From assembly GCA_949283935.1 (NCBI GenBank), contig CASDUJ010000037.1:1-46917 (forward strand): a stretch of DNA of 46,917 bases, in the 5' to 3' direction. The translations under genes and the position numbers were made by a program. The stretch comes from an uncultured bacterium (GTDB lineage Bacteria; Cyanobacteriota; Vampirovibrionia; Gastranaerophilales; JAILCC01). This document shows positions 1 to 46,917 of the stretch, one piece after another (the first letter of the stretch is position 1; each line of letters begins with the position of its first letter). The notes below the pieces were generated by a model. It did not search any database and was not told where the DNA came from. It saw only the letters and a list, made by a program, of their open reading frames with translations.

Positions 1-1
1 A

Positions 2-103
2 TATTCCATTCCAGATAAAGAAAGAGTTAGAAATTGTATCTTTTTTATTATTTTGGGATTAGCAAATCTTTATGTTGCGTTTACCTTTTTGCTTGGGAGT
101 TAA
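2..103 (+). CDS. C-terminal end of an unknown, probably membrane-attached protein (5' truncated)
   Basis: The window opens inside this reading frame, which runs without a stop for 33 codons to a TAA at 101-103. The visible tail begins YSIPDKERVRN and then becomes strongly hydrophobic (CIFFIILGLANLYVAFTFLL), which looks like a C-terminal membrane helix with only two residues after it. It is followed after three bases by the ATG of the ADP-ribosylglycohydrolase stub, so the two were probably co-transcribed. I do not recognise the family. Nothing upstream is available. Confidence 0.45.
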   Translation, partial: YSIPDKERVRNCIFFIILGLANLYVAFTFLLGS

Positions 104-106
104 TTT

Positions 107-163
107 ATGCTAGGCGCAATTATCGGAGATATTGTCGGAAGTTACGTAGGTCGGATTTACTAA
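107..163 (+). pseudogene. N-terminal remnant of an ADP-ribosylglycohydrolase family gene
   Basis: The ATG at 107 opens an 18-codon frame reading MLGAIIGDIVGSYVGRIY and then a TAA at 161-163. The first twelve residues match the typical start of ADP-ribosylglycohydrolase (DraG/ADPRH) family proteins, M-x-GAIIGDIVGS, in which the GD segment lies near the metal and substrate site. The family is usually about 250-300 residues, so nearly all of the protein is missing, and no continuation is seen in any forward frame before the terminator at 171-197. I infer a truncated gene, probably a deletion joining the start of the gene to its terminator. A genuine small peptide is possible but less likely. Confidence 0.55.
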
Positions 164-170
164 TCCAACA

Positions 171-197
171 AAAACTTCCCACTTCTCGGAAGTTTTT
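171..197 (+). terminator. Rho-independent terminator after the truncated gene
   Basis: AAAACTTCC (171-179) pairs with GGAAGTTTT (188-196) across an eight-base loop, giving a 9 bp stem. T-rich sequence follows (TTTTTATCCTTTTT). It ends the transcript of the partial gene and the ADP-ribosylglycohydrolase stub. Confidence 0.75.
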
Positions 198-310
198 ATC
201 CTTTTTCTATCCTTCCGAAAATCCAAATACTGCGGGGTTTAATCTGAAATTCTAACATTATTTTAGAAAAAAGGATAATTTTAAGGATAAGAAAAGGATA
301 AAAAGGATAA
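196..310. repeat. Cluster of AAGGATAA direct repeats with inverted copies
   Basis: AAGGATAA occurs four times in the same direction, starting at 271, 283, 294 and 303 (spacings 12, 11 and 9). A perfect inverted copy, TTATCCTT, lies at 196-203 and a near copy, CTATCCTT, at 208-215. The motif is not expected at this density by chance, although it is short and AT-rich. It could be a regulator-binding cluster, a run of Shine-Dalgarno-like sequence in a decayed region, or a simple-sequence remnant. No gene starts directly downstream on the + strand. Confidence 0.4.
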
Positions 311-552
311 TTCTGACACTACATTTCTTTAGACATGGGAAGAGGCAACAAACCCCAATAAAACTAAACACTTTCCCGATTGCTTAACATTCACTATTTA
401 TAAAACTATCTTTCTAATTATATTTGCTAACAAAAATAATGCACAAATAATTAGCTCGCATATAATGAAATAGCAGTATTCTATGAAACAATAGATTAGT
501 TAACGTTCAGCTAAATCTCATAGGAAAATTTTCGCAATGAGCTTATTTAATT
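311..552. other. Gene-free stretch between the repeat cluster and the sigma-factor gene
   Basis: No reading frame with a credible start, ribosome binding site or family resemblance was found. A weak inverted repeat, CTCAT (517-521) with ATGAG (537-541), brackets GGAAAATTTTCG just beyond the stop of the - strand sigma-factor gene. It could serve as a poor terminator for that gene. Nothing else stands out. Confidence 0.4.
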
Positions 553-1605
553 TTAATGATTTCCATTGAGTTCCATTTCATAAACATTTCTTATTTTGGC
601 AATAGCAGTGTTTTCTATTTGTCTTACTCTTTCTCTTGTTAGACCTATTTCTTTTGAAATATCATCTAAAGTTCTTAAGTTAGTACCAGTAGCTCGTTTT
701 TCATCCAACCTGTACCTCATTGTAATAATAAAACGCTCTTTGGGGGACAGGTATTTATTAACTATATGTTTGATGAAATCCAAGTCTTCTTCAATCATCT
801 TTTCTTCAAAAAGTTTTTGTGAATTTACATCTGGAATTTTTGACTCAATACTTGCTTCTTCACTTTCTTCCCCGTAAGTATCATTTATAGAAATTTCTTT
901 AAAACTTGCATCCCTAAGAATACTTTTTACCTTATCCACATCTATGCCGGTAGTTTTAGATATTTGTTCAGGAGTAGGGTTCAGTGCAAGTTTTTCTCTT
1001 AGTATGTATTCTGCTTTTTTAATTTTATTATACAAAAAAAAGACCTGTGCAGGCATTACTATTTGTTTGTCTTTTGTAGCATCTCTATATATTTGTTGCT
1101 TTACCCAATGTTTTGCGTAAGTTATAAAATGAACTTTTGGATATATAGATGGAGCATATTTTTCTGCAGCCTTCATTAAACCTATATTTGCAGAACTCAC
1201 TAAATCTTCAAAAGAAGAATTTAAAAATTTGTATTCGTGAGCCATTTTTAAAGCAAATGGCAAATGTCTAGAGACTAAATCATTTATATATTGTTCTTTC
1301 TGTTGCTGATAATAACTAATTTCTTTAATTAATTTTTCTTTTTCATCATTAGTTTTTACATTTCTCATATTTTCTTCTAATTTAAAAATTATGCTTTTTA
1401 ATTTTTCAATTTTTTGCCCTAAAAATACATCTTGCTCATATTCGCTAGGATTATTTTTGTAGTCAATTTTTTTTTCATACACATAGGTAGAATACTTCCA
1501 TCTTTTTTCGTTTTGAGATTTTTCAGAACCTTTTTCAGTATTTTTGTTCTGCCCAAAAGTACTGTATATTTTGTTATAATTATTAGTGATTAAATTAACT
1601 TTCAT
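553..1605 (-). CDS. RNA polymerase sigma-70 family factor (RpoD-like, groups 2/3)
   Basis: The product is a DNA-binding sigma subunit that directs RNA polymerase to a subset of promoters. The centre of the protein carries region 2 (HLPFALKMAHEYKFLN, then EDLVSSANIGLMKAAEKY and FITYAKHWVKQQIYRD), followed by region 3 (TPEQISKTTGIDVDKV) and region 4 near the C-terminus (LRTLDDISKEIGLTRERVRQ, then IENTAIAKIR). The N-terminal 100 residues are Lys/Glu-rich with no region 1.1. The frame extends up to 1647, but the ATG at 1605 is preferred because it starts MKVNLITNNYN with STFGQ shortly after, a pattern shared with other proteins here. About 350 residues suits a group 2 or 3 factor rather than the housekeeping one. 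It lies downstream of an exported-protein gene on the same strand. Its regulon cannot be read from sequence. Confidence 0.9.
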   Translation of the reverse strand: MKVNLITNNYNKIYSTFGQNKNTEKGSEKSQNEKRWKYSTYVYEKKIDYKNNPSEYEQDVFLGQKIEKLKSIIFKLEENMRNVKTNDEKEKLIKEISYYQQQKEQYINDLVSRHLPFALKMAHEYKFLNSSFEDLVSSANIGLMKAAEKYAPSIYPKVHFITYAKHWVKQQIYRDATKDKQIVMPAQVFFLYNKIKKAEYILREKLALNPTPEQISKTTGIDVDKVKSILRDASFKEISINDTYGEESEEASIESKIPDVNSQKLFEEKMIEEDLDFIKHIVNKYLSPKERFIITMRYRLDEKRATGTNLRTLDDISKEIGLTRERVRQIENTAIAKIRNVYEMELNGNH

Positions 1606-1680
1606 ATTTATATTAAACACATAAAAAAACAATTTGCTACAAGACACAAGAGTAAAAACTCTGTGATATATAAAGCATTA

Positions 1681-2238
1681 TCAGTTGGAAATTTCTCTCA
1701 GCGCTGAATTATCGTCAATAGTATACAAAACCCTTATTTTGACCTCGTGATGTTTAACCCCCAAAGTCTTTACTTCGCAAAAATCATTTGGATTTAATAT
1801 TAAAGGCATTACCGGCATTACATCATAACGATTACCCTCTTGTTTTGCCCCTATATTTCCAAAAGAATTTCCTAACATTTGAAAGGGTGCAGCAATTATT
1901 GAACCCCATAATGACAAAGTAAGAGTAGGAATGGCATAAGCAAGACCTGTTAATATAGTTTTTCCTCCAGCAGCAATAGATGATCTTTGCACACTTTCAG
2001 AAGCAGCAGTTCCACTTGTAGATTTTTCCAAGCTTATAGCTTGAATTGAAATAGGAAAATTTGAAATATTATTGATATTAAAGATATAAGCGTCATATTC
2101 TTTAGAAAGCCTACTATGAGTATGGTTTCTATTAATTTTAATTTGTACGTCATCGTTATAAAGAACTTTAGCTCCACAATTGCTTGTTGATAAAATAAAA
2201 GCCAATAGAATTGATAAAGTGATTAAATAATTTTTCAT
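1681..2238 (-). CDS. Exported protein of unknown function
   Basis: This 185-residue product starts with a clear signal peptide (MKNYLITLSILLAFILS, then STSNCGAK). There is a Cys near the cleavage region but no convincing lipobox, so I favour signal peptidase I. A second hydrophobic stretch with many Gly, Ala and Leu (from about GKTILTGLAYAIP to GSIIAAPFQML) lies mid-protein and could insert in a membrane. The C-terminal part, with LNPNDFCEVKTLGVKHHEVKI, looks like beta strands. I do not recognise the family. It is divergent from the BOF gene at 2361 and precedes the sigma-factor gene on the same strand. Confidence 0.7.
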   Translation of the reverse strand: MKNYLITLSILLAFILSTSNCGAKVLYNDDVQIKINRNHTHSRLSKEYDAYIFNINNISNFPISIQAISLEKSTSGTAASESVQRSSIAAGGKTILTGLAYAIPTLTLSLWGSIIAAPFQMLGNSFGNIGAKQEGNRYDVMPVMPLILNPNDFCEVKTLGVKHHEVKIRVLYTIDDNSALREISN

Positions 2239-2360
2239 AAAAACCTCATTTTACCTTTTACATATATTTTTCTTACAAAAATTTAAAATACACAAGCAAA
2301 ATATTGTCAAACAAGAAAAAACATGATAGCATGGATGCCTATCTAAAAAAGGAGCGTTCT

Positions 2361-2717
2361 ATGAAAAAAATAATAGCAATGTTTGTATTCTTTGTCACAA
2401 TAACTTCTACAGCTTTAGCTTATACTGCAGGCGGGTTTAATGATGGAACAAATTCATTAGTAACAGTAAAAGAAGCATCTAAAATGCCTGACAATTCATA
2501 TGTTACATTAAAAGGTAATATAGTGAAAAGGCTAACTTCTGATGAATATCTTTTTAGAGATAATACAGGAACAATAAATGTAGAAATAGATTTAGAAAAA
2601 TGGATGGGGCAAACAGCAGGTCCAAATGATACTCTAGAAATTACAGGGGAAGTTGACAAAGATTTTACATCGACCAAAATTGACGTAGATATAGTAAAAG
2701 TTATTCCTAAAAAATAA
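2361..2717 (+). CDS. BOF/YgiW-YdeI family periplasmic OB-fold protein
   Basis: A 118-residue exported protein. Residues 1-19 form a signal peptide ending in STALA. The rest matches the bacterial OB-fold (BOF, YgiW/YdeI) pattern: TVKEASKMPDNSYVTLKGNI, then YLFRDNTGTINVEID, then ITGEVDKDF and a final DVDIVKV strand. Family members in enterobacteria are periplasmic and linked to stress tolerance; the ligand is unknown. The frame opens at 2304, but the ATG at 2361 follows an AAGGAG ribosome site at 2349-2354 and begins exactly at the signal peptide, so I take it as the start. A terminator follows at 2772-2807. Confidence 0.85.
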   Translation: MKKIIAMFVFFVTITSTALAYTAGGFNDGTNSLVTVKEASKMPDNSYVTLKGNIVKRLTSDEYLFRDNTGTINVEIDLEKWMGQTAGPNDTLEITGEVDKDFTSTKIDVDIVKVIPKK

Positions 2718-2771
2718 ATTGCCAACAATATAAACATAGTTATAAAATGTCTGTAAGTACTTATTTTGTTT

Positions 2772-2807
2772 AAAAACCAGTGCAAATAAAATTTTGTGCT
2801 GGTTTTT
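2772..2807 (+). terminator. Terminator of the BOF gene
   Basis: AAAAACCAG (2772-2780) pairs with CTGGTTTTT (2799-2807); the inner GCA/TGC can extend the stem. The 3' arm itself ends in five T. The stem is A-rich on the 5' side, so it could act in both directions. Confidence 0.7.
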
Positions 2808-2840
2808 AGAAATTGAACAAAATTTAGGATATACTAAACC

Positions 2841-2872
2841 AAAATAATAGTGAAAAATTTCACTATTATTTT
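2841..2872. promoter_or_regulatory. Candidate Rex operator upstream of adhE
   Basis: Positions 2841-2855 and 2858-2872 form a perfect 15 bp inverted repeat with a two-base spacer. Its core at 2848-2865, TAGTGAAAAATTTCACTA, differs from the known Rex consensus TTGTGA-N6-TCACAA only at the two symmetric outer positions. A further half-site, AATAGTGAAA, lies at 2876-2885. Rex itself is encoded just downstream of adhE. A TATACT hexamer at 2830-2835 would place a start site at the edge of the palindrome, so bound Rex could block initiation. Binding is inferred from the match and gene context; a hairpin acting as a terminator is the alternative, but the stem has only three G/C pairs and no long T run. 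Confidence 0.6.
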
Positions 2873-2957
2873 GAGAATAGTGAAATTGAAGTCATAATTT
2901 TCGCGCAAAAAACAAAAGTCTAATATAAAGAAAGAATAAATATTAGGGAAAAAGCTG

Positions 2958-2985
2958 TTGACAAAAAAATATTATTTGATTAAAT
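2958..2985 (+). promoter_or_regulatory. Possible adhE promoter
   Basis: A perfect -35 box TTGACA lies at 2958-2963 and is followed after 16 bases by TTAAAT (2980-2985), a 4/6 match to the -10 consensus. It sits about 40 bases before the adhE ATG. The weak -10 box suggests dependence on an activator or on the upstream TATACT promoter instead. Confidence 0.4.
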
Positions 2986-3027
2986 GTAAATAAGGAAAAA
3001 AATCACGATAATAGGAGTTATCTAATT

Positions 3028-5658
3028 ATGGCAGAAACAAAAACAAAAACACAAAAAGAGGCGGTAGAGGGATTAATTGATACCCCCGAAAAGCTGGAAG
3101 CCCTTATTAAAAGGGTAAAAGAAGCGCAAAAAATATTTGCAACATTTCCAGAAGAAAAAATTAACAAAATTTTCAAAGCAGCGGCTACAGCAGCTGACAA
3201 AGCACGTATTCCTTTAGCAAAAATGGCTGTTGAAGAAACAGGCATGGGAGTAGTGGAAGACAAAGTAATAAAGAACCATTTTGCATCGGAATACATATAC
3301 AACAAACATAAAAATGCTAAAACTGTAGGTATAATAAGTCAAGACAAAACTAATGGCATAAAAATTGTAGCAGAACCTTTAGGCTTAATAGCTGGTATCG
3401 TACCTACAACAAACCCAACATCCACAGCTATTTTCAAATCACTTATTGCTTTAAAGACAAGAAATGCAATTATTTTTTCTCCACATCCAAGAGCTAAAAA
3501 ATCTACGATAGAAGCAGCAAAAATAGTTTTAGAAGCAGCAGTAAAAGCAGGCGCACCAGCTGACATAATAGGCTGGATAGACATTCCTTCAATAGAATTA
3601 TCACATATGCTAATGACACACCCTCTTACAGATTGTATTTTAGCAACAGGAGGTCCTGGAATGGTCAAAGCAGCTTATTCTTCAGGCAAGCCAGCTTTAG
3701 GGGTAGGTTCAGGAAATACACCTGCCGTTATAGATGAAACCGCAGACATAAAAATGGCAGTTTCTTCTGTATTAATGTCAAAAACATTTGATAATGGCAT
3801 GATTTGCGCATCAGAACAATCAATAGTAGCAGTTAAAGAAGTATACGATGCTGTAAAAAAAGAACTACAATACAGAGGAGCTTATATTTTAAAGAAAGAA
3901 GAAGCTGAAAAACTGGCGAAAATAATTTTAACCGAAGCAGGAACAGTAAATCCTGCGATAGTAGGACAACCAGCTTATAAAATTGCTGAGCTGGCAGGAT
4001 TTGAAGTTGATAAAAAGACAAAAGTATTGGTAGGTGAATCCAAAAAAGTAGATGTCAAAGACCCATTTGCACACGAAAAACTTTCTCCAGTACTTGCTTT
4101 GTACAAAGCAGAAGATTTTGAACATGCGGTGAATATGGCGCATGATTTAGTATTGTTAGGTGGAGCAGGTCACACATCTGTTTTGTATACAGATCCAAGA
4201 ACTCAAGAAAGAATTAGTAAATTTGCCAAAACATTGCCAACAGGCAGACTTTTAGTAAATTGCCCTTCTTCTCAAGGAGCTATAGGAGATTTATACAATT
4301 TTAGATTAGAACCATCACTAACCCTTGGCTGTGGTTCTTGGGGCGGAAACTCCGTCAGTGAAAACGTAGGGGTAAAACATTTATTAAATTACAAAACCGT
4401 AGCTGAAAGGAGAGAAAATATGCTTTGGTTCAAAGTTCCGCCAAAAGTTTACTTCAAAAGAGGTGCAGTAGATTTAGCACTAAGAGAATTAGAAGGTAAG
4501 AAACGTGCTTTTATAGTAACAGACAGATATTTGTTTAATTCAGGAACAATTTACAATGTAACCAATGTTCTTGATGAAATTGGAATAGATTATCAAATTT
4601 TCTTTGATGTAAAACCAGATCCAACTTTATCTACAATTAACGAAGCATTAAATATTGTAAGACCATTTGAGCCTGATGTAATTATTTCGTTAGGAGGAGG
4701 ATCTCCAATGGATGCAGCCAAAATTATTTGGCTAATGTACGAACATCCAGAAACTAATTTCGAAGATATTTCAATGAGATTCTTAGACATAAGAAAGAGA
4801 ATTTGCTCCATTCCAGAATTAGGCAAAAAGGCAATGATGGTAGCAATACCTACCACATCAGGAACAGGTTCTGAAGTAACGCCATTCTCAATTATTACGG
4901 ACGACAAAACTCACGTAAAATATGCAATTGCAGATTATGCATTAACACCTAACATGGCTATAGTTGACCCCAATTTTGTTGACACAATGCCTAAAGGTCT
5001 TACAGCTGCTTCAGGTATAGATGCATTAGTTCATGCTGTAGAGGCATATGTTTCAATAATGGCAACAAATTTTACAAATTCAAATGCCTTAGAAGCAATA
5101 AAGTTGGTATTTAAATACCTTCCACGTTCATATAAAGAAGGTGCCAATGATCCAATAGCAAGAGAAAAAATGCATTACGCTGCAACAATTGCAGGAATGG
5201 CTTTTGCCAATTCATTTCTTGGTTTATGCCATTCAATGGCTCACAAACTTGGGGCAGCATTTAATCTTCCACACGGGATAGCCAATGCATTGTTGTTTAA
5301 TCAAATAATAAAATACAATGCTACAGATTGTCCGACAAAACAAGGTATATTTCCTCAATACAAATTTCCTAATGCAAAAGCAAAATATGGTCAAATTGCT
5401 GATGAATTAAACCTTGGTGGTAAAAATGATGACGAAAAAGTTGCATTATTAATCAAAGCTATAACAAAATTAAAGAAAGAAATTGAAATTCCAAATTCAT
5501 TAAAAGAAATGGGAATATCAGAAAAAGAATTCTACGGAAAACTTGATGAAATAGTAGAATTAGCATTTGATGACCAATGCACAGGAGCAAATCCATCATA
5601 CCCATTAATGGAAGAAATTAAGCAAATTTACATTGATGCATACAACGGTGTTGTGTAA
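3028..5658 (+). CDS. adhE: Bifunctional acetaldehyde-CoA / alcohol dehydrogenase AdhE
   Basis: The enzyme reduces acetyl-CoA to acetaldehyde and then ethanol with two NADH, a main fermentative NADH sink in the cytoplasm. At 876 residues it is full length for the fusion family. The N-terminal aldehyde dehydrogenase half carries the catalytic Cys260 in FDNGMICASEQ. The C-terminal iron-dependent alcohol dehydrogenase half has GGGSPMDAAKI and TTSGTGSEVTPF. Metal ligands are Asp665, His669, His735 and His749, with the same 4-66-14 spacing as the ligands of E. coli AdhE. The protein family assembles into spirosome filaments. The ATG at 3028 follows AGGAG at 3013-3017. It is followed by a hairpin and then rex; the Rex-like palindrome lies upstream, so NADH-dependent derepression is likely. 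Confidence 0.98.
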   Translation: MAETKTKTQKEAVEGLIDTPEKLEALIKRVKEAQKIFATFPEEKINKIFKAAATAADKARIPLAKMAVEETGMGVVEDKVIKNHFASEYIYNKHKNAKTVGIISQDKTNGIKIVAEPLGLIAGIVPTTNPTSTAIFKSLIALKTRNAIIFSPHPRAKKSTIEAAKIVLEAAVKAGAPADIIGWIDIPSIELSHMLMTHPLTDCILATGGPGMVKAAYSSGKPALGVGSGNTPAVIDETADIKMAVSSVLMSKTFDNGMICASEQSIVAVKEVYDAVKKELQYRGAYILKKEEAEKLAKIILTEAGTVNPAIVGQPAYKIAELAGFEVDKKTKVLVGESKKVDVKDPFAHEKLSPVLALYKAEDFEHAVNMAHDLVLLGGAGHTSVLYTDPRTQERISKFAKTLPTGRLLVNCPSSQGAIGDLYNFRLEPSLTLGCGSWGGNSVSENVGVKHLLNYKTVAERRENMLWFKVPPKVYFKRGAVDLALRELEGKKRAFIVTDRYLFNSGTIYNVTNVLDEIGIDYQIFFDVKPDPTLSTINEALNIVRPFEPDVIISLGGGSPMDAAKIIWLMYEHPETNFEDISMRFLDIRKRICSIPELGKKAMMVAIPTTSGTGSEVTPFSIITDDKTHVKYAIADYALTPNMAIVDPNFVDTMPKGLTAASGIDALVHAVEAYVSIMATNFTNSNALEAIKLVFKYLPRSYKEGANDPIAREKMHYAATIAGMAFANSFLGLCHSMAHKLGAAFNLPHGIANALLFNQIIKYNATDCPTKQGIFPQYKFPNAKAKYGQIADELNLGGKNDDEKVALLIKAITKLKKEIEIPNSLKEMGISEKEFYGKLDEIVELAFDDQCTGANPSYPLMEEIKQIYIDAYNGVV

Positions 5659-5674
5659 ATTAGTCTATAATTAC

Positions 5675-5708
5675 AAAGGGGCAATGTCAAAACTGACAAA
5701 GCCCCTTT
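5675..5708 (+). terminator. Hairpin between adhE and rex (terminator or attenuator)
   Basis: AAAGGGGC (5675-5682) pairs with GCCCCTTT (5701-5708), with an inner TGTCA/TGACA helix (5685-5689 with 5694-5698). This is one of the strongest stems in the window. It is not followed by a run of T (CATGGAATTT), so it may stabilise the adhE mRNA 3' end or terminate only partly, lowering rex and hydrogenase expression relative to adhE. Confidence 0.6.
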
Positions 5709-5736
5709 CATGGAATTTAGATAAAGAAGAATAAAA

Positions 5737-6363
5737 ATGGATATATCAGATAAAGTTATAAATCGTTTAACGTTATATCATTGTATTTTTACGGATTATT
5801 TGGACAAAGATATAGAATTTATTTCAAGTCCGCAAATAGCTAACTTGCTAAAAATTGATGATTCTCAAGTTCGAAAAGATTTAAAATATTTGAACAATGC
5901 AGGTAAATGCAGAGTAGGTTATAAAGTAAATGATTTAAAAGAATCAATAGAAAAGACTTTAGGCTTTCAGAATACGAAAGATACTTTTATTGTTGGTGCA
6001 GGTAATTTAGGGTTAGCATTAACAAAATACGATGATTTTGCAAGTTACGGATTAAATATTTTAGCTTTATTTGATAATGATTCATTAAAAGTAGGAATGA
6101 GTATAAATGACAAAACTGTTTTTCACATAAGCAAACTACCAGATTTAGCAAAAAGACTAAATGTAGAAATGGCAATATTAACTGTTCCAAGGAAATACGC
6201 ACAAGAAGTTACAGATTTTTTGGTTAATTCTGGCATAAAACACATATGGAACTTTGCTCCAAGCATATTAAAGGTTCCTGAGAATGTAAAAGTATGGAAT
6301 GAAAATTTAATGGGAAATTGTTTACAATTTACGGCACGTAACAAAAAAGAGGATAATAAATGA
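5737..6363 (+). CDS. rex: Redox-sensing transcriptional repressor Rex
   Basis: Rex is a homodimeric repressor that releases DNA when NADH binds, switching on NADH-consuming fermentation genes. The 208-residue product has the winged-helix DNA-binding domain (SSPQIANLLKIDDSQVRKDL and KCRVGYKVNDL) and the Rossmann NAD(H) domain with VGAGNLGLAL and the C-terminal NFAPSIL motif. It sits between adhE and the hydrogenase operon. The stop TGA at 6361-6363 overlaps the next ATG at 6360, which indicates translational coupling to the hydrogenase genes. With the palindrome upstream of adhE this suggests that Rex controls ethanol and hydrogen formation and possibly itself. Confidence 0.97.
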   Translation: MDISDKVINRLTLYHCIFTDYLDKDIEFISSPQIANLLKIDDSQVRKDLKYLNNAGKCRVGYKVNDLKESIEKTLGFQNTKDTFIVGAGNLGLALTKYDDFASYGLNILALFDNDSLKVGMSINDKTVFHISKLPDLAKRLNVEMAILTVPRKYAQEVTDFLVNSGIKHIWNFAPSILKVPENVKVWNENLMGNCLQFTARNKKEDNK

Positions 6364-6611
6364 AAACGGAAATAAAAATTTGCATGGGTAGTTCTTGTTT
6401 TGCAAGAGGAAATGACAAAAATTTAGAATACATAGAAGAGTTTATAAAAAGTAACAATCTTGATGCAAAACTTGAATTAATTGGAGCAAGATGCGAAAAT
6501 TTATGTGCAAGTGGTCCAAACGTTATGATAAATGATAAGAAATACACACAAATGACACCAGAAAAGCTTAAAATTATTCTATCAGAACTAAAAAGGAACG
6601 AAAATGAATAA
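6360..6611 (+). CDS. NuoE-like thioredoxin-fold [2Fe-2S] protein, first copy
   Basis: An 83-residue protein with the four-cysteine pattern of thioredoxin-like [2Fe-2S] ferredoxins (NuoE/HndA type): CMGSSC near the N-terminus and GARCENLC in the middle, the latter followed by SGPNVMIN. These small subunits pass electrons between a hydrogenase or NADH module and other Fe-S clusters. It overlaps rex by four bases upstream and the hydrogenase-like gene by eight bases downstream. A second, diverged copy lies at 9492-9755 beside the second hydrogenase, so each hydrogenase has its own partner. The N-terminal helical bundle of full-length NuoE is missing, as in other stand-alone forms. Confidence 0.85.
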   Translation: MKTEIKICMGSSCFARGNDKNLEYIEEFIKSNNLDAKLELIGARCENLCASGPNVMINDKKYTQMTPEKLKIILSELKRNENE

Positions 6612-8325
6612 TCTTTATCCGGTTTACACTCTAAAACAAGAATGTCATGATTGCTACAAATGTATACGTGAATGTCACGTAAAAGCAATAAAAATTGAAA
6701 ACGGAAGCGCATCTGTACTAAACGATAAATGTATAGCATGCGGGCATTGCGTAATAGCTTGTCCTTCAGGAGCAAAAAGAGTAAGAAACGATATAGATAA
6801 AGTAAAAACACTACTCACGGCTCAGAAAAAAATTTACGTATCGCTTGCTCCAAGTTGGGCTGGGGTATACGAACTTTCGATACAACAAATGGTAGCAATA
6901 TTAAAGAAACTTGGCTTTTATGCAATAAGCGAAACAGCATTAGGAGCCCAAGAAGTATCAATAAAATGCGCACAAATTTTAAATAATGGAGCAAATGGAC
7001 TATATATTTCAAGTGCTTGTCCTGTAATAGTCGATTACATAAAATACTACAAACCTGAATTTACGGAAAATATAACTCCAATAGCATCTCCTGCGTTAAC
7101 ACACGCTAAAATACTAAAAGAAACATATGGTAACGAAATAGCAGTTGTATTTATTGGACCTTGTATAGGCAAAAAAAATGAATCAGACAGACATCCTGAC
7201 CTAATAGATGCAGCATTAACTTTTGAAGAACTTAATTTATGGATAAATGATGAATTTATAAACATAAATGAATTAGAAATTAATGAACAAGACAAATTCA
7301 TACCAGATTTTGCTTACGAAGGAGCTTTATATCCAATAGAAGGCGGAATGAATGAAACCATGAAGCAAATAGGTTTAAACAAAGATATTACATTAATTAA
7401 TGTAAGTTCTCTGCCAAGTTTTGAAAAAGCACTTACCGGACTTGAAAAGAATAATTTAAACAAAAAAATATTTGTAGAAGCACTAGCTTGTGATGGGGGC
7501 TGTATAAATGGTCCTTGTATAGCATCAACAAAAGCTAGCATAGCAGTTACAGCAGACATTCTTTCAAAAATCAAATACAGAGAAAATATTCCCAAAGAGC
7601 CAAAAGTAGTAGTAGATATTCCATACAAAGCAAATCCTGTAAGCAAAGAAGAATTTTCATTGGAAGAATTAACTGAAGCAATGAAAAAAATAGGCAAAAC
7701 AACAGAAGCAGATGAGCTTAACTGCGGGGGTTGTGGTTATTCCACATGCAGAGATTTAGCACAAGCTTTAATAAGAGGAGAAGCAGAACCTTCAATGTGT
7801 ATTTCTTATATGAGAAAAACAGCAATGAAAAAAGCAGCAAAAATGCTAAGATGTATGCCTTCGGCAGTTGTAATGGTAGATAAAAATCTTAACATATTAG
7901 AAGCAAATGATGCTTTTATGAGAACATTTTGCGCAGACATGTATGAAATTTTTGCATCAAGACCCGAAGGAGTTACCGGAGCGGCAATAGAAAGACTTAC
8001 TCCATTTGCAGATATATTCAAAAATACTTTAAAAACAGGTCAAGACATTCACAAAGAACATTTTCCGCACGAAAACAAATTATATGACATAAATGCATTT
8101 ACGATTGAAAGTGGAGAAATAGCAGGAGCAGTAATTACAGATGTAACTAAATCAGAAATGGACAGAGAAAAAATAGCTAGAAGAGCAAGAGAAGTAATTA
8201 GTAAAAATATTGCAACTGTTCAAGATATAGCCTGCCTACTTGGAGAGCACATGGTAGAAACGGAGCTTTTACTAAGTTCTATTGCGGAAGATTTTGAAAC
8301 CACACAGGAAAAAGAGGGCGAATAA
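6604..8325 (+). CDS. PAS-containing [FeFe]-hydrogenase-like protein with sensory-type active site
   Basis: The 573-residue protein begins with two [4Fe-4S] ferredoxin motifs (Cys14/17/20/24 and Cys43/46/49/53). The H-cluster domain follows: L1 is SSACP at 136-140, L2 is GPCIGKKNE around Cys187, and L3 is EALACDGGC ending at Cys300. Cysteines that would hold the H-cluster (139, 187, 296, 300) are present, but the usual proton-transfer Cys of TSCCP is Ala138, as described for putative sensory [FeFe] hydrogenases (HydS type). After it come a Cys-rich Fe-S domain (Cys374, 377, 382, 399; CGGCGYSTC) and a PAS domain (about 412-510). It has no kinase or output domain, but the next gene, overlapping by one base, is a phosphatase. 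I infer a hydrogen or redox sensor that signals through that phosphatase. Confidence 0.88.
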   Translation: MNNLYPVYTLKQECHDCYKCIRECHVKAIKIENGSASVLNDKCIACGHCVIACPSGAKRVRNDIDKVKTLLTAQKKIYVSLAPSWAGVYELSIQQMVAILKKLGFYAISETALGAQEVSIKCAQILNNGANGLYISSACPVIVDYIKYYKPEFTENITPIASPALTHAKILKETYGNEIAVVFIGPCIGKKNESDRHPDLIDAALTFEELNLWINDEFININELEINEQDKFIPDFAYEGALYPIEGGMNETMKQIGLNKDITLINVSSLPSFEKALTGLEKNNLNKKIFVEALACDGGCINGPCIASTKASIAVTADILSKIKYRENIPKEPKVVVDIPYKANPVSKEEFSLEELTEAMKKIGKTTEADELNCGGCGYSTCRDLAQALIRGEAEPSMCISYMRKTAMKKAAKMLRCMPSAVVMVDKNLNILEANDAFMRTFCADMYEIFASRPEGVTGAAIERLTPFADIFKNTLKTGQDIHKEHFPHENKLYDINAFTIESGEIAGAVITDVTKSEMDREKIARRAREVISKNIATVQDIACLLGEHMVETELLLSSIAEDFETTQEKEGE

Positions 8326-9482
8326 TGTTTATAGATATTGATTGTACTCAAGAAAAAAAATACAATCAAAACACATATGGAGATTATTTTGTTTCGAAAA
8401 GATATCCTGAAGCAGGAAGACTTGTAGCAGTACTTTCTGATGGTTTAGGAAGTGGAATAAAAGCTAATATATTAGCTTGCATGACATCTACAATGTTGTT
8501 AAAATTTGTTGAAGCTGAATCAGACATACAAAAAGCTTGTGAAATTATTTTAAATTCATTGCCTGTATGTAAAATAAGGAAAATAAGCTATTCGACATTT
8601 TCCGCAATTGATTGTGACGATGAGGGGAATGCTAAAATAGTAGAAGAGGGTAATCCACAATTTTTATGGATTAGAAATAACCAAATCCTTGAACCTCAAT
8701 ATCGAATAATAACCTCAAAAACATTTTCAAACAGACATATGCATATATACAAAATAAAGCTAGAAAAAGGAGACAGACTTATATTTTGTTCAGATGGAGT
8801 TACACAAGCTGCATTAGGCTCCAAAGATTTAAGACTTGGTTTAAAAAGAGAAGGCTTGATTGATATAGTGTTAAAAGAATTATCAACCGAACCTAACATT
8901 TCCTCAAGAGAACTTTCGCGCAGGATAGTCAAATCTGCTTTAATAGCAGAACCCGACCATAAAGCAAAAGATGACATATCAGCTTTGTGCGTATATTACA
9001 GAGACCCAAGAGAAAGTTTAATATTTACAGGGCCGCCATATCATCAAGCAAAAGATTCAATTTATGCTCATACTTTTTTTAATTTTCAAGGGAAAAAAGC
9101 AGTTTGCGGCGGAACCACAGCCAATCTTATTTCAAGGGAATTAGGAATACCAGTAAGAAATGATCTACACCAAATTTCAGGTAAACTACCTTCAATTTCT
9201 CACATGGAAGGAATAGATCTTGTAACCGAAGGCATATTAACTTTAACCAAAGCATGTGAATATTTAGAAACAGAAGAAATAGGAAAAGATGCAGCAGGAG
9301 AACTGGTAAAATTTTTACTGGATAGTGATTGTATTACATTTATGGTAGGTGCTAAACTTAACCAAGCACATTATGATCCTACTTTACCGGTAGAAATAGA
9401 AATAAGAAAAAATATAATAAAAAAAATGAAAAAATTACTTGAAGACAAATACATAAAAAAAGTTACGGTACAATATATGTGA
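8325..9482 (+). CDS. PP2C/SpoIIE-type serine phosphatase with an extra C-terminal domain
   Basis: The 385-residue protein has the PPM metal-binding aspartates: GDYF (Asp20), LSDGLGSG (Asp39), CSDG (Asp157) and KDDISALCV (Asp216-217). SpoIIE-like phosphatases remove phosphate from serine on anti-sigma-factor antagonists or other targets. Residues from about 228 on form an additional domain (GGTTANLISRELGIPV near 262-277) that is not part of the catalytic core; I recall similar extensions only beside hydrogenase genes. The ATG overlaps the stop of the PAS hydrogenase-like gene by one base, so the two are made together. It could be the output of a hydrogen-sensing unit. No anti-sigma kinase or antagonist gene is seen next to it. 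Confidence 0.85.
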   Translation: MFIDIDCTQEKKYNQNTYGDYFVSKRYPEAGRLVAVLSDGLGSGIKANILACMTSTMLLKFVEAESDIQKACEIILNSLPVCKIRKISYSTFSAIDCDDEGNAKIVEEGNPQFLWIRNNQILEPQYRIITSKTFSNRHMHIYKIKLEKGDRLIFCSDGVTQAALGSKDLRLGLKREGLIDIVLKELSTEPNISSRELSRRIVKSALIAEPDHKAKDDISALCVYYRDPRESLIFTGPPYHQAKDSIYAHTFFNFQGKKAVCGGTTANLISRELGIPVRNDLHQISGKLPSISHMEGIDLVTEGILTLTKACEYLETEEIGKDAAGELVKFLLDSDCITFMVGAKLNQAHYDPTLPVEIEIRKNIIKKMKKLLEDKYIKKVTVQYM

Positions 9483-9491
9483 GGAATAAAG

Positions 9492-9755
9492 ATGAAAGAA
9501 ATTAATGTCAATGTATGCTTAGGAACAACTTGTTTTGTAATGGGGGGAACAAATCTCAATGAATTGTTAGAAATTGTTCCAAAAAAATACGGAGATAAAG
9601 TAAAAGTATCTGGAAGTCCTTGTTTAGGTTTATGTTCTATTAACTGGGAATATTCCAAAGCTCCTTATGTTAAAGTTAATAATGAAGTAGTTGCAGAAGC
9701 AACTGTAGAAAAAGTTCTAAATGAAATAGAAAGACAAATGACAAATGAACAATAA
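9492..9755 (+). CDS. NuoE-like thioredoxin-fold [2Fe-2S] protein, second copy
   Basis: An 87-residue ferredoxin of the same type as 6360-6611, with CLGTTC and GSPCLGLC as the cluster ligands and SKAPYVKVNNEVV as the C-terminal strand pair. A GAGGA ribosome site lies just before the ATG at 9492. It overlaps the start of the following hydrogenase gene by 11 bases. It is the likely electron-transfer partner of that hydrogenase. No NuoF-like flavoprotein is seen in the operon, so if NADH is used it must come from a subunit encoded elsewhere. Confidence 0.85.
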   Translation: MKEINVNVCLGTTCFVMGGTNLNELLEIVPKKYGDKVKVSGSPCLGLCSINWEYSKAPYVKVNNEVVAEATVEKVLNEIERQMTNEQ

Positions 9756-11205
9756 TTCACAAGCAATACACCTAAAAAAAGAAATATTAATAAGATTAGT
9801 AAAAGCATTTTTTTCAGAAAATTTTCCGCAAAATGCCAGATTAATTCCATATGATATGAGACCAAAAGGTTCTGAAGTACCTTATAGATGTTGTATTTAT
9901 AAAGAACGAGCTATTTTAAAAGACAGATGCATAGCAGGACTAGGTTTTGCTATAGAAGAAGATGATGAAACTAGACTTTTGTCAGACTATGCTCAAAAAG
10001 CATTAGAAAGAGAAATTCCTCAAAATGATCCCCTAACAGTACTTGATGCAGCTTGCAAAGGATGTGTTCCGAGCAGGGTATACGTAACAAATTTATGTCA
10101 AGGCTGTGTAGCTAGACCTTGTCAATCAACTTGTAAATTTGGAGCCATAAGCATAGTAGATGGAAAATCTGTTATAGATGGTACAAAATGCAAAAACTGC
10201 AAAATGTGTATATCAGCTTGTCCTTATAATGCTATAGTAAAACTTGTTGTTCCTTGCGAAGATGCCTGCCCTGTAGGAGCGATAGCTAAAGATGAAAATG
10301 GACATGCCAAAATTGATTTTGACATATGTATAAATTGCGGCAAATGTATAGATGCTTGTCCTTTTGCAGCTGTACACGAAAAAAGTCAAATAATTGACAT
10401 TTTAAGAAGAATAAAAGAAGGCAAAAAAGTTATTGCAATGATTGCCCCATCTATAGTTGGACAATTTCCTGGAAGCATATACCAATTAAAATCTGCAATT
10501 AAGAAGGCAGGATTTTATGATGTATACGAAGTTGCTCAAGGTGCAGACATAACATCATTAAACGAGGCAAAAGAATTTGCAGAACGAATGGAAAGAGGCG
10601 AAAAATTCATGACAACTTCTTGTTGTGCAGGCTACAACCAACTTATAAAAAAGCACATGCCCGAAATAAAACCATATGTTTCAACAACAAAAACTCCTTT
10701 GTTTTACACAGCTGAATTAGTAAAGAATAAAGTGCCGGATTCAATAACAGTATTTGTAAGTCCTTGTGTAGCTAAAAGAACAGAAGGAATGGAAAATCCA
10801 AATATTGATTTTGTTATGAATTACGAGGAACTTGGTGCTTTATTTGTAGGAAGAAAAATTGAAATTTTAAGTTGTGAAGAAGAAAAATTCGACAAAGAAA
10901 GCTCAAAGCAAGGCAGAAATTTTGGAGTAACAGGAGGGGTAGCAAAAGCAGTACAAGATGCTTCCGATAAACAAGATTCAATAAAACCATGCATAATAAG
11001 TGGCCTAAACAAAGATTCAATAAAGCAACTAAAAAAAATGGCAAAAGATGGTTGTAATTCTGATGGATGTAATTTAGTAGAAGTTATGTGTTGCGAAGGC
11101 GGTTGCGTAAGAGGCAATGCTACTATTAACAATAGCAGAAGTGCCTATAAAGTTCTCAATGAATTTGTAGAAAATAGCCCTGAAATAAAAGAACCAAAAA
11201 AATAA
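9745..11205 (+). CDS. [FeFe] hydrogenase, catalytic type (group B-like)
   Basis: This 486-residue enzyme should make or oxidise hydrogen with reduced ferredoxin or the adjacent [2Fe-2S] protein. The N-terminal 100 residues are of unknown type; then many cysteines (105-201) form several [4Fe-4S] sites, including CKNCKMCISACP and CINCGKCIDACP. The H-cluster domain has L1 TSCCAGY (Cys293, Cys294), L2 SPCVAKRTE (Cys341) and L3 EVMCCEGGC (Met448, Cys450, Cys454). Both L1 cysteines are kept, unlike the PAS protein upstream, so proton transfer should work. Pro to Ala after the Cys pair is slightly unusual. I assign it to group B only tentatively. The H-cluster maturases HydE, HydF and HydG are not in this window. 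It ends two bases before a convergent gene. Confidence 0.92.
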   Translation: MNNNSQAIHLKKEILIRLVKAFFSENFPQNARLIPYDMRPKGSEVPYRCCIYKERAILKDRCIAGLGFAIEEDDETRLLSDYAQKALEREIPQNDPLTVLDAACKGCVPSRVYVTNLCQGCVARPCQSTCKFGAISIVDGKSVIDGTKCKNCKMCISACPYNAIVKLVVPCEDACPVGAIAKDENGHAKIDFDICINCGKCIDACPFAAVHEKSQIIDILRRIKEGKKVIAMIAPSIVGQFPGSIYQLKSAIKKAGFYDVYEVAQGADITSLNEAKEFAERMERGEKFMTTSCCAGYNQLIKKHMPEIKPYVSTTKTPLFYTAELVKNKVPDSITVFVSPCVAKRTEGMENPNIDFVMNYEELGALFVGRKIEILSCEEEKFDKESSKQGRNFGVTGGVAKAVQDASDKQDSIKPCIISGLNKDSIKQLKKMAKDGCNSDGCNLVEVMCCEGGCVRGNATINNSRSAYKVLNEFVENSPEIKEPKK

Positions 11206-11207
11206 TT

Positions 11208-12176
11208 TTAAATTTCCGTTTGAATTTTTGTGGAAGCTTTTAGTTCTTTTGAAACTTCTCTACAAGCTTGAGCATATTTTGCTTTGCATTCAGGAAATTT
11301 TTGCCAAAAATGCTTATAAAAAATTTTTCTTAATCTTTTTTCATTTGCTGTTAATTTCTCTCCATTTATATATTTACGAATAACAACTTTTTCGTACTGA
11401 TTTGCGTAATTTTGAGAAAAATTTTTTAAAGTTTCTTTGACATCTGGAATTTTTTCCCAAACCTTTGAAAAAAAATTTGAAATTTTTTGTTTTCTTTCAG
11501 GATGAACTTTGTCATATTCAATTATTCTCAAAGATTGTTTTTGCCGATATTCCGCTTTTTTACAAGCTTGTGCCGCAAATCTATTTCTGACAAACATTTG
11601 TTCCGGATGAGAATTATTGTATGCAGTTGTTTTTCGAGCAATTTCCGCATTTAATTGCGGATCAGAGGCTTTAAGTAAAGTTGTGTAATTTTTATTACGA
11701 TTAACAAAACCTATTTTGTCAATAATCCAACCGAGCTTTAATCTATCAGAAAGCCCTAATTCTCTAGCGATATCATCTTGATTTTTAAGATTTGCCCAAG
11801 TTTCTTGCAGTAATTTCAAAGACAATTTGTTAAGAGAAACATGTTTTTTTATTTCTGCAATATTTTTAGAACGACTATTTTCAAATATAGATGCATCTAA
11901 AACATTTCTAAATTCGGGATATAAATTTCTTGCTTCATCCAAAGATTTACAATTAAGCAAAGGAGCATAAGTATTTATGTGTAATTCTCTTAAAGTTGGA
12001 TAATTTTCTTCAAAATTTCGCAAGACTTCACTAATTTTGGAAATCATAGTTTGTGGCAGGAGATGTTTTCTTTTTTCCAAAACATATCGCAAATTAATTT
12101 CTTTATAACCTGCAAATCTTATATTATTAACTTGGAAATTATTTGAATTAAAACCACTACAATTATATATTTTCAT
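11208..12176 (-). CDS. Hypothetical basic protein with Asn-rich N-terminal motif
   Basis: A 322-residue protein I do not recognise. It starts MKIYNCSGFNSNNFQVNN and then IRFAGYKE, an Asn-rich stretch ending in a Phe-centred motif that recurs at the starts of other proteins in this window. The rest is mostly predicted helix, rich in Lys, Arg, Tyr and Trp. Two half-like segments (IARELGLSDRLKLGWIIDKI and the C-terminal KHFWQKFPECKAKYAQACRE) resemble small helical DNA-binding modules, but no family can be named. No signal peptide or membrane helix is present. A GAGG ribosome site precedes the ATG. Its 3' end lies two bases from the hydrogenase stop, with no terminator between them. Confidence 0.7.
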   Translation of the reverse strand: MKIYNCSGFNSNNFQVNNIRFAGYKEINLRYVLEKRKHLLPQTMISKISEVLRNFEENYPTLRELHINTYAPLLNCKSLDEARNLYPEFRNVLDASIFENSRSKNIAEIKKHVSLNKLSLKLLQETWANLKNQDDIARELGLSDRLKLGWIIDKIGFVNRNKNYTTLLKASDPQLNAEIARKTTAYNNSHPEQMFVRNRFAAQACKKAEYRQKQSLRIIEYDKVHPERKQKISNFFSKVWEKIPDVKETLKNFSQNYANQYEKVVIRKYINGEKLTANEKRLRKIFYKHFWQKFPECKAKYAQACREVSKELKASTKIQTEI

Positions 12177-12245
12177 TTTTTGCCTCGCAACAATAAAAAA
12201 TTCCTGAAAATAAATTATTGCTAGCGGTTATTATTTGATTAGAAT

Positions 12246-12494
12246 TTATTTTTTTAAAAATCTTTTAATTTTTTCCAATAAACCAACCTCCAATTCAGTT
12301 TCAGAGGTATCAACGTCATTAAATTTTTCAAGAACATCTTTGCTCAAAACTTGCGAAAGTATAGATGAATCCTCATCTTTTTTCTTCTTACCTTGTTGAA
12401 AATATCCAGTATTACCACCTCCACCACCTTTACCTAAAAAGGTATTTTCAACTTTTGGTTTAAATGTAGATGCTGTAGTAAAATCAAAAGACAT
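12246..12494 (-). CDS. Small hypothetical protein with a poly-Gly segment
   Basis: An 82-residue product preceded by a good GGAGA ribosome site. It has a Phe/Thr-rich start, a GKGGGGGNTG linker, a Lys-run (KKKKDEDSS) and an amphipathic acidic-to-basic C-terminal helix ending IKRFLKK. The composition suggests a flexible cytoplasmic protein or a short secreted substrate without a classical signal. I do not recognise it. It lies downstream of the histidine kinase gene on the same strand, 101 bases away. Confidence 0.6.
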   Translation of the reverse strand: MSFDFTTASTFKPKVENTFLGKGGGGGNTGYFQQGKKKKDEDSSILSQVLSKDVLEKFNDVDTSETELEVGLLEKIKRFLKK

Positions 12495-12595
12495 TTTTTG
12501 TCTCCGTATTTTAAGCCTTACATATATAAAAAAATTTACAAAACTTAAAATGCATCTTTTTTACATTTTTTTACAATTATTTACAAACTTAATAT

Positions 12596-13837
12596 TTATT
12601 TTATTGGTAATTCTATTTTGAAGGTTGTTTCTTTGTTCATTATACTTTTTACGGAAATATTGCCATTGTGCAAATCAACAATTTTTTTACATAAATATAA
12701 TCCTAGTCCTGTTCCGACTTTTCGATATTTTTTGGCAATTGTAAAGTATCTATCAAATATATAAGGAATATCTTTAGGTTCTATTCCGCAACCATTATCT
12801 GTTATTTCAATATATAAATTATTATTATCAGAAAATAGTTTTATGTATATAAAACTATTTTCTGGCGAAAAATTTATTGCATTAGTCAAAATATTTTTGA
12901 CAACTCTACCTATTTCTTTTGCATCAACTTTGATTTTGGGTAATTTTGTAGAAATTTCAATTTTAATTTCGCAATTATTTTCAGTTAACAAAAATTTTAA
13001 TCTGTCCACTTCTTTTTTTACAATTTCTTCTATATCTGCTTCGGTAACATTAATTATGTAAACACCATCATCTAATTTATGCACATCAAGTAATGTCGTT
13101 ACCAAAGCCATCATATCTTTGTTATTTGAAATCATATTAGCAAAAGCTTGTTTTTGTGCTTCTGAATTTTTACCAAATGTTTCTTTTTTTAATAAATCTA
13201 AAACTTTAGCTTCAGCTAAGATTGGAACTTTTAAATCGTGTGTTAGTGTAGCAATAAAAGTATCTTTTAATTTTTGCAAATTAACATCAGCTGTTATATC
13301 TTTTGCAACAATAAAATAATTTTGCTTGCCATCTTTATCAAAATATTTTTTCACACTAATATTAAAAGTCATTCTTATTTTTTTTAATTCAAAAGAAAGT
13401 TTATAATTTTTTCGATCTTTTTCAAAAAATTTACGGTAATTAACTTTTATTCTATTAGAAGGAAATTCTCTTATTGTATAATTTTTTAAAACGTCAAATA
13501 TATAATCTCCTACTAAATCTTTTTTATGTTTTCGAAACCATTTTGTTTGCAAATCATTAATTGTAATTATTTTAAAATCCTCAGAAAGAGTCATTGCTCC
13601 TTCGTTTAACATATTGAACAAACTTTTTAAATGTTCTGATTGATCAAGAATATAATTTTGATATTCATTAATCATTTTTTCCCTGTCAATTACAGCTTCA
13701 AGCATATTATTAAAATCATTAACAAATTCAACATCACAAGGAAAATGTTTTATTGAAAGACGACTTGAAAGATTTCCGAATCTTACTTCTTTCAATATTT
13801 TTTTAGTCGCTTGGTATAAATCAGTTTTAGTTCTCAT
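12596..13837 (-). CDS. Cytosolic PAS-type sensor histidine kinase
   Basis: The 413-residue kinase has no membrane helix. Residues 1-60 look like a HAMP-like linker, about 70-190 a PAS domain with a PAC-like end (YFIVAKDITADVNLQK), then the dimerisation and phosphoacceptor helix with His200 in FIATLTHDLKVPI. The ATPase domain follows with the N box NILTNAINFSPE, G1 DNGCGIEPKD and G2 VGTGLGLYLCKK. It is expected to autophosphorylate at His200 and pass phosphate to a receiver. The gene is divergent from the CheY-like receiver at 13914, separated by 76 bases, which makes that protein a likely partner. The signal is unknown. Confidence 0.93.
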   Translation of the reverse strand: MRTKTDLYQATKKILKEVRFGNLSSRLSIKHFPCDVEFVNDFNNMLEAVIDREKMINEYQNYILDQSEHLKSLFNMLNEGAMTLSEDFKIITINDLQTKWFRKHKKDLVGDYIFDVLKNYTIREFPSNRIKVNYRKFFEKDRKNYKLSFELKKIRMTFNISVKKYFDKDGKQNYFIVAKDITADVNLQKLKDTFIATLTHDLKVPILAEAKVLDLLKKETFGKNSEAQKQAFANMISNNKDMMALVTTLLDVHKLDDGVYIINVTEADIEEIVKKEVDRLKFLLTENNCEIKIEISTKLPKIKVDAKEIGRVVKNILTNAINFSPENSFIYIKLFSDNNNLYIEITDNGCGIEPKDIPYIFDRYFTIAKKYRKVGTGLGLYLCKKIVDLHNGNISVKSIMNKETTFKIELPIK

Positions 13838-13913
13838 AATATTGTTTTTTAACCTACAATTTTATTGTATAATATAATTATAAAATAATACACCTGCAAA
13901 ATTGGAGGTAAAA

Positions 13914-14273
13914 ATGGCCGGAATAATGATTGTAGATAATGTAGCATTTGAACGTGTTTCAATGAAAGATATTATTGTGCAAGCAGGACATGAAGTTGTG
14001 GCAGAAGCAAATAATGGTTATGATGTTTTGAAAACTTATGAAATATCAAAACCTGATATGCTTATTATGGATATAGCTTTTCCGGACGATGATGGAGTTG
14101 AAATATTAAAAGAATTGTTAAAAAAACATCCTGAGGCCAAAGTTTGTGTTTGCACGACTATGGCTCAACAAGCAATTATAATAGAAGTTATTCAAGCAGG
14201 GGCAAAAGATTTTATTGTAAAGCCATATCATGCAGAAAGAGTTAGAGAATCTATCAAAAAGGTCTTAGGTTAA
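13914..14273 (+). CDS. CheY-like single-domain response regulator
   Basis: A 119-residue receiver domain without an output domain. The acidic pocket residue Asp8 (Asn9 replaces the second Asp), phosphoacceptor Asp53 (LIMDIAFPDDDG), the Thr in CTTMAQQ and the Lys in FIVKPYH are all present. The frame opens earlier, at 13902, but GGAGG at 13904-13908 places the start at the ATG at 13914. A TATAAT at 13868-13873 could be its -10 box. It is divergent from the histidine kinase and followed after two bases by a FliO-like gene. A chemotaxis or motility role is therefore plausible but not shown. Confidence 0.92.
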   Translation: MAGIMIVDNVAFERVSMKDIIVQAGHEVVAEANNGYDVLKTYEISKPDMLIMDIAFPDDDGVEILKELLKKHPEAKVCVCTTMAQQAIIIEVIQAGAKDFIVKPYHAERVRESIKKVLG

Positions 14274-14275
14274 TT

Positions 14276-14857
14276 ATGAAAAAATTTCTTATTTGTACAA
14301 TTTTAGTTTTGTTTTTTTCTTGTTCTTTTGTTTACGCTAAAAATAATAATGATCAGCAGAAACCTGACATAAAGCCTTTGAAGATAGAACAAAATTATAA
14401 GCAAAATTACAAATATGGAACATTTGATAAAACTTTTAAAAATTCTCAAATGGATAAAAAAGATGATTTTTCAGAAATTCTAGATGAACCACAAAGAAAA
14501 GAACCAACTATTTTAGATATATTTAACGCACTTGTTTTTGTAATTTTATTAATTTTAGTTACCGGATGGATTTACATGAAAATCAAAAAAATAAATCCGG
14601 AACAACTTTTAAGTGGAAAATTTAGTAAATTAACGGAAAACAGTTTCAAAATAATATCATCATTACAACTTGGTGGAGGAAAAGCTATTTATTTAATAGA
14701 AATAAATAATAAACAATTAATTATAGGTACTACTTCATCAAGCGTTAATTTATTGGCCCAAATGGACAAATCGGACAAAAACAATGAAATTCCGCAAGAG
14801 TGCATAGAAAAGTTATTTAATGACAAAACAGAAGAATTTAAAAAATTGGAAGAATAA
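14276..14857 (+). CDS. FliO-like flagellar export membrane protein (tentative)
   Basis: The 193-residue product has a signal peptide (residues 1-21, ending VYAK), a polar segment of about 60 residues, then a membrane helix (IFNALVFVILLILVTGWIYM) and a cytoplasmic C-terminal domain. That domain contains LGGGKAIYLIEINNKQLIIG followed by TTSSSVNLLAQM, which matches the FliO pattern in which a beta-rich domain follows the single anchor. FliO assists assembly of the FliP-FliR export gate of the flagellar secretion system. No other flagellar gene is in the window, and only the CheY-like gene next to it fits a motility context. It may be a relic or part of a scattered flagellar set. Short length and lack of fliP nearby keep this tentative. 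Confidence 0.6.
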   Translation: MKKFLICTILVLFFSCSFVYAKNNNDQQKPDIKPLKIEQNYKQNYKYGTFDKTFKNSQMDKKDDFSEILDEPQRKEPTILDIFNALVFVILLILVTGWIYMKIKKINPEQLLSGKFSKLTENSFKIISSLQLGGGKAIYLIEINNKQLIIGTTSSSVNLLAQMDKSDKNNEIPQECIEKLFNDKTEEFKKLEE

Positions 14858-14906
14858 GGTTTAATGTGATATATTAATTTTGGTTTCAGAAGAAAAGAGG
14901 AAAAAA

Positions 14907-15071
14907 ATGGCAAGAATAGTAAGACCGACATGGGCAATAAGATGCGTACAATCAGGATGTAGAGAGCTTTTTGAAGTTGTAGAACTTGAACCAGGAAAGC
15001 AACAAGAAGTTGTTTGCCCTAAATGTGGAGAACATTATTTATATCCAGTTCTTCCTTCTCAAGAAGATTAA
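14907..15071 (+). CDS. Small zinc-ribbon protein
   Basis: A 54-residue protein with two cysteine knuckles, C-x4-C (CVQSGC) and CPKC, which together should bind one zinc ion. The rest reads WAIRCVQ, REVLFE-like strands and HYLYPVLPSQED. It resembles stand-alone rubredoxin-like zinc ribbons and may bind nucleic acid or a protein partner. The frame extends to 14880, but the ATG at 14907 is preceded by an AGAGG site at 14896-14900. It is seven bases from the radical SAM gene and lies in the same direction, so the two are probably co-transcribed. Function is unknown. Confidence 0.75.
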   Translation: MARIVRPTWAIRCVQSGCRELFEVVELEPGKQQEVVCPKCGEHYLYPVLPSQED

Positions 15072-15089
15072 TCAGAAATGTGTTCTGAT
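15071..15089 (+). promoter_or_regulatory. Hairpin holding the start codon of the radical SAM gene
   Basis: ATCAGAA (15071-15077) pairs with TTCTGAT (15083-15089) and the five-base loop contains the ATG at 15078-15080. The stem begins at the stop codon of the zinc-ribbon gene. Ribosomes finishing that gene would melt the stem, giving translational coupling. This is an inference from the sequence alone. Confidence 0.4.
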
Positions 15090-16013
15090 AATTCAGGCAA
15101 AAGATACAATACTTTTAGTCAATATTTAAAAAATAAGTTTGGCGAAAAAGTTTACAAAATAACATTAAATGCAAATTTAGGTTGTCCCAACAGAGATGGA
15201 ACAAAATCTTATGGTGGGTGTATTTTCTGTGATGATTCAGGTTCATTTTCCCAAGCACATGATCCAAATTTAACAATCAAAAAGCAATTGTTAACGGGCA
15301 TCTCTAATTTAGAAAAAAGATTTCATGCAAAAAAATTTATTTCATATTTTCAATCTTATTCAAATACATATGGAGATATAAAAAAACTGAAAAAAATATA
15401 TGACGAAGCAATAAGTCATGAAAAAATTATAGGATTATCAATAGGAACAAGACCTGATTGTGTTGACACAGAGAAAATTGCCTTAATATCAAATTACACT
15501 AATACTTATGAAGTATGGATTGAATACGGATTGCAAAGTATTAACGATAAAACTCTTGAATTAATAAACCGTTCACATACAGCACAAGAATTCATAGATG
15601 CAGTCAAAATGACTAAAAATAAAGGAATAAAGATTTCTGCACATGTTATATTAGGTTTACCAGGTGAAAATAAAACAGATATGTTAAATACCGCAAAGGC
15701 TTTAGCTGATTTAGACATAGATGGAGTTAAATTACATGCATTGTGTGTGTTAAAAAACTCAAAACTGGCACAATTATATTCTTGTGGAGAACTAAAAATT
15801 CTTGAAGAAGATGAATACATTGATTTAGCTTGTTCTTTTATTGAGCTATTGCCAGAAAAAACAATAATTCATCGTATCGCCGGAAATGGTTATAAAAAAT
15901 CTCTTTTAGCTCCACAATGGCTCAGTCAAAAGTTTAAAACCCTGAATAAAATTGATAAATGGTTTGAAATAAATAACTCATCTCAAGGACATAAATATAT
16001 AAAAAATATATAA
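15078..16013 (+). CDS. Radical SAM protein, TIGR01212 / YhcC type
   Basis: The 311-residue protein has the unusual cysteine spacing C-x12-C-x2-C (CPNRDGTKSYGGCIFC) instead of the common CxxxCxxC; this is the mark of the TIGR01212 (YhcC) branch. It also carries the conserved starts YNTFSQYLKNKFGEKVYKI, FQSYSNTYG, GTRPDC and VWIEYGLQS. A [4Fe-4S] cluster and S-adenosylmethionine generate a radical, but the substrate of this subfamily is not firmly known; RNA or cofactor modification is often suggested. Length is normal. The gene follows the zinc-ribbon gene and ends before a 939-residue low-complexity gene. Confidence 0.9.
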   Translation: MCSDNSGKRYNTFSQYLKNKFGEKVYKITLNANLGCPNRDGTKSYGGCIFCDDSGSFSQAHDPNLTIKKQLLTGISNLEKRFHAKKFISYFQSYSNTYGDIKKLKKIYDEAISHEKIIGLSIGTRPDCVDTEKIALISNYTNTYEVWIEYGLQSINDKTLELINRSHTAQEFIDAVKMTKNKGIKISAHVILGLPGENKTDMLNTAKALADLDIDGVKLHALCVLKNSKLAQLYSCGELKILEEDEYIDLACSFIELLPEKTIIHRIAGNGYKKSLLAPQWLSQKFKTLNKIDKWFEINNSSQGHKYIKNI

Positions 16014-16145
16014 CAGTATTTCAAGACCAATACTTCTCATAGTTACTAAACACCAAATTTTTCCACAAAATAAATAATTTGGCAATTTTTTAAAGTATAT
16101 TGTTTTTATATATATAAGATATACAAAACAAATAGTGAGCACGGC

Positions 16146-18965
16146 ATGACAAATATAGAACAAAATTTAAATACACAAGAAAAAATTGAATTGTTAAAGA
16201 GAAAAGGTATTAGCCCCAACCCAATGACAAGTTCATCAAATTTTGAAAAACAGAACTCATTATTTGCTAATACTACCCAAAATTCTTTTGGCAGCCTAAC
16301 TGCAGGAAGTTCACTCCAAGCAGGTTTAGCAACAAAATCGGCAGCAGCTAACAAAGAAGAAAACAATCAAGAAATAAAAATCCCTACTCAAAACACAAGT
16401 TCTATTTTTGCAAACAACGTGAGTACACAAAGCAGTAATGGAAGTATTTTTGACTCAACATTACACGAAGAAAAGGATTTAGACAAGTTACTTGAAGAAA
16501 ATTATCAAGACAGCTTAGGCTTAAATTTTAGCAGTAGCGGAACAAGTGGAGCTAAAATAGCTGGTTCAGGAGAATATCAAATTTCATTAAACGGACTAGA
16601 AAGTGGAACCTTAAACAGCTTAGGAGGAAACAAAAGCAGTATTTCTGGAGGAAATAAGGCAGCAAAAGATGCAAAAACAGCTACAGGCGCAACAGAAAGA
16701 GTAAATAATGCAGCAAAGCAAGAAAACTCAGCTGCCAAATCTGAAAATAATGCAAGTAACCTAACAGCTTCAAACGAAGGTAATAAAGCTAACGTAGAAA
16801 GGAACCAAGCTAAATCAAAAGCGAATAGCCAAAAAACACAAAATAGAAACAACACAGAACCAAAAACACAAAAAACTGAAGCAAGAAAAACAGAAACAAA
16901 TCAGCAAAAAATTTCCACTACAACGACTTCAAACACAAAACAAAGTACGCAAGATGTGTCATTATCAACCGCCAACACTAATTCAATAAGCACACCTTCT
17001 ACGCAAACACCACAATTTGCAGAAAATACAACAAACACAAATCTTTCAATAGATACTAAAACACCAAACACAGATACAAACTCAGTTACAGCAAAAAAAC
17101 AAGAGGCATTGAGTTTTATTTCATCAGGCAGCAATGATAATTCAAAAAAAGCCTCTGCCAACAACAGTTTTGATAATTTAATAAATAATCAGAATATGAA
17201 CAACCAAGCTGCAGAAAAAACAGGTGCAAATTCACAAATACTTAACGAACAAAAATCATCCATGGAGAATTTAGCGAATAGTAGTAACGGTATAAATCAA
17301 CAAATTCAACAAGAAAATAACACTATGAATATTAACGCAACTATTGCTAATGCAGGTAAAGTAGCAGCTGAAACGTACTCTCAAAATGCAAAAAACAATA
17401 AAGATGAAGCAAGTGCTGCTGGTGATGCAGCAAATCAAGCAAACAATTTAAGTTCCCAATTTTCTGCACAAGCGATAAGTCAAAATGCAGCAAGTATTGC
17501 AGCAGGAAAGGCTACAGATGTTGCTTTAAATGAAGCAGAAGTAGCTTTAGGAATTAAAACTTCAGAAGAAGCTAACGGAGTTAAAAAAACAGTAGAATCT
17601 GTAGAGAAGAAAATAGAATCAGTACAAAAAAATATCGAAGGCACAACAAGTATAACCGAAGGAACGACAAAAATTGCAACCGGAGTTGCTCAAGAAACAG
17701 CAGGAATTGCATCTTCAACAATTGGAGGTGTAGTTGAAGCTGGAGGAGAGTCAGTTTCTTTGACAGGAGATGCAGTTACTGTTGCAGGAGAAGGACTAGA
17801 AGCTCTTTCAGGCATTCCTATTATTGGTCCAGCATTAGCTGCTGCAGGAAGCGCAATGATTAGCGCCGGAACATCATTATTCGCAATGGGACAAAATGCC
17901 GTAGCTACAGGAAAAGAGCTTCAAACAACTGGGGAACAAACCCAAGCCGATGGAAAAAATAACCAAAGTGATGGACAAGAGAAAGTTAATAAAGGTAACA
18001 AAGATTTAAGCGAATCAGCAAAAAAAGAGGCAGAAAGTGAAAAAGCCGGAGCAGAAGCTGCAAAACACAACACAAAAGCCGCACAGGAAGGTGCCGTTGC
18101 ATCAGCAAAAGAGCGTCTTGCAGGAACTTTAAAAGAAAAATCAATATCACTTGGAGAAAATGCAATAAAAAGCCAAGCCCAAGCAGGCGTACAAAAAGGA
18201 TTAGCTGCCGCTTTTGAAAATGAGCAAGAAGAAAACACAACAGCAGCAGAAGAAAACTCAAAATTGAGTGCAGAACAAATAGCTTCAGCTAACGCAGCAG
18301 CAGAAGCTGCAAAACAAAATTTAATGAATATACTTGGTTTAAACGAAAATCAGCAAGAAATATCACAAAAATTAGAAAATGTTAAAATAACAACTCAAAA
18401 TGACAATGAAAACAATTCAAAAGTTGCTGCAAATGTTGAACAAAAAGATACAGAAATTAAAAGCTCAGCAGATGAACTTTTAGCCTCCATCAAAAAAGAT
18501 GAACAAATAAATGAAAAAAGAATACAGCAAGAAGATGCCGCAAACATCAACAACAAACAAGAAAAAGCATCTAGCAATAAAAATAATACTACTACAAATA
18601 CAGAAAAGACAAATCAAAATGCAAATGTTCAACCAGCTAACAATACAAATAACCAAGCACAAAACCAAACAGAAAAAGTTGAAAATAACAAAGCAAACAC
18701 AAATCAAAATGCAGAAAAAGCAGCAAGCAAAAATGATAAACAAATAAAAATTGAAGAGAAAAAAGAAAACAAAAATGCAGATAAAAATAACAATGTAGAA
18801 AAAAGTGAAAAAGCCGAAGAGACAAACCAAACTCAGAATGAATCTTCCAGCGATAATTCTGAAAACACAGAAAAAAACCAACAACCGAAAGCAGAAGAAA
18901 AAACTAGTCCCCAAAATTCAATGATGAAAAATAACAATAACACAATCAAATTATTTGAATTATAA
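16146..18965 (+). CDS. Large low-complexity Asn/Gln/Ala/Lys-rich protein with a Gly/Ala-rich hydrophobic core
   Basis: A 939-residue protein of unknown function. The first 500 residues are Asn/Ser/Thr/Gln-rich and almost free of hydrophobic residues. Around 500-600 lies a long stretch of Gly, Ala and small aliphatics (GIASSTIGGVVEAGGESVS; IPIIGPALAAAGSAMISAG) resembling glycine-zipper or pore-forming helices. It is flanked by Ala/Glu/Lys heptad-like coiled coils (KKEAESEKAGAEAAKHNTKA). The C-terminal 200 residues return to Asn/Lys/Glu-rich disorder. There is no signal peptide and only one Trp-free, Cys-free composition throughout. The architecture recalls secreted translocator or adhesin-like proteins, but I can name no family. 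A single continuous frame of this length in an AT-rich genome is strong evidence that it is real. Confidence 0.8.
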   Translation: MTNIEQNLNTQEKIELLKRKGISPNPMTSSSNFEKQNSLFANTTQNSFGSLTAGSSLQAGLATKSAAANKEENNQEIKIPTQNTSSIFANNVSTQSSNGSIFDSTLHEEKDLDKLLEENYQDSLGLNFSSSGTSGAKIAGSGEYQISLNGLESGTLNSLGGNKSSISGGNKAAKDAKTATGATERVNNAAKQENSAAKSENNASNLTASNEGNKANVERNQAKSKANSQKTQNRNNTEPKTQKTEARKTETNQQKISTTTTSNTKQSTQDVSLSTANTNSISTPSTQTPQFAENTTNTNLSIDTKTPNTDTNSVTAKKQEALSFISSGSNDNSKKASANNSFDNLINNQNMNNQAAEKTGANSQILNEQKSSMENLANSSNGINQQIQQENNTMNINATIANAGKVAAETYSQNAKNNKDEASAAGDAANQANNLSSQFSAQAISQNAASIAAGKATDVALNEAEVALGIKTSEEANGVKKTVESVEKKIESVQKNIEGTTSITEGTTKIATGVAQETAGIASSTIGGVVEAGGESVSLTGDAVTVAGEGLEALSGIPIIGPALAAAGSAMISAGTSLFAMGQNAVATGKELQTTGEQTQADGKNNQSDGQEKVNKGNKDLSESAKKEAESEKAGAEAAKHNTKAAQEGAVASAKERLAGTLKEKSISLGENAIKSQAQAGVQKGLAAAFENEQEENTTAAEENSKLSAEQIASANAAAEAAKQNLMNILGLNENQQEISQKLENVKITTQNDNENNSKVAANVEQKDTEIKSSADELLASIKKDEQINEKRIQQEDAANINNKQEKASSNKNNTTTNTEKTNQNANVQPANNTNNQAQNQTEKVENNKANTNQNAEKAASKNDKQIKIEEKKENKNADKNNNVEKSEKAEETNQTQNESSSDNSENTEKNQQPKAEEKTSPQNSMMKNNNNTIKLFEL

Positions 18966-19004
18966 TTAATAAATAAATTTTTTAAATTGTGTAATAAAAT
19001 AATA

Positions 19005-19703
19005 ATGAAGATGAAAAATATTATTTTAGACAAACTTCAAAATAGTATAATCATTTCGGTTCAAGCTATGCCTAATGAACCTTTGTATGATGAGATTTGT
19101 ATAAATGCAATGATTAAATCTGTTGTTGCAGGTGGAGCACAAGGATTAAGAGTTGCTGGGAGTAGAGATGTAAAAAACGCAAAACTTTTGGCAAATGTTC
19201 CTGTTATAGGAATAACAAAACCTGCAAAAATACCAACAAATTATAAAGAATTAGTATATATTACACCAACAATTGAAGATGCAAAAAAAATCATCGAAGC
19301 AGGTGCAGACATAGTAGCATTTGATGCTACATCAAGAAACAGAAAAGCAAATCATAATCTTTATCAATTAATACAATTTATAAAATCAAAAAACAAATTA
19401 GCAATGGCAGACATTTCTACTTTTGAAGAAGGTATTATGAATGCTTATTTAGGAGCTGACATAATATCAACAACTTTGTCAGGTTACACAACATACAGCA
19501 AAAGTTCTTCAGATGCGCCTGATTTTAAATTATTAAAAAAACTTGTAGCAACAACAAACTTACCTATTATACTAGAAGGTAGGATTTGGACTCCAGAACA
19601 AGTAAAACAAAGTTTTGATTCAGGTGCACATGCTGTAGTAATAGGTTCTGCTGTTACACGGCCACAATTAATTACAAAAAGATTTGTAAAAGCAATAAAA
19701 TAA
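19005..19703 (+). CDS. nanE: N-acetylmannosamine-6-phosphate 2-epimerase NanE
   Basis: The enzyme converts ManNAc-6-phosphate to GlcNAc-6-phosphate in sialic acid and amino-sugar use. The 232-residue TIM-barrel product shows the family pattern: SVQAMPNEPLYDE, GGAQGLRVAG, VIGITKPAK (likely catalytic Lys), YITPTIEDAKK, DIVAFDAT and ILEGRIWTPEQV (likely catalytic Glu), ending with the phosphate-binding HAVVIGSAVTRP. The usual Cys in SCQ is Val here. The frame opens at 18987; ATG codons at 19005 and 19011 both suit the family length and no clear ribosome site decides. No nanA, nanK or sugar transporter lies beside it, so its substrate supply is unclear. Confidence 0.9.
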   Translation: MKMKNIILDKLQNSIIISVQAMPNEPLYDEICINAMIKSVVAGGAQGLRVAGSRDVKNAKLLANVPVIGITKPAKIPTNYKELVYITPTIEDAKKIIEAGADIVAFDATSRNRKANHNLYQLIQFIKSKNKLAMADISTFEEGIMNAYLGADIISTTLSGYTTYSKSSSDAPDFKLLKKLVATTNLPIILEGRIWTPEQVKQSFDSGAHAVVIGSAVTRPQLITKRFVKAIK

Positions 19704-19714
19704 TTTGATTAATA

Positions 19715-20029
19715 TTATTCTCCATAAACAATAGTTGTTACTTCTTTATAGAAAATAAATATATTTTTTTCGTGAACATCAATAAAATGAATTTTAGTTA
19801 TACCTCCATTTAAGGCAGCTCTTCTAATACCAGCATCACCTTTTTCAATAAGAAATAAATAATTTTGCGAAAAAGATTCACCTTTTTTGTAGACTTTTAA
19901 TTTTTCTGCACTTGCACCTGTAGCAAGGACAGGATAGGTAGCATTAGTATAAAAAATACCCATTGCATTTACTGGAGTAGCAAAAGAAAATACAACAAGC
20001 ATAAGTCCTAACAATAAAATTTTTTTCAT
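19715..20029 (-). CDS. TRL-like exported protein, copy 1
   Basis: A 104-residue protein with a signal peptide (MKKILLLGLMLVVFSFATPV, cleaved near NAMG). The mature part follows the TRL-like (tRNA-associated locus) family pattern: GIFYTNATYPVLAT, an EKGDAGIRRAALNGGITKIH motif, and a C-terminal TTIVYGE. Proteins of this family are small envelope proteins of unknown role. A TAGGAG ribosome site precedes the ATG. It is 14 bases downstream of a second member and 2.4 kb from tRNA-Thr. Confidence 0.8.
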   Translation of the reverse strand: MKKILLLGLMLVVFSFATPVNAMGIFYTNATYPVLATGASAEKLKVYKKGESFSQNYLFLIEKGDAGIRRAALNGGITKIHFIDVHEKNIFIFYKEVTTIVYGE

Positions 20030-20043
20030 ATTTTTCTCCTAAT

Positions 20044-20436
20044 TTATTTTCCATAAACAACAGTAATATAGCCATTCATTTGAATTGGTACAATAAAAGG
20101 CACATAAACTTTTCCACGTTTTTGCTCAACACAATGTATTTCAGTAATATTAGCAGAAAGAGCAGCACTTCTTATTCCGGAATCACCTTTTTCAACAAGT
20201 CTTAAAAAATTTATTCTAGATGACGTACCTTTTTTTAGATTCATAACATCAGTATCTGTACAAAAACTAGTATCATTATTTATGTTGTAAGAAAGAGCAA
20301 CAGGAACCCTAACATTTGTATAGATTAATCCGCCATCTTTGTACTTATATTTATGACTTGCAGCAAAACAAGTTTGGTGAAATGCCAATAATACAATAAA
20401 AAACACAAAAATTTTATACATAACTCTTAGCTTCAT
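20044..20436 (-). CDS. TRL-like exported protein, copy 2
   Basis: About 130 residues, again with a signal peptide (MYKIFVFFIVLLAFHQTCFA) and the TRL features GGLIYTNVRVPVALS, LVEKGDSGIRSAALSANITE and a final ITVVYGK. The open frame reaches 20475, but ATG codons at 20436 (MKLRVMYK) and 20421 (MYK) both give a normal signal peptide; neither has a strong ribosome site, so I use 20436. It contains three cysteines in the mature part, unlike copy 1. It is divergent from atpD and probably co-transcribed with copy 1. Confidence 0.75.
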   Translation of the reverse strand: MKLRVMYKIFVFFIVLLAFHQTCFAASHKYKYKDGGLIYTNVRVPVALSYNINNDTSFCTDTDVMNLKKGTSSRINFLRLVEKGDSGIRSAALSANITEIHCVEQKRGKVYVPFIVPIQMNGYITVVYGK

Positions 20437-20527
20437 ATTAACAAGATTAGAAAAAATTAAAAAAATCTGCAACATTTTTAAAATTTTGTTACGATAAAAA
20501 GCAAAAACAAAAAGCGATTATCCATAA

Positions 20528-22024
<1,497 letters not shown>

Positions 22025-22027
22025 TTT

Positions 22028-22465
22028 ATGAGTGACAAAAAATTAAATCTTAAAGTCATAACTCCTACAGGAATATTACTAGAAGAAGAGTGTGATGCTG
22101 TTTTTTCAACTTCTGAAACAGGAGAATTTGGTGTATTGCCGGGACACATTCCAATGACAATTACATTGGGAGTTGGTTACACTAAATACCTAAAAAACAA
22201 AGAAGAAAAATATCTCACAACACTTGGCGGTATTTTTCAAGTAGAAAATAACAACGTAATTATTTTATCAGACACAGCTGAACTTGGAGAAGATATAGAT
22301 GTGGCTAAAGCAAATGCCGAAAAACAAAGAGCAGAAGCTTTACTTTCCGAACATCAAGCAGATGAAGCAAATATGACTGTAGCTCAAATATCTCTAGCAA
22401 AAGCTTTAGCAAGATTAAAGGTTGCAGTTAAAACAGGCAAAATTGATCCAAAGCAATATAGATAA
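22028..22465 (+). CDS. atpC: F1-ATPase epsilon subunit
   Basis: The 145-residue epsilon subunit links the rotor to the catalytic head and can inhibit ATP hydrolysis. The N-terminal beta sandwich (LKVITPTGILLEEECDAVFS; GEFGVLPGHIPMTITL) is followed by the two-helix C-terminal domain (VAKANAEKQRAEALL; QISLAKALARLKVA). It begins three bases after atpD stops and is followed within 20 bases by tRNA-Thr. Length is normal for a two-helix form. Confidence 0.95.
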   Translation: MSDKKLNLKVITPTGILLEEECDAVFSTSETGEFGVLPGHIPMTITLGVGYTKYLKNKEEKYLTTLGGIFQVENNNVIILSDTAELGEDIDVAKANAEKQRAEALLSEHQADEANMTVAQISLAKALARLKVAVKTGKIDPKQYR

Positions 22466-22482
22466 TTAATCACTAATACTAA

Positions 22483-22555
22483 GCCGATATAGCTCAGTTG
22501 GTAGAGCAACCGATTCGTAATCGGTAGGTCAAGAGTTCGAATCTCTTTATCGGCA
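22483..22555 (+). tRNA. tRNA-Thr (anticodon CGT)
   Basis: A complete cloverleaf: acceptor GCCGATA (22483-22489) pairs with TATCGGC (22548-22554) and A22555 is the discriminator. The D arm is GCTCAGTTGGTAGAGC. The anticodon stem ACCGA/TCGGT encloses TTCGTAA with anticodon CGT at 22516-22518, and the T arm AAGAG-TTCGAAT-CTCTT is normal. CCA is not encoded. It lies 17 bases after atpC and may share its transcript. Confidence 0.97.
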
Positions 22556-22715
22556 ATTATTTTTTATAAATTTATTTTTTATAATTGAAATTGCCTCAAA
22601 CACTTCATTTTGAGAAACATGTTATTGATTTATGACATACAATTCGCCAGTGTTAATATATTCTCCAGTTTTATAATTTTTGAATCTTATAAACAAACCA
22701 TCATAAATAACTCAC

Positions 22716-22760
22716 GCCAGAACGTTTCTATCTCTACAAAAAGATGTATCACGTTCTGGC
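22716..22760 (+). terminator. Long-loop hairpin after tRNA-Thr
   Basis: GCCAGAACGT (22716-22725) pairs perfectly with ACGTTCTGGC (22751-22760) over a 25-base loop, followed by ATAAAATTTTTATTTT. It may end the atpDC-tRNA transcript. The loop is unusually long for a terminator; an inner ATCT/AGAT helix may shorten it. The rest of 22556-22799 holds no gene that I can support. Confidence 0.55.
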
Positions 22761-22799
22761 ATAAAATTTTTATTTTGCGCACCTGTTTACATTTGAGCC

Positions 22800-23147
22800 T
22801 TAGTTAAAAGACCATCCATTAAAAGAAACTGGGGTAGAGAAATATTTATTTTTTATTTCCGAAATAAGCTTTTGAGGTATACTGCCTTTTTCCAATAATG
22901 GCAAAGCTCCTCCCCAACCATTTGTTTTAACTACACTTCCATCATTTTTTATATGAAAACAAGCTCCATCTTTCATTCCTTTTATAGATAAATACAAAGT
23001 ATCCGCAGCTTTATTGTAGGTAATTCCGTAATTTCCACTTTTTGTCTGTTGCATAGGTTTTGCTTTTTGCAAAATATTTTCTACATCAATAGAATTTTTA
23101 GATTGAATAAAATTGTTGACTCCAGAAATAGAATTTACCATGTTCAC
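22800..23147 (-). CDS. Hypothetical protein, 115 residues
   Basis: A cytoplasmic-looking protein that starts (M)NMVNSISGVNNFIQSKN, another Asn-rich start. The central part, GNYGITYNKAADTLYLSIKG followed by CFHIKNDGSVVKTNGWGG, reads as alternating beta strands and turns, similar to small beta-rich domains. The GTG at 23147 has AGGA five bases upstream and is my choice; the ATG at 23141 is the alternative. I do not recognise it. It is convergent with the tRNA-Thr transcript. Confidence 0.65.
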   Translation of the reverse strand: MNMVNSISGVNNFIQSKNSIDVENILQKAKPMQQTKSGNYGITYNKAADTLYLSIKGMKDGACFHIKNDGSVVKTNGWGGALPLLEKGSIPQKLISEIKNKYFSTPVSFNGWSFN

Positions 23148-23326
23148 ATGATTCCTTTCAATAATTTAATTTAATAAACCAATTTAAAATAAAAAGCGCA
23201 AAAATATAATTTGCTATTTCTAAACCTATATTATTTAAGAAAATCAAAATCGCAAGTACCAAGACACAAAAAATAACTCCAAGCAACCAAACATTAGAGA
23301 TATATAAACAAAAAATAGAAATAACC

Positions 23327-23360
23327 ATAAGGCAGGTATAAAAAATTATACCTGCCTTAT
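23327..23360 (-). terminator. Perfect 15 bp terminator hairpin of the third TRL-like gene
   Basis: ATAAGGCAGGTATAA (23327-23341) pairs perfectly with TTATACCTGCCTTAT (23346-23360) over a four-base loop. On the - strand it lies seven bases after the stop of the TRL-like gene and is followed by a T-rich stretch. The remaining bases of 23148-23326 hold nothing that I can name. Confidence 0.75.
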
Positions 23361-23367
23361 ATATAAA

Positions 23368-23679
23368 TTAGTTTCCGTAAGCCCTTACTTTTACAACTCT
23401 ATAACCCAAAATATTTCTTATTTGCATATCAGCATGGGATAAAGATCTAATTCTTCCTTGTCGCATAGCAGTAGCAACTGAACAGTCACCGAAGCCAACT
23501 AAACCTAAAAAGCTTGTACAAGTAGCTTCACCCATTCTGGAACGCGAAGCCGAACCTGAACCTAAAAGAGGCTCAGTTGAGTTTTTATAAATAAGACCAT
23601 AAATTACATCAGCATTAGCAGGTATTGATGTAGACAAAAATACAATCAAACAAATTAAAGACAAAATAATTTTTTTCAT
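23368..23679 (-). CDS. TRL-like exported protein, copy 3
   Basis: A 103-residue exported protein with signal peptide MKKIILSLICLIVFLSTSIP (cleaved near ANAD). It is the closest of the three to the TRL-like consensus: GLIYKNSTEPLLGSG, GEATCTSFLGLVGFGDCSVA, SLSHADMQIRNILG and a final VKVRAYGN. The pair of cysteines in the GEATCTS and GDCS segments is not seen in copy 1. It has its own terminator. The three copies bracket atpD-atpC and tRNA-Thr, suggesting a local duplication that has since diverged. Confidence 0.8.
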   Translation of the reverse strand: MKKIILSLICLIVFLSTSIPANADVIYGLIYKNSTEPLLGSGSASRSRMGEATCTSFLGLVGFGDCSVATAMRQGRIRSLSHADMQIRNILGYRVVKVRAYGN

Positions 23680-23810
23680 GAAAGACTCCTATAAATAAAA
23701 TACAAAACAAACTAACCGAGATATGTTAACATTTTTAGAGAATAAAAATCAAGTAAACTTTAGTAAATTTTCACAAATTTTATACTTACTTAATAATAGA
23801 ACTACTTTTT

Positions 23811-24122
23811 TTAATGTAACAAAGAAAGTTTCGAAATAATTCGTTCTATTATTTCATTATTAAAATTATTCTGAGCTGAAAAATCTTTTTGATAAGAAGA
23901 TATCAAAGAAATATCATTGTCCAACAAATATTGGTTTGATATTATTTTCCCCGGACACAAAAATTTTATTTTCACCATGTTTTTTTTCAAACGTTTTAAT
24001 TCAACAAAATCTTTACTTTCTTTTAATTTCAATCGATACAATGCTACTTTATCTCTAAAATCCGGAGATAATTTTGCATTAAAATTTTGTTTTTTAGTAA
24101 AAAAATTAAAATTTATTTTCAT
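23811..24122 (-). CDS. Hypothetical protein, 103 residues, with FNAKL start motif
   Basis: The product starts MKINFNFFTKKQNFNAKLSP, matching the Asn/Lys-rich plus Phe motif noted elsewhere. The rest is helical and Lys-rich (YRLKLKESKDFVELKRLKKN), then a short segment with SNQYLLDNDISLISSYQKDF. No signal peptide, membrane helix or known domain is visible. It lies 26 bases downstream of mnmA on the same strand, so it may be the last gene of that transcript. Confidence 0.6.
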   Translation of the reverse strand: MKINFNFFTKKQNFNAKLSPDFRDKVALYRLKLKESKDFVELKRLKKNMVKIKFLCPGKIISNQYLLDNDISLISSYQKDFSAQNNFNNEIIERIISKLSLLH

Positions 24123-24148
24123 AATTCAAAAATTACAATTTGTGTTAA

Positions 24149-25195
24149 TTAAATTATACTTCCTCCAGCTATTAAAAAGGAATTATTTTCATCATAAATA
24201 ACTGCAAATTGTCCTTTGGCTATACCAAAAATATTTTCATCAAAAATAATTTTAGCACCACCTTCATTTGGTAAAACAACACATTTTCTGGCAGGAGAAT
24301 TGTATCGCACTTTAACTTGTGCAACAAATTTTTGATTTCTATATTCTTCTTGTTGCCAATTTATATTAATTATTTGTAACTCATTAGAATAAGCATCAGC
24401 TTCATAACCCACATAAACTACATTATTTTTAGCATCAATATCAGTAACATACAAAGGAAATTTATCAGCAATACCGAGACCTTTACGTTGTCCAATAGTA
24501 TATTGATAATACCCACCATGTTTTCCTATCACCTCTCCTGTAGAAATGTTTACAACTTTACCTCTTAATTCACCAATATTTTTGAGCAAATATTTTTTTA
24601 CCGTCATAGGTTTTTTTATAAAACAAACACCTTGACTATCTTTGTATGACTTACTTGGCAAGCCATTTTCTTGAGCAATTTTTCTTATTTCTTCTTTTGA
24701 AGAATACCTGCCTAAAGGAAAAATTGTTTTAGAAAGCTCTTTTTGAGTTAAAGAAAACAAAAAGTAAAGTTGATCTTTGTTATCACACTTAGCACGCTCC
24801 AAGCAATATTTATCTTTGTTTTTTGAAATATTTGCATAATGTCCTGTTGCAAAATAATTGCATTTTAAATTATTTATAGCATATTCGAATAAACTACCCC
24901 ATTTTATATTTTTGTTGCACATAGCACAAGGATTTGGGGTAAATCCATTTTTATATGTCTGTAAAAAATAATCAATAACATCTTTTTTAAATTTTTCTTT
25001 TAAATCAATAACGATATGTTCAATTTCTAAAAAATCACATATTTCTTTAGCTTTTTTCAAAAGTTCTAAGTCTCCAGCCATATCTCCAGTTATACCAAGA
25101 ACCTTAAATCCTTGTTGTTTAAGTAAAAGAGCAGTAACACTGCTATCAACTCCTCCGCTCATAGCTACTGCTACTTTTTTATTGTTAGAGTTCAT
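24149..25195 (-). CDS. mnmA: tRNA-uridine 2-sulfurtransferase MnmA
   Basis: MnmA adds sulfur to U34 of Glu, Gln and Lys tRNAs in the cytoplasm, using ATP and a persulfide donor. The 348-residue product has the PP-loop AMSGGVDSSVTALLL, the first catalytic Cys90 in NPCAMCN, GHYA at 118-121, and the second Cys191 in SQGVCFI, followed by the GQRKGLGI segment and the C-terminal beta domain with RYNSPARKC. All catalytic parts are present. It overlaps the upstream 220-residue unknown by 11 bases, so the two are co-translated. Confidence 0.97.
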   Translation of the reverse strand: MNSNNKKVAVAMSGGVDSSVTALLLKQQGFKVLGITGDMAGDLELLKKAKEICDFLEIEHIVIDLKEKFKKDVIDYFLQTYKNGFTPNPCAMCNKNIKWGSLFEYAINNLKCNYFATGHYANISKNKDKYCLERAKCDNKDQLYFLFSLTQKELSKTIFPLGRYSSKEEIRKIAQENGLPSKSYKDSQGVCFIKKPMTVKKYLLKNIGELRGKVVNISTGEVIGKHGGYYQYTIGQRKGLGIADKFPLYVTDIDAKNNVVYVGYEADAYSNELQIININWQQEEYRNQKFVAQVKVRYNSPARKCVVLPNEGGAKIIFDENIFGIAKGQFAVIYDENNSFLIAGGSII

Positions 25196-25847
25196 TTAAA
25201 AAATATTCCTCACCTTGATCTGTTAGTTCAAATTCAATAGTATCACTAAAACCTGTAAAATCAGGTAAAACTTTTATTAAGTTTTTAGCAACTGCATCAA
25301 GTATAAAATTATGTTCAAGTTCTTTGTCAAAAAAAGGAGCTATTTTAGCTTTTATTTGCTCTTCAGTAAATCTTAATACATTTTCATAATGTACTAAACA
25401 ATAAGCTGCTGCTACAATATAATCAATTTCGTTTTTTAGTGTCTTTTCTTTTATCGTGTTTTGCATTTTAATATATGCATTTTTTAGTTCAGAAGTTCTT
25501 TTTTCAATTACATTGTTGCTTCTATTTGATTTTTCCTTTAAAAGTTTGGCAAAGTTAGGAGTAAATATAGCTTGTTTTTCAGAAATTGTATTATCATTTA
25601 CTTCAGTTTTATTTATAGAAAACTTAAGTTCATCTGCATCTATCCTGGGGTTGTTTCTTAATTCCGGAAAATCTTTTTTAGATTTTGCTTCTGGCAAAGA
25701 AACATTTGTTTCTATAGAAATTTCTTTTCCGTTTTGCAAAAATTGCATAGCAAATTTGGAAAATTCATCAATCACCAAAGTTTTGTTAGATGTTTCTAAA
25801 GAAATATATAAATTATTTTTCTTTATTTTAAAAGCATAATTTTTCAA
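25185..25847 (-). CDS. Hypothetical protein, 220 residues, upstream of mnmA
   Basis: I do not recognise this protein. It starts NYAFKIKKNNLYISLETSNK, a strand-turn-strand followed by a helix (FSKFAMQFL). That opening resembles the 40-residue protein encoded just upstream. A polar linker (about 50-110) leads to a helical C-terminal domain with AAAYCLVHYENVLRFTEEQI and a winged-helix-like end (LTDQGEEYF). The arrangement hints at a small DNA- or protein-binding module, but no motif confirms this. It overlaps mnmA by 11 bases and follows the small gene by 12 bases. Confidence 0.75.
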   Translation of the reverse strand: MKNYAFKIKKNNLYISLETSNKTLVIDEFSKFAMQFLQNGKEISIETNVSLPEAKSKKDFPELRNNPRIDADELKFSINKTEVNDNTISEKQAIFTPNFAKLLKEKSNRSNNVIEKRTSELKNAYIKMQNTIKEKTLKNEIDYIVAAAYCLVHYENVLRFTEEQIKAKIAPFFDKELEHNFILDAVAKNLIKVLPDFTGFSDTIEFELTDQGEEYFLNEL

Positions 25848-25859
25848 ACTAAAACTCTC

Positions 25860-25982
25860 TTACTTTAATAACTGACTACGCCAAATTTCCAATTGTTCTT
25901 TAATAAAATTCTCATCTGTTGATGAAAGTTCTATTTCAATATCACCTTTTTTCATTTTAAAAATATATTCTTTCTCTTCCAT
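25860..25982 (-). CDS. 40-residue protein similar to the N-terminus of its neighbour
   Basis: The ATG at 25982 opens a frame of 40 codons that stops at 25860-25862. AAGGTG lies just upstream and GH57 ends 11 bases before it. The sequence EYIFKMKKGDIEIELSSTDE lines up with NYAFKIKKNNLYISLETSNK of the 220-residue protein, and both continue into a short helix with aromatic residues. I read it as a paralogous stand-alone copy of that N-terminal domain. It is easily missed because of its length. Function unknown. Confidence 0.65.
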   Translation of the reverse strand: MEEKEYIFKMKKGDIEIELSSTDENFIKEQLEIWRSQLLK

Positions 25983-25993
25983 GACAATTCACC

Positions 25994-28507
25994 TTAAACT
26001 TTAAAATTACTTAACTCAATATAAAGTTCTTTTACGTCAAAATCAAGCATTTCTCCTATATTTAGTAAATAATTAATTAGTTGCTTAAATATTTTAGGAT
26101 CTTTTGCTTTTTTTAATTCTTTAAAAAAATCCGGCATAATTTTAAATATTTTTTCAAAATAATAATTTTGTGCTTCTCGAATATTGGGATTAATGTCTAA
26201 TTGCTTTGAAGCACTAAGAATATTCAGAAGTTTTCTTGCTTGGGCTGTTTCAAAACCATCAACAAGTCTTATTAAATTCCTCATAATTTTACCTTCAAAT
26301 ATTTTTTGCGAAGATTCTTTGTGTAAAGTTACTGAAAGTTTTTGGGCTTCTTGTATAAACTGCAACCCCTTTTGCATAACTTCATCACTGAATATATTAT
26401 CTGCGTTTTTTATAAGTTCGTTAAATTGTTTGCTTAAAACAAATTCGGCAACAATTTTAAATTCTATAGGAACTTCGATTCCAACATCCTTAAGTTGTTT
26501 TATTGGCTGTCTGCCTTCTGAATACATAGAACGAAATGTATCGGTAAATTTATCCATTCTGTCCGTTATTAAATTTCTCAAAATTTCTTTTTTCTCTTTA
26601 GAAAATAAATCTTTCAAAGTGTAATATTTTTTACCGAAATATTCATCAATAAGCCTTACTACATCAGTAAGAGTGTCTTTATCATATGTTTCTATTAAAG
26701 AAGATTTTATAGCATTATATTCATTAATATCGGAAAATTTTCTAACTGCACACTGAAAATCTTCTCCACCAAAGTGTAAAAGAGCAAAAATCATATCATG
26801 TCTTTCTAAAGTAATTTTGGAACGAGCTTCTAATCTTCCAATAACTAAATCTGTTCTTCCTTTTCTAATAGAACGAAAATCTTTTTTCTTAATTTCCCAA
26901 CAATATAAATCCGTTTCGTTTTCATGTTCTTGATATAAAGATGTAATAGCCCAATGACTTACAAATTGCTTAACATCAACAATGGAAGGACGAACCCAAC
27001 GTTCGTATAAATCTTTTCCATTCCCCAATTCAACTATATTACTTTTAGCTTCAGATAATATTTCCAAAAATTTTGTTTCTATATCATAATCAATAAATTC
27101 TTGAGCTAATTGTAATGCGCGTGCCGCATATTTAAGAATCTGTATAGTTTCAAGACCTGAAATTTCGCAAAAAAACCAACCACAGCTAGTGTACATAAGT
27201 AAAGCTTGGCGCTGCATTTCCAAAAGTTTTATTGCTTTTACAATTTCATCCTGAGATAATGGATATTTTTGATGTTTTCTTATAAATTTTATTGCATTAT
27301 CTTCATCTCTGTCTAAAATAACATCAATATATTCATTTCTAGCTTTCCATACATCATTAATTAATTCCGAACCATATTTTTCAAATACATTAATTAATTC
27401 ATCTCTTAAATAATCTAGTGCACCCCTTAAAGGACGTCTCCACTTTTGATTCCAATTTGGCTGTCCTCCTGTTTGGCATCCACAATCTGAATTCCATCTT
27501 TCAACACCATGAAAACAGCTCCAAGAAGATACAGGTTTAAGTTCAACTTCGGTAAATGGAGGTTCCAATTCAAGATATTGGGCATAATTTGTAAGAGTAA
27601 AACCTTCTTTTTCTACACGGGATTTTAACACATAAGAAAGAGCCATGTCACCAAATTTTGTGTGATGCCCATAACTTTCTCCATCTGTCGCAATATTTAC
27701 AAGTTGATTATAATTTCTATTAGAAGAAATTCCTTCTTTTAATCTTGTAATAAATCTTTCTCCATTTTGAAGTAAATTATCAAAAGCAACTGATTTGGAA
27801 ATTGCACCATCGTAAAAAAACAAATCTATATATTTTTCAGGATCTTTTTTTGAAAAGCATCTGTAAGCCTTACCCGGATCAATATTACCAGAACTTACAT
27901 CTACCCATTGAGCTTTGGGTTCATTCATTAATTTTACCTTTTGAGCTTGAAAAGGAGAAAGAATCGTAAACTTTATTCCACAATCTATAAGAACATCAAC
28001 AGTATCATAATCAATTGCAGTTTCTGCCAGCCATATCCCTTCGGGTTTATGTCCAAAACGATAAATAAAATCTTTAATTCCCCAAATAACTTGAGTAAAT
28101 TTATCTCTTTCATTTGCTAAGGGCATAATTATATGATTATACACTTGCGCAAGAGCATTCCCATGCCCGCCACGTTCTTGAATACTTAAAGTATTTGCTT
28201 CAATAATTCTTTCATATGTCCTTGGATCATGAGTTTCCATCCAAGAAAGTAATGTCGGACCAAAATTAAAACTTATACGTTTATAGTTACTTACAATATT
28301 AATAATTTTGTTGTGAGAATTAACTATTCTCGAAACACTATTAGGATTATAACATTCGAAATCAATTCTTTCATTCCAATCATGAAATGGCTTTGCACTT
28401 TCTTGAACTTCAATAGCTTCTAGCCAAGGATTTTCTCTTGGAGGTTGATAAAAATGTCCATGTATTGTTAAATATCGTGTACGTTTTGTTTTTTGTTGCG
28501 ATTCCAT
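25994..28507 (-). CDS. Glycoside hydrolase family 57 protein with DUF3536-type C-terminus
   Basis: This 837-residue cytoplasmic protein belongs to the alpha-glucan-acting GH57 family. It starts with the family hallmark LTIHGHFYQPPRENPW, has WLAE with the likely nucleophile Glu162, and DGESYGHH further on. The second half (YTSCGWFFCEISGLETIQIL and what follows) matches the long helical extension annotated as DUF3536. Family members act as amylases, 4-alpha-glucanotransferases or branching enzymes; I cannot tell which. It is probably involved in glycogen turnover. It leads a - strand run with the 40-residue gene, the 220-residue gene and mnmA. Confidence 0.93.
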   Translation of the reverse strand: MESQQKTKRTRYLTIHGHFYQPPRENPWLEAIEVQESAKPFHDWNERIDFECYNPNSVSRIVNSHNKIINIVSNYKRISFNFGPTLLSWMETHDPRTYERIIEANTLSIQERGGHGNALAQVYNHIIMPLANERDKFTQVIWGIKDFIYRFGHKPEGIWLAETAIDYDTVDVLIDCGIKFTILSPFQAQKVKLMNEPKAQWVDVSSGNIDPGKAYRCFSKKDPEKYIDLFFYDGAISKSVAFDNLLQNGERFITRLKEGISSNRNYNQLVNIATDGESYGHHTKFGDMALSYVLKSRVEKEGFTLTNYAQYLELEPPFTEVELKPVSSWSCFHGVERWNSDCGCQTGGQPNWNQKWRRPLRGALDYLRDELINVFEKYGSELINDVWKARNEYIDVILDRDEDNAIKFIRKHQKYPLSQDEIVKAIKLLEMQRQALLMYTSCGWFFCEISGLETIQILKYAARALQLAQEFIDYDIETKFLEILSEAKSNIVELGNGKDLYERWVRPSIVDVKQFVSHWAITSLYQEHENETDLYCWEIKKKDFRSIRKGRTDLVIGRLEARSKITLERHDMIFALLHFGGEDFQCAVRKFSDINEYNAIKSSLIETYDKDTLTDVVRLIDEYFGKKYYTLKDLFSKEKKEILRNLITDRMDKFTDTFRSMYSEGRQPIKQLKDVGIEVPIEFKIVAEFVLSKQFNELIKNADNIFSDEVMQKGLQFIQEAQKLSVTLHKESSQKIFEGKIMRNLIRLVDGFETAQARKLLNILSASKQLDINPNIREAQNYYFEKIFKIMPDFFKELKKAKDPKIFKQLINYLLNIGEMLDFDVKELYIELSNFKV

Positions 28508-28624
28508 AATTTAACCCTAAACTGTTCCCTAATAATATTTTGCAACATTTTTTAATCTATCGCAAGAGGGGAAATTATAATTTCATCAAAAAAGGTTAGT
28601 AAAGATATTTAACTCCTTATTTAT

Positions 28625-30421
28625 TTACTCATTTCTCAAAAAGAATTTTGCAATTTCTTTTGTTGGAATAATTTTAGAAATTGGTCTACCATGAGGACAA
28701 GTTTGCGGATTTTTTGTTGTTTGCCATTTTTCTATTATGTCAAGCATTTGCCAATTAGAAAGTTTTTGTCCTGCTTTAACAGCACCTTTGCAAGCACTCA
28801 TTATAAGAATTTCATCTTCAAGTTTATCAAAATTTGTGTTAACGCAATTTAATACATCTTCAATAATATTATCTGCATGATTTTGCGCTACAATAACAGG
28901 AACTTGTTTTATAGCAACTTTGTTTTCTTCTATTTCAAATATATAACCTTGTTTCTCTAATAATTCTTTGTGTTTTTCTAATTTTTCTATACTTTCATTA
29001 TCTAAATTTACAAAAGCCGAAGTAAAAAACATTTGCGAAGAAATACTACCTTTGTTTGCTAAATTCACTTTTAACATTTCATACAAATAACGTTCATGGG
29101 CTATGTGTTGGTCTATTATTTCTAATCCTTCCGGTCTTTCAACCAATATATATGTATTTTTATATTGCCCAATAATCTGAGTAAACTTGTTTTCAAGTTT
29201 ATTATTTTCTTCTATAGCTAATGTTTGTTGTTGCAAAAAAGCCGAAGTAGCTGGAGAATTATTATTTTCGCTTTTATTCATTTTTGATATTTTTGTTTGC
29301 GTATAACATTTGTTGGAATTTTTTTCAAATGAAGCAAAATTTGTTCCCCAAAATTCTTTAGTATTAGAAATTTCTCTTATATCGAAAGAATTAGAAAATT
29401 TTTCATATGTCAAAGTTTTTTCCGGTAATTTATATGCCGTCAAAGCATTTTTTACAGAATAATAAATAAAATTATATATTAAATTAGGTTCTCTATATTT
29501 TACTTCTCTCTTAGACGGATGCACATTCACATCTACATCTTCAGTTTTCAATGTTAATGATAAAACAGCAAAAGGATATTTACCTTTTGGAATAAGATCT
29601 GCATAAACATTATCTATAGCTTTCAAACATATTGGACATTTTACCATTCTGCCGTTTACAAAAATATAAATTCCTTTTCGATTTGAACGTGTATACAAAG
29701 GCGTACTTACTAAACCAGAAATTTCCAAAAAAGCTTGTTTATCTTCATTATGTAAATGCTTTAATTCGTTGATTAAAGCATTATTATATATTTCCGAAAT
29801 TACAACTTCAATATTCCCACTACCTGTAGTTTTTAACAAGGTGATATTATTGTTTGTAAGCGAAAAAACTATTTCTGGATGAGATACAGCTAAACCTTGG
29901 ACTATTTCTTGAATATAACCTATTTCTGTCTTTGCATTTTTTAAAAATTTAGCCCTGACCGGCACATTGTAAAATAAATCTTTTATCTCCATAGTTGTGC
30001 CAAAATCACAACCTGTTTCAGATACATCTACATTTGATTCTTGACATGAAGCTTTGTTCCCATTAATATCATCTTTTGTTTTAGTTATACAAGTAACTTT
30101 TGCTATGGAAATAATACTAGCAAGTGCTTCTCCTCTGAAACCTAGTGTATTTATTTTCCACAAATCATTTTTGTTGGAAATTTTACTTGTAGCATGTCGA
30201 GCAAATGCTAGCGCTATATCTTCTTTAGAAATGCCAAAACCATTATCAGCTACACGAATATCTCGAGAATCATTTGAAATATCTATAGCAATTCTAGTTG
30301 CTCCAGCATCTATTGAATTTTCAACAAGTTCTTTTACAACTGACGCAGGTCTTTCTATAACTTCACCTGCAGCTATTTGATTTATTAAATTTTTGTCTAA
30401 AAGTTTTATTCTTTTCATCAA
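28625..30421 (-). CDS. mutL: DNA mismatch repair protein MutL
   Basis: MutL couples mismatch recognition by MutS to strand incision. The 598-residue product has the GHKL ATPase motifs ELVENSIDAGA, DNGFGI and TLGFRGEALASI, the VNVHPSKREVKY segment, a variable linker and a C-terminal domain with DQHIAHERYLYE and CPHGRP. The DQHA-x2-E-x4-E motif marks MutL proteins that nick DNA themselves, as in organisms without MutH; Ala is replaced by Ile here, a mild change. It starts three bases after leuD, whose product it follows on the same transcript. ATG ATG at 30421 leaves the exact start open by one codon. Confidence 0.97.
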   Translation of the reverse strand: MMKRIKLLDKNLINQIAAGEVIERPASVVKELVENSIDAGATRIAIDISNDSRDIRVADNGFGISKEDIALAFARHATSKISNKNDLWKINTLGFRGEALASIISIAKVTCITKTKDDINGNKASCQESNVDVSETGCDFGTTMEIKDLFYNVPVRAKFLKNAKTEIGYIQEIVQGLAVSHPEIVFSLTNNNITLLKTTGSGNIEVVISEIYNNALINELKHLHNEDKQAFLEISGLVSTPLYTRSNRKGIYIFVNGRMVKCPICLKAIDNVYADLIPKGKYPFAVLSLTLKTEDVDVNVHPSKREVKYREPNLIYNFIYYSVKNALTAYKLPEKTLTYEKFSNSFDIREISNTKEFWGTNFASFEKNSNKCYTQTKISKMNKSENNNSPATSAFLQQQTLAIEENNKLENKFTQIIGQYKNTYILVERPEGLEIIDQHIAHERYLYEMLKVNLANKGSISSQMFFTSAFVNLDNESIEKLEKHKELLEKQGYIFEIEENKVAIKQVPVIVAQNHADNIIEDVLNCVNTNFDKLEDEILIMSACKGAVKAGQKLSNWQMLDIIEKWQTTKNPQTCPHGRPISKIIPTKEIAKFFLRNE

Positions 30422-30424
30422 AAA

Positions 30425-30925
30425 TTATACCAATTGAAAATCTCCATTTTTCTTTATATGTTCAACCAAACCACCATCATTTAAAAGTTTTATCATAACA
30501 TCAGGCAAAGGAGTAAAAGAAATTTTAGTATTTTGAGTTAAATTTTTTATAATTCCAGTTTGAATATCAACTTCTAATTCATCACCCGCATTAATTTTGT
30601 CTGTGTCGCATTCTAAAAGCAATAAACCAATATTTATTGCATTACGATAAAATATTCTGGCAAAAGACTTAGCAATTACTGCGCTAACACCTGCAATTTT
30701 AATAATTTGAGGAGCATGTTCTCTTGATGAACCCAAACCAAAATTAGAACCAGCAACAACAAAATCCCCTTTTGACATTTTTGAAGCAAATTCAGGATCA
30801 GCATCTTCTAACACATGTTTTGCAAATTCAGGCAAATTAGAACGTAAATGAAATAATCTACCTGGTGCTATATGGTCGGTGCTAATATTATCAGAAAATT
30901 TCCAAGATTTACCTTTTAAAAGCAT
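30425..30925 (-). CDS. leuD: 3-isopropylmalate dehydratase small subunit (LeuD)
   Basis: A 166-residue small subunit of the aconitase superfamily, which with LeuC isomerises isopropylmalate in leucine synthesis. Typical motifs are ISTDHIAPGRLF, GSNFGLGSSREHAP and FYRNAINIGLLLL. Its short form is the archaeal/clostridial LeuD type, which is hard to tell from homoaconitase or dimethylmaleate hydratase small subunits. No leuC or leuB is in the window. An AGAGGAG ribosome site lies before the ATG. It directly precedes mutL. Confidence 0.9.
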   Translation of the reverse strand: MLLKGKSWKFSDNISTDHIAPGRLFHLRSNLPEFAKHVLEDADPEFASKMSKGDFVVAGSNFGLGSSREHAPQIIKIAGVSAVIAKSFARIFYRNAINIGLLLLECDTDKINAGDELEVDIQTGIIKNLTQNTKISFTPLPDVMIKLLNDGGLVEHIKKNGDFQLV

Positions 30926-31099
30926 TTTTCTACAACTCCTCTAATTACCATTTAAAGTCATTGTAACATAAAACTGAGTTAAAAATTTAAGATTAGCATT
31001 TGTAAACATTTGTAAAAAAAGAGTTTAAATTACTAAAGTTTTCATTAAAATCAGCCGATATATAAGACACAAAGAAAAATGAACTTAAGGAGTAAATAA

Positions 31100-31513
31100 A
31101 TGACAGACATCAATTCTATCAATTTGGGCAAAATCAGAATTACAAACAAAGACTTAGGTTTAAAGAAAGCAAAAGAAGAAGAAAAAGAAGAAACTCCAAC
31201 AGCTTCAGCTCAAACTGAATCAAAAAATGTATCAAGCGAAGAAGTTTTCGGCTATCTTGCCAACACAGCATTGGTAAACAAAGCAAATATTAAAAAATCT
31301 CCAACAGCGATAGTAAATAAATATAATTCACCAGAAGCAATAGCTCGTATAACAGCAATGATGGGTGAATTTGAAGCAGGGGTTGTTGCTGGTTTGGCTA
31401 AATTTGAAGAAGAGATGGGGGCTGCACCTGCGTATAAAAATCTGTCAGAAGCAGACAAACTAGCACTCAGCGCAGGACTTCTTGCCTCAGACACAACTAG
31501 TGTAGGGGTATAG
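31100..31513 (+). CDS. Hypothetical protein, 137 residues, Ala/Glu-rich
   Basis: The protein begins MTDINSINLGKIRITNKDLG, followed by a charged segment of Lys and Glu, then helices with ARITAMMGEFEAGVVAGLAK and SEADKLALSAGLLAS. There is no signal peptide or membrane helix. A strong TAAGGAG ribosome site precedes the ATG and a canonical terminator follows, so it is a single-gene transcript. The sharp ribosome site and terminator suggest good expression. I do not recognise the family. Confidence 0.75.
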   Translation: MTDINSINLGKIRITNKDLGLKKAKEEEKEETPTASAQTESKNVSSEEVFGYLANTALVNKANIKKSPTAIVNKYNSPEAIARITAMMGEFEAGVVAGLAKFEEEMGAAPAYKNLSEADKLALSAGLLASDTTSVGV

Positions 31514-31532
31514 CAAATATATGCAAATATTT

Positions 31533-31556
31533 AACCGCCTTTTTAGGCGGTTTTCT
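31533..31556 (+). terminator. Rho-independent terminator
   Basis: AACCGCC (31533-31539) pairs with GGCGGTT (31546-31552), loop TTTTTA, then TTTCTT. It ends the 31100-31513 transcript and, being symmetric, may also serve the convergent glycosyltransferase gene. Confidence 0.9.
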
Positions 31557-31562
31557 TATGCA

Positions 31563-32540
31563 TTATTTTGTTAACAAATTTTGGTTAACATTTTCAAGCA
31601 TTTTTTTAACACAAATAGCTGACGAATGATTAGCCAAAATAGCATTTCTGGAAGCTTTCGCAATTTTTTTATAAATTTTATTATTTTTTAGAAAAAAGTC
31701 TATTTTGCTCTTCAAATCATCAACATCTTCATACAATACAATATCTTCGTTGGGTTTAAACAAATCATAAGCTTCAGCTCTTTTGTCTGACAACAAAATT
31801 CTTTCACACGCCATTACTTGAAATGTCCTATAATTTAAAGAACTTATTCCCTGTGCATTAAAATTGAAAAAAACCTTAGCATTATTTATAGCAAAAGCCA
31901 TATCTTTTTCAGACGAAATAAATCCTTTGTAATTTTTTTCTAACAATTTTATTTGTTCAAGAGATTTCGTACGTTTTTTTGCATCTAAAAAATGTCTTTC
32001 AATAGCATACCAAGCAAATTTTTTGTCTTCAAAAGTTTGCATCAAATCTAACAAAACATTTAAACGAAAATCCGTATCAACTCTCCCCGCAAACATAATA
32101 TCAAACTCAGGAGAATCATTAAAATTCTTGTAAACATTTGTATTAACAAAATGAGGTTGATAAAAAATATTTTTTATTTCAGATTTTTTTTGCAAAAAAA
32201 GTTCTTGATCCCAATAAAAAGTAAAATTATCTGTTTCTTGCAGGTATTTATAATATTTTTCCCAATAGTTTCCTGAATGATTATCTTCTATAACATCTGA
32301 AAAATAATTTATACTTTTTATGTTTAAACCATTATCAATTTTAATTTTCAATCCAGCAAAATCATACCCAACAATAAAATCAAATTTATTTTTATCACAT
32401 ATATTTTGTAGTATTAATTCGTCATCTTTTAGTTTGTCAAAAATTAAAATTTTGGCACCATTAAGCTCAAAGCCATCAAAAATACTTTGCATTGTTAATC
32501 TACCACCTATACTTGCAGGCAAAATGGCAAGAATTTTCAT
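31563..32540 (-). CDS. CgeB-like glycosyltransferase
   Basis: A 325-residue GT-B type protein that probably transfers a sugar to a cell-surface glycan. The N-terminal half has a Rossmann-like start (MKILAILPASIGG) and DFIVGYDFAGLK; the C-terminal half has FDIMFAGRVDTDFRLNVL, LNYRTFQVMACERILLSDKR (donor-site motif with the conserved E) and DLFKPNEDIVLYEDVDDL. This matches the CgeB / DUF3880-linked glycosyltransferase group. Its ATG overlaps the waaA stop by four bases, so it likely works on the same lipopolysaccharide. Donor and acceptor are unknown. Confidence 0.8.
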   Translation of the reverse strand: MKILAILPASIGGRLTMQSIFDGFELNGAKILIFDKLKDDELILQNICDKNKFDFIVGYDFAGLKIKIDNGLNIKSINYFSDVIEDNHSGNYWEKYYKYLQETDNFTFYWDQELFLQKKSEIKNIFYQPHFVNTNVYKNFNDSPEFDIMFAGRVDTDFRLNVLLDLMQTFEDKKFAWYAIERHFLDAKKRTKSLEQIKLLEKNYKGFISSEKDMAFAINNAKVFFNFNAQGISSLNYRTFQVMACERILLSDKRAEAYDLFKPNEDIVLYEDVDDLKSKIDFFLKNNKIYKKIAKASRNAILANHSSAICVKKMLENVNQNLLTK

Positions 32541-33808
32541 TCTAATAAATCCTTTATAACATCTAATGCATTCTCAATTGCCCCAGAATTCGAACTAAAA
32601 ACTTTTTGGCAAGACTGAGAAGCTATTTGATAAAAACTTTTGTTTGTAAACAATTTATTTAGTATTTCAAATAATTCAATGTCAGTTTGTACAACAAAAG
32701 CTGCTTGATCATTAGTCAAAAACTTGTAAATATCTTTGAAATTAAAAACACTGGGACCACTAACTACAGGTATATCAAAAATTGCAGCTTCTAAAGGATT
32801 ATGTCCGCCTGTTTTGGAAAAACTACCTCCCAAAAAAGCCACATCGCTAATTGAGTATAATTTTGCCAATTCTCCCATTGTATCAACCAAAACAACTTGA
32901 TTTTCAGCAAAATCACTTTTTTCTGATCTCTTACCATACAAAAAACCCCTTACTCTTAAAAGATTTTCTACTTCACTTAATCTTTCAGGATGTCTTGGAG
33001 CCAAAATTAATTTCAGATTAGAATTTTTTTCACAAAGTTTTTTGTAAACATCGAGAATTATTTCATCTTCACCTTTGTGTGTACTGCCAGCTATTAAAAC
33101 AGGTTTTCCATGAGATTTAAATTCATTTTTTAAATTCTTAACATCAGTCTCAGAAAGACTTTTTTCAATATCAAATTTTAAATTTCCCATAACTTTTGTA
33201 ATATTAGGATTAGCTCCTATATCAACAATTCGATTCATATCAGCATTTGTTTGCATTAAAATGTTCGCATAATTTCCTAAAACTTTTGCAAAAAACCATT
33301 TAAATTTTTTGTAGCCTTTATGCGAATTAGGGGAAATACGTCCATTAATTATTAACAATGGAATTTTATTTTTTTTCAATTCATTTGAAAAATATGGCCA
33401 TATTTCAGTTTCTGCAATAACAACAATATCAGGTTTAATATTGCGAACAAAACTTCTAACAGAAAAGAAGAAATCAAAAGGAAAATAAATAAATTCATCA
33501 ACAACAGAAGAAAGTTTTTGTTTAGCTACAAAATGCCCTGTTTTTGTTACAGTAGTAAGAATTATTTTGTAATTTGGAAAATTTTTCTTTAAAATTTTCA
33601 GGAATTTTTCAACAGCAATTACTTCTCCAACAGAAACAGCATGAACAACAATATGCTTAATATCTTTTTCTTTCTTGATAAAATGATAAAAACCTATTTT
33701 TTGCCAGAAACCAGCTCTAAATTTAGGTTTTACAACAAAAGCCAAAAGCAAAAAAGGAGAAAAAATTACAACAAGAAACAAAATGAAAAAATTATATATA
33801 AAATACAT
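32537..33808 (-). CDS. waaA: 3-deoxy-D-manno-octulosonic acid (Kdo) transferase WaaA/KdtA
   Basis: WaaA attaches Kdo to lipid A precursors at the inner membrane, so its presence implies lipopolysaccharide. The 423-residue product has an N-terminal membrane anchor (FFILFLVVIFSPFLLLAF), the Kdo-transferase motifs HAVSVGEVIAVEKFL, ETEIWPYF, NGRISPNSHKGYKK and GNLKFDI, and the C-terminal donor domain with GSTHKGEDEIIL and GGHNPLEAA. The frame extends to a TTG at 33826, but the ATG at 33808 with AGAG before it is the better start. It is coupled to the CgeB-like gene. Confidence 0.95.
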   Translation of the reverse strand: MYFIYNFFILFLVVIFSPFLLLAFVVKPKFRAGFWQKIGFYHFIKKEKDIKHIVVHAVSVGEVIAVEKFLKILKKNFPNYKIILTTVTKTGHFVAKQKLSSVVDEFIYFPFDFFFSVRSFVRNIKPDIVVIAETEIWPYFSNELKKNKIPLLIINGRISPNSHKGYKKFKWFFAKVLGNYANILMQTNADMNRIVDIGANPNITKVMGNLKFDIEKSLSETDVKNLKNEFKSHGKPVLIAGSTHKGEDEIILDVYKKLCEKNSNLKLILAPRHPERLSEVENLLRVRGFLYGKRSEKSDFAENQVVLVDTMGELAKLYSISDVAFLGGSFSKTGGHNPLEAAIFDIPVVSGPSVFNFKDIYKFLTNDQAAFVVQTDIELFEILNKLFTNKSFYQIASQSCQKVFSSNSGAIENALDVIKDLLE

Positions 33809-33866
33809 AAATACTCTCTTTCTCAAGAGAATTATACATTAAAAATCAAAACAAAGAACCAATCTT

Positions 33867-34676
33867 TTATTTTTGCTCAAAATCACTATAAAGCCCATTC
33901 ATCATAGAACTCATCATCATAGTCTGCATTAATTGAGGATCAATTGAAGAAGAATTTTGTGAATTTATCATATATGGCATAAAGCTTGCCATTGGGTTAA
34001 ATGAATTATTGCCATTGTTTGTATTTAGCGAATTCATCATACTAATTTGCAACATTTCCGGAGTGTATGCTATAGGCTGTGGCATATAATTTTGATAGCC
34101 GGCTCTTTTAAGGGTATCTAAAGCATCTGCAATTTCTTCTTTTGAAGGAACTTCACTTTTGTTTTGCAACTGATTTTGTGGTTTAGAATAATCTTTAAAA
34201 TCACGCATGTAGTCAATTGGAACTTCTTGAATATTTTGTTTTTGGTTTACTATATCTTTTACCGTTTGTATTTTTCTTTCTTCCATTTGTTTATTAACGG
34301 CATCCATTGCTTTTTTTGTGGGATCAAGGTTAAATTCAGACTTACATTTTGTTGAATCTTCTAAACATTCCAACCCATTTTTTGCATAATTCGAAAGTTG
34401 TGTGCTTGAATTTAAATCAATTACACGCTGATACGCTTCTTTTGCTTTTTCTGTATCACCCAACCTAGCTTGAGAAATAGCAATATAATAATACGCAAGA
34501 ACATTAGAAGGATCTTCTAAAACAACCTCATGCATAACTTGCAAGCATTCTGTATAGTTCTTATTTTTGTACATTTGAATAGCAGAATTAGTTTTAGCAT
34601 TAAAAACAGATTTTGCCTGACAAAAATTTGCAGTCGCAAAAACGATAATGGCAAGAGCAATAAAAATTTGTTTCAT
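33867..34676 (-). CDS. Exported TPR-repeat protein
   Basis: About 269 residues. A signal peptide (MKQIFIALAIIVFATANFCQ, cleaved near AKS) is followed by two to three tetratricopeptide repeats (NKNYTECLQVMHEVVLEDPS; NVLAYYYIAISQARLGDTEK; AKEAYQRVIDLN), then an unstructured Gln/Asn/Met-rich C-terminal third (MMNSLNTNNGNN; LMQTMMMSSMMNG). It is likely a periplasmic or surface scaffold. The ATG at 34676 follows GAGG with good spacing; the longer GTG frame at 34688 is less likely. The partner is unknown. It lies 40 bases upstream of the waaA frame. Confidence 0.8.
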   Translation of the reverse strand: MKQIFIALAIIVFATANFCQAKSVFNAKTNSAIQMYKNKNYTECLQVMHEVVLEDPSNVLAYYYIAISQARLGDTEKAKEAYQRVIDLNSSTQLSNYAKNGLECLEDSTKCKSEFNLDPTKKAMDAVNKQMEERKIQTVKDIVNQKQNIQEVPIDYMRDFKDYSKPQNQLQNKSEVPSKEEIADALDTLKRAGYQNYMPQPIAYTPEMLQISMMNSLNTNNGNNSFNPMASFMPYMINSQNSSSIDPQLMQTMMMSSMMNGLYSDFEQK

Positions 34677-34865
34677 AGCTTTCCTCACTTTTAGTGATTA
34701 AATCCTTTCCACCTATTATATATTTTAACGACAGAACGAAACAAATACAACATTTTTAGTTTAAATCATCTAAAAGGATGAAATTTCAATAATATTCCCC
34801 CATAAAATTAAAAACGAATATATAATATAGAGTACAAAGTTAATGCACTACTAGGGAAACTCTCT

Positions 34866-35096
34866 ATGAAAATCAAAATTAAAGAGTGCGCAAAAGATTT
34901 AAAAAACTGGAGCTTGTATAAACTAGCAAAAGAGTTGGGTTTGCCACAACAAACTGTGTATAGTTGGGCATCAGGTCGAACTCAACCTTCTTATGAAAAT
35001 ATGGACAAGCTTTGTGAAATAATTGGTTGTAACATTGGTGAATTATTTGAAGCTGAAGCAGTCCAACAAAAATTAAATCTTCGCAATCTATTTTAG
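34866..35096 (+). CDS. Small XRE-family helix-turn-helix protein
   Basis: A 76-residue Cro/CI-type DNA-binding domain: SLYKLAKELGLPQQTVYSWA is the helix-turn-helix and SGRTQPSYENMDKLCEIIG the following helices. It has no other domain. A TATAAT at 34821-34826 may be its -10 box. It is followed 136 bases later by the c-di-GMP gene. Such lone domains are often autoregulators or antitoxin-like, but no toxin gene is adjacent. Confidence 0.85.
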   Translation: MKIKIKECAKDLKNWSLYKLAKELGLPQQTVYSWASGRTQPSYENMDKLCEIIGCNIGELFEAEAVQQKLNLRNLF

Positions 35097-35232
35097 TTAA
35101 TATTTGGCATAAATTTTCGAAAAGTGCTTAACAAAACTTATAAAAACTGGTACAATAACATAACAACATAGCAAAAAAAATACATGTTTTGTTTTGTTCT
35201 CATTATCAAAAAAATTAGTGAAGGATAAAAGG

Positions 35233-37098
35233 TTGAACTATAACGGCAGAGATATAAACTCAGGTGTCGACACGGGTTCCGCAGACAAGGTTAAAAGCTC
35301 AAATCACATAAGCCCAATTAGACCCATTCAGCGCAACACTATTCCACAACAAAAAACAGCAAATCGCTTATTTGGAAGTGTTGGGGTTCGTAGTGGTTTT
35401 CAAAATATTTTTAGCATTCAAAATAACGTTGACCCGCTTGATGTACTTTACGATTTTTCTTCCATAGCAAAATCCAAACGTAATATGCAAGACGTGTATT
35501 ATTTATTGCACAATATAGCAGTTACGCGTTTAGGCTTATCATTTAGTGCTTTAGGCATATTAAACTCTCAGTCAAATTGCATAAATTTACAACTTTTAGA
35601 TAGAATAGGAAATTCTTTCAATTCACGAGCTTTGTTAAGCAAATCTCAAAATCCAATAGTAAAAGCTTTCGTTGACAAAATTCCTCAAACAGTTGCAGAT
35701 AACGACTTTTTAAAGATTGATTATATACCTAAAACAAAATCTTTAATATTGCCAATGATTTATCAAGGAAATTGTTATGGAGTGTTAATTTTAGGTTATA
35801 GCGAACTTACACAACAATGTAGTGATTTGTTACAAATTTTAGTAGATTACTTAGCTTTACACGTAGCAAATGCACAAATTAATGAAATTTCCACTCTTAA
35901 CGGAGATACAGATATATTAACAGGTCTAAAAACCCACAGAGCATTTCAAGAATCTTTATCAGAAGAAATCAAGAAAGCTTCAGAAACAGATAAACCTGTA
36001 TCTGTGGTAATTTTTGACATAAATAATATTTCCCAAATAAACAGAGAATTTGGGCATGCAAAAGGTGATGAAATAATTAAACTTGTTTCCGAAAAAATAA
36101 AACAAAACATACGCAGCATAGATGTAGCAGGAAGGTATGGAGGAGATGAAATAGCTTTAGTTTTGCCGGACACAGACAATTCAGAAGCTACTTACATAAC
36201 TGAGTATTTAAATTATTCTTTGTCGTGTTGTCTTGTAGACGATGTAGGCTCAATAAAAGTAAGTGTAGGTCTGGCTACATATCCAACTTGTGCAAGAGAA
36301 CAAGAAAAATTACTTATTCTTGCAGAACAAGCAATGATTATTTCCAAAAATAAAGGATCAAAAAATGGAATTTCAACTGCTGTAAATGCACAAGATATAA
36401 ACTTTTGGAATGAAGCAGCTTTAGACTCTTTTGCATCAGTAATAGCCAAAAGACACAGTCAACTAGGATTAAATTTTGAAGAAGAACTTGTTGACAAATT
36501 TCATTCTGATAGTATAAATTCCAACAATCATTTAATAGACGTAGTAACTTCGCTGGCAGGTGCTATTGATGCAAAAGATACATACACAAAAGGTCATTCC
36601 ACATCTGTATCAAGATATGCAGAGGCTTTAGCCAGAGCATTAAATCTTCCTGATGATGAAGTTGAAAGAATAAAACTAGGCGCACTATTACATGATGTAG
36701 GGAAAATAGGTATTCCTGAAAACATTTTAGGCAGAACAACAAAACTAGAGGATGATGAATGGGAAATAATGAAACAACACCCAGTAATTGGAGCAGAAAA
36801 AGTTCTAGCTCCAGTAGCAGCATTACGTGATTTAATTCCCATGGTAAAACATCACCATGAACATTGGGACGGTTCAGGTTACCCAGATAATTTAAAAGGG
36901 GAAGAAATACCTTTAGCAGCGAGAATTGTAGCTGTAGCTGATACTTTTCATGCTTTAATAAGCGACAGACCATACAGAAAAGGCTTACCCATAGAAAAAG
37001 CTATAGAAATTCTCCGAATAGGTTCAGGTATACAATGGGACAGTGAACTTGTAAGGAAGTTTATCGTCATTGCTCCATCGCTTATAACCACTATTTGA
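35233..37098 (+). CDS. GAF-GGDEF-HD-GYP cyclic-di-GMP turnover protein
   Basis: A soluble protein of about 621 residues that should make and/or break c-di-GMP. After an unstructured start there is a GAF-like sensory domain, then a GGDEF domain (TDILTGLKTHRAFQ; signature YGGDEIALVL coded near 36136-36165, with Ile for Phe), then an HD-GYP phosphodiesterase with LLHDVGKIG, HHHEHWDGSGYP and VADTFHAL, all metal ligands kept. The frame can start at TTG 35194, but TTG 35233 has GAAGGA seven bases upstream and is preferred. A 14-codon ATG frame (35184-35228) ends four bases before it and could couple translation. The Ile variant may weaken cyclase activity, leaving hydrolysis dominant. Confidence 0.9.
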   Translation: MNYNGRDINSGVDTGSADKVKSSNHISPIRPIQRNTIPQQKTANRLFGSVGVRSGFQNIFSIQNNVDPLDVLYDFSSIAKSKRNMQDVYYLLHNIAVTRLGLSFSALGILNSQSNCINLQLLDRIGNSFNSRALLSKSQNPIVKAFVDKIPQTVADNDFLKIDYIPKTKSLILPMIYQGNCYGVLILGYSELTQQCSDLLQILVDYLALHVANAQINEISTLNGDTDILTGLKTHRAFQESLSEEIKKASETDKPVSVVIFDINNISQINREFGHAKGDEIIKLVSEKIKQNIRSIDVAGRYGGDEIALVLPDTDNSEATYITEYLNYSLSCCLVDDVGSIKVSVGLATYPTCAREQEKLLILAEQAMIISKNKGSKNGISTAVNAQDINFWNEAALDSFASVIAKRHSQLGLNFEEELVDKFHSDSINSNNHLIDVVTSLAGAIDAKDTYTKGHSTSVSRYAEALARALNLPDDEVERIKLGALLHDVGKIGIPENILGRTTKLEDDEWEIMKQHPVIGAEKVLAPVAALRDLIPMVKHHHEHWDGSGYPDNLKGEEIPLAARIVAVADTFHALISDRPYRKGLPIEKAIEILRIGSGIQWDSELVRKFIVIAPSLITTI

Positions 37099-37130
37099 CA
37101 AAATGTTTATAGAAAAAAACTATATTTTAT

Positions 37131-37553
37131 TTAAGCATTTTGGTTATTACCAAAATTAGCTAAGGCATTACATAGATTTCCCAAAATACCAAGACCAACA
37201 GCGCCTACTTGTACTCCAGTGGCCATAGTACCAAAAGGATTAGTATACAACTGTTCTTTTATTCCTGCAGAAAAACAATCCCAGAAGGAAGTTTGTTGTC
37301 TATTATCAATTATATCTGCAAAAGTATATAGCCCATTGTTCCAACCGCCATTTATATATCCATATCCGTATCCGCATCCAAATATTCCACCCGGAAACAT
37401 TGGAAAACTCGGCACATGAGGACGTGTTCTAAAGAGGCTTTCAACAGAAGAAGAGCCAGTATATTGGCATAAAATAGAATTTCTCCAATCTCTTGGTTTT
37501 TCATAACATGCAGTGCCACTTGCACCTTGTAAAAAACTTGTAGTTGTGAGCAT
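37131..37553 (-). CDS. Hypothetical Gly/Tyr-rich protein, 140 residues
   Basis: The product is rich in Gly, Tyr, Phe, Asn and Pro, with a run GCGYGYGYINGGWNNG in the middle and a Gly/Ala/Leu-rich hydrophobic end (VGAVGLGILGNLCNALANFG). Four cysteines occur. There is no cleavable signal peptide. AGAGGA lies in front of the ATG. The composition resembles aggregation-prone or surface structural proteins, but I can name no family. It is convergent with the c-di-GMP gene, 32 bases apart. The gap 37554-37737 to the next gene holds nothing I can identify. Confidence 0.65.
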   Translation of the reverse strand: MLTTTSFLQGASGTACYEKPRDWRNSILCQYTGSSSVESLFRTRPHVPSFPMFPGGIFGCGYGYGYINGGWNNGLYTFADIIDNRQQTSFWDCFSAGIKEQLYTNPFGTMATGVQVGAVGLGILGNLCNALANFGNNQNA

Positions 37554-37737
37554 GCTATAATCCTCTCTGTTTTATAACTCTTATATTAATAAAAACAAAA
37601 AGCTAGAATTAATTGCCTATTTTAAATTATAATTTCCATCAAATTTTCGAGAAAACAAACTTCTTTTTACTATTTAATATTCTGCAATATTTTAAGTAAA
37701 AAATAACAAAAAAAAATATCCTTAGATTTAAAATAGA

Positions 37738-39255
37738 GTGAAAGCCAAAGTCATGAACATATTTTCAAATAAAACAATAACTGACATAGCTAACAAAAGA
37801 AATATAAGAACCTTTGTATCACAAATGTGCAATCATAAGGCTCTTTTGCCTGTAATTATGTTAGAGGCTAGCGTAATTTCGGGAAGAACATACCAAGCTT
37901 ACAAAAGGGGAGGAATAACAGAAGCTAGGGAGAGAATTATAGACGAATCACTTACCGCCATTGTGTGGTTTGGTATTATAAGTTGGTTAAACGCAGGCTT
38001 TGGAAAATTAATAAAACAAAAAGGTGTTTTCGACTCTAAAGGGTTACCTGAAATAGCAATAGATTTAGGAAAAGATGCTATTAGAAACCCAATACAACAA
38101 GCAGTAAAATTAAGACCGGAAATACAAAACAAAATAGGAAGTTTAAAATTTACCAAAATAGCTCTTTCAGCTTTGGCAGGTATTTATTTAAGTGGTTTAG
38201 TTTTGCCAAAATTTTATCAAAATTTGACAAAGAAAATATTGCACAAAGAAAGAAGAAATAATCAAACAGAAAACATAACAAATAACAACAAAATAAAAAT
38301 GGAAGATTTTATAAACAAGACTTCTCAAAAGAGAAAACTGAGTTTTGGCAACGCAAGTACAATCATTAACACGACAGCACACATACTAGAAAACAATCCA
38401 ATAGCTAAATTACTAACTGTAGACGTAGGATTGTTTGCAGGAAGAGGTTACAGCGCCAGAAACAATGATGAGAGAATTGAATTATTATTTAGAGATTTTG
38501 CATCATCTTTCTTTTATATGTTTAGCACTCCATTGGTTTATAAGGGATTATCCAAATATATTGACAAATTTAGAGGCAAAAACACAAATTTAGATCCCAA
38601 AACAGCACATTTTGTATCAAGAAACCTAGCCAAAAAAATTGGTAAAGGGATGAATATACAAGAATTCAAGCAATTTGCTTTGGGAAACAACGATAATCTT
38701 GTAACGCAAATATTACCCAAAATTAAAACAGAAACTATAGATATAAACGATTTTACAAAAATAATACAAGGAATGATTTTCGATAAAAAACAAGCTGAAA
38801 ACATAATATCAAATGCGCAACAATTTATAAATCTAAGACCCAAGGGAGCATCAAAAAATCTTTTAACACTTAGCGAAGTAATTAACTCTGTTCGCGGAGG
38901 GAAAGTGAATGATGCCAAATTTTTAACAAGAGCAGTAAAAATAGCAACTAATGGAATTTCGCAAAATCCCAAAAAATTTATTTCATACAAAGAAATAGAC
39001 AAAATTAAATTAAATATTATAAAATACACGGAAAGCATAATAGAATATGCTCAAGCAAACGGAAAAAGCTCAATAGATTCTAAGCTTTTAACAGAAATTC
39101 GGAACAGAAATTTTTTAATAAAATTAGCATATACTTTAGCAGGAATGGCCGTTTCTTCTTTGTTTTTGTCCACAATTATTCCAAAGCTACAATATAAAAT
39201 AACTGAATGGAGAACAGGAAAGAGAGATTTTCCAGGTATTAAAGATATCAAATAA
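37738..39255 (+). CDS. Hypothetical multi-pass membrane protein
   Basis: A 505-residue protein of unknown function with about five hydrophobic segments: ALLPVIMLEASVI, SLTAIVWFGIISWLNAGF, KIALSALAGIYLSGLVLP, RDFASSFFYMFSTPLVY and KLAYTLAGMAVSSLFLSTII near the C-terminus. Between the third and fourth lies a polar segment with KRKLSFGNASTI, similar to the motif at the N-termini of other proteins here; a long helical soluble part separates the fourth from the fifth. The GTG at 37738 gives MKAKVMN; ATG at 37753 is possible. A T-tailed hairpin ends the gene. I do not recognise the family. Confidence 0.7.
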   Translation: MKAKVMNIFSNKTITDIANKRNIRTFVSQMCNHKALLPVIMLEASVISGRTYQAYKRGGITEARERIIDESLTAIVWFGIISWLNAGFGKLIKQKGVFDSKGLPEIAIDLGKDAIRNPIQQAVKLRPEIQNKIGSLKFTKIALSALAGIYLSGLVLPKFYQNLTKKILHKERRNNQTENITNNNKIKMEDFINKTSQKRKLSFGNASTIINTTAHILENNPIAKLLTVDVGLFAGRGYSARNNDERIELLFRDFASSFFYMFSTPLVYKGLSKYIDKFRGKNTNLDPKTAHFVSRNLAKKIGKGMNIQEFKQFALGNNDNLVTQILPKIKTETIDINDFTKIIQGMIFDKKQAENIISNAQQFINLRPKGASKNLLTLSEVINSVRGGKVNDAKFLTRAVKIATNGISQNPKKFISYKEIDKIKLNIIKYTESIIEYAQANGKSSIDSKLLTEIRNRNFLIKLAYTLAGMAVSSLFLSTIIPKLQYKITEWRTGKRDFPGIKDIK

Positions 39256-39296
39256 ACTCCTGATGACTTTGGCAATAAGTTACACAGGAAATTTTC

Positions 39297-39328
39297 ATCA
39301 TAATTCAAATGAATTATGATTTTTTTTT
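39297..39328 (+). terminator. Terminator of the membrane-protein gene
   Basis: ATCATAATTC (39297-39306) pairs perfectly with GAATTATGAT (39311-39320), loop AAAT, followed by eight T. The stem has few G/C pairs but the T run is strong. Confidence 0.75.
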
Positions 39329-39452
39329 GCGCAAAATACAAAGCAAACAATACTGTACAATAATTAAAAATAAATGTAAAATATTGTTAATAAAGAGGCA
39401 ATTTTTTTCATGTTAGTATTTAATAGATAAGTAAGGTAATAACGGTGAAGTT

Positions 39453-39737
39453 ATGGACAAGAAAAAACTAAAATACATAAAAAGCCCAAGTAGTGTAAGC
39501 TCAAAACTTAGAATGTTTTTGTATTCTGGTATGCAAGATTACAAAATAAATTCGAAATACATTGATATGCTTTGTCCTGAACCAAATAACAAAGTTTCTT
39601 CTACAGAAAAACTTAATGAAATTATAGAAGAAGCACTAATCAAAGAATTTTCTCCTAAAATAAAGGAATCTCCGAATTTTCACTTACTTGTAGATGCCGT
39701 TGCGCACAAATTAAAGAAAAACTCATTAAAAGACTAA
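39453..39737 (+). CDS. Small hypothetical protein, 94 residues
   Basis: A soluble, Lys-rich protein with no recognised motif. It starts MDKKKLKYIKSPSSVSSKLR and continues with a helix-rich segment (STEKLNEIIEEALIKEFS). The end, FHLLVDAVAHKLKKNSL, looks like an amphipathic helix. A GGTGAAG site lies before the ATG. It stands alone between the terminator at 39297-39328 and the xer gene promoter. Confidence 0.6.
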   Translation: MDKKKLKYIKSPSSVSSKLRMFLYSGMQDYKINSKYIDMLCPEPNNKVSSTEKLNEIIEEALIKEFSPKIKESPNFHLLVDAVAHKLKKNSLKD

Positions 39738-39825
39738 AATGACCAAACACAATTTTTTATTTGTGCACTGGATTTCTAACATTTTTTTAAGTTCTTGTAA
39801 ATAATTGCACAAATAGAATTTGTTC

Positions 39826-39854
39826 TTGACTTTGCTAACTCTAAATTCTATGAT
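39826..39854 (+). promoter_or_regulatory. Promoter of the xer-tilS-hpt operon
   Basis: TTGACT (39826-39831), 17 bases, TATGAT (39849-39854). Transcription would start about seven bases on, at or next to the ATG at 39861, so the mRNA may have no leader. Confidence 0.65.
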
Positions 39855-39860
39855 AAATTT

Positions 39861-40727
39861 ATGTTTTTAGAAAATTTATCTAATTATATAGATTATTTAT
39901 GTTTAGAAAGAGGCTTATCTGAAAATACAGAAGCTGCATACAGGTCTGATTTACTAGAATTTATTAATTTTTTAGATCAGAATGGGATAAAAAATTTTGA
40001 TGAAATAAAAAGAACTCATATAAATTTTTATATTCGTGATTTGAGAAGGAAAGAATTAGCCCCTACATCTGTAACGAGAAAGATTGCATCTTTAAGAGGT
40101 TGGTTTAAATGGATGATGGGGATGAGTTTAATAAGGCATGATCCTACAGTATCTTTGGAACAACCTAAATTAAGCAAGCATTTACCCAAAGTTCTTTCTA
40201 TAAATGAAGTAGACATATTATTATCGCAAAATCTACCTAAACTTGAAAAAGCAATGTTAGAATTATTATATGCAACAGGACTTAGAGTAAGTGAACTTGC
40301 AAATCTTAGACTACAAAGTTTAAACTTAAAACATGCATATGTAAAATGTTTTGGGAAGGGAGCAAAAGAGAGAATTGTTCCAATTGGAAAAATTGCAAAA
40401 GAAGCAATCAATTTGTATATAGAACACAGAAATAAAATTTTGGAAACAAATAATATGACCACAGAATTTTTATTTGTAAATGAAGACGGAAGAAAAATCA
40501 CAAGACAAGACATATACACAATAATAAGAAATTTAGGCGAAAAAGTTTTGAAGAAGCATATTACGCCACACACTCTAAGGCACAGCTTTGCCACACACAT
40601 GTTAGAAAATGGGGCAGATTTGAGAGTAGTACAAGAACTTCTTGGACACAGTGATGTAGCCACAACACAACTTTACACACACGTTAGCAAAAAAAGACTA
40701 AAAGAAGTATATTTCTCTATCAATTAG
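39861..40727 (+). CDS. Tyrosine recombinase XerC/XerD
   Basis: A 288-residue site-specific recombinase, most likely the one that resolves chromosome dimers at dif with FtsK. The N-terminal SAM-like core-binding domain ([20 protein letters not shown]) precedes the catalytic domain with Arg142 (TGLRVSEL), Lys166, His237 and Arg240 (HTLRH), His263 (LLGH) and nucleophile Tyr272 (QLYTH). All are present. I cannot decide between XerC, XerD and the single-protein XerH/XerA types. No ribosome site precedes the ATG; the promoter position suggests a leaderless message. It is followed after 16 bases by tilS. Confidence 0.92.
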
Positions 40728-40743
40728 TTGTATAATAATTTTT

Positions 40744-42117
40744 ATGAAAAATATTGTAGAAAAATTTCTGAAGAAAAAAAATCTTTTAAATGAAAAAGCA
40801 AATTATATAATAGCCTTCTCAGGAGGCTTTGATTCAATGGCACTTGCAGATATTCTCATAAATTTAGCAGAAGAATATGGTTTTAAAGTTATTTTGGCAC
40901 ATTTAAATCATAATTGGAGAGGAAATAAATCTAAAAGAGAAGAAGTAAATTGCGCAAATTTTGCAAAAGAACACAATGTAACATTTTACACAGAGACTCT
41001 TCCTAAAGACCTGCCTCACACAGAAACAATTGCTCGAGAAGAAAGATACAGTTTTTTGGAACGTACAGCCAAAAAATTTAAAGCAAAAGGAATTTTTACA
41101 GCCCACACAAAATCGGACAACATAGAAACTGTTTTGCAAAGAATAATTAAAGGAACAGGAATTTCAGGTTTACAAGGAATAAAAGAAGTCAGAGAATTAG
41201 AAAACACATATGTATACAGACCTCTTTTGAATGTATCAAGAGCTGAAATATTAAATTACTGCAAAGAAAAAAATTTAAACCCTAATAACGACAACAGCAA
41301 CAAAGATATTGCATATTTCAGAAACAAAATAAGGGCGAGATTAATTCCAGAATTAAAGAAGTCATACGATGAAAATGTAGAAAATGCGATTGCAAGACTT
41401 ATTGAAAATGCAAAAGACGCAGAAAAAATAATTGATGAATTTTCAAGAAGAGAATTAATAAAGGTATATGATGAAGAAAAAATTTTGACAAAAGAATTTA
41501 AAAAGCTTAGTTTACCCATGAAAAAACGTTTAATAAAAGAACTTTTAGAAAAAAATAATTTTGATTACGATCAAAAAAGAGTAGGAGACATTCTTAATTT
41601 TTTAGAAAAAACTTCTGAATCTAAAGCAGGCAAAACATTTTCTCTTAGCAATAATCAATGGCTTTTTGTTAATCATAAATTAATAGAAATTATTGATGAA
41701 ACAAGATATAATTTCATACACGCCCAAAAAGAAATAAATATGGAAGGTGAAACTTATTTAAAAGAATTAAATTGCGGAGTAATTGTTTCTAAATGGGAGG
41801 GGAAAGCTCCTAAAATTTTTCCAAAAGAAAACGAAAGTATAGCATATGTAGATTTTAGTAAAGTTGAACAGCCTTTGGTTTTAAGAACACGAATTGAAGG
41901 AGACAAAATAGTTCCATTTGGAAAAAATTCACCAATTAAGTTAAAGAAATATTTAAACAATAAAAATCTTTCAAAACATGAAAAATCTAAAGTTTTGTTA
42001 ATTTGTTCGTCCAAAGAGGTTTTATGGGTAATAAATCAGGGTATAAGTAATAGTATAAGGGTAACAGACATGCCCACGCACAAAGTTGAGTTTTTTATAA
42101 GGAGTGAAAATGGATAA
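40744..42117 (+). CDS. tilS: tRNA(Ile)-lysidine synthase TilS
   Basis: TilS attaches lysine to C34 of tRNA-Ile(CAU), changing its decoding to AUA; it is essential. The 457-residue protein has the PP-loop FSGGFDSMALADIL, HLNHNWRG, the catalytic AHTKSDNIETVLQRIIKGTG and YRPLLNVSRAEI, then NDNSNKDIAYFRNKIRARLI. The C-terminal TilS domain has RIEGDKIVPFG. Full length. It overlaps hpt by eight bases, as in many bacteria where the two genes are neighbours. Confidence 0.96.
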   Translation: MKNIVEKFLKKKNLLNEKANYIIAFSGGFDSMALADILINLAEEYGFKVILAHLNHNWRGNKSKREEVNCANFAKEHNVTFYTETLPKDLPHTETIAREERYSFLERTAKKFKAKGIFTAHTKSDNIETVLQRIIKGTGISGLQGIKEVRELENTYVYRPLLNVSRAEILNYCKEKNLNPNNDNSNKDIAYFRNKIRARLIPELKKSYDENVENAIARLIENAKDAEKIIDEFSRRELIKVYDEEKILTKEFKKLSLPMKKRLIKELLEKNNFDYDQKRVGDILNFLEKTSESKAGKTFSLSNNQWLFVNHKLIEIIDETRYNFIHAQKEINMEGETYLKELNCGVIVSKWEGKAPKIFPKENESIAYVDFSKVEQPLVLRTRIEGDKIVPFGKNSPIKLKKYLNNKNLSKHEKSKVLLICSSKEVLWVINQGISNSIRVTDMPTHKVEFFIRSENG

Positions 42118-42643
42118 TCTTATATTAAAAAATTTACAAGTTCTTGTAGGAGAAGAAGAACTTCAAAAAAGGGTTAAAGAACTTGCGAAACAAATAAGCA
42201 CAGATTTTGAAGGACAAGAAATAACACTTATAAGTGTGCTTAAAGGATCTGTAATTTTTGCTTCTGACTTAATTAGGCACATTGACGTACCTGTGCAACT
42301 TGAATTTATCCGTTTATCAAGTTATGGAAATGAAATGCGTTCTTCTGGCAAAGTTAAAGCGATAGATTTAACTTTACCCAATTTACATGGCAAAAATGTT
42401 CTCGTTGTAGAAGACATTATAGATACAGGAACAACAGCTAACTTTTTAACAAGTTATTTTAGATTACAACATGGAATAGACGAAGTAAAATTTGTTACTT
42501 TGTTAAATAAAGAATGTGCAAGAAAACACCCAGTAAAAATTGATTATTCTGGTTTTGTAATTGAAGATTATTTTGTAGTAGGATATGGTCTTGATTACGG
42601 TGGATATTACAGAAATTTACCATATGTAGGGTATTTTAGCTAA
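42110..42643 (+). CDS. hpt: Hypoxanthine-guanine phosphoribosyltransferase
   Basis: The enzyme salvages hypoxanthine and guanine using PRPP. The 177-residue protein has SVLKGSVIFASDLIRHI, the PRPP loop VEDIIDTGTTANFL and the purine-binding end YFVVGYGLDYGGYYRNLPYV. The frame opens at 42104, but AAGGAG at 42099-42104 lies five bases before the ATG at 42110, which is the start used here. It overlaps the tilS end. Confidence 0.95.
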   Translation: MDNLILKNLQVLVGEEELQKRVKELAKQISTDFEGQEITLISVLKGSVIFASDLIRHIDVPVQLEFIRLSSYGNEMRSSGKVKAIDLTLPNLHGKNVLVVEDIIDTGTTANFLTSYFRLQHGIDEVKFVTLLNKECARKHPVKIDYSGFVIEDYFVVGYGLDYGGYYRNLPYVGYFS

Positions 42644-42780
42644 AAATTTTACTTTTGGAGCATTGAGACAAGCTCAAATGCCTGTAACCCATTGCATACT
42701 CTCCTAAAGGAGGCTTCGGCAAGAATGTGCAAGGCAAAAGCAATCCATTTTACAAAGGGATGTGTGTAGACCAATAGTCC
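42644..42780. other. GC-rich structured gap between hpt and leuS (candidate ncRNA or repeat)
   Basis: This 137-base gap is about 44% GC over positions 42651-42780, well above its surroundings. It folds well: GCATTGAG with CTCAAATGC (42661-42682, one bulge), CTCCTAAAGGAG (42701-42712), GCTTCGGC with a TTCG loop (42713-42720), and TGCATA with TGTGCA closing the last two. No reading frame is convincing. It does not show the SRP, RNase P or tmRNA signatures I know. A conserved ncRNA, a terminator region for the convergent genes or a dispersed repeat are all possible. Strand is undecided. Confidence 0.45.
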
Positions 42781-45270
42781 TTATTTCGCTACTATATTAA
42801 CAAGTTTTTGAGGGACTACAATAACTTTAACAACATTTAGTCCTGTAAGAAATTTCTGAACTTTTTCATTTGCCAAAGCTAATTTTTCACACTCTTCTTT
42901 TGAAACATTAGCAGGCAAATCGATTTTATCTCTTGTTTTTCCGTTAATTTGCAAAACTAAAGTTATTGTATCTGCTTCTGTATAATTTTCTATATATTCA
43001 GGGAATTTTTCTTCAAAAATTGAATTTTTATTTCCCAATAATTCCCATATTTCCTCACTAAGATGGGGAGTTATTGGTGCTAACAATTTTATTAAAACCA
43101 ATATCGATTCATTTAAAACAGCTTTTTCTTCGAGAGAATATTCTTTGTGTTTTTGAGAAAAATCACTTATTTCATTAACAAGTTCCCTAATTTTGCTAAT
43201 TACTGTATTAAATTGGAATGAATTACTGATATCATTTATAACACCTTTAATTGTTTGGTGTACTTTTCTAGACAAATTTTTAGCATCTTTAGGTAACATT
43301 TTGTGATTATACGTAATATTAGCTGCATCAAGATTATCTTGTATGTTATATATGACACGCCAAACTTTGTTAAGGAATTTATAACATCCTTCAACTCCCG
43401 CATCGCTCCAATCAAAATCACGGTCAGGAGGAGAATCACTCAAAATGAAAAGCCTTGCAGTATCTGCTCCATATTGTTTAAAAATTTCATCAGGATCAAC
43501 TGTATTGCCTTTAGATTTACTCATTTTTGAACCATCTTTAAGAACCATTCCCTGAGTTAAAAGATTTTTGAAAGGTTCATCACAATTTAAAAGCCCAAAA
43601 TCTTTCATTGCTTTTGTAAAAAATCTAGAATAAAGCAAATGCAAAATAGCATGTTCAATTCCACCAACATATTGGTCAACATTCATCCAATAGTTGGCTT
43701 TTTCCTTATCAAATGGAAGTTTATCATTCTTAGGATCGGTATAACGCAAATAATACCAACTTGAACAAATAAAAGTATCCATTGTGTCGCAATCGCGTTT
43801 GGCTTTACCTCCACATATAGGGCAAGTTGTTTCAACAAACGTTTTAGATGTTAAAATAGGAGATTGCCCTTCTGCTTTAAAATCAACATCTGTTGGTAGT
43901 AAAACAGGCAAATCTTCTTCTTTTACAGGAACTTCTCCACAATGTTCACAATAAACTATAGGAATTGGAGCTCCCCAATATCTTTGACGAGAAATTAACC
44001 AATCTCTTAACCTATATTGGGTTTTAGCGAAGCCAAAACCATTTTTTTCCGCATACTCAGTAATAGCCTTTTTGGCATCAGAATTTTTTAGACCGTTAAA
44101 TTGACCAGAATTAACTAATACACCATCTTCAACGTAGGCTTCTTTTAAAGGTTCATCTGTAGTTTTATCAGCAGGCCTAATAACTTCGATTATGGGGAGA
44201 TTAAATTTTTTTGCAAATTCAAAATCCCTAGTATCATGTGCAGGAACAGCCATAACAGCTCCTGTACCATATTCAATCAAGGCATAATCAGCAGTCCACA
44301 AAGGAACTTTTGTTCCATTTAATGGGTTTATAATGTGGGTGCCTAGAGGAACACCTGTTTTGATCCTTTCAGTTGAAAGTCTTTCAATTTCTGAAGCCTT
44401 TTTTGCATAATCTTGGTATTCTTTAACTTTTTCTTTGAATTCAGGAGCAACAATTTTGTCCATATCTGGATATTCTGGTGCAACTACCACATAAGTTATC
44501 CCCATTGCTGTATCGGGACGAGTAGTATAAACAGGAATTTCTATTTCTGGATTTTCTGCAAGCTTAAACTTTAAAATTGTCCCATATGATTTACCTATCC
44601 AATTACGTTGCATAGTTTTTACACGGTCTGGCCAACCTGTAAGTTTATCTAAATCTTGAAGTAATTCTTCTGCATATTGAGTAATTTTTAAGAACCATTG
44701 AGAAAGATATTTTTTTTCTACAACACTATCACATCTCCAACATTTACCTTCAATAACTTGTTCATTGGCTAAAACCGTTGCACATTTAGGGCACCAATTA
44801 ACTGCTGCTTGTTTTTTGTATGCAAGTCCATTTTTGTAAAATTGCAAAAACAACCATTGCGTAAATTTATAATAATCAGGTTTACAAGTAGCAACTTCTC
44901 TATCCCAATCATACATTAACCCTAAAGTTTTTAGTTGTTCTCTCATATAATCTATATTTTTAAAAGTCCAATCTGCCGGATTAGCACCTGAATTAATTGC
45001 AGCATTTTCTGCTGGTAAACCAAAACTGTCCCAACCCATTGGGTGAAGTACATTAAACCCTTGCATTTTTTTATAACGCGCAATCATATCCGTAATTGTA
45101 TAGTTTCTGACATGCCCCATATGCAAACGTCCTGATGGATAAGGAAACATAGAAAGAGCATAATATTTGGGCTTGTCCGTCGTTTGTTTTGTTTTGTTAA
45201 TAGCAGTTTCTTCCCATATTTTTTGCCATTTCTTTTCAATTTTTTGCGGATAATATTGCTCTTTTATCAC
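42781..45270 (-). CDS. leuS: Leucyl-tRNA synthetase
   Basis: This class I synthetase charges tRNA-Leu. The 829-residue product has the HIGH motif (PYPSGRLHMGHVRNY), zinc-binding CPKC and CWRC pairs, the CP1 editing domain (TTRPDTAMGITY; GTGAVMAVPAHDTRDFEF), a second zinc site (CPICGGKAKRDC) and KMSKS (GSKMSKSKGNTVDPDEI). The anticodon and C-terminal domains are complete. It is convergent with hpt and divergent from pyrF. No T-box leader is seen upstream of it, in line with a host outside Firmicutes. Confidence 0.98.
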   Translation of the reverse strand: MIKEQYYPQKIEKKWQKIWEETAINKTKQTTDKPKYYALSMFPYPSGRLHMGHVRNYTITDMIARYKKMQGFNVLHPMGWDSFGLPAENAAINSGANPADWTFKNIDYMREQLKTLGLMYDWDREVATCKPDYYKFTQWLFLQFYKNGLAYKKQAAVNWCPKCATVLANEQVIEGKCWRCDSVVEKKYLSQWFLKITQYAEELLQDLDKLTGWPDRVKTMQRNWIGKSYGTILKFKLAENPEIEIPVYTTRPDTAMGITYVVVAPEYPDMDKIVAPEFKEKVKEYQDYAKKASEIERLSTERIKTGVPLGTHIINPLNGTKVPLWTADYALIEYGTGAVMAVPAHDTRDFEFAKKFNLPIIEVIRPADKTTDEPLKEAYVEDGVLVNSGQFNGLKNSDAKKAITEYAEKNGFGFAKTQYRLRDWLISRQRYWGAPIPIVYCEHCGEVPVKEEDLPVLLPTDVDFKAEGQSPILTSKTFVETTCPICGGKAKRDCDTMDTFICSSWYYLRYTDPKNDKLPFDKEKANYWMNVDQYVGGIEHAILHLLYSRFFTKAMKDFGLLNCDEPFKNLLTQGMVLKDGSKMSKSKGNTVDPDEIFKQYGADTARLFILSDSPPDRDFDWSDAGVEGCYKFLNKVWRVIYNIQDNLDAANITYNHKMLPKDAKNLSRKVHQTIKGVINDISNSFQFNTVISKIRELVNEISDFSQKHKEYSLEEKAVLNESILVLIKLLAPITPHLSEEIWELLGNKNSIFEEKFPEYIENYTEADTITLVLQINGKTRDKIDLPANVSKEECEKLALANEKVQKFLTGLNVVKVIVVPQKLVNIVAK

Positions 45271-45341
45271 TTTTCAACCTCAAATGTAATCTATTCTTAG
45301 GAAAATTATATCACGAAAAGAGAATAGCAATATTTACATAA

Positions 45342-45369
45342 TTGAAAAAATTTTTTCTTGTGATATATT
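45342..45369 (+). promoter_or_regulatory. Promoter of pyrF
   Basis: TTGAAA (45342-45347), 16 bases, TATATT (45364-45369). A start near 45376 leaves a leader of about 25 bases, with TTAGGAG at its very beginning, too far from the ATG to be a usual ribosome site. On the opposite strand ATTATA (45305-45310) may be the leuS -10 box. Confidence 0.55.
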
Positions 45370-45400
45370 AATCGGGTTAGGAGTTTTTAGAAATTCTAAA

Positions 45401-46156
45401 ATGCAAAAAGAAGCAAAAGATTTTTTAATTTTAGCATTAGACGTAGATACAATGGAAGAAGCTCAATCTCTTGTGAGAGAATTAAAAGGTTGTGTTTCTC
45501 AATTTAAAGTTGGTTTACAACTATACACTTCCGTCGGACCTGATGTTTTTAAAATGATACAAGATGAAGGTTCAAAAGTGTTTTTCGATGGAAAATTCCA
45601 TGATATCCCCAATACTGTTGCAAAAGCTGGTGCAAATCTTGTAGCAAAAGGAGTAGATGTTTTTACTGTCCATATAAAAGGTGGCTCAAAAATGATTTCT
45701 ACTACTGTGAAACTTGCCAGAGAAACGGCTAAAAGATGTGGTTTGGAAAGACCTAAAATTTTAGGAGTAAGTATTTTAACTAGTTTTGGGCAAAGAACAT
45801 TAACTGAAGAAATAAAAGTTAATTTAAATATAGATGAATACGCTTTAGAACTATCCAAAATTGCTAAAGATTCAGGATTAGATGGAGTTTTATCCGCTTC
45901 AGCTGATGTCGCTTCTATAAAAACTGCTTGTGGAAAAGATTTTCTTTGTATTTGTCCCGCTGCGAGACCAACTTGGTCAGTAGTAAATGATCAAGTTAGA
46001 GTAATAACTCCTGGGAATGCAGTAAAAGCAGGATTTGACAAAATCATCATAGGCAGACCAATTACTTCGGCTCCTGACAGATTGCAAGCAGCTCAATTAA
46101 TATTAGATGAAATTGAAGCTTCTTTATTAATGCAAGATGAAGAAAGATTTATTTAA
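45401..46156 (+). CDS. pyrF: Orotidine 5'-phosphate decarboxylase
   Basis: PyrF makes UMP from OMP, the last step of pyrimidine synthesis. The 251-residue TIM-barrel protein has [27 protein letters not shown], the catalytic D-x-K-x-x-D in [13 protein letters not shown], and the phosphate-binding end [20 protein letters not shown]. The usual Leu before Lys is Gly (DGK), as in the short bacterial group 1 type. Its ATG has no close ribosome site. The next gene starts 17 bases later, probably in the same transcript. Confidence 0.97.
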
Positions 46157-46173
46157 TTGGGAAGGTCTTTTTA

Positions 46174-46917
46174 ATGGCAAAAGTAGAATTTAAAAATGTT
46201 GATAAGTCTTATGATAACAATAAGACTAAAACAATAGACAATTTAAATCTTAAAATAAAAGATAAAGAATTTTTAGTTTTGGTAGGTCCATCTGGTTGCG
46301 GAAAATCTACCATTTTAAGAATGATAGCAGGACTTGAAAGCATTACTTCAGGAGAACTATACATAGAAAATGAAAAAGTAAATGATGTACATCCAAAAGA
46401 CAGAGATATAGCTATGGTTTTTCAGAATTATGCTTTATATCCACATATGACAATTAAAGAAAATATGGCATTTGGGCTAAAAATGCGAAAATTTCCCAAA
46501 GAAGAAATAAGAAAAAGAGTAAATGAAGCAGCAAAAATTTTAAATTTGGAAGAATATTTGGATAGAAAGCCCAAACAACTTTCAGGAGGGCAAAGACAAC
46601 GAGTAGCTTTAGGTAGAGCCATGGTAAGAGAGCCAAAAGTATTCCTGATGGATGAGCCATTGTCTAATTTAGATGCCAAACTTAGAGTACAAATGCGAAG
46701 TGAAATAAAAAAGCTTCATAAAAAAATTGAAACTACCTTCGTATACGTTACACACGATCAAGTAGAAGCATTAACTATGGGAGATAGAATAGTAATTTTG
46801 AACAAAGGTTACATTCAACAAATCGGCACTCCTCAAGATGTATACTCAGACCCAGACAATATATTTACAGCAGGATTTGTGGGCTCACCTGCTATGAATT
46901 TTTTTGATGCAAAAATA
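46174..46917 (+). CDS. ABC transporter ATPase, MalK/UgpC type (3' end outside window)
   Basis: The visible 248 residues form a complete nucleotide-binding domain: Walker [11 protein letters not shown]-loop [12 protein letters not shown], signature [19 protein letters not shown], Walker [16 protein letters not shown] and the switch His in [14 protein letters not shown]. The PHMT and DAKLR features are those of the CUT1 sugar-importer ATPases MalK, UgpC and MsmX. The C-terminal regulatory (TOBE) domain is only beginning (FFDAKI) when the window ends. GGAAGG lies before the ATG. MsmX-like members can serve several importers, so the substrate cannot be told. Confidence 0.93.

Follow-up and report, generated by a model that had tools for sequence, protein, structure and literature searches.

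A sensory-type [FeFe] hydrogenase (HydS) and the phosphatase HfsC encoded directly behind it were found to be part of a seven-gene cluster, adhE-rex-hfsA1-hfsB(HydS)-hfsC-hfsA2-hfsD, located at positions 3028–11205 on the forward strand of the window, i.e. the whole stretch of 46,917 nt that was analysed. Judged from its sequence, HydS is a new taxonomic member of HydDB [FeFe] group C3, the phosphatase-linked sensory hydrogenases. We consider it probable that the locus is an hfs-type C3 cluster in which a slow HydS signals via its PAS domain and its C-terminal tail to HfsC and so tunes the fermentation governed by adhE, rex and hfsD. As a new finding, the [NiFe] hydrogenase operons of some phototrophic cyanobacteria also contain this signalling half of the hfs set, without the sensor domain.

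Contig C37, which makes up the window, comes from a genome of 1.73 Mb (97% complete) in the cyanobacterial phylum. Judged by its relatives, the size of its genome and its fermentation genes, the host is probably a non-photosynthetic, Gastranaerophilales-like relative of the Cyanobacteria. The original prediction had described a unit of two genes, the hydrogenase-like protein and the phosphatase. This pair is real, but the true unit is the seven-gene cluster as assigned by Pfam and NCBIfam; adhE, rex, two [2Fe-2S] proteins and a group B hydrogenase had been overlooked. All genes lie on the forward strand. The cluster begins with adhE (3028–5658) for a bifunctional acetaldehyde-CoA/alcohol dehydrogenase (NF010378, 1388.9 bits, cut-off 951), followed by rex (5737–6363) for an NADH/NAD+-sensing repressor (NF003994, 227 bits, cut-off 130). 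The reading frames overlap all along rex-hfsA-hfsB-hfsC: rex shares 4 bases with hfsA1 (6360–6611), and hfsA1 shares 8 bases with hfsB (6604–8325). hfsA1 codes for a thioredoxin-fold [2Fe-2S] ferredoxin (PF01257, 7.5e-13) with four conserved cysteines, in a pattern common to the HfsA proteins of Ruminococcus albus and of the hox cassette described below. Behind hfsC (8325–9482), a second ferredoxin gene of this type, hfsA2 (9492–9755; PF01257, 1.4e-6), overlaps hfsD (9745–11205). The latter codes for a catalytic-type hydrogenase which keeps the L1 cysteine (TTSCC) and is placed in [FeFe] group B1 by its TIGR04105 score of 508 bits against a curated cut-off of 450. The order hfsA-hfsB-hfsC-hfsD on one strand is that of the hfsABCD operon type, with hfsA2 as an extra gene between C and D. 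In the window and in six further loci (L004, L039, L040, L045, L046 and L066) adhE and rex are situated immediately upstream of the hfs genes, and in L056, L057 and L061 a divergent rex takes this place. A search for the Rex operator TTGTTAANNNNTTAACAA near adhE and rex, allowing up to three mismatches, gave nothing convincing (26 matches in the window vs 22.7 expected).

HydS comprises 573 residues. Its N-terminal domain for two [4Fe-4S] clusters (residues 11–57, positions 6634–6774; C14/17/20/24 and C43/46/49/53; Fer4 families) is followed by the H-domain (residues 75–304, positions 6826–7515; PF02906, 1.8e-46). The L1 motif (residues 136–140, positions 7009–7023) reads SSACP and thus has Ala138 in place of the proton-transfer cysteine, as had been noted before, and the ligand cysteines of the H-cluster are indeed kept (C139, C187, C296 and C300 in an alignment with this genome's own group A protein). 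At the position of CpI M353 the protein has Gly185 and at that of M497 a leucine. The Cys-rich Fe-S domain could be assigned to PF04060 (residues 372–400, 6.4e-12) and contains the extra [4Fe-4S] motif of sensory groups C and D, Cx2Cx4Cx16C, with exact spacing (C374, C377, C382 and C399; positions 7723–7800). The PAS domain that was predicted to follow it (residues about 413–516, positions 7840–8151) matches PAS_8 with an E-value of 0.0014, which is below the Pfam cut-off; it aligns, however, end to end with the stand-alone PAS proteins of the hox cassette, which themselves pass the cut-off (PAS_9, 1.2e-9). The C-terminal tail (residues about 525–566, positions 8176–8301) carries the motif VQDIACLLGEHMVET and is proposed to contact the phosphatase.

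The original prediction had suggested a tree to place the protein among the hydrogenase groups. In a maximum likelihood tree of 29 H-domains, built without HydDB reference sequences, the HydS sequences form a single clade (support 100/100) which joins the PAS-type HydS of another genome of the survey (G013; 94/96). A branch with 100/97 support splits HydS from group A, including the HydA encoded on contig C26 of the same genome, and from group B (HfsD). HydS is therefore outside both group A and group B, while the long branches leave the finer order among the sensory types unsure. The H-domain with four H-cluster cysteines, the position outside groups A and B, the PAS domain behind Cx2Cx4Cx16C and the adjacent conserved phosphatase are together the features of group C3, defined as ‘phosphatase-linked (putative)’ (PMC5037454). 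The sensory-type H-domain, the PAS domain and an adjacent Ser/Thr phosphatase are shared with this group and no differences were found.

The exchange of cysteine for alanine in L1 had been taken as a trait of sensory hydrogenases. It is present here and common, as all HydS read from the order of the window show SSACP except that of L058 (SSCCP), but it does not define the class. The phosphatase-linked relatives read SSCCH (R. albus, Monoglobus) or TSSCP (Acetoanaerobium noterae), so that the position of Ala138 is occupied by cysteine in R. albus, Monoglobus and L058 and by serine in Acetoanaerobium. Among sensory sequences in general, alanine is found there in only about 43% (PMC10055695). Because these HydS differ there, the alanine is common but not diagnostic. 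TmHydS of Thermotoga maritima (group C) resembles HydS of the window in the alanine at CpI C299, the glycine at M353, the Cx2Cx4Cx16C motif and the PAS domain, whereas the M497 position is serine in TmHydS and leucine here (PMC10055695). TamHydS of Thermoanaerobacter mathranii (group D) likewise has two N-terminal clusters and Cx2Cx4Cx16C but no PAS domain (PMC8163306). HydS does not belong to group D (M2e), as it has a PAS domain and Gly185 rather than Ser or Thr at the M353 position.

The final base of the HydS stop codon is also the first base of hfsC (TAATG), in agreement with the predicted overlap of one base. The hfsC gene codes for a SpoIIE/PP2C-type phosphatase of 385 residues (PF07228, 2.2e-14), in which the aspartates of G19-D20, D39-G40, D157-G158 and D216-D217 are invariant among 14 homologues. 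The C-terminal domain of about 158 residues (residues about 228–385, positions 9006–9479) has conserved GPP, CGGTT and LVTEGILTL motifs and gave no Pfam or PDB match, even with an alignment of nine members. AlphaFold models of HfsC and HydS based on alignments of two sequences (window and L004) were unusable, with a mean pLDDT of 38.5 and 39.7, respectively.

A scan of genome contigs for HydS yielded a single close relative, L004; the wider survey covered whole genomes of the phylum and plasmid records. HydS-like proteins were found at 103 places in 102 of the 292 genomes of the phylum. At 101 of these places the gene for this phosphatase follows on the same strand 2–165 nt downstream, so that the pairing is conserved in relatives and no coincidence. 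Of the two remaining places, one lies at a contig break (G260), and at the other HydS is fused to a histidine kinase (G013:C62). A scan of viral contigs found no HfsC.

The sequence QxIAxLLGExxxET lies within the last 45 or so residues of HydS. When the 3,674 ORFs of the fetched loci were searched with a profile made solely from six HydS tails of the order of the window, the matches were HydS, including those of R. albus, Monoglobus and A. noterae, together with ten PAS proteins of photosynthetic cyanobacteria that stand alone; no other ORF matched. The bare motif recovered the same two classes (53 ORFs, namely 43 of HydS size and 10 hox-type PAS proteins). All phosphatase-type HydS that were examined have the QxIAxLLGE tail, and it is missing where HydS carries a fused histidine kinase (L055, L072) or MCP-like domain (L073). 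It is near-identical between R. albus (VQEIASLLGETTAETK) and the cyanobacteria (AQEIAGLLGETTAETK). Since the tail tracks the phosphatase, it points to a likely contact surface, and we infer from these sequence comparisons that HydS may touch HfsC there.

The idea that H2 or the redox state is read at the H-cluster and passed through PAS to the phosphatase is reasonable and partly supported, but it is putative and already in print (PMC5037454, PMC6776011, PMC5707799, PMC11837493). As group C3, the hfs genetics and the proposal for R. albus have been published, the locus adds a new taxonomic member to an already described type. The megaplasmid pRUMAL01 of R. albus 7 (L096) matches the window in gene content, rex-adhE-hfsA-hfsA-HydS-SpoIIE-hfsD (PMC6776011), with HydS 32% and HfsC 30% identical. 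It differs in that rex stands ahead of adhE, a gene for an APH/RIO-like phosphotransferase separates adhE from hfsA, and L1 reads SSCCH. Signalling from HydS to the phosphatase has been proposed for this organism, in which co-culture with an H2 consumer lowers the cluster 111-fold (PMC6776011). The hfsABCD operon of Thermoanaerobacterium saccharolyticum likewise combines HfsA, the PAS-hydrogenase HfsB, the serine phosphatase HfsC and the hydrogenase HfsD and has a regulatory link to adhE (PMC5707799, PMC11837493). In contrast to this operon as published, the window, from a different phylum, has hfsA2 and a physical linkage to adhE-rex.

In the mechanism that we favour, the slow H-cluster of HydS would equilibrate with H2 and with the ferredoxin pool of the cell, the HfsA ferredoxins being likely electron partners. 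The redox state would reach the PAS domain by way of the C-terminal [4Fe-4S] cluster, and this domain may set the activity of the separate HfsC through the QxIAxLLGE tail, either by activation or by release of inhibition. A Ser/Thr target dephosphorylated by HfsC would then tune the nearby adhE-rex-hfsD genes or enzymes and, by analogy to R. albus and Thermoanaerobacterium, a build-up of H2 would shift the cell to ethanol and to the ferredoxin-linked hydrogenase. The intact ligands, the adjacency of HydS and HfsC and the restriction of the tail to phosphatase-type HydS and hox-type PAS proteins argue for signalling. Counting against it, the genes for HydS and HfsC are about 0.9 Mb apart in A. 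noterae, and the genome of the window yielded neither a canonical substrate nor a canonical kinase. Current papers still attach the word ‘putative’ to sensory [FeFe] hydrogenases for want of a demonstrated signal path, and we found no direct assay of H2 sensing or phosphatase activity for any member in the literature.

Two alternatives concern what HydS does. First, HydS could read the redox or ferredoxin state rather than H2, its clusters being reduced by ferredoxin or HfsA while the H-domain would do no more than help to set the potential. HfsA-like [2Fe-2S] proteins do stand beside the PAS-phosphatase pair in nearly every architecture seen, including the hox cassette that has no H-domain. 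We nevertheless hold this somewhat unlikely, as the H-domain and the four H-cluster ligands are retained in the aligned HydS and the response of R. albus follows H2 (PMC6776011). Second, the main role of HydS could be that of a slow metabolic hydrogenase or of an HfsD partner, with HfsC as a bystander and the hfs phenotypes reflecting electron flow (hydrogen cycling). Deletion of hfsB in T. saccharolyticum raises the adhE transcript 2–3-fold and increases ethanol (PMC5707799), but in an hfsABCD deletion of T. thermosaccharolyticum re-expression of hfsD alone restores the high-ethanol phenotype (PMC11837493, published in 2025). The hfs genetics do not prove signalling by HfsC for this reason, and these phenotypes may be due to hydrogen cycling through HfsD rather than to HfsC signalling (PMC11837493). 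The L1 cysteine in HydS of R. albus, Monoglobus and L058 would also fit a metabolic enzyme. For HydS itself this explanation appears quite unlikely to us, given the near-absolute pairing with HfsC, the phosphatase-specific tail and the low activity of TmHydS, which is of the same type (PMC10055695).

The original prediction had HfsC act on a phosphoserine target. HfsC belongs to the SpoIIE family and shares with SpoIIE and RsbU the PP2C domain with its conserved aspartates, and could accordingly be a partner-switching phosphatase acting on a STAS anti-anti-sigma factor. In contrast to SpoIIE and RsbU, however, HfsC has no N-terminal regulatory domain and has a C-terminal domain of its own. The genome of the window contains one SpoIIE protein and one STAS protein, and the latter reads NIDIIGFG, without Ser or Thr at the usual phosphosite, the position of which we take to be that of SpoIIAA. 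No protein of this genome exceeds the cut-off for HATPase_c_2, so that there is no clear RsbW/SpoIIAB-type kinase; a Hanks kinase or a homologue of the R. albus phosphotransferase as kinase partner was not found there either. A phosphoserine target in the canonical STAS form is thus unlikely in this genome, and partner switching of the SpoIIE type, already disfavoured, is highly improbable. The substrate of HfsC must therefore be sought elsewhere.

Full-length homologues of HfsC, 33–36% identical and including the C-terminal domain, were also identified in ten photosynthetic genomes. In six of them (L078, L079, L080, L081, L085 and L086) genes for an HfsA-like [2Fe-2S] protein, a stand-alone PAS protein with the tail, and HfsC lie in this order behind hoxH, a gene of the HoxEFUYH [NiFe] hydrogenase, followed in L078, L085 and L086 by hoxW. 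In a further genome (G187) hoxH, HfsA and PAS are together and HfsC is located elsewhere. A genome from the same genus as two of the carriers (G262) lacks exactly this cassette, and its hoxH directly adjoins hoxW. All ten phototrophs with HfsC encode HoxH, as against only 66 of the 190 genomes that lack HydS (P = 1.6e-5 if draws are taken as independent, which overstates the association because the HfsC carriers are related). The HfsC proteins of the phototrophs form one clade (99/99), apart from those of the order of the window.

We found no published description of a HfsA-PAS-HfsC cassette in hox operons in the open-access literature. The extra ORFs in the hox operon of Synechocystis 6803 (sll1222, ssl2420 and sll1225) were considered as a candidate and rejected, since their published description is that of a toxin-antitoxin pair and a DUF820 protein (PMC4963859). 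In the mechanism that we favour, HfsA, PAS with tail, and HfsC would be a transferable signalling cassette with an exchangeable input domain. We are evenly divided on whether this set is a self-contained cassette that reports hydrogenase status for two unrelated classes of hydrogenase. In hfs operons the PAS of this set is joined to an [FeFe] sensor domain. The hox cassette dispenses with that domain and thus separates input from output; there, the role of the input would fall to the bidirectional [NiFe] hydrogenase itself (or to its diaphorase). If the cassette is functional, a phosphatase-based regulator would be added to Hox, the cyanobacterial bidirectional hydrogenase, whose physiological function has still been called unclear (PMC4517062).

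The cassette of HfsA, a stand-alone PAS protein and HfsC was found downstream of hoxH in hoxEFUYH [NiFe] operons at L078 (7877-9881) and L079 (7116-9163), and likewise at the loci L080, L081, L085 and L086. Exactly this cassette is missing from the genome G262 (locus L094). The hosts of the hoxH-adjacent cassette are several phototrophic cyanobacteria. The C-terminal domain of HfsC (9006-9479 in the window) is conserved across the hfs and hox loci and matched none of the Pfam families and PDB chains with which it was compared. In Acetoanaerobium noterae the hfsC gene (L098, 8986-10167) lies downstream of a CoA-transferase-like gene pair; no hydrogenase gene adjoins it and HydS is encoded about 0.9 Mb away.

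In Ruminococcus albus an APH/RIO-like phosphotransferase gene (L096, 5956-6702) is flanked by adhE and hfsA. Its product could be the kinase counterpart of HfsC; no homologue was found in the window genome.

The genome G263 encodes three types of HydS: a phosphatase-linked one, a C1-like one fused to PAS-histidine kinase-receivers (L072, 2745-5822, minus strand) and a C2-like one with an MCP-like domain (L073), the latter two both carrying proline at the L1 position (SQPCP). Within the order of the window, HydS of L058 (genome G279) reads SSCCP, with cysteine at the proton-transfer position, and the accompanying HfsC is the most divergent of the order (52% identity). The L004 record, deposited as a 'Heliobacteriaceae bacterium' MAG, is likely misnamed, since its HydS and HfsC cluster with this cyanobacterial-phylum order.
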